The notes below the pieces were generated by a model. It was given only the letters and a program-made list of their open reading frames with translations, was not told where the DNA came from and did no database searches. From the NCBI GenBank assembly GCA_017506865.1, contig JAFCMP010000079.1, positions 1,240,001 through 1,304,000 of the forward strand: a stretch of DNA of 64,000 bases, in the 5' to 3' direction. Position 1 is the first letter of the stretch. Each line of letters begins with the position of its first letter. A program made the position numbers and the translations under genes. Below, one piece after another: positions 1 through 64,000 of this stretch. Origin of the DNA: Tribonema minus (taxonomy: Eukaryota; Sar; Xanthophyceae; Tribonematales; Tribonemataceae).

Positions 1-532
1 CCGCTGCCGCTGTAACAGTTGCCGCTGCTGATGCTGCTGGTGCTGGTGCTGCTGCCGCTGCTGCCGGTGCCGCTTGTGTTGCCGCATCCTCAGCAGCGTT
101 GTCTGCAGCCGCTTGAGGAGCCGCCTGCTGCAGCACCCCCGCCCATCCAGAGAGTGCTGGTTGCAGCGCTTGCAACGTGCCCGCCACATACGCAGCATTA
201 GCGATGTCGCAGGCGCTGGTAATGCCAAGGCCGCCATGCCGTGTTGGGAGTCGCGCTTGCTGTAAGGCTGGGCCGTGCGCTGCCAGATGGAAGTGGGCCC
301 CACTTTGCTCAAACTGGCGCCAGGTCTGGCCTGGTGGCTGCAGGCCCATTGAGTGCTCAAGCACCCACTGCGTGACCCGATCCCACTCCTTGGCGGCTGG
401 CGCTGTCTGCGTAGTGGGAATGGTGCGCAGGCAGTACGTCATGCGAGGCACCACGCAGTAGCGCAGTAACCTGAACATAGCCCTCGGAGATGTCAGGCGC
501 GCGCATCGCTCTGCAAATCGTACTTTTATTAT
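1..532 (-). pseudogene. Reverse-transcriptase element fragment, C-terminal part (runs off left end)
   Basis: Read on the minus strand from about 475 down to 1, one open frame begins LRYCVVPRMTYCLRT and contains LPTRHGGLGITSA followed by AAYVAGTL, then an Ala/Pro/Gln-rich stretch to the window edge. The LPTR-GGLG-SA-AAYVA pattern is, from memory, typical of the region after the reverse-transcriptase fingers/palm in LINE-like elements of algae and plants. The upstream catalytic part is missing: the frame is lost near 480 and is followed by short AT-rich repeats, so this is a truncated copy or one joined to other repeats. The family assignment is by motif only. Confidence 0.55.
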
Positions 533-536
533 ATTC

Positions 537-604
537 CACAGATGTACTTTTTATTAATTCTCGCTCAGGGCACAGATGTACTTTTTATTAATTCTCGCTC
601 AGGG
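537..604. repeat. Two tandem micro-insertions with GTAC-anchored direct repeats
   Basis: The 11-mer CACAGATGTAC occurs at 537-547 and 571-581. Each copy is followed by the same 23 bases (548-570 and 582-604), which on the minus strand end in AATTAATAAAAA. The unit therefore repeats with a 34-bp period. On the minus strand it sits just 3' of the reverse-transcriptase fragment at 605-1124, so the 23 bases look like the 3' terminus of that element followed by a target duplication. A degenerate relative lies at 519-535. Confidence 0.7.
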
Positions 605-1124
605 CGCGAAAAAGCCCAGATGATTGGCATCTAGCTGTAAGGAATCTACATGTCGTATGACAGTCTGAAAGTGTCGCAACGACAACCACTCAAACGCCGC
701 CGCCGCCAAATGGCATCTCGGGGTCCTCCCCTACGTCCTCCTCCATGTGCCCCCCCCCCCTGGATTCTGCCATGTGTGTCATGACACGGCCAGAGTACGC
801 CATGTGGAGCGCTGCCGACAGTGCCGAGCGTAAGCGCGCCAGGGCGATGCCCTTGAGAGCTTTAGGGCGCGCTCCTCCGGGCACTGACATCCTGCTGGCA
901 TACTCCGTCGCCACAGCCTCCAGCAGCTTCCGCCCCTGCTCCCCGATGCTGCCAAATGACCCTATTGCTAATGTGGCAAGTTTGTAGCAATTCTGATCAT
1001 AATGACCAGAATAGTGGGTAGTCTTGGCGGCCTCTTGGTCGCGGCAGCATCGCTCGGGGTCTGCTGCAGTCTTCGCCGCCCGCGACGCCACCTGTGCCTC
1101 GAAGCAGGTAACGTTGCTTGGTAC
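605..1124 (-). pseudogene. Second reverse-transcriptase element fragment, extreme C-terminus and 3' end
   Basis: The minus-strand frame from about 1116 to its stop at 690 encodes TCFEAQVASRAAK, a Cys/His-bearing HYSGHYDQNCYK, LAIGSFGSIGEQGRKLLEAV and ALARLRSALSAALH. This resembles the terminal segment of LINE-like polyproteins of algae (aKxxkH...FxPLxxETfGxxG...RlsvaLqrGN), which normally lies downstream of the LPTR-GGLG segment. Here it lies upstream of that segment on the same strand, so the two fragments are probably two different copies. A 3' UTR of about 80 nt leads to GAGCGAGAATTAATAAAAA. The 5' side is cut off close to another AATTAATAAAAA micro-insertion. Confidence 0.5.
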
Positions 1125-1144
1125 TTTTTATTAATTCTTGGTAC
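1117..1144. repeat. 12-bp micro-insertion flanked by CTTGGTAC direct repeats
   Basis: CTTGGTAC occurs at 1117-1124 and again at 1137-1144, enclosing only TTTTTATTAATT (minus strand AATTAATAAAAA). The same 12 bases end the insertions at 548-570, 582-604 and 27839-27863. Confidence 0.65.
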
Positions 1145-1540
1145 TTACCTACCCCACCTGGGAAGGCCCTCCCAAGGTCTGGACTATGCACCTACTGTAG
1201 GCTCTGAGCGGACATCTACATTCTACCACAATACACGTGTTCTACACCTTGCCTTCACTGCATTCTCTCACGGTCCTTCTTTCTGACATAGCAACCAGCA
1301 GTCACTTTGCTCTTGCTGGTCCCACCAGACCTCCGCAACCCCACTCTGCTACTTCTTTGTGAGATGTGTGTGCGTTCGAGCGAGCACTCAGCGTGCATTT
1401 TCTCACCGAGTGAGCATACATCATGGTCATATCCATGGGCCGTTCATCTTGTTTTGACGCGCGTTCATTCGGCCAACATGAGGGGGGCCTGTTTGCTGAA
1501 TGGAGGAGACTTGCGTCTTCAAGCTGTCAACCCAGTGTAA
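1145..1540 (-). repeat. Diverged dispersed repeat, copy A
   Basis: This segment is collinear with 15023-15425. Shared blocks include CTTACCTACCCCAC at the left edge, a stretch around ACAATACACGTGTTC, CACCGAGTGAGC, CCATGGGCCGTTCAT and TTTTGTTTTGACGCGCGTTC. Both copies have the same orientation but differ by many substitutions and indels. On the minus strand each copy ends with a donor-like GTAGGTAAGT, so they may derive from a transcribed, spliced unit. No protein family was recognised. The adjoining 1541-1809 shows nothing further. Confidence 0.6.
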
Positions 1541-1809
1541 GATGTCTGTGTGTGCCCTGCACATGCTATTGCGTATGGCCAGACGAAAGTAAAAAGTGTT
1601 GATGTCCTCAATTTTCAACTGCAACATTTGAAGTTCTTCGTGAGGGGGTGACTCTCCAAACATCTGCGCCAGTTTTTGATGTAGCTTAAGGGCGGTCAAG
1701 GTCAAGGTCAGGGCGATCAGCCGCACTTGTAATCCGGGCTCTTGAGACGTGGCAGGTGACAGCACCAACATTTTGTGTGTACACAGCTGAGAGTCGTGCA
1801 CAGAAGCTC

Positions 1810-3544
1810 ATGGAGGCCTCGAACTCGCCACGCAATGTCTGCAGTGCGGGATCAGGCAATTGTGCGCCGCCGACACCATCCGCCGTCGATCATAACGTTC
1901 TGCAAAGTTTTCGTCGCTGCCGTGATGACTTCATCAGCGCCGCGAATGCCCTGGAAGCGCAACTCCTCAAGCCAGGACGACAAGGCCCTGCAGCAGCCCC
2001 AGAGGCGCATTTCGCTTCTCATGAAGCCGCTGCTCAGGACGCGGAAGCCCCGGCCGCAGACCACGCCGCCGCAGATGCCGCTGCTGCGGAAGCTGCAAGG
2101 AAAGAGGGAAAACAGGAATCTGTGGCAGCAGCAACAAAAGACAGGAAGGTCGCAGCAGCTGCAGCAAAGCGAGCAGAGACAGATGCACCAGCAGCTCGGG
2201 CGCAAGATGTTGCAGCCGCCGCCACCTCCGCCGCCGCCGCTGCTGCCGCAACAGCAGCAGCAGAGGCGGAGGCAGCGGAGCAAGCAGAGGTTGCAGAGAA
2301 AGGGGCAGCAGAGCGCACGAAGGAAAAAGCAGCCGCAGCAGCAGCTGCTGCTGAAGGGCGAGCAGGGCAGGAGTGCGCAGAGAAAGACGCAGTTGCTGCC
2401 GCAGCGGCAAAGCATTCACCGAAAAACCCCAGGAAGGCGGCAGCAGCTGCAGCAGCGCAAGCAGAGAGAGATGCACCAGCAACACGGGCACAAGCTGTTG
2501 CAGCCGCCACCGCTGCCACCGCCGCCGCCGCAGCAGCAGCAGCAGAGGCGGAGACAACAGCAAATCCGGGACAGCAAGACCAGGCAGTAGTCACCGCAAC
2601 GAAACGGAAGCGGGGCAGTGGCCCTCAGCCTCTGGGAAAGAGGCGGGTGGTGACCGAGGAGGTCACAGAGGAGCGTGTTGCTGCTGACGGGGCTGGCGCA
2701 GTCTCAAGCAGCGCGCTGGCTCAGTCAAACACGGGTGCAGAAGGTACGCTGCTTTGGGCTTAATGACGTGAGCAATCAAAGAACGGTGTAGCATGTACGT
2801 TGTGTTGGCCCTGATGATGTCAGCAAGCTTGGTTCCGTCCTTGTGCGGGCGCTGCCCACTGGCGCATAGTGACTGCACAGACGACATAGGGTGCACGCTC
2901 TTTTAAAGTGCTGCTCGTGATCCCGTGCCGCGCGTGTCTCTCTTTGTGGCAGGCGCAGGCGCGCGTCGCGCCGCATGCAGCAGGAGCGCCAAGGCCGCAG
3001 CAGATCGCCACCTGCACCACACTTTAGCGGGCGGCAGCGCCAATCCCCCAGGCACATCCGAGGTGCCGGAGAATGCGCACTCAGGGGCCGGAGACCTCAA
3101 TGTAAGCGCTGCCGGCGATGCTCGGGACCCTGACCAAAAAGCCGTGCGAAGGAGGCCAAGGGGGCTGCGGCGGCGGCCGACAGGAAGGCCAAGCGCGCAG
3201 AGGCGGCGGCGCTGAAGCGGGCGCGCGACGCGCGCACTTTCTCCGTGGGACAAGCTGTGCAGGTCGACCTGAGCGCGTGGAAAGGGTGCAAGGGCATTGC
3301 TGATGCGGTCGTCGTGCGTGTGGAAACCGCCAGCCCCAGGCCCGACAAGAAGCGCGTTTTTGTGGTGTGCCCCAGCGATTTTGACGACGTGAGAGAGGGC
3401 GGCAGCGCGGGGCTCAAGCGCTTTCACGCGAGGCTGCAGCGGTTCATCAGCAAATTCAACGGCAAGCTCACGGGGTGGGGGGATGTGCAGGACATTGCCA
3501 GCAGGGTGACGCCACTCCCCTTCAACAGTTGGATCATACAGTGA
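1810..3544 (+). CDS. Alanine-rich charged protein of unknown function (two or three exons)
   Basis: Exon 1 runs from the ATG at 1810 to 2743 (donor GAAG|GTACGC). Exon 2 starts at 2953 (acceptor TTTGTGGCAG), and the phases match. The protein begins MEASNSPRN, has about 250 residues of Ala with Glu, Lys and Arg in heptad-like blocks that would favour helix or coiled coil, then a KRKRGSG basic patch that could be a nuclear signal. The C-terminal part (from about 3150) is a compact, non-repetitive domain with FSVGQAVQVDL, KKRVFVVCPSDFDD and a final NSWIIQ before the stop at 3542-3544. The frame changes by -1 between about 3100 and 3155: either one base is missing from the A5 run near 3140-3144, or there is a very short intron (GTAAGC at 3102 to AAG near 3152). 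It ends 136 bp before the LTR element. The function is not recognised; a transposon-derived origin is possible. Confidence 0.5.
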
Positions 3545-3680
3545 GCGGTTATTCGGCGGCCTCGCACGCGTGGTGCCCTCGCTTGGGCACGCACGCATTC
3601 CAGCAAGCCAGTAGCAAGGGCAACAACGCAGCCTCTGCACATGCGTAAACAGCTGATTGCGCTGTACATATAGGTATGTG

Positions 3681-3978
3681 TGTTACGGATTGTACATTGT
3701 GGTATCCGTGTCTGATGATGCCATTATTAGGGCATACCCCTGGTATGTCGGGTGATGATGCAGGGTTTCATACAAGTTACTCCTGAGTCAGATCCCCTGG
3801 GTTGTGCCGAGGGTCCAATTGCAACTTGCCAAAAAGGCAGCTGCGCAATCACTCTCTCTCCATCTCTCCCTCCTGGCACAAGACAGCTATAGCTGAGGAC
3901 ACCCCCACCTCCACAGGTCTCCACCAACAACAAGGTAAGTTAGCATGCTGTAGCACACTGCTGAGCTCTCCTAAAACA
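3681..3978 (+). repeat. 5' LTR
   Basis: The 298-bp LTR starts TGTTACGGATTG and ends CTCCTAAAACA. It differs from the 3' LTR at two sites (GGGTTG here, GGATTG there; CTGCGCAA here, CTGCACAA there), about 99.3% identity, which implies recent insertion. The second change is CpG to CpA, as expected from deamination of a methylated cytosine. Near the 3' end is a perfect splice-donor consensus (CAAG|GTAAGT, intron side from 3935). Confidence 0.97.
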
Positions 3979-4833
3979 GTGGCAACCGAGAGACAGGCGC
4001 TTTGTGTGTCTTCCGCTTAATCGCGAGGCCTCGCTACGCGATACCTATATCGTAGATTAGTGTCGTGAGTGTCCTCTGCCTTAATTGCGGAGCCACGCTA
4101 AGCTCGATTACCCTCCGTAGGCTTCCGGGTAGCACAGCGTAGTGTAGCACAGCGTAGTGTAGCACAGCTTGAACGTACACATCGTGGCCGCCTCTCGTGG
4201 CCAGCTAACGGCAATTAACCCGTACACATCGTGGCCAGCTAACCTCAAGTAGGACGCTCCGCCTTCGAAGCAGAGTGGCAGTTGTGAATGTGTTTGTGTG
4301 TGTGTTACAACGTGTGCACGCGACAGCGATTGCCGAGCTCGCGTAGCTCCTTAGCTACGAAGTCTCCTGTGCTGCTCACACAGGCACGCGTATAGTGCAT
4401 CACATGGCCGGCATTGCCAGCACCACGTCGTGTTGCGTGCTGCGGGCTGAGGCAATTGCTAGAGCAAGCAGTCAGTAGGGCAGCTTCATGACTCGTAAGT
4501 CTGCGCGCCGTGTGTCGGCACGGCACTGCCCTCTCTTTACGCTCATATTGCGTTGACGTATTGGTGCGCACCCACGTTGCATGTCGTGACGTCTCCCATA
4601 GCCATGGTGGTAGGGCTGTGGGGTGCACATGCCCCTTTCCTTTTCGCTCCTTAGCGTCCCCAGCATCACCTTTGACAGGGGGGAGGATTGGGTTACAACA
4701 ACATAGTGCATCTGATGCTGTGCCCTCTGTTTTTCGTTGGTTAATGACCACAGACGCAGAGCACAAATCCACCACTGACTGCTTGCCATAGATCATCCTG
4801 GGCTCATCTCTTTTCTGCTTCGCCGCATAGCAG
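3979..4833 (+). other. Retrotransposon leader: candidate primer-binding site and probable 5'-UTR intron
   Basis: TGGCAACCGAGAGACAGG starts one base after the LTR (3980) and is the candidate primer-binding site; the matching tRNA was not identified. The leader is 855 nt long and non-coding. It holds short tandem repeats (GTAGCACAGCGTAGT type, about 4129-4169; CGTGGCC-AGCTAAC type, about 4173-4245). A pyrimidine-rich tract ending in ATAG|CAG|ATG directly precedes the gag ATG at 4834, and the LTR has a strong donor at 3935, so most of the leader may be an intron of the subgenomic mRNA. Confidence 0.6.
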
Positions 4834-7180
4834 ATGACTGACAACGGTGCCGGGAACACTGCTGGAACCCAAGGGCCCAAGCGCACCTCCAAGTCTGGCG
4901 GGTCGCGCCGCGATGCCCAAGCAGCTGCGGATACCAGCGCCGCCGATCGCCCCTCTCGCCGCGCCAACGCCCAGGCCGCTGCTGAGGCTGCAGCCAAGGC
5001 GGCGGAGGAGCCCCCACCTCGCCATGGACGCGCACGCTCCCGCTCTGGCGCGGAGGACACCTCTAACTCGGAGGACGGCGCAGGCGGACAGCAGCGCAAT
5101 GGCGACGCCCCGGTGAGCCCAAACCGTGATGATCCCCCTGAGCGTCGCGCAGTGTCTCGTGCACAGGATGTTGCCGTGCAAGACCTTATTCGTGCTTCCA
5201 AGACCATAGCTCTCTTGCCTGAACCCCCGGCTGACGCGCCCGAGGAGTTCAAAGAGCTGCTTGCCGCCTTCCGTGCGGAGCACGCGCAACTTGCCAGCGA
5301 CGCTCGTCGTTCTTCTGAGGCTGTCTCACGCCTCAAAGCCGTTTGATCGTGGCCGACTCCGACATCGACCGCACCAAGCGGGCCTTGCTCAAAGTCAACG
5401 ACGACGATGAGCGCAGCGAGCTTGAACGTAAGCTCGTGGCTTTCTCCTGTGACAAGTCTGAGGTTGAGGCAGCTCTCCAGACTTTCCGCCTTCCCCGCGA
5501 GGAAAACGTTGCCCAGTGCACACTGGTGCGCGAGCTGGCCGTCCATGCCATCAACCTCTACAAAGCTGGCGCAACCTATGACGACATCCTCGCCGCTGTC
5601 GACGCCAAACGCAACCCACGTGCAGGTGTGACTAACACCTCCCCGGCTCGCACTGTCTCGCATGATGCTCGTGACCCTGGCAAAGAGCGTGTTGCTCAGC
5701 TCAACATCATCGCAAAGCTCCCTTCTCAGCTCTCGCTAGAACCTATGCTAGTCGAGTCATCCATTGCTGCTCGCGAAAGGCTTTGGAATGAGATGGGTGT
5801 GAAGCAGGAGTACTGGGCGGTTGCTCTTGACAAGCCATTCCTTCGGACAAGCGTTCTGAAGTGAATGGGCTCTCAGCCACTATCAACGGTGTCACCACCG
5901 GGTGGGACACACTAACCTACCCTCAGCGCGTCGCAGCCCTAACCGCCAAGTATGATGATTGGACTGCGCGGCACACCGCTCGCGATGAGTGGTCTCGCCT
6001 CACTTACAATTGGCGCGCTGAATCTCCCCGTGACTTCTTTGACAAGCTTGATGTCTTTGGTCGCCGGGTTGAGGGAGGCTCTAGTGTGGCCACGCGGCGC
6101 GAGAAGTTTTACAACTGCATGCCAGACTTTGTCAAATGCGAGCTTGACAGGCGTGACAACTTTTGGGATGACCCGCTCCCTGTTAGCGTGAACCACGCCT
6201 CAGCTGTGTGGCGCACGCATCTGCAGCAGAATGGGATTCCTCTCCCAGTCTCGTCTCCCAGCGACCCCTCTGCTGCTTCTTCCCTCTCCACCTCCGCCAA
6301 AGGCTCTGCGGCGCAGGTGCCAGACCTCAGCAGCCTTCCGCGCCGCAAGGCGATGAGGGAAGAGAAGAACCAGGAGCGAGTGCAGGCCGCCAAGGAGGCG
6401 CTCAAGGCTGACGACTCCAAGGCCGCCTACGCCCAGCTCCACGCCATTTACGGACAGTCCCTGCCGGCCGCGCCCCAGGGCGGCGGCAAGGGCAACGGCA
6501 AGCGGAAGCACCCCGCCATCGGCGAGCCGGCGTCGAACCCCAAGCCTGGCCTGCCTTATGCTCCCTACAACAACTGGGAGTGCAACCGCTGTGGCGTCAT
6601 CGTCACCACCGGCGAGCGCTACGCCGACCACCACAGCTCGGCGGAGTGCAGAGACAACAGGCGCCCCGGCAACGGCCGCAACCGCGACCGCCAGCGCGAC
6701 CGGCGCGACAGGGCCCCTACTCCAGCGCCTGCGCCGGCGCCCGTCTTCGCCGTACAAGCAGCGCCCATGTACACTGTGCCTCAGCCGGTGGCTCCTCAGC
6801 TCGCCGCCGTCCAGACCACCGCGCCGCCCGCCACTTGGCACACCACGTACCAGATGCCAGCCGCCGCGGCGCCAGCCCCGGCGCCAGCGCCAGCTCCAGC
6901 CGCCGCGCCGACTGCCGCCGCCGCCGCCGTGCAGCCCTGGCCTGACATGAACGCGGCCTTCGCCGCCTTCCTGGCTCAGCACGCTGCTGGCACCAACATC
7001 AACAGTGAGTACATGTCCTCAAAGCGACTGCGCACCTCTGCCACTCGTAGCCAGTCTGCTTTGCTCGCCACGTTGGGCGTAATCGCGTCCACCCCAGCTG
7101 CACCTCAGTGCGCGCCGAGCGCTGCTGCAGCAGCTGCGTCTGCACCCACGCCTGTTGCGAGTACCCCTGTTGCGTCGCGA
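4834..7180 (+). CDS. gag polyprotein of the retrotransposon (frame-broken)
   Basis: The ATG at 4834 follows an acceptor-like site. Frame 1 runs to 5346 (Ala-rich, charged N-terminus), continues in another frame at 5343-5864 (DSDIDRTKRALLK onward, helical), and in a third frame from 5861 (capsid-like part with WSRLTYNWRAESPRDFFDKL). The C-terminal part has a CNRC-x17-HHSSAEC cluster (about 6580-6645), a Cys/His zinc-binding candidate in place of the usual CCHC knuckle, an Arg/Asp-rich stretch, and a long Pro/Ala linker up to about 7180. Each junction needs one added base to restore the frame. Gag is expected to form the virus-like particle. Sequence downstream of 7180 in the next frame leads straight into the methyltransferase, suggesting an original Gag-methyltransferase fusion. 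Confidence 0.8.
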
Positions 7181-8474
7181 CATTGCATGCCGCGTGCGCT
7201 GCATCTGCATCTACGCCTGTTGCAAGTGCCCCTGCTGCACCTGCAACACCGCATGCTGCGCGTGCTCCTGCTGCATCTGCGCCTACTGACACTGGCATGA
7301 CTGCACCGCCGGCACCCTTCCATGCACGCCCTCACGTGGCTGTTCCCCCTCCCCCTGCTGCTGCGACCCCTTCCGCGCCTCAGACGAGTGAGCGCACTAG
7401 GGAGCAGGCGACGGAGCGCCATCTCACGCACGCGTCGCTGTGCTGCGGGATTGGCGGTTGGGAGGAAGGGTTTGCGCAGGCAAGCAAACTTGGCTTGCAT
7501 GTCAACACAGTGCTTGCTGTTGACAACTGCGCAAAGACGTGTGACGCGTATAGGGAGACTCACCCTACGTCTGCCGCGCCCCAGTGCATGTCATTTGATG
7601 ATCCCCGCATCATCCACCAACTGCGCAAGCTGCGCCCTAACCTCACCACGTCCTCTACCCCTTGCACAGATTTTGCAAACGGGAGGGAGTGGAGGGAGAG
7701 GCGGCGGAGCTGACATACAAGCTGGCCAAGGTGGTTACGGAGGCAGAGCTTGAGTTGGTGTTGTCAGAGAACGTCCCGCAGATGCTCAAGTCGCAAGCAT
7801 GGGGTAGGGGGAAGGCCCACCTGTTGGCCAATGGGTACGCAGTGTTAGAGACAGTCATCAAGGCATCGGAGCTTGACACCTGCTGCAGGCGTACGCGCGC
7901 GCTCGTCCTCATTGTGCGCAACCGCCTTGGTGTCAAGGCCGCGCTCCAGCGCCTTTGCGCAGTCCTCAATGCCATGTGCAATAATGGAATTCCACTTTCC
8001 ATGAGACATGTTCTGAAGGTTCCACGCCGTGTTCGCGGTTGCTTCTTGCGCCCTCGCGTGCGTTCCTCCAAAGGCGTGCATGACCTTGATGGACTGTTTG
8101 GCAGCCCCACGCGTCGCTGGCCTGGCTTGCCTCCTGTGAACCCTGCTCACTACATCCCATCCCCCGATGACGCATGTGATGTACGTAATGCTATGACTGT
8201 CACCCCCCGCGACATGGCGCTCATGCTGACATACAGGTCTGACTTGCCAACTGGCAGCCAAGAGCAGTTGCAGCTTTGGCTGGCCAACCTTGTCATGCCT
8301 GATGTCGCCCACGCATTCTTGCTTGCTGCATGGTGCAGTGGCATCTTTGACATGCAAGAGTCCAGCCCCTCTCATGATGGCTTTGCAATGTCATTGGATC
8401 GCAACGCGCCCACACCTGAGTGGCTCGCTGACAGCACTGCCGCGCTTGAGCACACAGACGGCACGGCCTCGTGA
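7181..8474 (+). CDS. C5-cytosine DNA methyltransferase domain inside the retrotransposon
   Basis: After a Pro/Ala linker, the frame that is open from 7108 reads LCCGIGGWEEGF (7438-7473; motif I, SAM-binding), VLAVDNCAKTCDAY (motif II with an acidic residue), MSFDDPRI (motif III) and SSTPCTDF (motif IV; the catalytic Cys codon is 7663-7665). A -1 frame change in the G-rich run 7679-7694 moves the rest to the frame ending at 8474. That part has VLSENVPQML (motif VI ENV, 7767-7775), RRTRALVLI (like motif VIII, with the usual Gln absent), TPRDMALMLTY (about 8202-8235) and LANLVMPDVA (about 8280-8309), which match motifs IX/X (TPRE...GNAVPP) loosely. About 350 residues, with no BAH, PHD or ADD domain, so a compact enzyme. 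It would transfer a methyl group to cytosine in DNA. Retrotransposon-borne DNMTs are known from dinoflagellates and a charophyte. This copy is broken. Confidence 0.88.
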
Positions 8475-8863
8475 GAGACGCAACACACGCTCGTGCAACG
8501 CTGCATCAACGCTGTCCAACGCATCTCCCGCGACAGCGAAAGCACAGCACGTGCCAAGCTGTCTGCAGTCGACTTAGTGCCAGACAACACTGGTGAGCAG
8601 GAGAGCGACACAGACGCGGTCGCGCCCAGCTTTCTCAGAGATGCAGCACCTGACCCAGTCTCTGCAGACGCTGACTCTGACACTGAGCCCATGGACTGCT
8701 CAGAAGAAGGGGGAGAACTCCAACAACCCCAACTTCAACTTCAACAACAGCCCCTGCGAACCTCGCAACTTAGCTTTTCTCACGTGCCTGTGCAGCCAGG
8801 CGAGAAGGTGGCCTACGCCACAGGCAGCCCCAGCGCACAACGGTTCATCAATCCATCGCACGC
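8475..8863 (+). CDS. Acidic/Gln-rich spacer between methyltransferase and protease
   Basis: After the TGA at 8472-8474 the same frame stays open to 8894 (ETQHTLVQRCINAVQRISRD...). It is rich in Ser, Asp, Glu and Gln, with a QLQLQQQ stretch and no recognised domain. It probably belongs to the polyprotein and links the methyltransferase to the protease. The join to the pol frame needs another -1 change between about 8850 and 8890. Confidence 0.5.
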
Positions 8864-11800
8864 ATGCCCCACCAGCGAGACATCAAAGAGCTGAACATGG
8901 AGTGCATGCTGGACAACGGAGCCACGGCAACCCTGCTGAGCATAAAGCAGAGCGGACGGCTTCCAGAGGGTAGCGTACAACCGCTGCGACAGGGTGACTT
9001 CACCGCCATCGAACTCGCAGACAGCAAAACGCGCATCCCTATCACCGGCGCGGTGCAAATGACTCTGCGGTTCATGAAGACCCTCGTTCGTCATCGGTTC
9101 TATGTGACCGACATACCCATGCCTGCCATCATCGGCGGCGACTTCTTTGGGAGCTTTGGCAGTAGCCTGTCGTACTCTACAATGGAGTTCTTCCCCACGC
9201 CAGACTCCAGCGTTGCCATCCCCATGCGGCACAAGCGAGACGACAAGGCATCGAAGTTGTGCAACTTCAAGGGCCTCGTGGACAGAGTCGTCGCAGCCCC
9301 TGCTCCCGTGCCCACTGCCAAGCGCAGTGCACGCCTCCTAGAGGAGGTAGTGATGTCGCCATTTTCAGAGCAAGTGGTCGAACTCGCGCTGTTCCCGCCT
9401 CCCAAGGACACGCCAGAGCACACTGCGTTGATTCACGCAAGCCATGACCAGGTGATGGAGAGCCTAGCTGCGCAGGGCCTTCGCGTAGCCTTCACTGCGG
9501 TCACAGTCGCACCCAACAACCCTGTCATGGTCAAGCTTGTCAACACTGGCTGCTTGCCTGTCCTCATCCGCAAGAACACCTTTGCGGGCACAGCCATTCC
9601 TGCCACAGAGGAGGACATCCTTGAGCTTGATGAGCAGACCAGTCAGAACACAGAGCAGCTCAAACGTGAGTTGCAGAAGCGCGTGCTGGAATATGCAGTC
9701 AGACACCACCAGTCGAAGGCGTTCAGGCAGGCCGCAGACGCTGCACTCAAAGCCCTAGCCTCTGAACCGCCCATACAGGAGTCAGACTCCCCCAGCACTG
9801 CGCCAGGCGCACACGGACCACAGCGCTCACCTGGCTCCGCCGCCCAAGTGAACGCATACAGCTCCGTCTCAGACGTTTGTGGGGATGAGGAGCTGCGCAC
9901 AATGCTCATGACCGACGGTCAACTCAACCCCATACTCAAAGAGAAGGACTCGAAGGGGCAAGTATGGGCAGACCGAGTCTTTGACGTCTTGAAGCGGCAC
10001 CGCGCCTGCTTCCCGGCTGACCCGAAAAACCCGCACGTCACAGACACCACCGAATTCGACATTGACACCGGTGATGCATTGCCCATGGCGGACAGAGCCA
10101 GACGCTGGGCCCGCGCAGAGGCTGAGTACATCATGCAACAGGTGGCTCAGATGCACGCACGCAAGCAGATTGAGCCCTCCAATAGTCCCTGGGCTTGCAC
10201 CCCCGTTCTCGCACGACAGGGTGACAAGATTCGCTTCTGCATCGATTTCCGCAAGCTGAACTCTGTCACCAAGCGAGACAGCCACGGGCTGGGCAACATA
10301 GATGACATGCTGCACAAAGTGCAAGGCACCAAGGTGATCAGCACGCTGGACATGGCTGCTGGCTACCACCAAGTGCCCCTCACCGCGGACGCAAAGCCCA
10401 AGACGGCGTTCCGCACGCCTGATGGTGGACTCTGGCAGTACACCGTGGCCCCTTTTGGCCTGGTGAACTTGCCCGCACAATTCATGCGACTCATGCACGG
10501 TGTGCTGGGCGAGGAAGCCCTGAAGGACTACGCAACCGTGTACGTGGATGATGTGCTCGTCTATGACACCGACAAGGAGGCCCACCTCCAGCACCTTGAC
10601 GCAGTTCTCACGCGCACTGAGGCTGCAGGCATGAGTGTGGCCTGGAAAAAGTGCCAACTCTTCCGCTCTGAGGTCAAATTCCTCGGGCATATCATTGGTG
10701 CAGGTGGCATCCGCCCTGACCCTGAGAAGGTGAAGGCAATGGCAGACATGAGCGCACCCCTCAACGCTAGGGGCCTCGCGGACAAGCGGCTCGTACAAGT
10801 CGCTCTAGGCGTGTTCAACTATTACCGCCGCTACGTGCGCAACTTTAGCGCCATCGCAGCCCCGCTTGTCGAGCTCACCAAGGATGGCGCGAGCATGGAG
10901 TGGAACGCGCGCCGCAGAAACGCTTTTGAGCGGCTGAAGCAGGAGATGTGTAGCGCTTCCATAGTGGTGCACCCCGACTTCTCACTGCCCTTCGTGCTCT
11001 ACACGGACGCCTCCAAGGTCGCCACCGCCGGTGTTCTCACACAATTCCGGCCGGTCACGGAGCTTGACAGCCCGCTCATGAACGCCAAGCCACCAACCTG
11101 CACTGGGCGCACTAGCCTGGTTGAAGGGACCTTGCAGCGTGAGGTCGTTGTGGGCTACTTTTCAAAGATGAACTCTGTTCAGGACGCCAAGATGGGAGCC
11201 ACAGCTCTCGAGTGTCTTGCAGTAGTCTTGTCAATGAACCACTTCCGGCCTTACGTCTGGGGCAGGCCATGCACTGTCGTCACTGACGCAGCTGCCCTCC
11301 GCTGGCTCCTTACACTTCAATCGAATGACGGCAAGCTGCTCCGCTGGGCCATGCGCCTACAAGAGTACGACATCACCGTCCAGCACCGACCTGGCAAGGT
11401 CAACTCCAACGCTGACGGACCCTCTCGGCTGCCTCAGCAGGCAGAGCTAGACGCGCCCCGCCGTGTCGAACACGCCGATGAGGAGTGGCCCGACTCCATT
11501 GCCACTTTTGATGCGCCGCCGTCAGGTGTACAGTTCGCAGACGACCCAGCCACCACACACGCGGTGGAGCGAGCCGACACCACGGAGCCCGGACAGCGCC
11601 CCTCTGACGAGCGCGTCGCCACCGTGGCCTCATACAAAGGCTACGTCGTGCAGCACTCTATGGGCACGCCCTTCCGCCTCAACGAGCTTGCAGCCTGCCT
11701 GGCCAGCTTTGGAGGCATCGCGCAGTCCCTCAGCGAGGTGACCCCAGAGTCAGCAAGGCAGCTGCTCCACATGCACGCAGATGAGTCCCCATGTGAGGTC

Positions 11801-13348
11801 GCACCAGGTGAAGCCGCCACACTGCTCACCCCGGCCACCATGGATATGCACATGAACGCTCTCCTTGACGAACACTTCAAAGGGGACAGGGACAGCCTCG
11901 GCTTGGGCACCTTGGAGCCCTGGCGTCAAAGCAAGAAGCGTCGCAGCAACGCAGGAAAGGCCGTCCAGGTGGCCACCACCACTGCCACCACAATCGACGC
12001 GGACCCCGCTGACGCCGCCGTTGCACGTAACAACAGTGACGGTGAGCGCCCCCGTAAGCGCACTCTGCCGCGGCCTGAGCCCACGCCTCTTGCTGCGCAA
12101 CCAGAGCCTGCCAGTGCTGGACCGCCGCCTACACCTGCCATGCTGAGTCGTGAGGCCTTCATCGAATTTCAGCGCTGCGACCCCTTCTGCTGTGCAGTGA
12201 CTCGCCTGCTGGCTGATAAGGAGCTGCCCACGGACAAAGACCTTGCCGTGCACTTGATGGTGGCACGCGAGTGCTACAATCTTGAGCATGACGGTCTCCT
12301 CATACACTTCGCAAGCAGCCATCCCAAACGCGGACAAGTGCTGTGTCAATGGGTCGTCCCCGCCGCGCTACGCACCCTGGTGCTTCGTCTGTGCCACGAC
12401 GACGCCAGCGCGGGCCACTCCGGCGTCAGCGCCACCCACATTCGTGTGTTCGAGCGCTACTACTGGACTGGCATGGCCCATGACATCCGCACCTATGTGA
12501 CCAGCTGCCTGGCGTGCCAGCTGAACAAGAAGGCCAACACATCCCGGTACAGGACTTATCTCTTTCCCTCCACTCGCATGTTCCAACGGCTCAATGCAGA
12601 CCTAGTCTCGCCGGGCTCGAGGGCAGGAGGGTTTGAGTACATCCTTACTGTGGTTGAGGCCAGGTCTGGCTTTGTGTGGCTCTTCCCACTCAAGTCTAAA
12701 GACTCCAAAGAGGTGTCAGCGCACCTCTACACTGTCATCCTAGAGGCAGGCGCCCTCGTGGAAGAGATAGTCACCGACCAGGGTGGAGAATTCATTGCTG
12801 GGGTCGTGCATGACTTGTGCACCAGCATGGGCGTGAAGAAGATCCAAACCAGTGGCTACCACCCCCAGACCAACGGCGTCGCCGAACGCATGAACGCTCG
12901 CGTCTTGCAATCACTCCGCCTGTGGGTGAACGACCGCCAAGACAACTGGCACGAAGGCCTCGAGACCCTACAGTTTCAACTGCGAGCAACTCCTCGCGAC
13001 GAAACGGGCCTGTCACCGTTCTTCTGCGTCTACGGGCGTGAAGCCACCCTGCCGCACGACGCGTTTCACCACGCAGACCGTCCCATGGACCTACACACGG
13101 AGGTCGAAAAGCGCATTGAGTCACGGCTGTTGGCTGAAAAGGTCATCAGTGAAGCCTCCGGCAAGCGTGCTGCCAAAGTGGCAAAGCAAAACGACATCAT
13201 CAAACGCTCCGTCAACGCCGCCATCGGAGATTGGGTCCTCGTCAGACGAGAGCCAGTCGAAGAGCGCGCACGCAAGATGGACGAGAAGTACACTGGGCCC
13301 TGGCAAGTGATGGAAAAAGCAGGTGACTCAGGACTCTCCTTCACATGA
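8864..13348 (+). CDS. pol polyprotein: protease, reverse transcriptase, RNase H, integrase
   Basis: Long open frame of about 1490 codons. The aspartic protease has CMLDNGATATLLS (the Asp codon at 8912) and IIGGDFF; the active-site triplet is D-N-G rather than D-T/S-G. The reverse transcriptase has RFCIDFRKLN, LDMAAGYHQVPL, FGLVNLPAQF and the catalytic YVDD (10541-10552). RNase H has VLYTDASKVATAGVL, ALECLAVV and VVTDAAALRWLL. The integrase has the HHCC zinc finger (CHDDASAGHSG ... CLACQLNK), the catalytic core with NADLVSP, VTDQGGEF and GVAERMNARV supplying D, D and E, and GDWVLVRREP. RNase H preceding integrase is the Ty3/gypsy order. A large Ala/Pro/Arg linker lies between RNase H and integrase. 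No stop interrupts the catalytic domains, but the frame ends at 13348 within the integrase C-terminus. Confidence 0.96.
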   Translation: MPHQRDIKELNMECMLDNGATATLLSIKQSGRLPEGSVQPLRQGDFTAIELADSKTRIPITGAVQMTLRFMKTLVRHRFYVTDIPMPAIIGGDFFGSFGSSLSYSTMEFFPTPDSSVAIPMRHKRDDKASKLCNFKGLVDRVVAAPAPVPTAKRSARLLEEVVMSPFSEQVVELALFPPPKDTPEHTALIHASHDQVMESLAAQGLRVAFTAVTVAPNNPVMVKLVNTGCLPVLIRKNTFAGTAIPATEEDILELDEQTSQNTEQLKRELQKRVLEYAVRHHQSKAFRQAADAALKALASEPPIQESDSPSTAPGAHGPQRSPGSAAQVNAYSSVSDVCGDEELRTMLMTDGQLNPILKEKDSKGQVWADRVFDVLKRHRACFPADPKNPHVTDTTEFDIDTGDALPMADRARRWARAEAEYIMQQVAQMHARKQIEPSNSPWACTPVLARQGDKIRFCIDFRKLNSVTKRDSHGLGNIDDMLHKVQGTKVISTLDMAAGYHQVPLTADAKPKTAFRTPDGGLWQYTVAPFGLVNLPAQFMRLMHGVLGEEALKDYATVYVDDVLVYDTDKEAHLQHLDAVLTRTEAAGMSVAWKKCQLFRSEVKFLGHIIGAGGIRPDPEKVKAMADMSAPLNARGLADKRLVQVALGVFNYYRRYVRNFSAIAAPLVELTKDGASMEWNARRRNAFERLKQEMCSASIVVHPDFSLPFVLYTDASKVATAGVLTQFRPVTELDSPLMNAKPPTCTGRTSLVEGTLQREVVVGYFSKMNSVQDAKMGATALECLAVVLSMNHFRPYVWGRPCTVVTDAAALRWLLTLQSNDGKLLRWAMRLQEYDITVQHRPGKVNSNADGPSRLPQQAELDAPRRVEHADEEWPDSIATFDAPPSGVQFADDPATTHAVERADTTEPGQRPSDERVATVASYKGYVVQHSMGTPFRLNELAACLASFGGIAQSLSEVTPESARQLLHMHADESPCEVAPGEAATLLTPATMDMHMNALLDEHFKGDRDSLGLGTLEPWRQSKKRRSNAGKAVQVATTTATTIDADPADAAVARNNSDGERPRKRTLPRPEPTPLAAQPEPASAGPPPTPAMLSREAFIEFQRCDPFCCAVTRLLADKELPTDKDLAVHLMVARECYNLEHDGLLIHFASSHPKRGQVLCQWVVPAALRTLVLRLCHDDASAGHSGVSATHIRVFERYYWTGMAHDIRTYVTSCLACQLNKKANTSRYRTYLFPSTRMFQRLNADLVSPGSRAGGFEYILTVVEARSGFVWLFPLKSKDSKEVSAHLYTVILEAGALVEEIVTDQGGEFIAGVVHDLCTSMGVKKIQTSGYHPQTNGVAERMNARVLQSLRLWVNDRQDNWHEGLETLQFQLRATPRDETGLSPFFCVYGREATLPHDAFHHADRPMDLHTEVEKRIESRLLAEKVISEASGKRAAKVAKQNDIIKRSVNAAIGDWVLVRREPVEERARKMDEKYTGPWQVMEKAGDSGLSFT

Positions 13349-14294
13349 TGGGCAGCCGCATCAAACAGAATCTGTGCACGTCACGCACATGAAGCCCTTC
13401 CGGCTCCGCAACAGCCACTTTGAGCACACATCTCCACACGTGCAACTCACAGCAGCGCAACTGCAAGACCTTCCCCATGAGGAATGGCTCGAACGCATAG
13501 TCGACAGACGCGTCGGCCCCAACGGCAAGTGGCAGTACCGCTACATCGACAGAACGGGCCAGCAGAGCGACTTCACCGGCGAAGCTGCCATGCTCGAAAT
13601 GACGCAGCCGTGGGTACTTGACACGTTCCACGCCATGTATGAGCTGCGTCATGGCGACTCCATACCCCTGTACGCGCGCCGCCCTGAGCCTCCAGCCTTG
13701 CGACGGCTCTCGGTTGAGGAGGCCCTACAGCGGTTTTCACGCGGCACGACAGTGGTGCGCGAGGTGACCACCCCCTCCGGCTCACGCGAGTACATCTGGG
13801 GTGCAATCAGCGGTTACCTCCACCCCTACTGGCGCGCACGCTACGACGATGGCGAATGGGAAGAGCTCAACGCAACTGAGGTCAAGGCTGCCTTTGCCCT
13901 GGCTGAAGCAGTGAAGAGCAAAGCCCAGAGACGCGGCATCACCGCCAGCAAGCCGCAGATCACTCTTGTCACCAGCCCTCTGCTACCTCGCAACTTCGGT
14001 GCAGACAACGTCGGTGATGTGATCCGGTACTACAGCAGCTGCACTGGTTGGTCTCGCGGCCGCCTTGTAGCGTACCACCCTCGCCATTCACGGCACACCT
14101 TCGATGTGCTGTTCACAGGCGAAGCACGGCCACGGCGCCTGCGCTTGCGTGAGGGGTACTACAAAGTCAACGAGCAAGACGCCAACGCTCCGCTGACGGA
14201 TCCCCCCCATAGCACTTGGAACCTCATCGTCGACCAAGCCGACACACCCGTGTCCATTGAGAGTTCCTTGGCTTACGTCCGTGCTGTGCTTTAG
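13323..14294 (+). CDS. C-terminal integrase extension (chromo-like plus DGEWEEL-type modules)
   Basis: This frame overlaps the end of pol and is shifted +1. It continues the integrase tail with VHVTHMKPFRLR, the usual VH-S-LKP motif of gypsy elements. Next is EEWLERIVDRRVGPNGKWQY followed by a Thr-Gly-Glu-Ala turn, resembling a degenerate chromodomain. Then comes ISGYLHPYWRARYDDGEWEEL, a type of module I associate with reading or nucleic-acid-linked domains in algal transposons, and a final Tudor-like segment (RGRLVAYHPRHSRHTFDVLF). Such tails direct integration in known chromoviruses; that role here is inferred. The stop is at 14292-14294. Confidence 0.7.
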   Translation: MTQDSPSHDGQPHQTESVHVTHMKPFRLRNSHFEHTSPHVQLTAAQLQDLPHEEWLERIVDRRVGPNGKWQYRYIDRTGQQSDFTGEAAMLEMTQPWVLDTFHAMYELRHGDSIPLYARRPEPPALRRLSVEEALQRFSRGTTVVREVTTPSGSREYIWGAISGYLHPYWRARYDDGEWEELNATEVKAAFALAEAVKSKAQRRGITASKPQITLVTSPLLPRNFGADNVGDVIRYYSSCTGWSRGRLVAYHPRHSRHTFDVLFTGEARPRRLRLREGYYKVNEQDANAPLTDPPHSTWNLIVDQADTPVSIESSLAYVRAVL

Positions 14295-14468
14295 CCGCCC
14301 CCGGATTCACCCTGTGGGGCTCGCCATCCCTTTTACCGCTCTGACTCGAACAGCTTTTTGACACCAGCCACTCATGTGTCAACATAGAGTCTTAGCGTGC
14401 GAGTCCTGTGGGCCCAATGTGCCTCTGTTTGCAGCGCTGATCCCTGAGACCGCCGTCGAGGACGACGA

Positions 14469-14488
14469 CGAATCGAAGAAGGGGGAGC
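14469..14488 (+). promoter_or_regulatory. Polypurine tract of the retrotransposon
   Basis: GAATCGAAGAAGGGGGAGC lies directly before the 3' LTR (TGTTACGG at 14489). Its purine run and position fit the plus-strand primer. The 174 bp between the last stop and this tract are non-coding. Confidence 0.85.
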
Positions 14489-14786
14489 TGTTACGGATTG
14501 TACATTGTGGTATCCGTGTCTGATGATGCCATTATTAGGGCATACCCCTGGTATGTCGGGTGATGATGCAGGGTTTCATACAAGTTACTCCTGAGTCAGA
14601 TCCCCTGGATTGTGCCGAGGGTCCAATTGCAACTTGCCAAAAAGGCAGCTGCACAATCACTCTCTCTCCATCTCTCCCTCCTGGCACAAGACAGCTATAG
14701 CTGAGGACACCCCCACCTCCACAGGTCTCCACCAACAACAAGGTAAGTTAGCATGCTGTAGCACACTGCTGAGCTCTCCTAAAACA
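14489..14786 (+). repeat. 3' LTR
   Basis: 298 bp, TG...CA, two substitutions relative to the 5' LTR. It is followed by TGTG (14787-14790), the target duplication. 14787-15022 is unannotated, with no coding signal. Confidence 0.97.
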
Positions 14787-15022
14787 TGTGTACTCTATAT
14801 AGCTGTAGGGGCTACTGCTCTCATGTAAGCCGCCAATCAAGTATATGCAACCCATACATAGCGCTACCTGAGTCATTTCTGTGGAAAGCCAATGCGTGTA
14901 GACAGCTTACATACTACTTGTGTGCATTATATGGTAGGAACATGCCATCAGTGAGTTCACTTCACATACTTCTATGTAGTTCTAACCCTAGGCCCTAGTT
15001 GCCCAGTGGCAAGTGCTTGGAA

Positions 15023-15425
15023 CTTACCTACCCCACAGGAACCGCTGGAGGAAGGCTGAAGGGAAACCCCTTGCCCACGTCTGGACTGCGTACCATCTGT
15101 AAGCTGAGTGGACATTTACAACCTGCCACAATACATGTGTTCTCCAGCTTGCCTTCATTGCATTGTCTCTCCCTCCTGTGTTCTGACATGGCAACCAGGC
15201 ATTACACACTTTGCGAATGATCACGTTGCTGGTCTCATCCTCAACCCCACGTTGCTACTCATTTGTTTACAAGATGTGTGTGCCAAGTGCGCGTTCACGT
15301 TCACCGAGTGAGCACTCATAGCGTTCATTTCCATGGGTCGGTCATTTTGTTTTGACGCGCGTTCGGCCCTGCATATTTGCTTGAGGGAGGCGGACTTGCA
15401 TCTTCAAGCTGCCAATCCAGTGTGT
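15023..15425 (-). repeat. Diverged dispersed repeat, copy B
   Basis: Collinear and same-orientation relative of 1145-1540. On the minus strand the frame through it reads CIVAGCKCPLSLQMVRSPD, but copy A does not preserve it well. The two copies lie on either side of the Ala-rich gene and the LTR element, so they could be ends of an older composite unit or independent copies. Confidence 0.6.
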
Positions 15426-16339
15426 GAGACGGTTGCGGGTGCCAGCTGGCCACCATAACGCACATGCGTACAGCATATGATGATGTGAAGCCAAGTGAGC
15501 ATTTTATCATCAACATCTGGGTGACTGTTGGGATGAACGCCCGCAATTAAACCCAAATGCAGGCGGTTGGTTGCCTCAGATCTCAGGTATGGTGAGGTCA
15601 CGCTTGCAGCACACAGGTCCACAAGCAGAGATTCAATATGGTGATGCAGCCGTTTGATATCGATACATACCTGGTTGCAGATATCATCAGCGTGCCTCAA
15701 GTGGTCCACACTGCGGCAGCCTGTAGTCGAAGTGCCACTCACAAAGGCAAGGCTGTCATGTGGCGCCACGCTAGTGCCGGCACCATAATCAGGGTTAGTC
15801 TAACCCTATCCCTACTGCTGATATACAAGCACCAAGCTCATGCTGGCATCAGCATGTCATAACGTCAGCACGGCAGGTGCATTGGTGAGTGCCCTTCCAT
15901 TTTGGCGTCTGCTTTCAGCGCGCTGAGACAGAACTGTCAAAAGCAGGCATGGATGCCGGTGATACACAGCATATCGACAGTGACTCGGATGTATCCTCAT
16001 GCAGTTGACCAAATGCATCATTGCTTCACACTGAACATCAAGCAACACTCTCAACATCATTGGCGTGAACGTTGGTGTGTGAAGTATGATAAACAAAGCT
16101 TGAGCGCACAGCCATTTGCAGCACAGCGGCAGGTGAACATGCATGTGCAAAGCCAGAGGGCAGCAATTGAGAGACATGCTGTTGTTGCAGGGTGTAATCA
16201 TCTTGGTGCCTTTATAACCGGCGCACTCTAAATACAGGATGGGAGCTGGGGCCCACAGTCTGCTCCCCCTTGTACCCCCCATGTGTTCCCGGACAAAATA
16301 AGAACATCAATAATGGTGGTGAAGTGTTTCCTCGTTGAC
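15426..16339. other. Intergenic stretch with no supported gene
   Basis: A minus-strand frame of 121 codons (15404-15769, MAPHDSLAFVSGTST...) has plausible composition but no recognised motif or paralogue, and is not called. A short CAGGGTTAGTCTAACCCTATCC telomere-like patch lies at 15791-15810. Nothing else is evident before the end of the LHC gene. Confidence 0.5.
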
Positions 16340-19300
16340 TTAGAAAGCGCCCTGGCCATCCTGTGGCAACAGAGAAGCAGAGGGGAGCAGTCGAGTCAGC
16401 ACAACAATCACGCAAGTTTTTTGTCATTTCCTTGGTGAGGCGCATGCAAGAACAATACCACGACATCGCAGCATCACATGATACATCAGTGACCATTGCC
16501 ATGCGTGCCGCAAGCCGCTTGATACATGTGCCAAATCAAACAAAACATCAATGGCAATTGCCACCTGACAACATCTAGCTTTCACTTTTTCTATAGCCCC
16601 GGCATGAGCTGCTGGTTCGAAGCAAAGCTGCTGAACAGGATTCAGTGTGCCACTCTCTATGCAACAAAAGCGTAGTGCGACTTCCTTGACTCGGCTTACT
16701 GCTGCTGTTTGACTGGTCTCTTCCAAAAAAAGCAATATGGAAAAGGCACATGCTCACAAACCAACGCAGTGAGGCAGCAGGACTTACCCCGAATGGGCTG
16801 ATGTGGCCTGGTGGATGAACGCCGCCGACAGACAGAGGCAAGGAGAAACAGTAGGAAAAGCGGTGCACAGGTGGTGAGCACGAGGTGATGCCACAAAGCG
16901 ACACATACCCTGTGCTCACAACTTCATACTTCATGTTCAGGGACACACAACTGCGCAAGGGCTGAAGCAGCACCAGGGCAGTTGCGAACCTGGCACTCGC
17001 GAGTGCTGGTCAGCAGTGGCACAGCCAGCATGATACACGCAGACGTCAAAGCTACAATGCCAGAGCAATGTGTGTACAGATGTGGTCACTTCGGGTCAGG
17101 TTAGGGTAAGGTTCACAGGTGCCTGAAGTAAGTAAAGTATGAACATGATACACCAAAACTGGTTGGATGGCCAAATAATCTGTGGATCTCAAACTACACA
17201 TGCCTGAAACCTTCGACTTACTCATCATGTTGATGCATGAGGCAGTGCTCTACCAATGCAAACGCACCCAAATGAGAGGTGTAAGACAGACCAATGCAGG
17301 CCAATCTGCTGCTTCTAAACTCAGCCATTCTGCTGCTTCTAAAAAAAAAAAGCAGCTTGCTCGCTGCCGCACTAAGCTGCGGAGGTACCTGAGCAGGCGG
17401 AATGCTGCCAGCGAGCCATGAGTATTGAACCGTGCGGTACCAGCCAGGCTGGCGTCAACGTTCATCAAAGTACATCACGGACTGTTGCACACGCCACCAC
17501 TACAGTCCACAAGGGCGACTGAAACCAGTGGGCGGGGCGCTGCCACGCAGTGGCAAACACAATGTCACAGTGCTCAGCTTGAAGTCAAACGTCGCAGCGC
17601 TCAAACGCGCACGCACCTGAGGCGAGCTGCGCGAGCGGCGTCTGGCCGGTGAGCCCCTCCTGCACCATCATGCCCATGATGCCCATCATTGCGAGGCGGC
17701 CGTTCTTGAGCTCCTTCAGCTGCAGCGCCGCAAACTTCTCCGGGTCCTCCGGGAAGGGGTTGAAGCCCAGGCCGAAGCCGAGGTCGCCGGGGGCCTTGTT
17801 CTCAAAGTCCTGCTTGCCGACGGTCAGCTCGATGACGCCGATCGCGGCGATGATCTGGAGCCAGCCGGCCATGGGGACCTGGGAGATGGCGCCGAGGCCC
17901 GCGGGGATCTTGCCGTCGTACAGGGGGTGGTACACCTCCGCGACCAGGTAGCCGAGGGTGGCGAGCACTGAGGGGCAAGGAGGGGGGGAGGGGTGGTGGG
18001 GCTTAATAGAGTGAATTGTATGACAGAAGGGGGGAGAGGGGTAGTGCTCAGTTCATCGGGGACAATTTGCCTGTGACCAGGCTCTCTGCGGCGCCAATCG
18101 TGTTAGACCTCCATTGAAGGTAGCAGCCTCAGCCAGACATTCAAATGACGGAACATGTTTTGAGAATCAGTGTGTAGTGTCAGAAGTACGGTGGGGCAGT
18201 TGCAGTGGATGTGCTGCAAGGGGAGTGTGACTACAAACAGGGAATTCACACGGCGGCGTCTGCATGCCAGCAGCCCGCCCCGCCCAAGAGCTGTTAATTT
18301 ATTTACCTGCTAAGCCTTGATAGAACTGCATGCAAGCTTAGACTGCCGACACCTGTTAGCAGGTGACTTGCAGCAGCACCAGACCTGATCACTTTTGTAG
18401 CTGACTGTCTGACAACGCATGGTGTGCCTTGTGCATCTCACGCATGGGCTTCGCGCTTGGAGCATGGTTTGTAGTCTACTGATAGATCAGGACAGCTGCT
18501 GCGCTGCACATGGTCCTGCATGCTAGCTACAGGCAACAACTGATGGCATTTGCAGGTGGTGTGCAACTCTGAAAAACAGCATCATCAGCAACAATTCATT
18601 TTTACTATTGATGATGCATGGACTCACTGCAGATGCGGCCGTGCTTGAGCTCCACTACGCGGCGGCGGAAAAGTGCTGCCTCGTCCTTAGAGAAGCCCAG
18701 GGGGTCCCACACGCCCCTGCACGGGAAGCCACAGCGACACGCAAATTGCTAAGTAATGCATGCATGCGAACACTTGGCAAAACAGGGTGGGGGTGCAATG
18801 AAGGCAGCAGAAGTAGACGAAGAGGGCTGCAGCAAGTATCGGCAGGCGAAGACTACACGAGACAGCGCACGGCAACAAGTGACGTGCTTCAGCGGCGGTT
18901 GTGGGTGTGGCTCTGTGGGCATCAATACATGGCAAGCGCGCGAAGATGAGCTGGTACTCACTTGGTCTCGACGTCTGCGCCGAGCAGGTCGTTCACCGAC
19001 ATAGAGACCACAGCTGTGACACGACAAGACAACCACGCAGAAGAGCGGAAGAGCAGGTGTTAGGGCTCCTGAACACGCTCATGATCATCTCGCTCAGCAC
19101 CAGCGCCACGGCCAGCCATCACCCAGCGCTGACCAGCACGCAGTCCTTGCACTAGCTAAGACTGCGGCCAACGGCGTGAGTGAGCCGAGGCTGCCCAACA
19201 TGATCACGATCACGATCACGGGCGTCAGCTCCTCCTGTCCTCTACACACAGTCGCTCAACATGCTGCAAACTGATCATGCGGCAGCAAAGCTCCGCTGCA

Positions 19301-19518
19301 AGCGCTCCATCCACCGATCAGCTGCCACCCCCAGCTCCACGCCCTGCAAGACGCCCTATCGCGCCCCTGTGCCGCATACGTCGTCAAGCTCATGCTTCCT
19401 GCTCGTTTCTGCTCTCACCCTTGCTAGCGGTCCGGCCGGCGACCTGCGTGCCCATGAAGGGGGTCACGAACGCGCTCGCCGCAGCCAGAGAGGCGACGCA
19501 TACCGCTGCGGTCTTCAT
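16340..19518 (-). CDS. Fucoxanthin chlorophyll a/c-type light-harvesting protein (six exons)
   Basis: Exons on the minus strand: 19518-19419, 19013-18962, 18716-18628, 17967-17617, 16807-16788 and 16360-16340. All donors are GT, all acceptors AG, and phases agree, giving 210 residues. The N-terminus MKTAAVCVASLAAASAFVTP is a signal peptide with an ASAF junction, the hallmark of bipartite import into red-derived secondary plastids. Helix 1 carries RVVELKHGRICMLATLGY, helix 2 WLQIIAAIGVIELTV, and helix 3 ELKNGRLAMMGIMGMMV; Glu/His/Asn positions bind chlorophyll. The C-terminus is GHISPFGDGQGAF. HISPFG is encoded by a 20-nt microexon, and DGQGAF plus stop by a 21-nt last exon. It works in thylakoid antennae. 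It is divergently paired with the LHC gene at 19724. Confidence 0.94.
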
Positions 19519-19723
19519 GTTTAGGGCGGGTGGGAGGTTGACAACTAGAGAAGTGTGAGCTCTCCGTCTGTAATGGCAAGACGCAGCCGGAACCAAACCG
19601 GTAATGGCCGATAACAAGGGTATCGGGTTGCAGTCGTATCTGACTCGTCCCAGGACTCCCCCCCAGGCAGGACTTTGGCCTCAGGCGCAGCTTCAGAAAC
19701 ACTTTACGTCTCTCACCTCGAAC
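19519..19723. promoter_or_regulatory. 205-bp shared region between two divergent LHC genes
   Basis: The start codons of the two antenna genes (19518 minus, 19724 plus) are separated by only 205 bp with no repeats, so both promoters and 5' UTRs must fit here. No TATA box is obvious. GTAATGGCAAG and GTAATGGCCGA are near-repeats at about 19571 and 19601. A pyrimidine/C run lies near 19657. Coordinated light regulation is inferred from the arrangement only. Confidence 0.65.
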
Positions 19724-21238
19724 ATGAAGGCAGCGGCGGTAGCTCTGGTGGCGTGCGGTGGCGTGGCGGCCTACCAGGCCCCCTCCATGGTCTTCGGCAA
19801 GAAGAGCGGTGGCGCAGCAGCACCCGCGAAGAGCGCTAAGGCCGCAGGCCCACGTGAGTCTGGTGCATGTTGGACTGGCAGGGCAGGCTTCGTGACTAGT
19901 GAGGCGCCGCAGATCCTATGCCTGGCAGCGTTGGGAAGGAATGACCAGGCAAAGCAGTGCTGGCCGCGGATGGCGCAGCGGGCGGGTGGGGCGGTCCAGA
20001 CACATGCATGTGTGCGTGTCTGGTCTGCTACAGTCAGACGGCGATCATGTTGTTTTTGTAGTATGTGACTTGATTAGCTGCACAGCCACCAAGGGAGACC
20101 TCGTGCATATTTAATGCTTGCATAGGGCCTATAGATGCAGTGCATCGTCGTGCACGGATCACGCCTGGCCAGCGCGCATGCTGTCGGTACTTATGCAGCG
20201 ATCAGAGCTCTGTTCACTCAAACAATGGCGTCAAAGCAGGCTCGGTGCTTACGAGGCAGCAGCACAGACCTGCAGTGTGCAAGTCAGTTGTCGTCGTTGT
20301 CTTAATAGTTGCAGTTGTAATGCCTCGGCAGGGTCGCAAAACGGGCTGTCGCACTGCCGGCAAGCATTCGTATCTTAGGTAGATGCCTGCTGTGCACGCC
20401 CTCTACAAATGTTGCCTCATCTAGTAAGCCACCACTATCTGACTGCAAACTCTACTGCCACCGTCTTACGTCCTCAGCCGCGTTCCTCCGCGAGACCGAG
20501 CCGGGACAGGGCGCCGCCGGCGCGTGGTACGTCCGCGAGGACCCCACTCTGTCCACCTCCCTGCCCTGGGTCACCAAGCCCGTCATCGGCGACGGCGACA
20601 TGATCGGCGACGTCGGCTTTGACCCGCTCAGCCTCAGCAAGACGTTCGACATCTCCTGGCTGCGCGCGGCGGAGCTCAAGCACGGCCGCGTGTGCATGCT
20701 CGCCGCCGTGGGCCTCGTGACGCCGGAGCTTGTGCAGCACCCCGTGGGCTTCGACGGCTTCTCGTTCCCCGCCGAGTTCACGCAGATGAACGCCATCGCG
20801 GCGCTCGGTGCGGTCCCCAAGTTCGGCCTCGCGCAGATCGTGCTCGCGTGCGGCCTGATCGAGATCGCGACGTTCGGCTCCAACTACAACTCGGCCTTCA
20901 ACTACGAGGACGGCCTCTCGCTGCTTGAGCGCGCCAAGCTCGAGGGCAACGAGCGCACGTTCCTCACGGGCGTCGCCAAGACGACCTCCAACATCAACAA
21001 GTTCGGCAACGCGCTCGAGGTGGGCTTCGAGAAGCCGGGCTCGGACAACGCGGGCGACCTGGGCTTCGACCCCCTGGGCCTCGCCGCCAACGGCGTGCGC
21101 TCCGACTACGCGCTCGCGGAGATCAAGCACGCGCGCCTGGCGATGATCGGCGTTCTGGGCATGCTCCTCGGACAGTTCTACGAGCCTTCCAAGGGCGTTC
21201 TGCAGCAGACCCTGGACTGGGCCGCAGAGCAGGCATAG
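19724..21238 (+). CDS. Light-harvesting chlorophyll a/c-binding protein, divergent type (two exons)
   Basis: Exon 1 is 19724-19853 (donor CCCAC|GTGAGT) and exon 2 is 20478-21238 (acceptor CTCAG). Phase 1 matches and gives 296 residues. The N-terminus MKAAAVALVACGGVAAYQAPS looks like a signal peptide with an AYQAP variant of the ASAFAP junction. The mature part has IGDVGFDPLSLSK, helix 1 AAELKHGRVCMLAAVGLV, helix 2 GLAQIVLACGLIEIATF, a second GDLGFDPLGLA repeat, and helix 3 AEIKHARLAMIGVLGMLLG. It is longer than the neighbour because of about 50 extra residues between helices 2 and 3. Exon 2 is strongly GC-rich. It belongs to the LHC superfamily; the subfamily (Lhcr- or Lhcf-like) was not resolved. 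Confidence 0.93.
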
Positions 21239-22862
21239 AGACGCTACCCCCCCCCCCCCCCCCCACGCCCGCCCCCCCCCCGCATTGTACCTCTTTTGTT
21301 CTCACAACATATACTTTTAAACCTGAAAGAGGGAGGGCGGCTGGTTGTTTCGGTGCCTTGAGGCCATGACTCCCCGGTGCATAAATATCATCAAACCATG
21401 TTTAAAGATAGTTCAGCGGCTGCGCGCGTACCCTCCTACGTCCGTGTTGCTGCGTCTGCATGGTGCTGCATGCTTGCATTTGCTCCTATTGTCCTTTCAA
21501 CGCTTCTGCATTGGAGCAGGCCACTTGCGCAGGCAAGCCAGGAGAGGCAGGCGGCAGGTACGCACGGAGAGACAGGCGGGGGTGAGCACGTACATCTACT
21601 CTACGGTGGCGACACAGGCCCAGCGGATCACTGTAGCTTGTGCCAGAAGCTGAGCGATGGCAGATGGCCAGCTTGTGGCGATGCCCTGTGTGCTATTGGG
21701 GGACTTGCCGCTGTTTGCTGTCTTGCCGCATCCATGCGCAGTGCATGCTACACAGGGCGTAGATGTGCACCACCACTGCAGGTGCATCAGCACATGACCG
21801 AGCGCTGTTTCACAGCATCAATGCATGCTTCATGAAGGGTAGTGTTGAGACTGCCCTTATTAATGATATGTGCAGCTGAAGAGCCCAGCGACCACCGATC
21901 AGGCACAGCTGTGCCTGCTATTCTGCTGCTGAATGCCACGGCAATCACACCGTTTGATGAATGCCGCGGTAATCACACCAATTGAGCAATTCACAGCATC
22001 ATGCACGTTGTTGGCATGATGTAATGGTCGAGGCCATGTCACGACGACCCACTGCAGCAGCCGATCGGCACAGCTTGCGCGTGTGTCAGCGATCAAGTAT
22101 GAGTTGGGGTGAGAGCTACAGCTGCAGCGTGTGCTGTCATGCGTTGCCGTATGCATGTGGCAACTGATAAGTGGTGATGCATCAGTCTGTAGCACTTGTT
22201 ACTGTCGGCTACATTGATATTTTTAAGAAGTAGTGGGCCAGGCAAGCAGCTTCTCAAGCTTGGTTTGCAGATGCCATCTCACATTCATCTATGTAGGAAT
22301 CTGCAGCGGTGTGAATATACTGGGAGGATGTTGAAGTTTAGCTTGAAGTTAAAGTTCAGATGGCGCCACTGAAGCGTGACAGCACGTCAGGGTCCATATA
22401 CGCAGCAGCTACAGCAAAGAGCATGCAGAGAGCAGCAGTACATCAAGACTAGGCAAACCTGTGCATGTATCTACAGGGCAGCCTGCGGCTTACCATATCA
22501 ACAAGAAGTCATGGCACCACATGGTCATCATGCGCCAGCACATGCAGAGGCGCCTTTGGCACCGTTCTGCGTTGTCATTGTGTCACCTTCTTCACATGAC
22601 ACAGAAACGCTGACGCCAACGTCAATGGTGCCGTGCCGGTGGCCGACCAGCAACCGCGCCACGCATCGGCGGCGTGTGCCCCACGGCTCCAACTTCAACT
22701 TCTCCCCATGTGCTGAACAACCATGTCTCAGCGTGTCTGTGACGACATATGCTGCTGCGTCACTGCTCAGGCAAGTGGGTACGGTTGCGGTAGCACTCAA
22801 TCGCCTGCTAGTGAAGCACAGGCTTCGCAAACGAGAGCGCCACGGTCGCTGTGCAGCGGGCG
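21239..22862. other. Intergenic region between convergent LHC and AP-4 sigma genes
   Basis: It starts with a C-run (about 21247-21264 and a second run to 21281) in the 3' UTR of the LHC gene. The remainder is about 50% GC with no conserved frame. A TTTAGCTTGAAGTTAAAGTT motif lies at 22336-22355. No RNA gene was recognised. Confidence 0.5.
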
Positions 22863-25622
22863 CTACAACGACTTGCTGCCAAAGCCCGCGTCGTCGTTGG
22901 CGGACACCTTGTCCATGAGCTGCAGCGGTTTCAGGATGTTGTCGCGGTTCGCCTCGCACACGCAGCCGTTCATGACCTGCCGCGCAGTGAACGGGCAAGC
23001 ACCAGTCAGGGCAGCAACAGATGGTATTGTCTGCCAATGGAGTGGCCATGACGGGCAAGCACCAGTCACGGCAGTGACAACACGGCAAGCACCAGTCAGG
23101 GCAGTGACCACACAATATGTCTGCAAATGGAGTATCTGTAATGAGTGGTTATGTCCTTGCTTCATCCACTTGTTGGCACATGTATCAGAAGCACGCTGTG
23201 AGGGCACTGCAAGACGTACGATCGCGTCGATTTACGCACGTTAAGTGTGTACGAGAGTTCATGGGTGGCAGCGATCATCCGCCGCGATGCCCACAGCCTG
23301 GCGCAGAAGGCGCCGGGGCAGAGTCACGACTCAGCATACTTGATGTTGGCCAGAGCTGTGCACTGCGTTGACCATAGCAGTGGCGCACACCAATTCTAGC
23401 ACAAGGGTCGCACAACTGGAGATATCACTGGTGCAATCTCGTGCGCACGCAAGCTTGAGGTGGGTGCTGCGCATCATGCGGAACTAAGCACTGGATTGAC
23501 GGGTGCAATAACCTTGGTACCGCTGTGCTGTTTCGTGCGACAACTGCCGTGCCGCCTCGTTCCGTCATGACGCGGCTGCTTTCTACAGCAGCAAGACCTA
23601 TCGAGATGCGTGAGCGCTGACACAGCATAAAGAAACTGGTGCTTTTGCAGGCGCCAGGACACACAACGAGGGGCAGCCTTACCATCTCGTCCAGTATGAA
23701 GTGCGTCTTCTCGAGGTTGAACATGATGTCGAGCTCGCACACGCTCTGGAAGTACTTGTCCTGCAGAGGGTGCAGACGACGCTGCGGTCAGAACTGTGTG
23801 TTCACGTCCGCACTTGGGCGGCTGGCGCCCTCAAATATCAGTAACATGCACGTATAAGTGCACAGCAGCACGCTGATCGATGCGCTCTGTTCACATTGCC
23901 TGATTACCCGTTCGTTGCCTGATCTCACAGGCTCATTTCATGAGGACGCATCAGTGGCAGCGCTCCGAAGCTCTGACAGTACGCTGCGCGCAGACACCAT
24001 GCTCACAGGCAGATGAAGGGTAGACGTCCCGCGTGTGTTGAAGGCCACAAGCATGCACGCCTAGGAAAAACCAGAGTGACAGCGACGATGGCACATGCTG
24101 AGCAGCCATTGTATGCTGCGAGATGCGCAGAGAGCACCGATACTGCAGAGCACTGACGCAAAGTGCTTCCACGTGCAATGTGCGCCAGTGCGTCCGTTGC
24201 ACCAGTCACACACAAAGAGCACCCAGTACACAGAGCACCCACCGGCTTCTTCATCAGGCAGCGCATGTATGTATGTACTTGGAAGTATGTCTGGTTTCAT
24301 GATACACAGAGAGCGCCCACCAGCGTCTCCACCAGGCAATGAATGTATGCACGTGTGTCCATGTTCATGATACACAACAGTATAGTGACATGTTTATAAT
24401 ACGCTCTAAAGAGAGCACCCACCAGCGTCTCCACCAGGCAGTGTATGAACTCCAGCATCCCCAGCTCGTTCTCCTCGTCCGAGCTGTCCACGCCGACTAT
24501 GAAGAACAGGGAGGCGTACTGTGCCAACGGCGGCAGCGGCGCAGCAGCAGCGCGCAGCGCGGAGTCAGCAGCGGCGGCGGTGAGTGCACTCAGCGAGCGT
24601 AGTGCGTGCTCGACGGCAGAGTCATGATGCAGCCGATGATTGTCAGAGAGCAGGTGGCACACAGCATTGTTAGGCAGGCGGCAAGCAGGCCCTACGGGTC
24701 TTGCCATCCAATAACGGAATACGCTGACAGTTCTTCCTTCCAAGTATGTCGTCAACGTTCGGCGTGCGCCGCCGAACTTGGTGTCATTGCAGCCATGTAC
24801 AAACTGTCTAAAACAAGTAAGACGCTTATGCAAAGTAGATTGACCGCGGGCCACAGGCTCACCTGTACGGTAGTGGCTCAGTGCAGGTGTCAGTGCTCTG
24901 ATGCCTGGGAGCGAGCGTCATTTAGCAGCAAACAGAGTCCAAAAAGCGGCTGATGATCCCGTGCCTACAAGACGCAAGCGCAGCTCACTCACCCGCCGAT
25001 AGATGATCTTGTACCCGCGGAATTCAAAGAAGGAGCATTGGAGCTCACTTCTGCTGAAACACCGCCGGACCACCTCTGCCTGTCAGAAGAGAGATGGACA
25101 AACCCAAAGTTGGCGCAAACAACATAGACTGGTGTGACACATATACTGCTGCTGCCATGGAGCTCGACGCATAAATTTATGCAGTACACGCATGCTGTGG
25201 GGCACATGTTACTTGCTCGAAGCTATTGCTCTCAATAGCTGCACTTAACCTGAAGCAAATCAACTATGCAAAGAGCTGTTCTCTGTCCACGCAAACCTCC
25301 AACCCTGGCCAAACAGACGTGCGGCTTCAGCCTGATGAAAGTTTAGATCAATTGCGTGCACCTTGGAAGTCAAGTCCAATCAGCAACATGGCACAAGCTT
25401 GCAGAAATGTACTTCAGCAATTCAGCAAGTGGCAGCTTTGTCAAGACCGTCTGTAGCTGTCACTGCAGCAGGTTCTCGTTTTTTGTCACGATTCTGCGAC
25501 TGGCCATCGCGCATCATAGTTCTCACCTCCAGGGCCACTCTTTCAGGTATCGGCAGCCACTCATAATAGCTGGATACTCGGGTCTGTCCCATCTTGTTGA
25601 CCATCAGCACGAACTTGATCAT
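22863..25622 (-). CDS. AP4S1: AP-4 adaptor complex sigma subunit (five exons)
   Basis: Exons on the minus strand: 25622-25527, 25079-24993, 24518-24423, 23760-23683 and 22976-22863. All are phase 0 and join to 156 residues. The start [20 protein letters not shown] is typical of AP-4 sigma (sigma-1 and sigma-2 start differently). It continues with [72 protein letters not shown] and [20 protein letters not shown], all diagnostic of the longin-like fold. It acts in the small AP-4 coat at the trans-Golgi network, sorting cargo. The ATG lies 124 bp from the next start on the other strand. Intron 3 contains tandem copies of the end of exon 3; intron 4 has repeats near its acceptor. Confidence 0.93.
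22990..23130 (-). repeat. Acceptor-proximal tandem repeat in intron 4 of the AP-4 sigma gene
   Basis: GGCAAGCACCAGTCA(G/C)GGCAG occurs three times (about 22995, 23053 and 23083), with a longer unit including TCTGC(C/A)AATGGAGT at about 23029 and 23118. The innermost copy abuts the acceptor of exon 5. The upstream unit also contains GTCATGG on the minus strand, like the exon start GTCATGA. Confidence 0.65.
24232..24423 (-). repeat. Two decoy copies of the AP-4 sigma exon-3 end and its splice donor
   Basis: The real exon end and donor (plus strand AGAGCACCCACCAGCGTCTC..., about 24412-24440) recur as AGAGCGCCCACCAGCGTCTC at about 24310 and AGAGCACCCACCGGCTTCTT at about 24231. All three continue into a recognisable copy of the IHCLVET coding end. 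TTCATGATACAC is shared between units (about 24296 and 24364). Spacings are about 103 and 78 bp. Each copy keeps a GTGGG donor on the minus strand. Confidence 0.8.
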
Positions 25623-25746
25623 CGTTACATTCAAGTCTCCTCCTCCTGCCGATGTCTTTTTTGTCGAGAGTTGCTGACTACAGCTGGCTGCGAACCAGTC
25701 CTGCAAGCTTCCCAGCACAGCTCACCGCGCGTGTTACTCAACTTTC
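25623..25746. promoter_or_regulatory. Short shared region between AP-4 sigma and the methyltransferase gene
   Basis: The divergent starts are 124 bp apart (187 bp if the downstream ATG at 25810 is used). Nothing resembling a TATA box was seen. Bidirectional promoter activity is inferred from spacing. Confidence 0.5.
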
Positions 25747-28700
25747 ATGGAAAACTTCATGAACTTTCTGTTGATGTTGAACCTCAAAAACTCAAAACTC
25801 CAGCTCTCCATGCCTGAACTAGGCCCAGAAGGTGGCCCTGTGTTGACCAAGGTTAGGGGGGATGGGCTGCCTAAGCAAAACGCCCAAGTGGAACAGAGCA
25901 TCGAGATCGAGTTTGGTGATAAGCTGCTCTCCTTGAGTCTTGTCTGGGAGGACGGAGAGGATCAGCTGGCGCCTCTCTTTTCAGGTATATGCACTGTCTT
26001 TGCAATCAGTGGTGCAGTACATTGAGATGCCTTGGTCCCGTGCTTGATATCTCACTCATCTAGATCTCGCAATCATGTAAAGGTTATCAGGGGAGAGGAC
26101 TGTACGCCATAATCATCAGCTCACAGTCTGAGCTTTTGTGATAGCTGGAGTAGATGACAACATTGATGTAAAGTACGTCTGCACGTCCGCAGTTTGCACC
26201 TAGCATGCTTTCCTAGCACAATATTTCTTCTAGCAGCCCGAGCCGACCCGCAGCCAGGGACGTATCGCATCGCACGTCCTGTTGGGTTTGGTGCGCCTCA
26301 ACCCTGTGACATCATTGCCTTTCAAGTTTCAACACTGGACAGCACACAGCACGGAAGCTTGCCCCCCAAGCAGCAGTGCTCCGCACCCAACAGCATCTGC
26401 GGCATGCGACGTTTGCGCCTGTCGCCAAGTACAGCCCAGCAGTCTTGCGAACAAAGTGTTTCGAATTTCTGAAGTTTGTACATGTAACTTCACTTTCTGA
26501 CGCACGAGCCATCTATGTGTGTTCAGACACACACAGCACTAGCTGCACTCGCGTACACTTGTCTGCATCCAGGCGCTTACGTGCCTGTTGTCGCATTTTC
26601 TGCAGGGGCATGCTGGGCGGGCACGATAGTGTGGCAGGCAGCGCTGGACCTCAGTGACTACTTGAGCAGGCACCACGCCGGGCAGCTCGCAGGCGGCGCC
26701 ACGGTGGTGGAGCTCGGATGCGGCATGTGAGAAATGAACGCGCCGTGTAAGGCGCACTCTGACCCACGAGTGAGTGAAGTAGGCAGTTGTGGCTGAACTT
26801 CATGCCTGTTGCTGTCGTGGGGTGTCACTACTCTAGCAGGAGTTCTTCCGACTCCAGTCGTGTTCGCGTGCATGTGAGAACGGACGCCCGTACCTAGGAA
26901 GAGGGCACTCTCCAGCCCACGAGTGTGCCCCGCACCTGTGTCGCCAAACTTCACACCTGCTGTGGTGGGGTGTCGGTAGCCCTAATGGATGTGCTCCCGA
27001 CCATGGGCCATTTGTGTGCACGGCGCTGGTTTATGCTGTTCCCACGCGAACCTATATTGGTCTCAGTGCGCAGCCAACGCCCACAGCAGCCAGGCACATT
27101 CCAACTTGTGCTGTGGCCCCTTGTTGAGGTGGCAGTCGTGCATGTCAAGCCAACGACACACCTTCCAAGTACTTCGATTGATTGCTGGCACATGCCCTGG
27201 AATGGGGCATCCCTGCCCCCTCACGCACCTGCAGCTGCGACACTGCTGCCGCGCATGTCATAGCTAGTCATAGACGCCTGGCTTCCATTCATACGCTTAG
27301 CATCGGCACCACAATACCTCACATGCTACAGCATCCGGTGGCATACCATCCAGAGTCGTGCGCGCCATAGCACTTGAAGTTGAGTGGCAGCGCGCTCGTT
27401 CGACGAGGCCGCAACACACACCTTAGCTGAAAAACGTGCCCCGCAACAAGTGTCTTAACTGACTGACTCCCATCGCAACGTGGCCGCATCTCTGCGGCGC
27501 TGCGCAGCGGCGTGCCCGGCATGGTGGCGCACCTGCTCGGCGCTAGCGCAGTGCTCACGGAGCAGGCGGAGCTGCTGGGTCTGCTAAGGAGGAACCTGGC
27601 CGCAAACTTCGGCGTCGCGCACGCCTCGGCTTCACAGGTCAGCTGTCACCAGGGCTGCTGCGCGACTGGAGAGACCTGCAGTTTGTGAATCATACAATCA
27701 CGCTTGGGAGTACATTGGTACATTGAAGAATGGTTGAGCGCTGTTTCAGCTCTCTTCAGCACATCTGAGTCCTAGTGCAAGATGCGTGATCTGATCATCT
27801 GGACCATTTTGCGCCAACACCAAAAGGTACAACATACGCGCCCTGAGCGAGAATTAATAAAAAGTACAACATACGTTGCTGCGCGCTGCAGACGCAGCAC
27901 CGATCGCAGTGCTCAGCTTGGGTGCGGGTATGCGTTCATACATTGGTGGGTGGTTGAGCACTGTGTCAATTTGTGACCAGACATAGAGTCTTCTTACAGC
28001 ACTCGTGATGTGTCAATCTAGACCCTAATGCGATCTCAAGCATAATCAACGCACATTGTAGGGTGCTGCGCGACAGGGTGCCGGCTGCAGCGCGCAGCTT
28101 GCGTGCAGGTCTGCACTCGTGACGCGGCAGTGTCTGAATCTGCGGCGCTTCAGCCCGCGAGTGCTGCCTTAGTGGAACGGTCATGGTTAGAGTTAGCTTG
28201 GCCTGTGTCCGATGCGCGCGCAGCCGCTGTGCTCAGACTGTTTACCGGCGCGTCGGCACAGACAAGCGAAACACTGCCCCGCGGCGCAGTGCCGCCGGTG
28301 ATGTGCGTGCTGCTTTTGGTGCCTTTTACGCATGGGAGATGCCACGTAGACTGCCGGCCGCCGACTTCAACTTTGACGTGTGCAATCAGTCCCGCGTGAC
28401 GATGGTGCGGCTGTGCGACACCCGACTTGAGCCTGTGGGGATGCCATGATGGCTGTGGTGTACGAGAGGTGACAACTGCGTTGTGCTCAGCAACGCTCTG
28501 CAACATTCGCATTGAGCTCAGGAGTGCTCATGGACAATGCTCGATGCCATATATACAACAGGCGCGGCGGCTGTTGTGACTGTCACATGCGGAACACAGT
28601 CAACTGATGCATGGCTGCTGCTGCTGCTCTTGCGCATGCACGCTCCACCAGGCCTCTGCAGCCGCCGACACACACGACGCTGCTCACTCAGTCGACGTCA

Positions 28701-29086
28701 GCCTGAATGCAGCCAGACGACGCACTGCGCCGTTCATCAGCGCGGCGCAGCTGGACTGGGCCACGGACGACCCCCGGGCGCTGCTGCGCGACCACTTCGA
28801 GGGGGCGCACCCCGACTTTATTCTGTCCGCCGACTGCATCTACGAGCCCCTGTACGGGGAGTCCTGGAAAGCGCTGGTGACCGCGCTGCGCGGGCTGTGC
28901 GGGCCGCACACGCGCGCACTCGTGTGCGTGGAGCGTCGAACGGCGGATGGCATCAATGGGTTTTTGGATGCGGCCAGGGGGGCGGGGCTCGAGGTGACGC
29001 TGCCGCACGCGAGCGGCGCCAGCGGCGTGCCGATAGAGCTGTACGAGATGCGGCAGCCGCCGCGGCATGGCGGCAGTGACAGATGA
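25747..29086 (+). CDS. METTL21-like (Methyltransf_16) protein methyltransferase (four exons)
   Basis: Exons 25747-25984, 26606-26726, 27508-27637 and 28652-29086 join in phase to 307 residues. An in-frame ATG at 25810 would give 286 and starts just before MPELGPEGG. The family signature is seen in order: GTIVWQAALDLSDYL, the SAM-binding motif I GGATVVELGCGIGVPGM, LTEQAELLGLLRRNLAANFG (acidic loop and Asn), LDWATDD and PDFILSADCIYEP. Such enzymes methylate lysines of elongation factors, chaperones or other proteins; the substrate cannot be told. The exon 3 to 4 join is the least certain, since the acceptor CCACCAG at 28651 was chosen for phase. Intron 2 begins with a tandem duplication that includes the donor; intron 3 contains a 25-bp micro-insertion. 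Confidence 0.8.
26723..27016 (+). repeat. Tandem duplication of a splice-donor region in the methyltransferase gene
   Basis: The exon-2 end and donor GCAT|GTGAGAA (26723) recurs as GCATGTGAGAA at 26870. The following about 110 bp are recognisably repeated with a 147-bp period (GGCACTCT-CC-A-GCCCACGAGTG, AACTTCA-ACCTGYTG, GTGGGGTGTC). The second copy is a decoy donor. Confidence 0.8.
27827..27875 (+). repeat. 25-bp micro-insertion with 12-bp direct repeats
   Basis: GTACAACATACG occurs at 27827-27838 and 27864-27875. Between them lies CGCCCTGAGCGAGAATTAAT followed by AAAAA (27839-27863), identical to the 3' terminus after the reverse-transcriptase fragment at 605-1124. It looks like an extremely 5'-truncated copy with target duplication, inside intron 3 of the methyltransferase gene. 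Confidence 0.8.
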
Positions 29087-29308
29087 CAATAGAACTGTTA
29101 AAGTTTGCATCAGTACCAGTTTGTGTGTCGCACTTGCCATGTGTTCGCTGGATTAGTTACAATGATCAACTTTTTTTAGTTTGGTGTGCGCGTCACAGCT
29201 CAACTTTTTCAGTTCCACATTTCACGTGTCACGTTTGAACCGAACGAAACGGCAAAGGTGTGCTCCCTTTCCTGAGGTGTAGTGCAGGTAGCAGCCGTAG
29301 AGGAAGAC

Positions 29309-32107
29309 ATGGGTCACCGATCACGACGACAGAGTACAGCGTCTGGCAGTGAGCGCAGCAGCGCGAATGCCAGTCCGAGCTCTCACGGCAGCGCGAGGGA
29401 GTCACGATCGAAACGCAGCGGGAGCAGTAATTGGACAGCATCGCAGGACGATGCCCTGCGGGAGTCGCTGTCCAGAAAATTATTGGGTGACGACCAGGCA
29501 GCTCTCAATAAGGTGCAGAAAAAGCTGCACAAGGCTGACAGGAAGGACGAGGGCACGGTGAGCAGAGAGGTGTTGGAGGAATGCCTTCTGGCTGGCACAA
29601 GAAGCGGCTCACGGCCTACAAGAGAGGAGGTGAGGGTGACTGGTGGAAGACAAGCATTTGCTGCCAACAGCGCATTCGGCGCAGTTTGCTTCACATCGTA
29701 CAAAACTTGACTACAGCTGTTGTCAGCCTCAGGATGAAATGGAAGTGGTCGACTTGAAGGAGACGTGCACCTCAGAGATGAGTCTATGTGTGCAGGGCAG
29801 CACAATACGGTGGAGCTGGAAGTGGCGTGCGACGACGCCGTCCAACTCTTGCGGTCAATGTGAAAAAATTTACGGTGCTCGTTGAGCATGCGGCGTAGCG
29901 GTACATGCAAAACATGTGCGTGACGAAGACACGGCTACAAGCAAGTCCGGCACCGCTTGACTTGAGCAACGGTAGTATACTGTACCGCTAGCAAGAGCAA
30001 CGGTAGTATACTGTACCGCTAGCAAGTCCGGCACCACTTGACTTGAGCAACGGTAGTATACAGAACCGCTAGCTGGCACAGGACACCTAGCGCAACGCAC
30101 CTGGCAGCCACTTGTGTATTTATTTGACAGACAACAGCTGACACACCCAATCACCAAAAGCGATGGGCGGCATCAAGACTGCACTGCGCGTTCTCAGTTC
30201 CATCAGCTTGCGCCCGCGTACAGTCCACGCGGCCGCCGCTGCTCACCCCCCCTCCCCCCCCCCCCCAACACCCCCAAACAACCCCCAGGTGGCGTGGCTT
30301 GCTTCCAAGCTGCAAAGCTTCAGGCGCGAGGGCGCCGTGCGCTACGCGCGCATGCGCGACGCGCTGCTGCTCAACGACAACACCCCGCCCGCCGCTGCCG
30401 CGCGCCGCCGCAGCCAACCCGCTGAGCACTGCCGTGGTGACGGCGCTGGCCGCCATCGCAAAAACTCCCGGCGGCGCACGCGTTCCCCGTCTTCCGGCTC
30501 ATCGTGCGACGCCGGCCGCCGCCGCAGCGATGGCGAGGCAACGCCGCGGCAGCGGCACGGAGGGGGGAGGCCGCGGCGCGCGTCCGGCGGGCGCGGGCGG
30601 AGCGACGCAGGTGATGGGCGGCACGTGCCACTGATGCTCGCGCTTTGCGGTGCTGTTGCGCTGTTTTGGAAGGCCGCGACTGTCGCGTGCTGACGTGCGG
30701 GTTGGTACGCGGGGAGGTCGCGTGTGAGCGCGGGGGCAGCGCTCGCGCGTGTGGGCCAGCTGCAGAGACCAGCGGCGCGCCCTCCGATGCCGGTGGTCGG
30801 CTGCGGCGGGTCACACCTACGCTCCGCACCGCCAGTGTGCCAGTGCCGAGCGTTTGACGCCTCTCATGGCCACCTGTGTGCGGGTGCGCAACAGTTCATC
30901 GTTGACCGTTCACAATCAGGCTCCACCACGCAGGCAGCGACGGCAGCGGCTCCGCCATCGACGGCGGCAGCGGCGGCGGCGGCGGCAGCGCGCGCAGGAG
31001 CGCGTCGGGCGCGCGACACGACCACTTTGATTGGCTGGAGGCGCACGGTCGGCGGCCGGACTGGGCGGTGCAGCACGGCTCAGTGGGCCAGTGGCTGCAA
31101 GACGTGGCGTCGCCCATGGAGAGGAAGCTGCTCCACGGGTTTGTCGAACTGCTGGAGAAGGTGCGTGCGCGTGTGTCTTGGTGGGGCAAGGCCACGGAGG
31201 TAGAGTGCGCATACATCGCATACGTTACGAGCATTTATGACAATAGTGCTGCGTTACATGACGCTGGGCAGTGCGCAGTGGGCCTGTGGCTGCAGGACGT
31301 GGCATCGCCACGAAGAGGAAGTTGTCTCATGGGTATGTCGAGTTGCTGGAGAAGGTGCGTGCGCGCATGTCTTTGTGGGCAAAGACTGTGGCATACATCA
31401 CATGCACTTGTGTTGTATTACATCATAAGTATATGGGGTACCTATGCCACGGTTCAGGCAGCCACTGGGTCCTTGCATGCCATCCATCGTGGAGAGAGCA
31501 CTGTTCCTAATGGCTTGACACAATGGGTAGGTAGGTACGTGACGCACAGCTGAGGCGCGCCATCGCATAGAATTGCAGACAGGCGCATCCATATGGTGCA
31601 GCCTGCAGGCGCGCATCACTGGACGAGTGACGCTTTCAGCGCACCGAGACTCGTGCGCCGCGGCGGTGTACAGCAACAGCTGTGCTGCATGCTTTCTGTT
31701 TGTATGTCGCGGAAGCCGCGTGGCGCTGGCGCAGAACAGGCGGCTACCCCCCCTGCTGAGTTGAGCTGTGTGCCAGGCACCATTCGTGCTGTGGCTTCGT
31801 GCTTATGCGTGAAGCACGTCTGTGCCACGCCGTGTACACACGCGCTGATGCAGTTCCGTACCTGAAGTAGACAGCAATGGCTGCCACTGATCCCACAGCA
31901 GTGCTCACACTGCACTTACTACTGTAGAAGTCATACGTTTGCAACGTTGACAACAACAACTGTGCGCCGTGCTTTGTGCGTGTGCAGTTCGAGTACAACA
32001 ATGGGTTGGATCACTACCGATACGCCAGCGCCGCAGAGCTGCCTGATGGCGCGGCGGTGGTCAACCTGGGGCCGACGCTGAAGGCTGCGGTCAAGTTCTT
32101 TGTCTGA
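29309..32107 (+). CDS. EF-hand-like protein of unknown function (four exons)
   Basis: Exons 29309-29629, 30289-30610, 30934-31160 and 31988-32107 join in phase to 329 residues. The N-terminus is basic and Ser-rich (MGHRSRRQSTASGSERSS). Residues around 70-95 (VQKKLHKADRKDEGTVSREV then LEECLL) resemble a single EF-hand with a poor loop. EEVAWLASKLQSFRREGAVR spans the first splice. An Arg/Ser/Gly-rich low-complexity middle follows. A conserved-looking C-terminal module has HDHFDWLEAHGRRPDWAVQH, SVGQWLQDVASPMERKLLHG and a final PTLKAAVKFFV. I do not know this family. The acceptor of exon 2 is an almost pure C tract. Intron 3 holds a decoy copy of exon 3. Confidence 0.62.
29941..30076. repeat. Nested tandem repeat in intron 1 of the EF-hand-like gene
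   Basis: A 31-bp unit starting GAGCAACGGTAGTATACTGT occurs at 29964 and 29995 and in diverged form at 30045. A longer unit GCAAGTCCGGCACC(G/A)CTTGACTT repeats at 29941 and 30022 (81-bp period). Confidence 0.85.
31276..31410 (+). repeat. Decoy copy of the exon-3 end of the EF-hand-like gene
   Basis: The segment repeats 31081-31200 with a 195-bp offset: CAGTGGGCC-GTGGCTGCA-GACGTGGC-TCGCC, then GAGGAAG, GGAGAAG and the donor GTGCGTGCGCG (31355). The copy has lost the reading frame through indels but keeps the donor. Confidence 0.8.
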
Positions 32108-33200
32108 AGCAAATGGCAGCAATCGCATTTTCCATTTGCAGAAGACTGACGCAATGGGCAGCGCAACCACTGGCACGGACGACGTGGTCCCACTGCAGGA
32201 GCGGCAGCGCTCAACCTCGTTCAGCACGTCAAGCGCGCTGCGCGGCTACTGCTGTGTGTATTATGAGTGTACATGGACTGGGCAGCGACACATAAACGAT
32301 CACAGTGTGAATGAATTATGCAGCTGAGCGCTGGCGCGTCGTCATCACCTTGCAGGCTGCCGTACTGACTTTTGCAGAGCGGAATTTCAGAGGGTGAAGG
32401 ATTTCAGCGTGGTCAGCTGGGCAACTCAAATGTGGCACTTCAGGAGGTGCTGTTTGTCCTTCAGGCGCATGTGACTGCCATGCGTGCCATACGGATGCTT
32501 GCAGCATGATTGATGCCAACGCAGCTGTTATTCCCTCATCGCCACTTATTCCGGTCGAATCGATCTTCTCTGGCTGCTGTGCATACCTACGTTGCTGACA
32601 TTGTGTCAGTGCTTTGTTCATTGCCAGCGCATTGCGCTGCTGCATCTATCTCCATTGCTTGTCAAGCATTGCAATGTTGGAGTTCATGGTCAAGTCATGT
32701 TAAAGGTGCTGATGCTGCGCGGATGTAAATTAAAAGGGGACGCTTTAGGGTCTTATGAAGGCAGCGCTCAGACTACAGTCCCCCTCACCCCGTGGTCGCC
32801 ATGGACCAGTCACGACGGCGGCGACTGCTGCTGCATGTCCGTAAAGTCAAAAAGGGCCCGCAGCTTGAACAATGGCAGCGCTCAATCTAAATAGCCTCCT
32901 GCCAAATAAAGCGCTGCATGTCTCCATGTCAATATATTTGTGCAATGCTCAGGATTACACGCGAGGATCCACACATGAAAAGCATGGCCACTTCCTGTCA
33001 GTGAACATTTTTTAAACAGTGGTGATGCGCGCTGCCAGATCTGCGGCAGCGCTCAGCTGGAGAGCTTGTGTGTCCCCGGACATTTTGAACTTCTGTCCCC
33101 CCGGGCTCGAAACAGTTCGAATTCAGATCTTGCAGCAGTGAGACGAGATCGCCACCTTCTTGCCGAACGCTGCCAAGCAGACTCTCCTGACACCAGTGCC
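32108..33200. other. Intergenic stretch upstream of the aminotransferase gene
   Basis: No conserved coding frame. From 33066 to 33200 the frame is open into the aminotransferase ATG without an intervening ATG, and CTTGCAG near 33134 could be an acceptor for an unseen transit-peptide exon. Confidence 0.45.
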
Positions 33201-36200
33201 ATGGCAAACCTCCGCTACGCCAAGAATCTGACACCAGGCAAGTGCACAACAATCCCAGCAGAGAATTCTGAGAGCAGGAGGAGGCATCTTGTCGCTAAAA
33301 GTCAAAGCGCCTGGCACTGCTCTTGCATCTGCAGAGCACGTGCTCCTGCGTGCTGCTGCGCACCATAATCTTGCATATAAGGGCCACACAGGGCACAGCA
33401 GCAGCCAAGGTTTCCACTTTGGTTCAACTTCAACAACTAATGATCCAAAATCGGAAATGCCTGGACATGCCTGGGCAGGCTAGGTCACTAGATTACTGAT
33501 GTCCTCATGCATCCTTGCCATGATCTAGAAGTTGTTCGAGCATTCTTCTCTGTGATACTAGCACGCAGGGATCGCCTGCTGACGGCATCAACATGGCTAC
33601 CAGACATGTCGACCCGAGCTCATGTCACGACGGTAGTTTGCTTACCTAGGTATTTGTTGCGCGCTCTCTCGAACGTCAGATGCGCATGCACAGCCTTGCT
33701 TCTGGCAGACTGTGCACCACACACTAATGTACACAACGTCATTTAGTGAAGTTCCATAATCTGTGATTCGGCTGCTGCTGCTGCTGCTACACTGTGATAA
33801 GCTGCACTGCCATGCCAGCAGACAGAGCTGATAGCGGCAACATGATGAGTAATCAATCAATGCAGATGACGCTGAACCTGTTTGTGTAGATGCCCGTATG
33901 GTAACAAGCGACGCACAGCACAGCTGCAACTCTGCAGCTTTGCGCTGATGAGCTGTACACGGCTGCTGCGCGCCTTGAGAAATGTGCATGACCTGACAGT
34001 ATGATGCTGGACTGGGAAGCACAGTTCAATCCATGAACACTACCATTAACACACAAAATCCATTACGCCCTGCGCTGCAACCCTCTTTTCTGCTTTGCGC
34101 AGGCATCGGCCGCCTGGTGGACATGGTGGTCGTGAGGGGCTCGGGGAGCTATGTCTGGAACGACAAGAACGAGAAGTTTCTGGACTTTGCCACTGGAATC
34201 GGCGTGACAGGAACGGGGCACTGCCACCCCAAGGTTGTCAAGGCGATTCAGGACCAGGCAGCGAACATGATACATGCACAGGTGAGCATGTGGGCGGGTG
34301 TATTTGGATTCACTGACTACACCACAAGACGTGGCCAGTGCACTGGCAATTGACAACATCTAGGGTCAGCACTGGCCACTGGCAATTGGCAAAGTCTAGG
34401 GTCAGCATGGGGGGGTACGAGTTTGTGCCTTTCGTGTATGATGTGCTCCTGTCATGTGCCACAGAGGCCACCATCACCTCTGATGGCACATGGCGCAGGT
34501 TGCTAGACTTCAAACAGCGCAGCGACGCGGCAGTGCAAAACCAGTGCTGGCCGGTAAAACGCAGTTACACCTGGCGTCGCCTGGAGTACAAGAATACCTT
34601 CAAAGTGCCACAAATGAGCACAAGCACTTGCTGCGGATACTGGGAAAGCGCGTCTCAGCTGCACATGTACCAACTCAAAGTGCAACCGCACAGCGTACGC
34701 TGGCAGGTACACTGCGGTTACGCTAAGCATTCAAACGCCTTTCAGGTGTTCATGCACGTACACATTCACGTTATGCTGCAGACTTCATGAAAGCGCATCT
34801 CTGTTGCGCATGCGTACCTTCAGTAGTGCATTGGTACAGACAGTGCCGCCTTTCACCTGCCCTACGCGACACACCGGCAATGTAGGCACACACCTGAGCG
34901 CTGTGCATTGCACTATACATAGGGGTATGTATGTATGTCATAAAATATGTCATCAGTGATTGTGCACCATTGCTGCACTTAAGCGACACATTTCGCTCTG
35001 GAAGCGCTGCTGAGCCGAGATCGCGGGCGGGCCAGTTTTTCATGCCCTAGGGATAGGGTTAGAGTTAGCCCCATGCGCTGCTTACGGCCTATGGCCATGT
35101 CATAAATTTAAAATATGCTGCGAAGTACATGTACTCGTCAATGAGCATTGACACATTTTTCACCACAAGGGTCCGTGTAGACTCTCATAGCAAGCTTGAC
35201 ATGCATCCAGCGGTGGTTTTTTTTTTTCAGAATCGATGAAAATATACTTGTGCGTGCCAGCTATGCTGCGTACTACTACTACTGCTTGCTCTGAATCACC
35301 CAGTTCTTTGAACTCCACGCTTTTACGATATCACTCAAACGTGATGAATTGTTATGCTTCGACGCTGTGAGGCCAGCCACTGGTGGCTCTTGAGTTGGTT
35401 GGCCGATCGCTTTTTAGCTGTTTAACCGAGCACATGACATTTGTACCGCGTGTGAGATCGACTGTTGTTGTGATGCACATTGACCGACCGAGTCGTTTGA
35501 CTCTGGGGCTTAAAACGCTGGGGCACGGTGCAGTCGCAAAGCAATTAGGTGCTCAAGACTGCAGAAGTTCAACTCTGCACACTGACAGAAAGGCGCCCAT
35601 ACATCGCACCGCCCTGGTGGCACCCGAATCCCGACCGTTTAGTTGGTCAATTGCTTTTCAGTTGTTGAAGCAGATACCACACATCCGTACCGCGTGTGAG
35701 GTCAGCTGCTGAGCTGTGAGTACATTCGCCAACTGAGCCGTTTGACACGGGGCTCAAACAGCTGGGGCATGGTGCAGTCGCAAAGCGAAACAGATGCTCA
35801 AGACTGCAGAAGTTCAAGTCTGTACATCTCACAGCATTGTGCCATACACGACACTGCGCTTGCGTCATCAATATTTATGACGATCACTTCGAAAGCGCAC
35901 CTCCTTTAGCCCCATGCAGAGTGCATACTCAACCGATCTGCGTGCAACAAACCTACATCAGACCCGCATCGCGAGAGCATGACTCAACTCCTGCAGATCA
36001 TACGGCACACCTGGTGTAAATTGTTTATCAGACTCACACCGTTACCTCACCAAGCCAAGCAGCATTTGACACCTGCGCATCTGCGAGTCTAAGCCCCCCC
36101 CGCCCTGCGGCCATGTGCAACGCGCCCTACAATGCTGAAGCACGTGACAGTTCCATGCTCGTTTGCACACCTGACAATTGCAGCACTTTCATTTGCCGAC

Positions 36201-39200
36201 GGACAAAGTATACACGCTCACTTCCAGCAGCACACTGTGCATTATCAAGAGCTACCCAGGCAACGGCGCAGGGCCGTCACCTCCGCTGATTATCGATGCC
36301 CCCCCCCCCGCCCCCCGCCCCGCCCCCCCCCCCCCGCAGTTGCTCTGGCAAGTCGCGAAGAAGAAGCATGCTTCAGCATTTGTTGTTGCAGCTGCGCTCC
36401 GCACCCCAGTCGCGTCATGAACAACGCGTCCTTTTACGCGAACTGACTGCGTCACAGGTGAACATCAGCTACCACGACCGCATGCTGGAGCTCATGGGCA
36501 AGATGCTGCCCATCATGCCCTCGGTTGGGGGCGCCGGCGGCGGCGGGGCATCGCCCCTCGACAGTTTCTTTTTCTGGAACAGTGGCGCCGAAGCCGTGGA
36601 GGTAAGTAGGGTTAGGATTTAGCGTTTAGGATTAGGGTTAGGGTTAAGGTGAGGGCTGGCATCCCCCGCCATCAAAACAGAGGCGTGCTTTCGGGGTCTT
36701 AGGGTTGGGATGAGGGTCCAGTAGGTTCCTGACAGGAGAGTCCTGAGGTCGTACCTCGGTGAATGCAATTCTGAATGCAGCAGTACGCAACCTGGCGCTG
36801 GGGCGCAGGGCTCAGGCCATCCCCACTGGCTGCCATCGAGTCTCATGCAGCAGTGCCCAACCCGGCGTCGCCTCCGCCGCCGCAGCGGCAGCGTCAGCAC
36901 TGCCAGCAGGACCTCAGCGTCAACAGCGGCAGCGGTGCGCGTGCTTCTCACAGCAGCAGCAGCAGCCGCAGCAGCAGTACAGTGGCGGCCGCTGCGGGCG
37001 CGCGCTGGTGCATGATCACGGCCTTCTGCTGCTGCTGGTCGTGGTGGTGGTGGTAGTACTGCTGCTGCGCCGCAGCGGCGGCTGCTGATGCTGCTGCTGC
37101 TGGTGCCAGTGGTGCTGCTGCTGCTGCTGCTGCTGTTGCTGCCGCTGCGGCGAGAGCTGCGCGCTGCTGTAACCAGCGCGCGCACCGCTGACTCTGTGTA
37201 CGCTGACGTCCCGCTGGTGGCGCTGCCGCTGCCGCTGCGGCGGCGGCGCCAGGCTGCGCACTGCTGCATGAGACTCGATGGCAGCCAGTGGGGATGGCCT
37301 GTGCCCTGCGCCCCCCCACCCCCCACCCACATTTTGTTTATGATTTCAAGTGCCTGTAAGAGCCCTACCCTATGAAGCACCCTTCCTCAACGTGCGCGTG
37401 CACCTGCAGGCGGCGGTGAAGCTGGCGCGGCACGCGACGCAGCGGCCGAACGTCATCGTCTTCCGCGGCGGCTACCACGGGCGCACCATGGGCACCATGG
37501 CCATGACCACCAGCAAGTACATCTACAGGTGCGCGCTGCGCCGGCTAGCTTGGGCGCCAACATTGTGCCATTCAGAGGAGTAGAAGCATGAACCATGCAA
37601 ATAACGCTTGGCTGCGAAGCGAAAAGCTAGCGGTACGGCTGCGTGGACAATGCACGCTCGGGGGCCGTGTGAAGCCGGATGCGGGCAGCTTGCACATCGT
37701 TCGCATCAAGCAAGCGCCATTATGATGTACAGGGGTGGGGCGAATTGTGCTGCGTGGTGTTGGACCAATGCCCCGTTGTCTGCTCCGTGCGAGGTTGAGG
37801 GGGTACAGAGAGCCTGCACATTGCACAATATGTGTGCGTATGTACACTCTACAAGAGCCTTGGCTGCACGTGACACAGACGCCGATTCTCGAGTGAAACG
37901 TGGTGCAGTTGTGAAGGTCGGCGATGGTCCCCATAATGGGCCGTTGGATATGATAAACACAAGGGCCGGTGAGAATGCACCACCAGCACCGTGGCCCTCC
38001 GCCTTGCAGGCGGATCTGCAGGTGCCGTCTGGTCGCGCTGAGCGTAGACCATGCAGTCATTGCTCAGGAAGTTAATGTACTGCCGGTGGCGTTGCACTGC
38101 CGCAGCATCACACTTCATGTCGTCACGTGGTGCCGTGCCGTAGGCGCATCGCACTGTGCGCGTGTAACGCAAGTCTCGCGCCAGCGCGCCTGGCGATTTG
38201 CTTTACAGTTCCTAGCTGTTGACACGTGCATGCGAGATGATCAGTTCACAGTCGTGAACAAGCGTCTCACAATTGTGCGCCTCATGAGCTCACCTGCTAC
38301 CCCCCCCCCCCCTCCCTTCCCCAATCCCATTGTTTCTGCTCAGGGCGGGATTTGGGCCCCTCATGCCCAGCGTCAACGTGGCCCCGTTCCCGTACTGCGC
38401 GCACTGCCGGTACGTGCAGCAGTGCTCAATCCGACGAAGTGCTGCCCCATCGCATGTGCGGGGACAGGGTGTTTGGGAGGGGACAAGCAGCAGTCGGTTC
38501 CCTGCACGCGCTTGCCTGCTTTGGGCCCCCCGCTGGAGCATATGTATGGGGCATGAATGTATGGTATGTGGTATGTAGCGCGGGGCACATGTTCTTATCC
38601 TCGCACAGCCCCTCGCCCTTGCCCCAACCTCAGCAGCTGCGCCATTGCATCGTCGTGTGCTGAGTGTGGTTGACGACGCATGTCGATTTGCGCGTTTGCA
38701 GCGCGCAGCAACGCTCAGCGCCTCAATTCCAGCCACACATGGTTTTAGCTTTGCAGCGCCAGCCGCAGCCTTCACAGCAAGTCTCAGCATCATATCCTGC
38801 CATGATGTGCGTTTGTGCAAGTTTGACGTGTATCGCTCCTTGTTGGAAACCCTCGCTCTGCTTTGCGGCTCGTGCCACCTGCCCAAGCACATCGCTCTGT
38901 GCAACAGCTGGTGCGATGCCGAGGTGGCAGCCAGCCGCCATGCAAGTCGCTATTAGCCCTAATCTGAACCCTACTTGCCACCGCCTGCACTGACGACGCT
39001 TGCGACGCGCTCGCTCTGGTGCAGACTGCCAAAGGAGAGCGGCGCGGAGTGTTGCCTCGCGCCGCTGGAAGACCTGGAGCTCATGTTGAAGCAGGAGTGT
39101 CACCCCAGTGAAGTGGTGAGCGCTGCTGCGAATGCTGTCGCGTGCTGAGTCGTGGGGCGCAGATGAGTGTGGCGATTATACTCTGTTTTTTGGCCGCGCT

Positions 39201-42200
39201 GGCAGCTTCACGCTAGCTTTTCTGCAGCGGTTGGGCGGTACGCGGGTAGGAGAGTAGTGCACCCTTCTTGGGAGCGAGCGGGTCCATCAGATGCACCTTG
39301 GAGTTCACGCTCACCTTGTTTCATGTGGTAGTATCGTGGGTTGCCACGCCCACACCAGAATTAAGAGGGGGCGGCCCGCAGCGCTCCCACGTCGCGGCTG
39401 TTGCAAGCCATTCGGTGCATCAACAGGCCAACCGGATCATACTACTGCCCCTCCCCCCCCCCCCCCCCCCCTCCCTGCCCTTACAGCCACTCCGAGGGCG
39501 CCATGGTGGCGAAGCCGTGCAGGCCAAGCGCACCACGCCATGCACAGCGTTAACGACCACCACATCTGAGCGTGCCTCCCTCCCCCCCCCGCCCCCCTCC
39601 CCTCCCCCCCGCGCACAACTGCAGGCGGCCATGGTCATCGAGCCCGTGCAGGGCGAGGGCGGCTACGTACCCGCGCCGGCATCATATCTGCGCGGCCTGC
39701 GCGCGCTCTGCGACAAGCACGGCATCCTCCTTGTCGCGGACGAGGTGCAGAGCGGCGTCGCGCGCACGGGGCGCATGTGGGCCGTGGAACACGCGGGGAT
39801 CGTTCCCGACGTGCTGGTCTTCGCCAAGGGCATCGCGAGCGGCATGCCGCTGAGCGGCTTTGCGACGAGGGCAGAGCTGTCCGCGACGCAGCCGGCAGGG
39901 AGCATGGGCGGCACGTACGCGGGTGAGCGCTGATGCACAGGGGGGAGAGGGGGGGGGGGGAAATGCTGTGTACATAGGGGGGAGGGGGCATGTTAGGATG
40001 TTGTTGTTATCACTTGCGGCATTTTATCCTATGGTCTGCCAAGAGTTCGCCGCGGTGCAGCCCGCCGGCAGCATGGGCGGCACGTACCGTAGGAAACGGA
40101 TTATAATACCCCCCCCTTGTATAAGACCCCCCCGTCTTGTTGTTTTGTGCTTCTCGTTGCTAAGACAGGGGCCACTTTGTATAAGACCCCCCCTTCTTGT
40201 AAGCTGATGCAGATGACCAGAGACAGACAAAAGACTATGAAAATAGTGTTCCGTTGTCTCCCGTTTTCCGTCCATTCTTGGGGATGACACGAGGCTTGGA
40301 AGGATGCTAAGACAGGGGGAACTCTGTGAAAAAGGGGCTACTTTGTATAGTACCCCCCCGTCTTAGCCACAAGGGCCTGAAACTGCAAGACGGGGGGGTA
40401 TTATAATCCGTTTCCTACTGTACGCGGGTGAGCGCTGATCCCGCAGGAGGGACGGGGGCGTTGCTGTGTATATATAGGGGGGGGGGGGGTCCTATGATGT
40501 ACTTTATATGTATATGTATATGGGCGGCATGTACGCAGGTGAGCGCTGATATACTGGTGGGAGTGGGGGAGGGGGTACGATGCTTTGAATTTGCAAAAAG
40601 GGGAGGTGTGATCATAAGCTTGTGGTCAGGTAAAGATCGACACTCAGGCAAGATGCGTTGGCGAGCCTTCGGCTGCGCAGCTGCCGGCAGCGTGGGCGGC
40701 ATGAGCACGGTGGAGGCGCCATATATGCGGGCGCGGCGCGGCGCAGAGGAAGTGCTCTCTACAGAACGAGTTGTAGTCGCTTCTGTCAATCCTCAACTCT
40801 ATCTGGGCTTGCCTTTTGAGGCTCGCCGCAATAGATTGCAATCTGTGAGCTGCCTAGCGCTGAAAGCGTGCGTGCGGCGCGCTGTTGTCTGGCTGCGCCG
40901 GCGCCGCTGCCTGCGTGAGCTGACCGGGCCTGGACTAGACAGTTCCATGGGCATGCACCACCGCAATCTCTATGGCGGTGCACTTGCACGTATTACACGC
41001 CCACTGCGCAGCACTGCTCGCTTGCGGGGTGGATCTCGGGGCGCGAACATACCACCAGAGGGGTTAGGGTTAAGGTTAGCGTTAACGCCAGGACTTGGCT
41101 CTGCAAGGCGCATGCATCAAACATGTGGAGGTCCAACCATCTTGCTGTGCGAGCACGCGCGGTGTGGGCGCGAACGGCGTGCCGCGAAGTGCGTGTCACG
41201 CAGGCTTGAAGCGCGCGCTTTGAAGTTGAAGTTTGCACCCGCACGCCAAACCTCCGTGACATGCGGTCCTGTAGTGCGAGGTTACTGAGCCGTGCTGTTG
41301 CCTGCGCTCGCCGTATCGTGCTGTGACCTCAGGCAACATCATCTCCTGCGCCGCGGCGTGCGCCACGCTGGACGTCATTCAGGTTCGCGCGGCTCGTTGT
41401 GTGCACTTCACAGCGGCTTCTGCATCACTTGTAGAAGTACTACTTTGAAGTTTGTTGTGTTGTTTCCGGCATCTTGAATCTTTCAGCAAGGCAAATGCTG
41501 CTCGAGTTAGGGTTGAATCGTCTATGACCGCAGGTTTAGTCTTTGGCCTGCGACACCCAGGATGCTATGCAGTGCACAGGCAGCTGAAATGTAGCATTCA
41601 GTTTACCGCAACGCCAATGAAGGATGCGGCAACGCAGACTTGGGAGAGACTCGGAGTTTGAGTTGAGCACACAGCACTTGACAATGAGGGTATCAGGGGG
41701 GTATGGCTTGGGATACCCTCATGTCAACCGCTAGCTGACATCACGTCTACAACGTGCGCCCGCTCTGCTCCTGACATACAGGAGGAAGGCTTGGTGGCAA
41801 ACGCAAAGGCCCGTGGCGACCAGCTCTCGAGTGGTCTCAAGGACATCGCCGCCAAGCTGCAGTCTTTGAATGGTAAGTTGCTACATGGAGTTGTGAACTT
41901 GACGGCATGTCGAACTTGATGCATTGAGGGTTAGGCTAGGGCTGCAGGTACTGCTCATTTTGCTATGGCCATCACTAGGGGGCCCTTCTGCCGTGACAAC
42001 TGCGGGGACAGGGCTAATGCCGACTGCCAGACTTTAAGCGCCGTCTCCGCAACTGCTCGTCAGATGCCGTTGTCGAGAGGTGCTGTCCTGTAAGCACAGC
42101 GCCACCACTTGGTCGGGCGAGGATTGAGTATGCTGGTAGGTGATGAGACTCTCATATGATGCCATCAACCCCCCTTGCCCCCCCCCCCCCCCCCCCACCT

Positions 42201-44144
42201 CCCTATCAAAGTGCCATGTGCACGTTGTTGTACACGAAACTGATGATTACTGATGGGCGCTGATGTCGTGTGAGTGGTGTCATTACTGCGCACTCTGCGC
42301 GATAAATTCCCGCGGAACCCAGCTCGTGCAGGTGGCAACGTCACTATTGAATGTGCCTACTGGCATTCTCCGCATCTACAGCAGCTGAGCGTTGTCACAT
42401 GGCCCTCTAGAGGGCACCCACTCCCCCCACCGCTGCGCAGAATGCACTCAAGCCCATGAAATACTACTTCACGGCTCCCCCGCCCGTGTCCAAACCCCCC
42501 TTACTCCAGCCGGCGGTTGTTATCCTGACCAACACACATCAATCCCTTGCTCACCTACCTTCTCCATGCGCACTGCTGCTTGCGGGGCAAGGCGCTGGGT
42601 CTGAGAGATACACGAGCGTCGGAGTCGCGCTGCGCGCTCGTTGCTGAGCACTGCACTCAAGCTCCTAGCCGTCGACATTGATCCCTCATCCAGTGTTATT
42701 GTAAATCTGCGCTACAAAAGCACTGCAGCAGGACTCAACATATATCATATCATGATGGAAATGAATCAAAAGATCATAGAGCCTTAGGTGACAAGGTGTG
42801 GTCAGCCGGCAAATTGAACGCCTTCCACCAATGACTGTCGTCGCCGCAGCAGCAGCGTCGTCGCCGCAGCAGCAGCGTCGTCGCCGCAGCAGCAGCGTCG
42901 TCGCCGCTGCTGCGGCGATTGGCCACGCGTCAAACAATGCCACCACATATACGTGTATGGGGTGTGGGGGTTCCACACATGCCGCTGACGCTGATCCCTC
43001 GAGCTGCGCAGGCGGCAAGGCGATCGTGCGCGACGTGCGCGGGCCGGGCCTCATGGTGTAATCTCGCACATCAAGATCATAAATCCTTTCAACCCGTGTG
43101 AGTTTATTAGTCTAACCTGACGCCGACGCCACTCGCGCTGCGCAGGCGGCAAGGCGATCGTACGCGACGTGCGCGGGCCGGGCCTCATGGTGGGCCTCGA
43201 GCTCACCGCAGCGCCCGGCTCCGGCGCTGCCACACGGCTCAGCAAGGCGTGCCTCAAGCGCGGCATGATACTGCTCACCACCAGCACGTTCGAAACGGTA
43301 CGGCATGTGGACCAGTGCACGACAGATGCATTCCGCGCATACACTGCTCGCGCATACACTGCTTGTTGCTGAGGCGTGGGAGAAGCTACGCCGCGTGGTG
43401 GCCGCTCAACCTTATAAAGCAAAACCAAGCCGCTTAACATATTTATCAATATCATTGCAGAGGGTGAGGCAGCATTCGCCCTACTGTACTTGAGGTGTGT
43501 GTACCTTTTAGCCACAGCATACCATTATGGGCCTCATTGCATACATGTGATCAGCGCCCCAGCCCCCCCCCCTGCTTCATGAACCAGGAAGCTTGATTCA
43601 GTCAATGGCGGCCTCTGGCATTCCCGCGTTGAGAATGCTCAAAGCTCAGCAATTTTCTGGTCATATATGGTGAAGCCAAATGTGAACTGGTGTAGCTGCC
43701 ACGCAGCCGCAGTCATAATTTGTCATGCGCGTTCTAAGCAGGCGTGTTGTTGGAGTTGAGTTTGAATGTGTCAGCGCTCCACCACAGATGGCGCGGCCTG
43801 TGTTTGTCGTGTTGCCCCTCACCAGAGCTGTGCCAACCGCCTACTGTTTCAGCGTACGGCAGCTGCAGTACCACGCTCACGTTGTGGCGTGGCACTGACA
43901 TGTGCGCCGCGTTGGCAAGCTCAGGGTTAGGGTTAGGGGCAGGGTTAGCGTCACACAGGACTGCGCCGTGCTCTGCACACAGGGCTGAGCCATGCTCTGC
44001 ATTCCCTGACGCGAGCCGCTGCCGCCGCCGTTGCTGCGCGCGCAGGTGCGCTTCATCCCGGCGCTCAACATATCTGCCAAGGAGATGGACGAGGGCCTGG
44101 GAATCTTCTCCGATGCCATGCACGAGGTGTTTGGCTCCTCCTAG
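33201..44144 (+). CDS. Class-III PLP aminotransferase, 4-aminobutyrate transaminase type (eleven exons)
   Basis: Exons 33201-33237, 34103-34281, 36458-36601, 37410-37528, 38344-38409, 39025-39115, 39625-39922, 41333-41382, 41782-41872, 43146-43297 and 44046-44144 join in phase to 441 residues. The first intron has a GCAAGT donor (GC-AG). Motifs in order: LTPGIGRLVDM, FLDFATGIGV, GHCHPKVVKAI, FFWNSGAEAVEAAVKLAR, FRGGYHGRTMGTMAMTTSK (PLP-phosphate and ring contacts), MVIEPVQGEGGY, LLVADEVQSGVARTG (Asp to pyridine N), VFAKGIASGMPLSG with the Schiff-base Lys, and RGPGLMVGLEL near the C-terminus. It would convert 4-aminobutyrate (or a related omega-amino acid or ornithine derivative) and a keto acid to the semialdehyde and amino acid; substrate and location are not fixed by sequence. 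Introns are up to 2.2 kb and repeat-laden. Confidence 0.92.
34333..34408. repeat. Two-copy tandem repeat just inside an aminotransferase intron
   Basis: CACTGGCAATTG(A/G)CAA followed by (C)TCTAGGGTCAGCA occurs twice, about 38 bp apart, 50 bp downstream of the donor at 34282. A related TGGCAATTGCCACCTGACAA lies at 16552. Confidence 0.75.
36813..37301. repeat. Large imperfect inverted repeat in aminotransferase intron 3
   Basis: A 44-bp perfect inverted repeat (36813-36856 and 37258-37301, starting CAGGCCATCCCCACTGGCTG) forms the base of longer, diverged arms made of GCA/GCC/GCG-rich sequence, with the centre near 37057. The arms include CATGATCACGGCC and triplet runs that could encode Gln/Ala tracts on the minus strand. 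The RNA could form a long hairpin. Confidence 0.8.
39498..39528 (+). repeat. Partial decoy copy of the start of an aminotransferase exon
   Basis: GCGCCATGGTGGCGAAGCCG at 39498, continuing TGCAGG, resembles the start of the exon at 39625 (GCGGCCATGGTCATCGAGCC, then CGTGCAGG), about 126 bp upstream of it. It is preceded by a C-run like the true acceptor tract. Confidence 0.5.
40047..40700 (+). repeat. Array of decoy copies of an aminotransferase exon end and donor
   Basis: The true exon end CAGGGAGCATGGGCGGCACG...GCGG|GTGAGCGCTGAT (39895-39935) recurs as GCCGGCAGCATGGGCGGCACG (40065) continued after an inserted element by GCGGGTGAGCGCTGAT (40424), as ATGGGCGGCATGTACGCAGG then TGAGCGCTGAT (about 40519-40550), and partially as GCCGGCAGCGTGGGCGGCAT (40682). 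At least two copies keep the GTGAGC donor, and G-rich sequence after the donor is repeated as well. Confidence 0.82.
40088..40419. mobile_element. Non-autonomous terminal-inverted-repeat element (MITE-like)
   Basis: The 27-bp perfect inverted repeat GTAGGAAACGGATTATAATA plus C7 lies at 40089-40115 and, inverted, at 40392-40418. GTAC flanks both sides (40084-40087 and 40420-40423), interpreted as a 4-bp target duplication. Total about 332 bp with no coding capacity. Inside are three copies of a TTGTATA(A/G)-ACCCCCCC motif. It split a decoy copy of the preceding exon end. Superfamily unknown. Confidence 0.85.
41678..41727. repeat. Short hairpin-forming inverted repeat
   Basis: TTGACAATGAGGGTATC and GGATACCCTCATGTCAA can pair over about 16 bp with one bulge and a G-rich 16-nt loop, within an aminotransferase intron. 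Confidence 0.65.
42837..42912. repeat. 20-bp minisatellite, three exact units
   Basis: TCGCCGCAGCAGCAGCGTCG is repeated exactly three times from 42841 to 42900 and followed by a fourth partial unit, in the intron before the decoy acceptor at 43004. Confidence 0.92.
43004..43058 (+). repeat. Decoy copy of an aminotransferase acceptor and exon start
   Basis: CTGCGCAG and the next 48 bases of the exon at 43146 recur here 135 bp upstream with one mismatch (GATCGTGCG against GATCGTACG). Translation from the decoy would give the same GGKAIVRDVRGPGLMV, then a stop (TAA at 43059-43061). Some similarity extends upstream of the acceptor. Confidence 0.88.
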
Positions 44145-46046
44145 AAAGCTCCCAGGAATGCCAGCTGGCACGCACGTCTGCGCAACACGTGGGCGCTGCC
44201 GCCGGCAGCTGCGCCATAACGACATTGAATATCCCTCTGCTCTTGTTGCTCCAACACCCGCGAAAGCGTGCCTGGGCAACAATGAAGCGGCACTAGAGCG
44301 GTTCCGACTACAGTTTTGACTCACCTCAGCCCTGCATGGCCCCGATGTGAATGATACTACTGTCTATACAGGAAAGTGTCGCTACGAGTCTGCAGTGTGT
44401 TACTGCTGGATTGGCAGTACCGTGTTCAATGGATTGTGCGTTGTCGGCTTGCGCTGTCGAACCGGCTGTAATGAGCACGCCTGACACAGAAACAGGCCCA
44501 GAGTGATGGGAGTGTTCTTTCAACTCGTGTTGGCACATTTGAAAGAGATCCAGCTTTTGTAGCCAAGCGTGTTGGACTATACCATACGTATGGTATAGTC
44601 CACGTGTCTTTGACGTGGATGTTTGACAGGCTCAGAGTGATAGGATCGTGCTCTCATCTCTCTGCGAAAGTTCTGCGCGCCTGCAAGGCTCAAAATGCTC
44701 TAAGCAAGAGCTCACGACAAAAACGCTACGTGCTCTTCTGCAATGCCATAATCATTGTGAATGTATCATGTCACTAAAAGGGGGGGGCAATGTCATCATG
44801 CGCATGTGCAGCACTGCTCAGCAAGCTCAGTGCTCAGTTGTGACGGGTGACGCTTGGCACGCAGACTGAGTGCGAGCGATGGCATACTCTTAGTTGAACG
44901 TTTTGACAAGTCAGTCAAGCCCCCAGAGGCTATGTGTGACTTGAAAGACGAACGTCATAGGTGCACGTCAGCATGCGGTTGCCTGCACAACACAGCAGCG
45001 GCAGCGGCACAAGCAAGCAGAACATGATGCACATTCTACAGAGGCCATGAACGTCATGCATTGTGCACAGAGGGTCCCAGCACATATTTTGAAGCAAGCA
45101 TACGTCTACGGCTTTTGCAGCTGCGAGGCTCAGCCACCAGCTGCAGCTGAGCCTGCACAAAGCAGCAATTTCTCGAAAGTGCATGTGTATTGCATGTGTA
45201 CCGTCTCTGTACCTATCTAGTCAAATGGATGCTGACACTCCATTCAGGCATGTACTACAGTACTAGTGGCAAGTGGAGCTTGCCGAGAGGCAGCACAGCG
45301 ACATGCCTAACGCTGCGAGGCACTCGCAAGCGCCCCATTCCGCAAACCGCCCCCCGCACATGCGCAACTATCCACCGCGACCGCATCTTAGGCGCATTGA
45401 GCTACCTCAGCAGCGCGTGTCAGCATGCAGAGCCGCGCCCCGTATGCTCGAAACCACATGAACAAACTACCATGAAGCACGGCTATCTGCCGCGCGACCC
45501 GCGCACTTGCGCGCGGTGGCAGCGAGCAACGCAAGCGACCGCTCGCCGCGCACTCGCTATTGCCACAGCGCAATGACCCCCCGCGCAGCCTCCGCTTTCA
45601 GCTCTGCCATGCACGTCGACCCCTGATGGCTACACGAAAAACACAAACCGCAAGCAAGCTGCACTCCTGCCTGCGCTCCTCCGACCGCACGAGACGCGCC
45701 GCGCGCAGCGCAGAGCCCCCTGCCAGAGCCTAGTACCGCTCCGCATGCATTGAAGTTGCGCGCTGAAGACTTGATGTTGCAGCAGCGCTCGCATGGTTGT
45801 TGGCGCGTGCATATGCCCCTGCCCGTGCCGTCAGCAAGATGTGTGACAGAGCCCCAATGTTGCGCGGTAGCAGCGCCAACACCAGAAGCAGCCGCATCTG
45901 CCATGTACCCCCTCTTCCCCCCCCCCTCTCCCCCGCACTCCCCTCGCCATCCCCCCTTCATCGCGCCCCCACCCCCTCCGCCGTCACTGCTTACCTGCTC
46001 TTTAGACTTTCTGGTCCAGGAGAAGCCTCCGATGACGTACCTAGCT
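44145..46046. other. Intergenic region with a perfect 30-bp palindrome
   Basis: No supported gene. TGGACTATACCATAC followed by its exact reverse complement occupies 44573-44602. On the minus strand 46047-45990 could hold a short further exon of the neighbouring repeat protein. A C-rich tract lies at about 45907-45985. Confidence 0.5.
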
Positions 46047-48773
46047 CTACGCGGCGCGCTCACCGCCAACAACAGGCGCCGCTGTAGGCATTGCGGTAGG
46101 GCTCAAGGTTGGCGCCGAGGATGGAGCGATGGAAGGCGCGGCGGAAGGCTCATTTGCCCATGCCGCCCGATTGTGCGCTGAACTCATCTTTCGGCCGATC
46201 TGCATAGTTGGGCTGGTGGTAGGGCTTGCCGTGGAGCTGGGCGCAGAGGAGGGAGCGGCGGAAGGGGCGGCGGAAGGGGCGGCGGAAGGCGCGGCAGAAG
46301 GTTCGGTCGCCCATGCAGTGCGACCGTGCGCTGCACTCAGCTTGCGGCCGATCTGCGCAGTCGGCATGGAAGTAGGGCTTGAGGTAGGGCTTGAAGTTGG
46401 AACGGACGAAGGAGCGGCAGAAGGCGCGGCACTCGGCTCAGTCGCCCACGCGCCCCTGTGCGCTGAATCCAGCTGGCGGCCAGCGGATGGACTGGAAGTA
46501 AGGCTTGAGGGAGGGCTTGCGCTAGGGCTTGCGGTTGGACCAGATGAAGGCGCGGCGGAAGGTGCGGCAGAAGGCTCGGTCGCCCATGCCGCCCGGTACT
46601 GCGCTGAACTCAACTTGCGGGCGATCGGCGCGGTTGGGCTGATGGTAGGGCTTCCGGTAAAGCTAGGCGCAGTTGAGGGAGCGGCGGAAGGGGCGGCAGA
46701 AGGCGCGGCAGAAGGTTCGGTCGCCCATGCAGCGCGGTCGTATGCTGCGCTCATCTTACGGCCAATCTGCGCAGTCGGCATGGACGTGGGGCTTGAGGTA
46801 GGGCTCATGCTAGGGCTTGAAGTTGGCGCGACCGAAGGCGCGGCGGAAGGCTCAGTCGCCCATGCCGCGCGATCGTACGCTGCGCTCATCTTGCGGCCTG
46901 TCGGCGCAGTCGGCATGGAAGTGGGGCTTGAAGTAGGGCTGGTGCTTGGTGACGCGGTCGGAGCGGTGCTCGGCGCTGTAGTAATCTGCCGCGTTTAAAC
47001 ATGAAATTGGCGGCAGCAAGCAAACATCAGTTGAAGTTTGGTACCAGCCTAAAAGGCATGTGCGTTGAAGCATCAGCCGAGAGGATATTGTTTGCACCGG
47101 CGAGCAGACGCTGTCTGACCGGTCATCTAAAAAGAACGCTTCACACTTGGTTGCGAAAGTTCAACTCTGAATCCAGAGCGTGCATGCTCCATGTTGCTGC
47201 CTGGCGGTGCTGGCCGCAATTGCGTAGGGTGGTGTCGATGATGATCATATGGCAGCAGCGGACAGACATCAAGATTCACGTCCCAGTCATCAGCGAGTCT
47301 TATGCAACACTGACAACTCATGCGTGTACCCCAGTCTGGCCTCAAGCATATCCCTGACAATGCGGCCCGTGCAGCCGCTGTGTGGCCTCTTCATGTAGTT
47401 TGGCGTGGAGTGAGTGCATGATTGTCACGCCTCTTACAACTATCTGAGTCCTTTGTGTAGATATGTAGCTGTACCATAGTAGTGAGTGCTCCCAGCAGGG
47501 AAAGCGCGCACAAGCTCAGGGTGAGCATTGGGGTTGACAACACGCGCTTTACGGTTGCGCTGCTGCCGCCGCCCAGAACCCTCACTTCACCGTGCTCAGC
47601 GAAGACACCACCGCAACGTACCTGACATGCTTGCTACAACAGATCATGCACATCTCGGCGTCAACCATCACCACGTTTGAAACAGGGGGCTCACCAGCCA
47701 CGCCTGGCGGCCGCCGCCAACGCCGCCGCCGCTGGCACCGCCGCTGTACAGATGACGGCCGCCGCCGCCGTCCGCGCTTGTGAGCGCGCGGGTGGGGGGG
47801 GTGGGGGCGGTGGCGGCGGCGGGGCTGGTGGGGGCCCCCGTGGGGGCTGGCGACAGGGGGTTGAGGATCTTCTGGGGGCATTTGAGGCCCGCTTCTTCGG
47901 CGTATGTGTCGAAACTTTGCACGCGCAGGGAAGTGCAGAGGTGCAACGCGGCAGAGGTCAGTGGTGTGCCTGATGCTCACGTTACAGTGCGTCAGGTCAC
48001 ATTGATGTCTGGGAGTTATGGTCGAGGGATGATGGATTGACACGATTTCGCGTAACCCTAACCCTAACCATAACCATAACCTTAACCCTACTCCTACCGC
48101 CTAACCCCAACCTTAAGGCATGTTATGTAGCGTGATCACACACACGGCGGCGGTTACATGATAGCATTTCAGGGGGGATGCACGTGCGGTCAGGGTCGGC
48201 CTGAACTGTGTCGTCAGTTGTGCATGGCTGCTGCAATTAAGAGGGGGCGCAGCAGCGCCTCATTGGGGTAACAATCACCACGGTGCTGATACACTTTGCA
48301 TTGCGCTACTTCAAAGGGTTTGTCAGGGCCAGAATGAGGCCGAAATATGACTCAGCTGTTGGCGTCGAGTCGCCAACTCGCAGTCAGCATTTGAAATTTC
48401 AGCTACACCAAGTGATGTGCGGGGTGCAGTGCGTGCGGTCGCGTGCGCACGTCCGCAACACCTACGTGCCAGCTCCAGACGTGAATCCATTAAAGATTGG
48501 CGGGTACGCATCCACACACCCACGCGCACGCGTTGTCGCTCACCGGCAGTAGATGAGGTCCGACAGTTTCGTGCCGCCGAACAGGAACTTGCACTTGGCC
48601 GGCTGCGGGAAGGACACGGCGGCGAGCCACTTCTGCAGGTCCACGCACGCGGTGACATCGGCGGGCCGCGGCGGTATCGTGCCGCTCTGCACGCACGCGC
48701 TGCACGTGGGGTCCGCCTCACACGCCGCCGTCTGCTGGAGGCACACGGGCCCGGGGGTGGCGGCGGCGCGGCG
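46047..48773 (-). CDS. Cys-rich protein with PSAAPS repeats, paralogue 1 (partial N-terminus)
   Basis: Supported exons on the minus strand: 48773-48544, 47914-47695 and 46985-46047, joining in phase to 462 residues. The first exon has a Cys-rich module (VCLQQTAACEADPTCSACVQ ... DLQKWLAAVSFP ... LIYCR). The second starts FDTYAEEAGLKCPQ and turns Pro/Thr/Ala- then Gly-rich. The third has six repeats of about 45 residues built on GRK(M/L)SxA...WATEPSAAPSAAPS with SPT spacers. Such Pro/Ser/Thr arrays suit a secreted or cell-surface, probably glycosylated protein. Upstream exons with a signal peptide were not found. A donor-like GGCG|GTGAGC near the end leaves the true C-terminus uncertain. It shares exon structure with the gene at 50896-53686. 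Confidence 0.62.
48048..48115. repeat. Interstitial telomere-like repeat
   Basis: Degenerate CCCTAA units (CGTAACCCTAACCCTAACCA, CATAACCTTAACCCTACTCC) lie in the first identified intron of the Cys-rich gene. Similar short TTAGGG patches occur at 36607-36650, 41060-41075 and 43923-43937. Confidence 0.8.
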
Positions 48774-50895
48774 CTGCGTGCGGCAGAGAGCGGCGGGTTT
48801 GCCGTTAGGCCACGCACGTCATATAAGTAGGGTTTGAGCTTGAGGTTACGTGTGCGCAGCAGGAGCTGCGCGCGTGCAGAGTCAGCTTGGCGAGCGGCAG
48901 TGCGATGGGGGCACGCGCGTGCCGCGCAAGTCGCCGCGCGCGTGCAGGGTCATGAGGTCACTCTTGGGTTTGCCAAGACGTTTCTGGAATGATACATGGT
49001 GCGCTCTACCTTCACGCACGTCATACTTCAAGTGACGCTCCCGGCCCCGTCAGGCGTCGCATTGTCTGCGCGGAGCTGTCGCCCTCGTACAGCACAGACC
49101 GCATTAAGTGGCGGGGTGACACTGGTCTCATGAAGTTGACCAATGGGGGGGGGCGGTACAGCAGCGCCCTGCTAGCGCGCTGCCATTCAGCTCTTCATCA
49201 TGGATAAATTCATGAAATTCATTCATTACGGCACACAGGTCTCCACGCGTGCGCCGTCGCAAGTGCACGTGAAGCGGAGCTTCTTGCTGCCTGGCATTCC
49301 ACATGGAGTAGAGTGCAGCAGTTTTCTACGGTGCGCGCTTGCAGAAGGGAGGACGGCTAGCGCAAGAACTGTGACGGCAAGCTGCACCGTCAGGGCTGGC
49401 TTTTATGCACCTTTGGCCCTTGACATGAATGAAGTGACTGGGTGCAGTGCAGTACTTGGAGCCCCCTTGACAGTGCAGAACTGTTCCACTGCGGGAGCTG
49501 ACAATGCGGGGAGACAGCTGAGCCGAACGTGTTATAACCCTTACAGCGCCTGGAGCTGGCATGCAGCCGCGATGCTGTATCGCTCGTACGTCACCGCAAG
49601 CAGTCGAAGGCATTAGTGCTGAGACAGACGGTGACTTCGCCAGGCTGTTGCGATCTTTGAACGCCCTGCGATCACTCAGAATTAGCAGCTGTGGCCCCAA
49701 CCGCTGTGGACTTGTCTTGACATATCGATTTCACATGGCGTACAACACAGATTACTACGTTGAGACGCTAACATGCCCTAATGGATCTTTCGCACCTGCT
49801 CATAGCTCGGGAAGGTTGCAACCGAACACCAATGCACCAGGAGCAGCAGCGCCGCCAGCCTGCGACATGACTTGATCATAGTGCCGCTAGCACCAATCTT
49901 CCACGCAGATGCAGGTAGCTTCTATGGGGCGGCGGGCACGTGGGGCACGGTGTACAGTGCTGTCGCTGAGGGAGGCTCACGCCGCATCAGAGGTGACGCT
50001 CCCAAAGGATTTGACCGGCCAAAATCTGTTCAAGTTCCCCAAATTCAAGTTCAACCCAACAGGAGTTGAAAAGCACGGCGCGCGGGGGTTGGTCACAACA
50101 TACCAATGACCTACGTTTGTGCACAGCACATGAGACACCAGACACAATTGCAAAGACCTAGTAGTGCAAACTGTCAATGTGCTTACAACAGCACAACATG
50201 CAAGGAAGGGCACTGCCAGCGCGTGTTTTGCAACTACAATGAGGGGGCAACTACATGCGTGAAGCAGCAAGCAGGATCCGCCTGCTTTGTACAGGAAGCT
50301 GTGCTTGCACCGCGCAGCACCCCTCAGCCACAGATGACAGACCAGCCCAGCAAAAACGTGGACCACAAATGGCATGCACAGGTCACCTGAACAGTGTGCG
50401 GATGAGGGCAGACGGAGCTCAGACAACAACATGCAAGCTCAAGGCGTGTGTGTGTCTCACATGAACATAAGCAGGCAAATCCGACCGCTGCATCTCTCAC
50501 AACACCATTGTTGTGTAAATGTATACACCGTAATGTGCTGCAAGCTTTGCCATTGCCGCAGAATCAAAGGAGCGAGATGGCGACCATTGCTGCCAGAGCC
50601 GAGGCGACTGCCTGCCCTGCGCACTAACTGATGAAGCATCATATGCATACTCTGACCATAGTTCTTCACATCTGAAATACCCCCCCCCCCCCCCCCCCCT
50701 TCCTCCTCACCACCACTTTAACCCCCGACGGACTCGCTCGCACTCGATCAGCAATCTCAACGCCGCAAAGTGCGCAATGACCCCCACCCCCTGTCCTAGC
50801 GCCTCGGTCAGCGTGAGATTGCGATCAGGCAGCACACCACAGCCCCCCCCCCCCCCCCCCTGCCTGTTCAACGGGCGCTGAGCGCTGCTGCGCTC
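48774..50895. other. Region between the two Cys-rich paralogues
   Basis: It should hold the 5' exons and promoter of the gene at 46047-48773, but no exon could be recognised. Long C-runs lie at about 50679-50699 and 50847-50861. TTCAAGTTCCCCAAATTCAA followed by GTTCAACCC lies at 50028-50056. Confidence 0.45.
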
Positions 50896-53686
50896 TCACA
50901 CCCCCTCATCGGGCGTCGGCAGCAGCGGCATCGTGGCCGCGCTCGCCTGCAGGCGCCTCGAGCCGCCGACGCCGCCAGTGGGCATCATGCCGGTAGGCAT
51001 CATCATCATCGTGGGCATCGGCGTGGGGGCGCTAGTGGGGGCGGGACTCGACTGCAGGCGACGAGCGCCGCCGCCGCCAGTGGTGGGCATCATTCCGCCC
51101 GGAGGCATCATTCCGCCGGGCATCATCATCGTCGTGGGCATTGGTGTGGGGGCGCTAGTGGGGGCGGGACTCGACTGCAGGCGGCGCGCGCCGCCGCCGC
51201 CGCCAGTGGGCATCATTCCGCCGGGAGGCATCATTCCCCCAGGCATCGTCATCATCGTGGGCATCGGCGTGGGGGCGGTAGTGGGGGCGGGACTCGACTG
51301 CAGGCGGCGCGCGCCGCCGCCGCCAGTGGTGGGCATCATGCCGCCGGGAGGCATCATTCCGCCGGGCATCGTCATCATCGTGGGCATCGGCGTGGGGGCG
51401 CTAGTAGGGGCGGGACTCGACTGCAGGCGGCGCGCGCCGCCGCCGCCAGTGGGCATCATCCCGGTGGGCGGCATCATTGCGCCGGGCATCGTCGTCATCG
51501 TGGGTACGGCGGTTGGGGCGGGGGTGGGGGCGGGGCTCGACTGCAGGCGGCGAAAGATGCCGCCGCCGCCGCCGTTGCCGGTGGGCAGCGCCGCAGTTGC
51601 CTGCAGTACAGATGCGGTTCACGGCGCGCGCAAGGCAACCAGCACTTGGGAAGCTTTTGAGGCAAGGGGGAATGGTTGTGATGCGGCTTATTATCAGAAT
51701 AACTTACTGCAAGGAAACTATGCAGGGGCCGATGGCGGAGGTGCTGCGGCGGCCGCGTGCCGCTGGCGTGAGGGGCACGGCAAGGTACGTCATGCACGTC
51801 TACGAGTGACAGGCAGTGTAGGCAGCGCGACGAAGCAGCCGGTGTAGCCGCTTGCGCATTGTGCGCCGCTGTAATGTCGTGCTGTCATCAGCGGCGACAC
51901 GTGTTAGTGACAAGAGATACAAATTCGTGCTGCCTGCTTGCTCCAGCAGCGCAGAGCACTGTCTTACGTCTTTGAACTGCGCCTTAATTTTGCACCGGCG
52001 CTGCACTGCGCAGACATGGAGTACATGGCTGAATTGTAACCATCGCGCGCCCGGCAGTGCAGTGCCGGCAGGCCCGCGCAGTCAGCAAACAAAACACCGT
52101 GCTGTTGCCTGCCTCATCTCTGCGCCTTGAGTACCCCAAAGTGACACAGCCGTGCAACAAGGCAGGCACCACAGCGCATACATAATACATGCGCACACAA
52201 GGCGATTATGCAGCTCGTAAACCATGACACTCGCCTGCACGGCAAAGGTCGCAGCAAATGCTGCAACCTGTTGAGAGGAACAACGGCCGCACTCAAAGCA
52301 TCACGCGCCTATACAACCGATGGTTGAGCCATGCTGAACCGTCTTCTGTGGCGATCGCCAGCAAGCGGCCTGCGGACACCACTCCCCAACACGCCCCCAC
52401 GAGAACAGCGCGCTGCAAACAAAACATGAATCATAACAAAGAAGTGGACATGCGTCCACGTCCTGCTCCGCGCAACGCTGGCCGCGAGGCGCGCTTGCCT
52501 GAAGCGCTCGGCCGCCGCCGCTGCTGCAGCCGCCGCGACGCGCGGCGGCGCACGCGTTGCGCGGCGGCTCACGCCCGCCGCAGCGCGCGCGCCCCGCGTC
52601 AGCGCTCGGCAGCGTGGGCGCCGCCGTCGGCGCGACCGTGTCCACCGTCATGAACCACTGCCCGTACCGCGTGCTCGTCGGTATCACCGTGGGGCTGAAA
52701 CTCGGCGCAGGACTCGGAATCAGACTTGGACTTGCCTGCAGTCTGCGGCCGCCGCCATCGCCGCCGCCGCCGCCGCCGGGAGCACCCGGCGCGCCGCCGC
52801 CGCTGCCGCCAGGTGCGCCGCCGCTGCCGCCGGGAGCACCCGGCGCGCCGCCGCTGCTGCCGCCAGGTGCGCCGCCGCTGCCGCCGGGTGCGCCGGGCGC
52901 GCCGGCGCCGCCGCCGGTGCCGCCCGCGCCGCCGGTGCCGGGGGGGGTGGGGGTTGGGATCTGCTCTGGGCAGGTGAGGTTGGCTTCCTGGGCGTAGCTA
53001 TCGAAGCTTTTTTGGGGGTGAGGGGGGGGCGGACGGGGGGGAGGGGAAGGGGGGGTGCATCGTGAATTTGAAGTCTCTTGAGCGATGTGACGGTCGCTGA
53101 AGGGGGTGGTCTGCGAAGAAGTTCTGGCGTGTGGGGGGGCAGCGTCTGCCTGAGGTACTGCCGCTGACAGTGTGCGTCGACGATGCGTGCGGTATAATGG
53201 GAGCCTGTAGCGCCGCTCAGCACATGCATGCACCTCCTTCTACAGTAGACTATCATTGTCAAGCGCTAAGGCAAAGGCCATTACTGTGCGCATACGCGGG
53301 TGTTGTACCACGTGCTGCATGAGCATCGACCACACGCCATCGGTACATTTTCATGCCCCCTCGACGCGTGCGCATCGCCGAACATAGCAACTCTCCGGTC
53401 TGCAGCAACCGCCAATGTGCCACGTGCAGCGCTGAGCAGTGCCGCGCAGCGGCAGCGCTCACCGGCAGTAGATGAGGTTCGCCAGCGGCGTCGTCAGGCC
53501 CACGAACGGGCACGCTGCGGCGTCGGGGAGCGAAATCGCGGCGAACCACGCCTGCAGGTCCGCGCAGCTCGTGATGTCGCGCGGCTTGCGCGGTATGTCG
53601 CCCGTGGTGACGCAGCTGCGGCAGGCGGCGTCCGCGACGCACGCGGCGGTCTCCCTGACGCACACGGGGACGGCCTGGGTCTTGCG
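50896..53686 (-). CDS. Cys-rich protein with RRLQSSPAPT/Met-Gly repeats, paralogue 2 (partial N-terminus)
   Basis: Exons on the minus strand: 53686-53463, 53006-52736 and 51600-50896, joining in phase to 399 residues. Exon 1 repeats the paralogue's Cys module (VCVRETAACVADAACRSCV ... CADLQAWFAAISLP ... LIYCR) and ends with the same phase-2 donor CG|GTGAGC. Exon 2 starts FDSYAQEANLTCPEQ and is Gly/Ala/Pro-rich, ending GGGRRLQ before GCAAGT, a GC-AG donor chosen for phase. Exon 3 has five full repeats of (A)RRLQSSPAPT-APTPMP followed by Met/Gly/Pro runs such as MPGGMMPPGGMMPT and a degenerate sixth, ending PDEGV. If the GC donor is not used, the frame continues past 52736 as further RRLQ-like sequence. 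Secretion is inferred from composition; no signal peptide was seen. Confidence 0.62.
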
Positions 53687-56056
53687 CTGCACGGCGGAAG
53701 GGGGGGGGATAGAAGGGGAAATGGCGGCGCTGTGTCAGAAGTGAGAGCGCCCGCACACCGTGGTGGCAAGCAGGCGTGCGAGAGCTGAGAGTGTTTTGTG
53801 GCTGACTTTTAGCGCGACCCTGGCTCTGGGTGGTGAGTGAAGGCGGGGCGCCGCGGGTGCGCTGGTCGTGGGGAGCGATGTGTGGCGGAACTCGCGCGCA
53901 CGACCGAACTCTAAGTTCATGCACTGAGAGGGGAGGGGGTAGGGGCAGCGAGTGCAGGCCACCTGCATTGCGATCATCGCGGTGCATGCTGGGTGACAGT
54001 CGCACGTCTGAGGCCTGTCCTTGTCGGGTGAGAACTTTAGAGCGACTGCATACTGCCGCTACGTGTGGCATCATGCATCAACTAGGCCGGCAACGCTGGT
54101 TTTATCGCAGTCATGGTAGTCCATGTGAGCGCGTACAGCGAGTGCATTCAATGTAAAACAGTGTTTCAGGTGAGTGCACTTTCTACAGTCTGCCAGCCCA
54201 TGTTGGCATGTGTACCAGCATTTAATAGATAAGTAAACAAGTCTTGAATACACTTTATCAGTCTCTTAGCCCATGTTTGCGTGATACCAGCGTAGCGCCA
54301 GGCGTGCGTTCTGTGCTGTGTGAGAGCAGCCACTGCCTACTGACGCCTACTGATTGCTTTGCAGAAGCCAGAACATCTCATCTGCCTTACATGCCAGGCC
54401 GTCGTACGTTAGCAGAATATCTAGGTACTCACTAGCAAAGCAGCTTCTGCTAAGAGTGCTCTGACCTAAGACAGCTGAGCCGAACCATTTGTGACACAGG
54501 GGTCCTCGTCTCAACCCGCGAAGAGCAACCTTGATCAGAGCCTGGGTGGGTCGTCCGCGCTGCCAATGCCACAAGCATTCGTCCAGATCATCTTACCAAG
54601 CAGACCTATCGTCACAGAGATCGAACACTCGCCTGATCCCAGCTAGGAAACGTTGCAGCGCCAGCGCCTGCTAGCAGCAGCACTGCGAGCGAGCAACATT
54701 CCTTGATCATGACGATGCCGCTCTCGCCCAGAAGGTGAACGGGATCGCTTTCGCAGAGCGCAAAGCTGTGCAGGTGCCATGATTGCTGCTGCGAAGGTGG
54801 TGTCTACTCGCCGCACGTCCGGTGGCACCTGCTGTTCTCGCATGACACTCCTAAAGAGGGTCCCAACTGTCATTTCTTGTGCCCCCTTCTGCCTTGACCT
54901 GACTGACTTGACCATTAGGGCACCACTGCAAAAACCGCGACCATTAGAATGTATGCTGCGTTCCATGACGTGACAACACAGTTCAAAAAGGTGCGTGACA
55001 AGAATTTTTAAAAGCAACGCATGATGCACACAAGCAGTGCTGAGGTACGCAGGTGGAACAGACGGCAGATCACTGCATGGCGCCCACAGGCGCCAGCTGC
55101 ACCGACGCCACAGCACCCAAAAGCAAATTTGGCTGGCAACTATCACTACCGAACAAAGAGGAGAGCAACTGAATGTGGCGGCCACTCCTGACAATGAATT
55201 GCAACCACTTCATCACATCTCCTACAATCGACAAGTGCAGATGTCGAAGCATGCTCATCAGAATACAGTATCGAAGGCACTGGGAGCTTCGTGCGCCATG
55301 TACATACCAACGAAGCCCAGCCCTACATATGTCGCCTAAGTAGCTGCCTTAGAGAACAGTAAACTGCATAGCTGGCATTGCAGCATATTGAAAGCCACCG
55401 TGTCTAGACGCATCATTGGGCATTTTGGGTGCAAGCTTCCACCACAAACAGCAACGAGGTGACAACAAGGGTATTCATTGAAACATTGACATTTGCACTT
55501 TGCAATTTGTTGAAGACGTACAGTAGAATGTGCTCGTAGCCTGAGGCAGGAAAATGTAGACCTCACATCGTGCGCACGCAGAGCATGCGCGCGTGCACGC
55601 ACGCGCTGTACTTCAACTGCTGCATGGCAATCTTCAAGTACCCTGCGGGTACACCAAGCGCGCTGGCCTGTGCAGCATGCACCGCCCGCACTGCCTGCAG
55701 GCTAACCCCGCCCTCCCACTATGGTACTTGACACCCCCCGTATCAAGATTCAAATACACAGCATATCCGGCGGGGGGTGGGTGGGGGGGTGATGGTGCTG
55801 AACGGGCATGATGGGGGGTCAAAGACGCCCCTTCCCGCAAAAGCCGCCTACTCGACTGCCCTCGGTGCACTAGAAGAGCGTCGATTGACGAGCCCCACCT
55901 TAGCGCCCCCCTCCCCCCCCCCCGAATGCGCTCACATACACACACTCACAGACACAACATGGAACCCAATGACAACCGACTACTACCGGCGCACCGACGC
56001 GCACATCAGCAGAGCAGGCACGCATTGTGGCAGTTACAGGGCGTAACTGCCACGCA
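53687..56056. other. Region between paralogue 2 and the RWP-RK gene
   Basis: Upstream exons of paralogue 2 are expected here but none could be recognised. About 54.1-55.6 kb is AT-richer with no frames of interest. A C-run lies at about 55911-55923. Confidence 0.45.
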
Positions 56057-59000
56057 TCACGCGCCCGTCTGGCCGCTGACCGCGACCGGCGGCGGCGGCA
56101 CGCCCGCGACGCCGCCGTCGCAGCCGCCGCCGCCCACCACGTAGTTCATGAAACTGTGGCGCGCCTGCTGACACGCCGCGCCGCTGCCGCCGCCGCCGCC
56201 GGCGCCGGCCAGCGACGGCGGTCCGCACGGCGACAGGGGGCGCGACCCCCCGGCGCTGGGGGCCATCATGGGGGGCTCCGCGCCGCTGCTGCCGCCGGCG
56301 GCAGCGCTCGTCCCGTCCACGGGCGACCCGAGGCTCAGCTTGGCGTTGAAGATGTTGGCCGTCTTGGTGATGCACAGCGGCGAGACGTCGCCGCCGCCGT
56401 CGCCGCCGCCGCCAGAGGACGGCGGCGGCAGCGCGTGGAGGCACAGCTCGGGGGCGGCCGCGCCGGCGCCGGGGGGCACCGCCGCCGCTGAGCCGCACTG
56501 CTGCTGCAGCGGCGGCTGCAGCGTAGTGCTGGTGGGCGTGCCGCCGCCGCTGCTGCCGCCGCTGCTGCCGCCGCTGCTGCTGCCGGCAGTGGTCTGCGCT
56601 GGCGGTGGGTACAGGACCGCGGGCGGGCCGAGACCGCCCTGGCTGCTGCCGCTGCCGCCGCGGCCGTAGGGGTACATGCCCCCGCCTCCGCGCTGCGGCG
56701 CGCAGTAGACGGACATGTTGTTGTACAGCGGCCGCCCCCCGGGACCCCCTGCCGGTGGGTTGAGGTTGAGCATCGGCGTGTGCGCGCCGCTGCTGCCGCA
56801 GGGGGGGTCCAGCGAGAGGGACAGCATGGGCGCTGGCAGGCCGGAGTCGCCGCCGCTGCCGCTGAGCGATGCCGCCGCTGCCGCCGCGGTGGCGACGGAG
56901 CGCAGCTGCGCCTGCGCCTGCGCGCGCGCCGCCGCCGCCGCCGCCTCGCGCGCCGCCATCTGGCGCGCCTGGCTGGCCTGCACGATGGGATGAGTGAGCA
57001 GCGGGGCATTACGTCAGCGCCTGTACGTCGCACACGTCACAATGACTGCGCATGCATGCTGGCAGCTTACCACAGCATGAGTAGCGTGGCGAGTGTGCAG
57101 CTGCGATGTGGAGGTGCAACAACGGCAGTCTGCGTCAAATGACTACATGTATCACCTCTACGCATGTACGGCATGCGAACCTGCTGCACGCCGCCAGGAT
57201 ACATACCTGCATGGTGGAGCCGTGCTGCTGCTGAATGCTGCCGCCGCTGCCGCTGCCGCCGCTGCTCCACGACACGTTGAGGTCCAGCGAGATCCCCTGC
57301 TGCATGCCGTGCTGTTGCTGCTGCTGCTGCTGCTGCTGGTGCTGCTGCTGGTGCTGCTGCTGCTGCTGCTGGTGATGCTGGCGCGCCCGCTGCCCGTGTT
57401 GCAGCTGCTGCTGCTGCTGCTGCTGCTGGTGATAGTGCGGCTGCGGCTTGTGTAATTGCGGCGCCATCAGCCCCATACCGTCCACCTCCAAGCCCGTGTC
57501 CCTGAGGCTGAACCCGTCAAACGCGACACTGCCGCCGCCGCCGCCGTAGCCACCACCGCCGCCGCCGCCCCTGCCGCCGCGCCGCCCGGGCGCCCTCGGA
57601 CCGCGCCGCTGCTGAAACTGCCGCATGCCAGGCGCAGCGCTGCCGCCGCCGCCGCCGCCAACGCCCACGCCACCCAGAGGTATCGGGCTCATCTCCCCGT
57701 CCGACTCCGGCAGGCTCCCCGCGACACTGTCGTTGTCGCACTCGCCGTCGCTGCCGACGTCCATGGCGCTGCCGCCGCCGCCGCCGCCGCCGCAGCCGAG
57801 GGAGGCGGCGGCGGACGGCGCGGCGGCGCGGCCGCGCGCGGCGGCGGCGGCGGCGCCGCCGCCGGCGCGCGGCACGGTGAGGTGCGCGAGCTGCGTGCGC
57901 AGGCGCGAGAAGTCGCCGGTGCGCAGGAGCTCGGCCTCGTCGATGTCGTGCGGGCGCGCGGCGAAGACGGCGTTGAGGACGTCCGGGTCGAGCCCCGCGC
58001 TCGCCGTCTTGATGATGAGCTCGCGCTTGGTGCGCAGCGGCCCCGCCTTGGCGCGCAGCGCGGCGGCGGCCTTGTCGTCGGACGCGCCCAGGATCTTCTC
58101 CTCCAGCTTGCCGAGCGACTTGTTGAGCGACGACACCTGGCGGTGCGGCCAGCGCTTGATGCCGTACTGGCGACACAGCTTCTTGAGCATGGTGAGGCTC
58201 ACGCTGAGCTCGCGCGCCGCAATGTTCAGCGGCACGTGGTAGAACTCCTCGAGCACGCTCACGGGCAGGCGCTTGGCCACCTCCTCGCTCGTCTGCCGCT
58301 TGCTGCTGAGGCCGCCGCCGCCGCCGCAGCCGTCCTCGCTCGGCGCCGTCGACGCCGGCCGCGCGCCGCCGCCGCCGCCGCCGAACTGGAATGCGGCGCC
58401 GCCGCTGCTGCTGCCGCGCCGCTGCAGCTGCGGCTGCGCGTGCAGCGGCACGTCCGTCGCGAAGTTGATGTCGTCCATGTCCAGCAGGAACGGGTCCATG
58501 TCCGCGATGGACGCGACGGGCTCTGCCGCGTGGTGCAGCGCGCCGCTGCTGCCGCCGCCGTACGGCATGGCGCCGTCGCGGCCGACGGAGGCGCGGGTGG
58601 AGCGGCCGCCGCCGCTGCGCACGCGCTGCTGCTGGTGGTGCTGCTGCGGCAGCGGCGGCGGCGGCGGCGCGAGCGCGGACGCGTACGGCGAGCGCGTATG
58701 CGCGCGCTGCTGCGGCTCCAGCGGCTCGATGTCGAAGCTGAAGCTGTTTGTTTTGTGCAAGAACGCGTTCGGGCCGCTGCCGCCATGCAGTGGGGGGTAG
58801 GACCCCAGGTGTGGGTCGCAGGCCGCCTGCAGGCCGTCGTCGCACAGGCTTGCTGGCACCGTGCTGTGCGGCGAGGCCGAGGAGCAGGCGTCGCCGCTGC
58901 CAGGTGACTCGCCCGTGATGAGCTCGTCTATGGTGCTCATCGCAAAGGCCGAGTCGCGCGGGTCCCCCAGGATGAGGGGCTCGACGAGTTTGAACTCGCC

Positions 59001-59699
59001 GTCGTCTAGCGCGGACCCGATCGACACTCTGCTGTCCACGACACCGTCGAGGTCGAAGGACTCGCGGAAAGTGTGCACGGGGCCCCCGTCGATGTCGCCG
59101 CCGCCGCCGAGCATACTGTGTTTCCAGGCTGCCACCCTGCTGGGGTCCTGCCCATGCATGCCCATCCCTTCGATGCCGTCTACTCCCAGCAAATCTAGTT
59201 CTAGGTCCTCCGTCCTGAAGGAAGGGAGACTGCGTGGGGCGGCGGTACCTCTGCCACCGCGCGATTGGCCTTCGCTGAGCAAGAAGGAGTCGTCCGTGGT
59301 GAAGCTCGGACGCTTGTTGCCGAGGCCTGGGATGAGGTCGAAGCTGAGGCCGCCCCCGCCGAAGATGCTGGCCATGCTGGCATTGGTGCCAGTCTCGCCT
59401 AGGCCCTCTGCAGCGCCAAGAAAGTCGAAATGGTCATCCAAGTGTGACAGGTTGAAGCTGGCGCGCCTCTCGCTCTTGCCCCCCTGCACCCCGATGTCAT
59501 CGTTGGAGGAGAAGCGAAACGAGGGAGGCCTACGCTTCATCCTCTTGGTCGGGCTGGGACAAGCATCAAGAAAACTAGGGATGCGCCTCTGGGCGCGTCC
59601 TTCGTGAGGGTGCTCGCCCATGGCTACTGTGCCCCTCTGTGCGAGCCGGTTGGGCCCCACATCTGCTGCGTAGGCACCGTCATCTCCCTGCCCCGCCAT
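56057..59699 (-). CDS. RWP-RK domain transcription factor (two exons)
   Basis: Exon 1 is 59699-57207 (ATG at 59699; donor ATGCAG|GTATGT) and exon 2 is 56977-56057, phase 0, giving 1137 residues. The RWP-RK domain lies at about residues 480-540: LPVSVLEEFYHVPLNIAARE, LSVSLTMLKKLCRQYGIKRW, then PHRQVSSLNKSLGKLEEK. The core is RWPHR, a usual variant of RWPYR. The rest is disordered: an acidic/Ser N-terminus, long Gly and Ala runs, His/Gln tracts at about residues 760-800 (57300-57430), and a Gly/Pro/Ser C-terminal half. RWP-RK proteins bind DNA and control nitrogen responses or gamete development in plants and algae; which applies is unknown. Triplet-repeat tracts make the length of Q and G runs prone to variation. 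Confidence 0.9.
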
Positions 59700-60843
59700 A
59701 GCCACCTCCAATAATAGCCCGCGTTCCTGCTTCCTGATGTTAGTTTTTGCGGCATTGCACTCTGCGCAAAGAAGCAGTTACACTTGTGGTGACCGCGTAT
59801 CAAAGGGGGTCTCTCCCGGTTGCCGCAAATCGGGCGGGGTTTCCGAGCGAGTCTTGTTCAGCGCGTGCGCTGCAGCACCAGGACGAATTGCAGGCACGTT
59901 TGTCGCAGCCCGAGTCCGAAAGTCTGCTGATCCTTGTCAACACGGCCCGGGGACTCCACATTTTGCGCTGCACATAATCCGAGCAATGCTTCGAAAGTTG
60001 GATTGAGCAATTGTTTTTTGTCTGTGACTTGAATGTAGACTAGACCATGGCGCACACTCTCATGGTGTTGACCATGAATTCTGAGCCGGCCTCTGGTACT
60101 TAATGGCTCCGCCTGGGTGTGTGGGAGTGCTCAATTGGATTTCGGGGGTAACCCCCCAAGGAGGGATGGCATCTCTCGCGTACATAACCTGACCCTCAGG
60201 CTGTAATTTGGATTTCCATGTAGTGCAACAATTAGCCACTCATGTACTCAACATCACAGTTTCTGACAAGAAAAGGTCCACAGTGTACGCTGCAATGCAT
60301 GATTTGTCTGTAACAGAACTTCAAGTTGCCTGCTATGAGCACATCCGTGAGAAGCGGGCGCGAGTTGGCCAGCAGTGCCTGTTGACTGTGTCACGCTACT
60401 GTAAAATGCTCAGCTTTCCAGACACAAGACCTTGTTGATGCTGCCTGTTTTGACTCAAACTTTTGAGCGTCTGCACCCTATGAGAAAAGTAGTGCCGCAG
60501 CCACCATCAACTTTTATGATGGTGCGATTAATCTGCTCTAAGCTGAAAGTGTGAGATACGGCTAGGGTGTTTCGAGATAGTACACAATTAATAACAGTAC
60601 ACAAGCAGTACAGAATTGTTCACAACAGTACACACCTGCCAATGTGGGGTCTCGAACCATCGCTTCTTGAACAGAAGTTCTGGACGGCGGCGCGAGAAGC
60701 AGCAGCAGTGGTAGATCCTCAACACATCGGTAGTCACACGCCTGCAGAGGACTTGTCAATTCTTCGTCCACTCAACCTGGGGGCATACCAATAGGCAAAA
60801 ATCCGAGCCCCACCAAACACGACCCACTTCATCAAGTTCAGCG
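59700..60843. promoter_or_regulatory. 1.1-kb region between divergent RWP-RK and bL12m genes
   Basis: Both genes start at the edges of this region. Nothing coding was supported. GTACACA repeats occur near 60580-60635. No promoter element was identified. Confidence 0.45.
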
Positions 60844-63800
60844 ATGGTGCTTGCTGTAGTGGCCGCGACATCAGGGAGGTTTCTTAGCAGCTTGCCAAGG
60901 CGACTGAGTCGTCACAGAGCTTCTGTCACACGCGGTTTCAGTAGTCATGTGCACCAGCAGGCAGTACGGAGTTGCGGCCACAGGCGCGCCTTGGCGGCAT
61001 CGCAGCAGCTACGCCAGCTGCAGCGGCGGTGTCTAAGCAGCTCCAACCAGCAGCAGGAGGTCGATGACATTGACAAGCCTGACTGGCAGTTTGAGCAGCC
61101 TCCGATGGAGAGGCCGCAGGCACCGCTGCCTGGCTTCGACCACCCGCCATCAGACAAGGTATTTTTCAGTTGAAGAACACATTTGTCCAAAGCAACATTT
61201 CGTTTATACCACAGGCATCCGCATTTGCTTTGAAAATCTGATGCAGTCGTCGCTGTGGCGGCAGTTTCATTCCCTGTCGCCATGGACAGAGGCATGTGTT
61301 CTTGTCGAGATACAGCACCCGGGTACAGGGAAACCTTGCAGCGCAAACCTGCAATGTCATAAAGGCATGCATCCTGCCTAGCTGAATCTGTTCAGGGAAC
61401 ATGTGTATGTTGTTCCACTTTGATTTCTGAGCGGTGCCTGCTCCCCACCGCTTTGGGGGTATGTTGGTTTGCACCCCTGACCTGGTGCGCGTACTGACAT
61501 GCTGGGTGCGCTCACCTCTTACACTGCAAAACCATTAGCCACACAACATGCAGGCCTGTATCTTGTCTCCCATTTGCCGCTTGCAAGAGTGCAGTGCTCT
61601 CTAGAACGCATCACAACAGTGTCCTCTGCGGTCGCATGCCGAGCTGAGAACGGCAGCTGTGGCCATCACAATGGGTTCTGCACCATAGCCGATGTAGCTG
61701 CATGCTCCAGCGGTGTGGATTATGTGTGAGGGGCTCACTAGACATGAATTGTCACAGAAAGTGGTGGGTGCGCAACCCTTCATGAAGACAATATATGCGC
61801 AACCCTTCACAAGGACACTTGCCTGTGACTTGGTGATGTCACCTCACTGCGGTCCCTGGCCGCACGCTCATTGGTTTCGTCGGTTTCGTCTGAGCAGGTG
61901 ATGGACCTCTGTGACCGGCTCACAGCGCTCAACATGATAGACCTAAAGCAGTTCATAAACCTGTACCAGAAGAAAACTGGGATCACGGAGGATATGGTGT
62001 CTGCGAATATGCTTGGTGGCGGCGGTGGCGGCGGCGGCGGCGGCGGCAGCGGCGCGGCGGCAGCAGCGGCGGCGCCGGTGGAGGAGAAATCGGTGTTTGA
62101 CGTGAAGCTGGTCAGCTTCGACGCAAAGGCGAAGATCAAGGTGCGCCGCAAGTATTGTTGAAGTTGCTGCTGCAGGTTGCGCTGCAGCAAGAGCTGGTGA
62201 ACAGCACGACTGCGTTGACGTGCTGATGGCTTCCAGCTCGCAAGCATTGTGTTGCAGTGATGGGGCTGTCATCAATACCCAAAACTGGACCGCCAGGCCG
62301 GGCCAGCAGCTGCACAACTTCAACCTGTGAAGTTCAAGTCGCGCACCTCATCTGCGAACCACCTCTCAAGCGAATTCAGATTTTTTGATTCCTTTTCCCC
62401 GCCGCAGCTGCTCTCCGACTATCAATTTACACATCTTTGACTGTTGAACTTCTAGCAGTGTTCCACTGCGCATACGTCTCAAGCAGCAGGCTTGCTGCTG
62501 CGCGCTGGACCATGCAACTGCGAAACCGCAGTGTCGGCCAGCACCGTGGCTGCTGGCGCGGCGCGGAACCTCTGCGCTGGCTGCCTCTGGGCGGCGGCAG
62601 CGCGGGTTTCGCTCGAGCCCATGCTGCGCACGCATAGCTCCGCTGTCTCAGAGCAAAACGATACCTCTATCGCTGTGCTGACAGACGGCGTGAGTAATGA
62701 CGCTTTAGCCTCCTTCAGCGCTGTCTGCAGATGAACTGACTCCCCGCCCTCCTGTGAAGGGCGTTTGTGTGCGCCGTGCGTGCCCCTTGCGGTCCTCGCG
62801 TTGAGGGCGGCGTGCTCTGCCATGCGCTGCTTGCGAGCGATGCGTGCACACAGCAGATGCTGCAATCCTTGCCCTGAGGGTGGCATGCGCTGCTCGCAAG
62901 CGCTGCTGTACAGCAGCTGGTGCTGCACCACTTGCAGTGTCACGGTGACCTTGGCGCACCAAGCGTGCGGGCGCCGCTCGCGCGACGCTGTTTCTGCCAT
63001 ATGCCATTAACACACTGTATCAGGCCACCACAGCCGCAAGAGCGAGCTTTCCAGCGTTGGATGACGCGGCCTGAGAGTACTTGTTGGCGCCGATGACGCA
63101 AGAGCTCAAGCCCCCCCTTCACCGTTTCTGGACGCTGTCATTGGTGTCGCCGGTCGCAGCTTTGCGTTCGCATGAGCACACGCCAGTGGGGCGTCACTGG
63201 TTGCGCCAAATCCAGGAGAGTCGCTGCGCATAGGAGGGTTCAACTTGTGCACATCCCCTTTCCTGCGCACAACTGCCACACTGTGGCGATCACATCAATA
63301 CATCCCCTGTTCTGACGCTTCGGTGGATCCCTGCGTGCGTGCACTGTCGTGCACTTCACAGGTGATCAAGGAGGTGCGGACGGTCACCGGCCTTGGACTG
63401 AAGGTGCGTAGCGCGTGGCCTGGTACATCTGAACTTCAACTTGAAGTTTGACATTGAACTGATGCCACAATTCAGGCCATACAATTGCTCGTACTGGAGA
63501 GAGAGGGGTGCTACAGGCAGCCACACAGCTGGTTGCTGCGCCGATGGCGCCTGCTTCTTCACGTTAGCGCGGGATGCCAAGAAGGTGCTCGTGGAGGCAG
63601 CGCCCAGCACCTGTGCTGCGATGATGCCACTAGAACTACGCAGAAAGGCGCCGTCGAGTGCTTATCGCGCTGCGCACCTCATGAGGCTGCCGTGTTGTAA
63701 CAGACATCCGGCATGGCACATGAACGCGCAGGATTGCGCGCGGTGCGCTCGACATGCGCCGTTGCACTGTGCCATGTGCATTTCCTGTATAGGCGCCAAT

Positions 63801-63893
63801 CGTGCGTGTGGCATGTGTGGCTCTCGGCACTCCGACATGCCGCCGCAATGCCGCACTCTACAGGAGGCAAAGGACCTCGTCCAGGGCGCACCG
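60844..63893 (+). CDS. Mitochondrial ribosomal protein bL12 (four exons seen, continues beyond window)
   Basis: Exons 60844-61158, 61898-62140, 63362-63403 and 63864 to about 63893, all phase 0. The N-terminus MVLAVVAATSGRFLSSLPRR with further Arg and Ser and no acidic residues is a mitochondrial presequence. The L12 dimerisation part is VMDLCDRLTALNMIDLKQFI then NLYQKKTGI. A Gly/Ala hinge follows (about 62010-62080), then the C-terminal domain EEKSVFDVKLVSFDAKAKIK, VIKEVRTVTGLGLK and EAKDLVQGAPS, the conserved factor-binding helices. The protein forms the ribosomal stalk that recruits translation factors. The rest of the C-terminal domain (usually about 30 residues) must lie past 64000. The donor ending exon 4 is not clear. 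A decoy copy of exon 4 sits at 63573. Confidence 0.86.
63573..63612 (+). repeat. Decoy copy of the bL12m exon-4 start
   Basis: GATGCCAAGAAGGTGCTCGT then GGAGGCAGCGCCC encodes DAKKVLVEAAP, which resembles the true EAKDLVQGAP exon start at 63864, 291 bp downstream. The decoy is preceded by GCGCGG, not AG, so it should not splice at that position; an AG occurs 9 nt inside it. Confidence 0.55.
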
Positions 63894-64000
63894 TCCCAAT
63901 TTAGATGCGCTCTGCTGTCATTGCTGCTGTCAACTCGTCCCGCACTGCGCCATGCACTTGCGTCCTACACAATCGCTGCTGGTCGATCCTCCTCGTTGCG

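Follow-up and report, generated by a model that had tools for sequence, protein, structure and literature searches.

The window analysed here, a 64,000-nt stretch of the genome of Tribonema minus (Xanthophyceae), contains one complete LTR element at 3681-14786. Its parts are listed below in window coordinates, with DNMT standing for a C5 cytosine methyltransferase.

3677..3680 (left) and 14787-14790 (right), no strand: target-site duplication TGTG, 4 bp, flanking the LTRs
3681..3978, + strand: 5' LTR (TG...CA), a 298-nt direct repeat with 2 mismatches to the 3' LTR
3980..3992, + strand: possible primer-binding site, starting TGG one base past the LTR (by eye, tRNA unassigned)
4831..7300, + strand: gag, in three frames in this copy (4831-5346, 5319-5864 and 5831-7300; ORF list)
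6581..6649, + strand: zinc-finger-like motif CxxC...HH...C near the end of gag (motif; similar motifs by eye in other copies)
7051..7713, + strand: ORF with the N-terminal half of the DNMT (PF00145, 25.7 bits, profile 3-75; motifs I and IV)
7301..7431, + strand: Ala/Pro-rich linker from gag to DNMT, where identity to the copy L018 jumps
7432-7470, + strand: DNMT motif I, ASLCCGIGGWEEG (motif)
7641..8474, + strand: ORF for the remainder of the DNMT (PF00145, 24.2 bits, profile 79-167; motifs VI, VIII-like and X-like)
7648-7683, + strand: DNMT motif IV, TSSTPCTDFANG (motif)
7764-7787, + strand: DNMT motif VI, SENVPQML (motif)
7881-7916, + strand: DNMT motif VIII-like, CCRRTRALVLIV (motif)
8277-8318, + strand: DNMT motif X-like, WLANLVMPDVAHAF (motif and profile-profile alignment)
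8774..13348, + strand: pol ORF (Pfam RVT_1 3.5e-29, RT_RNaseH 6.6e-23, Integrase_H2C2 3.4e-19, rve 2.3e-8)
8906-9151, + strand: protease motifs in the pol ORF (motif only)
10223-10696, + strand: RT in the pol ORF (RVT_1, 3.5e-29)
10976-11368, + strand: RNase H in the pol ORF (RT_RNaseH, 6.6e-23)
12356-12532, + strand: integrase H2C2 in the pol ORF (Integrase_H2C2, 3.4e-19)
12575-12853, + strand: integrase core in the pol ORF (rve, 2.3e-8)
13311..14294, + strand: C-terminal part of pol, a separate frame in this copy (ORF list)
about 13800-13889, + strand: Tudor-like stretch (PF21743, 13.0 bits, under the cut-off of 27.2)
14475..14488, + strand: purine tract adjoining the 3' LTR (by eye)
14489..14786, + strand: 3' LTR, 298 nt, starting TG and ending CA, with 2/298 mismatches to the 5' LTR

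Gag lies 5' of the DNMT, and protease, RT, RNase H and integrase lie 3' of it, all in the same orientation. The Ty3/gypsy order of RT, RNase H and integrase with a DDE-type core is present by Pfam in the window and in other copies, and the window copy also has the direct TG...CA LTRs and short target duplication of this group. The element is a Ty3-type LTR retrotransposon with a C5 cytosine methyltransferase between gag and protease. The initial annotation had read this arrangement from motifs in one orientation between near-identical LTRs, and it is borne out by PF00145 scores over the cut-off and by LTRs that differ at 2 of 298 positions. The reading frames of this copy are broken: in the ORF list gag is spread over three overlapping frames, the DNMT over two and pol over others; it is a dead member of one of several related Ty3-type families.

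The window gag has no Pfam match, and Rfam gave no match within the window at gathering scores. An aspartic protease upstream of RT is visible as a motif in the window; Pfam matches to it fall below the cut-off at the loci L032, L037 and L038, and L018 has none. By eye, the protease active-site triplet (window 8906-8929) differs among related families, reading DNG, DPG, DCG or DSG (L018, L031, L032, L033, L036, L038). The Tudor-like profile PF21743 reaches about 13 bits in two of three family-A C-termini, below its cut-off of 27.2. Elsewhere in the window, a 64-nt repeat (84% identical) flanks the element at 1403-1466 and 15301-15364 and is possibly an older repeat that was the element's insertion target. 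Two 137-nt direct repeats, 80% identical, lie at 2129-2553 inside an Ala-rich ORF (1690-2763). The minus strand carries a light-harvesting protein fragment of the chlorophyll a/b-binding type at 17585-18052 (PF00504, 2.1e-21) and a long ORF that encodes an RWP-RK transcription-factor domain at 57135-59711 (PF02042, 9.4e-19).

The identity of the enzyme is supported by profiles as well as motifs. Both window DNMT ORFs exceed the Pfam cut-off for PF00145 (DNA_methylase), which is 22 bits; a profile search, proposed in the initial annotation as a check on the 7420-8474 translation, thus gave C5-MTase matches of 25.7 and 24.2 bits for the two ORFs, and the full-length DNMT of L018 scores 1.9e-13. 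The marks of a C5 cytosine methyltransferase are present, namely PF00145 over the cut-off together with motifs that we take to be numbers I, IV, VI, VIII and X. The C-terminal half, beyond the reach of Pfam, aligns with other C5-MTases up to motif X: a profile-profile comparison of eight group I DNMTs (the group of the window element, described below) with 29 other C5-MTases spans 299 columns at a probability of 99.9 and places the X-like motif opposite LANAVPP. Across these eight families, which are 28-41% identical to the first, the two motif I glycines, the PC cysteine, ENV and the two motif VIII arginines are invariant; one group I copy, L032, has motif I altered around the glycines. The motifs had been attributed to a single enzyme, and all of them are present, but here motifs I and IV lie in one frame and VI to X in another, so the window copy could not make the enzyme in one piece; in other copies they share one frame.

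The closest solved structures point away from DNMT3. The single L018 DNMT sequence matched no solved-structure chain at E up to 1, whereas a profile of the group I DNMTs gave 53 matches at that threshold, the best being DNMT2 (4.3e-12), then HhaI (1.8e-9), with weaker matches to DNMT1 and to a chain named Rad8, presumably a fungal Dnmt5. DNMT3 is named in none of these 53 matches, nor in any of the 33 matches of the group II profile (1e-3), for which DNMT2 is again the best solved structure. By profile, the element DNMT thus resembles DNMT2, bacterial C5-MTases and DNMT1, not DNMT3. Protein database relatives number three for the single L018 domain and at least 14, among the best 8000 candidates scored, for the group I alignment; the latter comprise fragments without a name (62-97%), a single T. 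minus protein and distant enzymes. The T. minus protein P0006 matches L038 (G000:C62) at 98.7% over 78 residues and 76.1% over 88.

The same arrangement recurs throughout the genome, which was searched over 158 Mb in 554 contigs. With the second DNMT half (P0002) as query, at least 140 matches, the window counted, were obtained among the best candidates scored. Sixteen further copies of the window's subfamily, 94-97% identical to P0002, were compared with the window. Gag, DNMT and protease-region sequence occur in that order in all 17 copies, so the DNMT is not a one-off insertion, and RT lies within the compared stretch in 13 of the 17. In six of the 16 other copies, gag, DNMT and pol form one open frame of 3129 codons or more; five of these (L014-L018) differ by at most one residue in 2778, and the sixth, L025, departs from L018 by a single nonsynonymous change across the compared regions. 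Of the 140 P0002 matches listed, 29 are uninterrupted by stops and belong to frames of 3000 codons or more, and six are interrupted by stops. The frame of L014 (G000:C311 4150-7848) is listed with 6208 codons, roughly double the length in the near-identical copies (3129), and perhaps represents two copies in a row.

Merging five DNMT searches, one of which contributed just the rows considered new, gives at least 280 loci that encode DNMT matches, a lower bound that takes in host genes (e.g. L001-L004) and fragments. L001, L002 and L003 are HhaI-like DNMT genes, 367-390 codons long, that stand alone and belong to neither element group. Of 98 related RTs, 83 are preceded on the same strand by a DNMT no more than 6 kb away (80 with a smaller DNMT locus set), at a median gap of 1765 nt; of the 15 RTs without one by match positions, some lie near contig starts and two may be split by a nested element. 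Match positions also place a minus-strand element of another DNMT-bearing family apparently nested in a copy of the window subfamily (G000:C27 439885-453879). In the RT search with group II, a DNMT accompanies 38 of the first 40 of 101 matches. Ten further matches, at 36% identity, belong to a more distant Ty3 family with frames of up to 3102 codons, and no DNMT lies upstream of any of these ten RTs; the 51 matches outside these counts are mostly partial. Ty3 elements without a DNMT also keep long open frames in this genome, so the enzyme is unnecessary for spread in general.

Between the window and L018, DNA identity is 61-76% over 4351-7100 and 94-100% over 7351 to about 13250, whereas the window and L020 are 97-100% identical throughout the part covered. 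The protein of the third gag piece is likewise 98.6% identical to L020 and 58.5% to L018 (418-419 residues). By these identities, the window copy is in a subfamily with a gag unlike that of L018, and the DNMT travels with pol, the jump lying near the Ala/Pro linker.

Two groups of DNMT-bearing elements can be distinguished. Group I, to which the window belongs and of which eight families were aligned, has the order gag-DNMT-PR-RT-RH-IN; this layout is based on the DNMT and RT to integrase by Pfam in L018, L031, L032, L033, L035 and L038 and by eye in L036, the locus L006 being too short to show it. Group II, with four sequences aligned, has the order PR-DNMT-RT-RH-IN, seen in L037 and L034, where the protease is below the cut-off and recognised by eye, respectively; L007 and L008 are short loci. 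The C-terminal end of L037 has a chromodomain match of 24.0 bits, just below the cut-off of 25.1, and L018 and L037 share 34.5% identity in RT. The DNMT tree places all of group I in a single clade (100/100). For group II, one tree unites its eight rows in a clade (100/100), but an earlier tree separated the two database rows P0028 and P0029 from the remaining six. Where the DNMT and RT trees disagree, the forks concerned have weak support. Grouping of group I with a host DNMT2-like sequence has no tree support and is not rejected (p-AU 0.098). A single origin of the two groups is compatible with the data (p-AU 0.217), and independent capture by groups I and II is not claimed as shown because one clade is not rejected. 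Single-protein patterns, which reach close relatives only, found no relative of the group I DNMT in viral contigs; a search of viral contigs with the group II DNMT gave 43 loci at 21-39% identity.

The DNMT bears the signature of purifying selection in older copies. Relative to L018, its dN/dS is 0.15-0.24 in four of them (window, L013, L019 and L026), where synonymous changes are in excess (p 1e-6 to 0.006); the four close copies L011, L012, L021 and L022 show no such excess (p 0.44-0.81). These p-values are not independent, as the copies share history. Values without a p-value are 0.27 for L020, 0.39 for L023 and 0.18 for L024, and L014-L017 and L025 are too close to L018 for this test. Three pairs of related families give 0.18, 0.21 and 0.23, many other pairs being saturated. 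Pooled pN/pS is 0.285 for the DNMT and 0.366 for gag, compared with 0.133 in RT-RNase H, 0.130 in integrase and 0.135 in the protease region. The DNMT is conserved, yet evolves faster than RT.

CpG content was considered as a possible trace of methylation. The observed/expected ratio is 0.86 in the window element and 0.91 in the rest of the window, so strong depletion of the element body is not seen; eleven other loci with flanks give 0.81-1.01. Heavy lasting methylation has therefore left little trace in the body. The LTRs, in the one family to which this observation applies, have ratios of 0.21-0.48 compared with 0.83-0.86 for the element: the main subfamily has 0.42-0.48, and the window, L019 and L029 have 0.21-0.26. 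None of 103 body segments of LTR length has a ratio of 0.43 or lower; in the rest of the window 18 of 487 segments do, including 17 of the 198 of similar GC, and none of the 487 is at or below 0.26. In nine of ten copies, changes of the C-to-T type are 1.0-2.1 times as frequent at CpG as at other sites; in L019 the factor is 4.9. These CpG results are suggestive, not decisive.

For a retrotransposon to carry a DNMT is rare, but cases have been described in other algae. Symbiodinium has LINE and DIRS elements with DNMT, and Klebsormidium has Gypsy elements with DNMT3 (de Mendoza et al. 2018, PMC5890265). The initial annotation had named both host groups; its charophyte case is indeed Gypsy, but the dinoflagellate ones are LINE and DIRS, not Ty3-type (PMC5890265). 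Its suggestion of a further host lineage holds, since this Ty3-type element with its own DNMT belongs to a lineage absent from the 2018 report; the alternative it offered, independent capture, is favoured without being proved, because the profile unlike DNMT3 favours a capture separate from the known cases. KnitGypsy-Dnmt3 of Klebsormidium nitens is likewise an intronless Gypsy/Ty3-type LTR element that encodes a C5-MTase under purifying selection (PMC5890265). However, it is described with a DNMT3 within the Pol ORF and with repeats arranged as in DIRS, whereas the Tribonema LTRs are plain direct repeats and the Tribonema DNMT, without DNMT3 resemblance by profile, lies in the gag/protease gap in frame with gag (group I) or in the protease/RT gap (group II). 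SymbioDIRS-Dnmt3 and SymbioLINE-Dnmt also amount to hundreds of retrotransposon DNMTs per alga, some open and with catalytic residues kept, but their hosts are DIRS (with tyrosine recombinase) and LINE, in contrast to an LTR element with a DDE integrase (PMC5890265). The SymbioLINE DNMTs are reported as an orphan class; the Tribonema elements are set apart from SymbioLINE by architecture (LTRs, integrase).

Gypsy-10_Ec32 of Ectocarpus is a Tudor-bearing Ty3 element with a T. minus homologue (PMC12477816). It comes from the algal clade to which Tribonema belongs and may share the C-terminal end of the Tribonema element, but the paper's main text makes no mention of DNMT, and the Tudor-like match of the Tribonema element is below threshold. 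An orchid Ty3/Gypsy element has similarly gained a nucleic-acid-modifying enzyme, in that case an AlkB RNA demethylase in an additional ORF (PMC9289625). DNMT2 and bacterial C5-MTases such as HhaI are the closest solved enzymes by profile; unlike them, the Tribonema DNMT sits inside a retrotransposon polyprotein, and the single L018 sequence matches no solved chain. LTR Copia and DIRS elements with DNMT3 have been reported in a paper whose main text does not name Tribonema (PMC12344493), and the accessible text of PMC9998398 and PMC6338049 contains no comparable DNMT retroelement case. No report of DNMT retroelements in xanthophytes was found in a search that mostly left aside subscription papers, preprints and supplements. 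The Tribonema elements thus appear, from sequence, to have an enzyme type and layout unlike the dinoflagellate and charophyte cases.

The architecture, the copy number, the invariant catalytic residues, the purifying selection in older copies and the near-identical open copies are established. The elements are almost certainly Ty3-type families which took up a small C5 cytosine methyltransferase and maintain it within a single giant Gag-DNMT-PR-RT-RNaseH-IN polyprotein. The reading preferred here, to which we assign a probability of about 0.5 as a whole, is that the window holds a dead copy of such DNMT-capturing families, in which a packaged DNMT would mark new cDNA. By analogy with known Ty3 biology, the DNMT would be packaged in the particle with Gag and Pol, be freed by the element protease and methylate the new double-stranded cDNA, which would be its natural substrate in the particle, before integration. 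New copies would then enter the genome with the host's own mark, the simplest benefit that can be envisaged, and the CpG-poor LTR promoter would be largely spared. The self-methylation step, taken by itself, is tentative and falls a little short of an even chance. The low LTR CpG ratios and the methylation machinery reported for the host (PMC10538959) speak for the reading as a whole. Against it stand the faster evolution of the DNMT relative to RT, the four close copies without excess synonymous change, the body CpG ratio of 0.86 against 0.91, the restriction of low LTR CpG to one family, the window segments of similar GC with ratios as low as 0.43 (17 of 198), the altered motif I of L032, the long frames of Ty3 elements that lack a DNMT, and the nearest solved relative by profile, DNMT2, which is a tRNA enzyme.

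That last point also bears on an unlikely alternative, in which the DNMT places m5C on element RNA or on the tRNA primer, for stability or packaging. DNMT2 is a tRNA methyltransferase and the best solved relative of both groups, the DNMT adjoins the Gag zinc finger, and RNA methylation was raised for SymbioLINE by de Mendoza et al. (PMC5890265). However, bacterial DNA enzymes score nearly as well (HhaI 1.8e-9), and the grouping with a host DNMT2-like sequence lacks support, though it is not rejected. Of similarly low probability is action in trans on the host, by which the enzyme would disturb silencing marks or compete with host DNMTs and so keep the element active. The enzyme could come from many copies, and the host apparently has methylation machinery, T. 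minus being reported with DNMT5, a DNMT4-like enzyme, HELLS and CDCA7 (PMC10538959), but fusion of the DNMT to Gag-Pol in the open copies favours the particle over the nucleus. It is considerably less probable that the DNMT is a passenger without present function, hitch-hiking with pol. Its faster evolution relative to RT and the four close copies without excess synonymous change speak for this; catalytic residues invariant in eight families, dN/dS of 0.15-0.24 in four older copies and open frames through DNMT and pol, including the 29 of 140 listed matches in frames of at least 3000 codons, speak against it. A chance motif match is ruled out by PF00145 scores over the cut-off in the window halves and in L018, and a gene inserted once into one copy by the DNMT at the same position in 17 of 17 copies and upstream of 83 of 98 related RTs, leaving these explanations a negligible probability.

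Marking of new cDNA by a packaged DNMT could also be part of a broader scenario, which is doubtful as a whole. Two Ty3 lineages would have captured non-DNMT3 DNMTs independently at different points of the polyprotein, and the Gag-side enzyme of the first lineage would methylate cDNA in the particle. The LTR would have lost CpGs, sparing the promoter, some families would carry a chromo- or Tudor-like reader end beside the writer, and the DNMT-pol cassette would recombine with different gags near the Ala/Pro linker.

This stramenopile case adds a new DNMT type, a new polyprotein position and young open copies to the known retrotransposon DNMTs. Because DNMT-bearing and DNMT-less Ty3 relatives coexist in the same 158-Mb genome, what the enzyme does for the element can be tested directly, by setting long-read methylation calls of the two kinds of family in the same cells side by side, and a transformation method for T. 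minus has been published (PMC7139823). The elements of T. minus thereby offer a new system in which to study what mobile elements gain from an enzyme that marks DNA.
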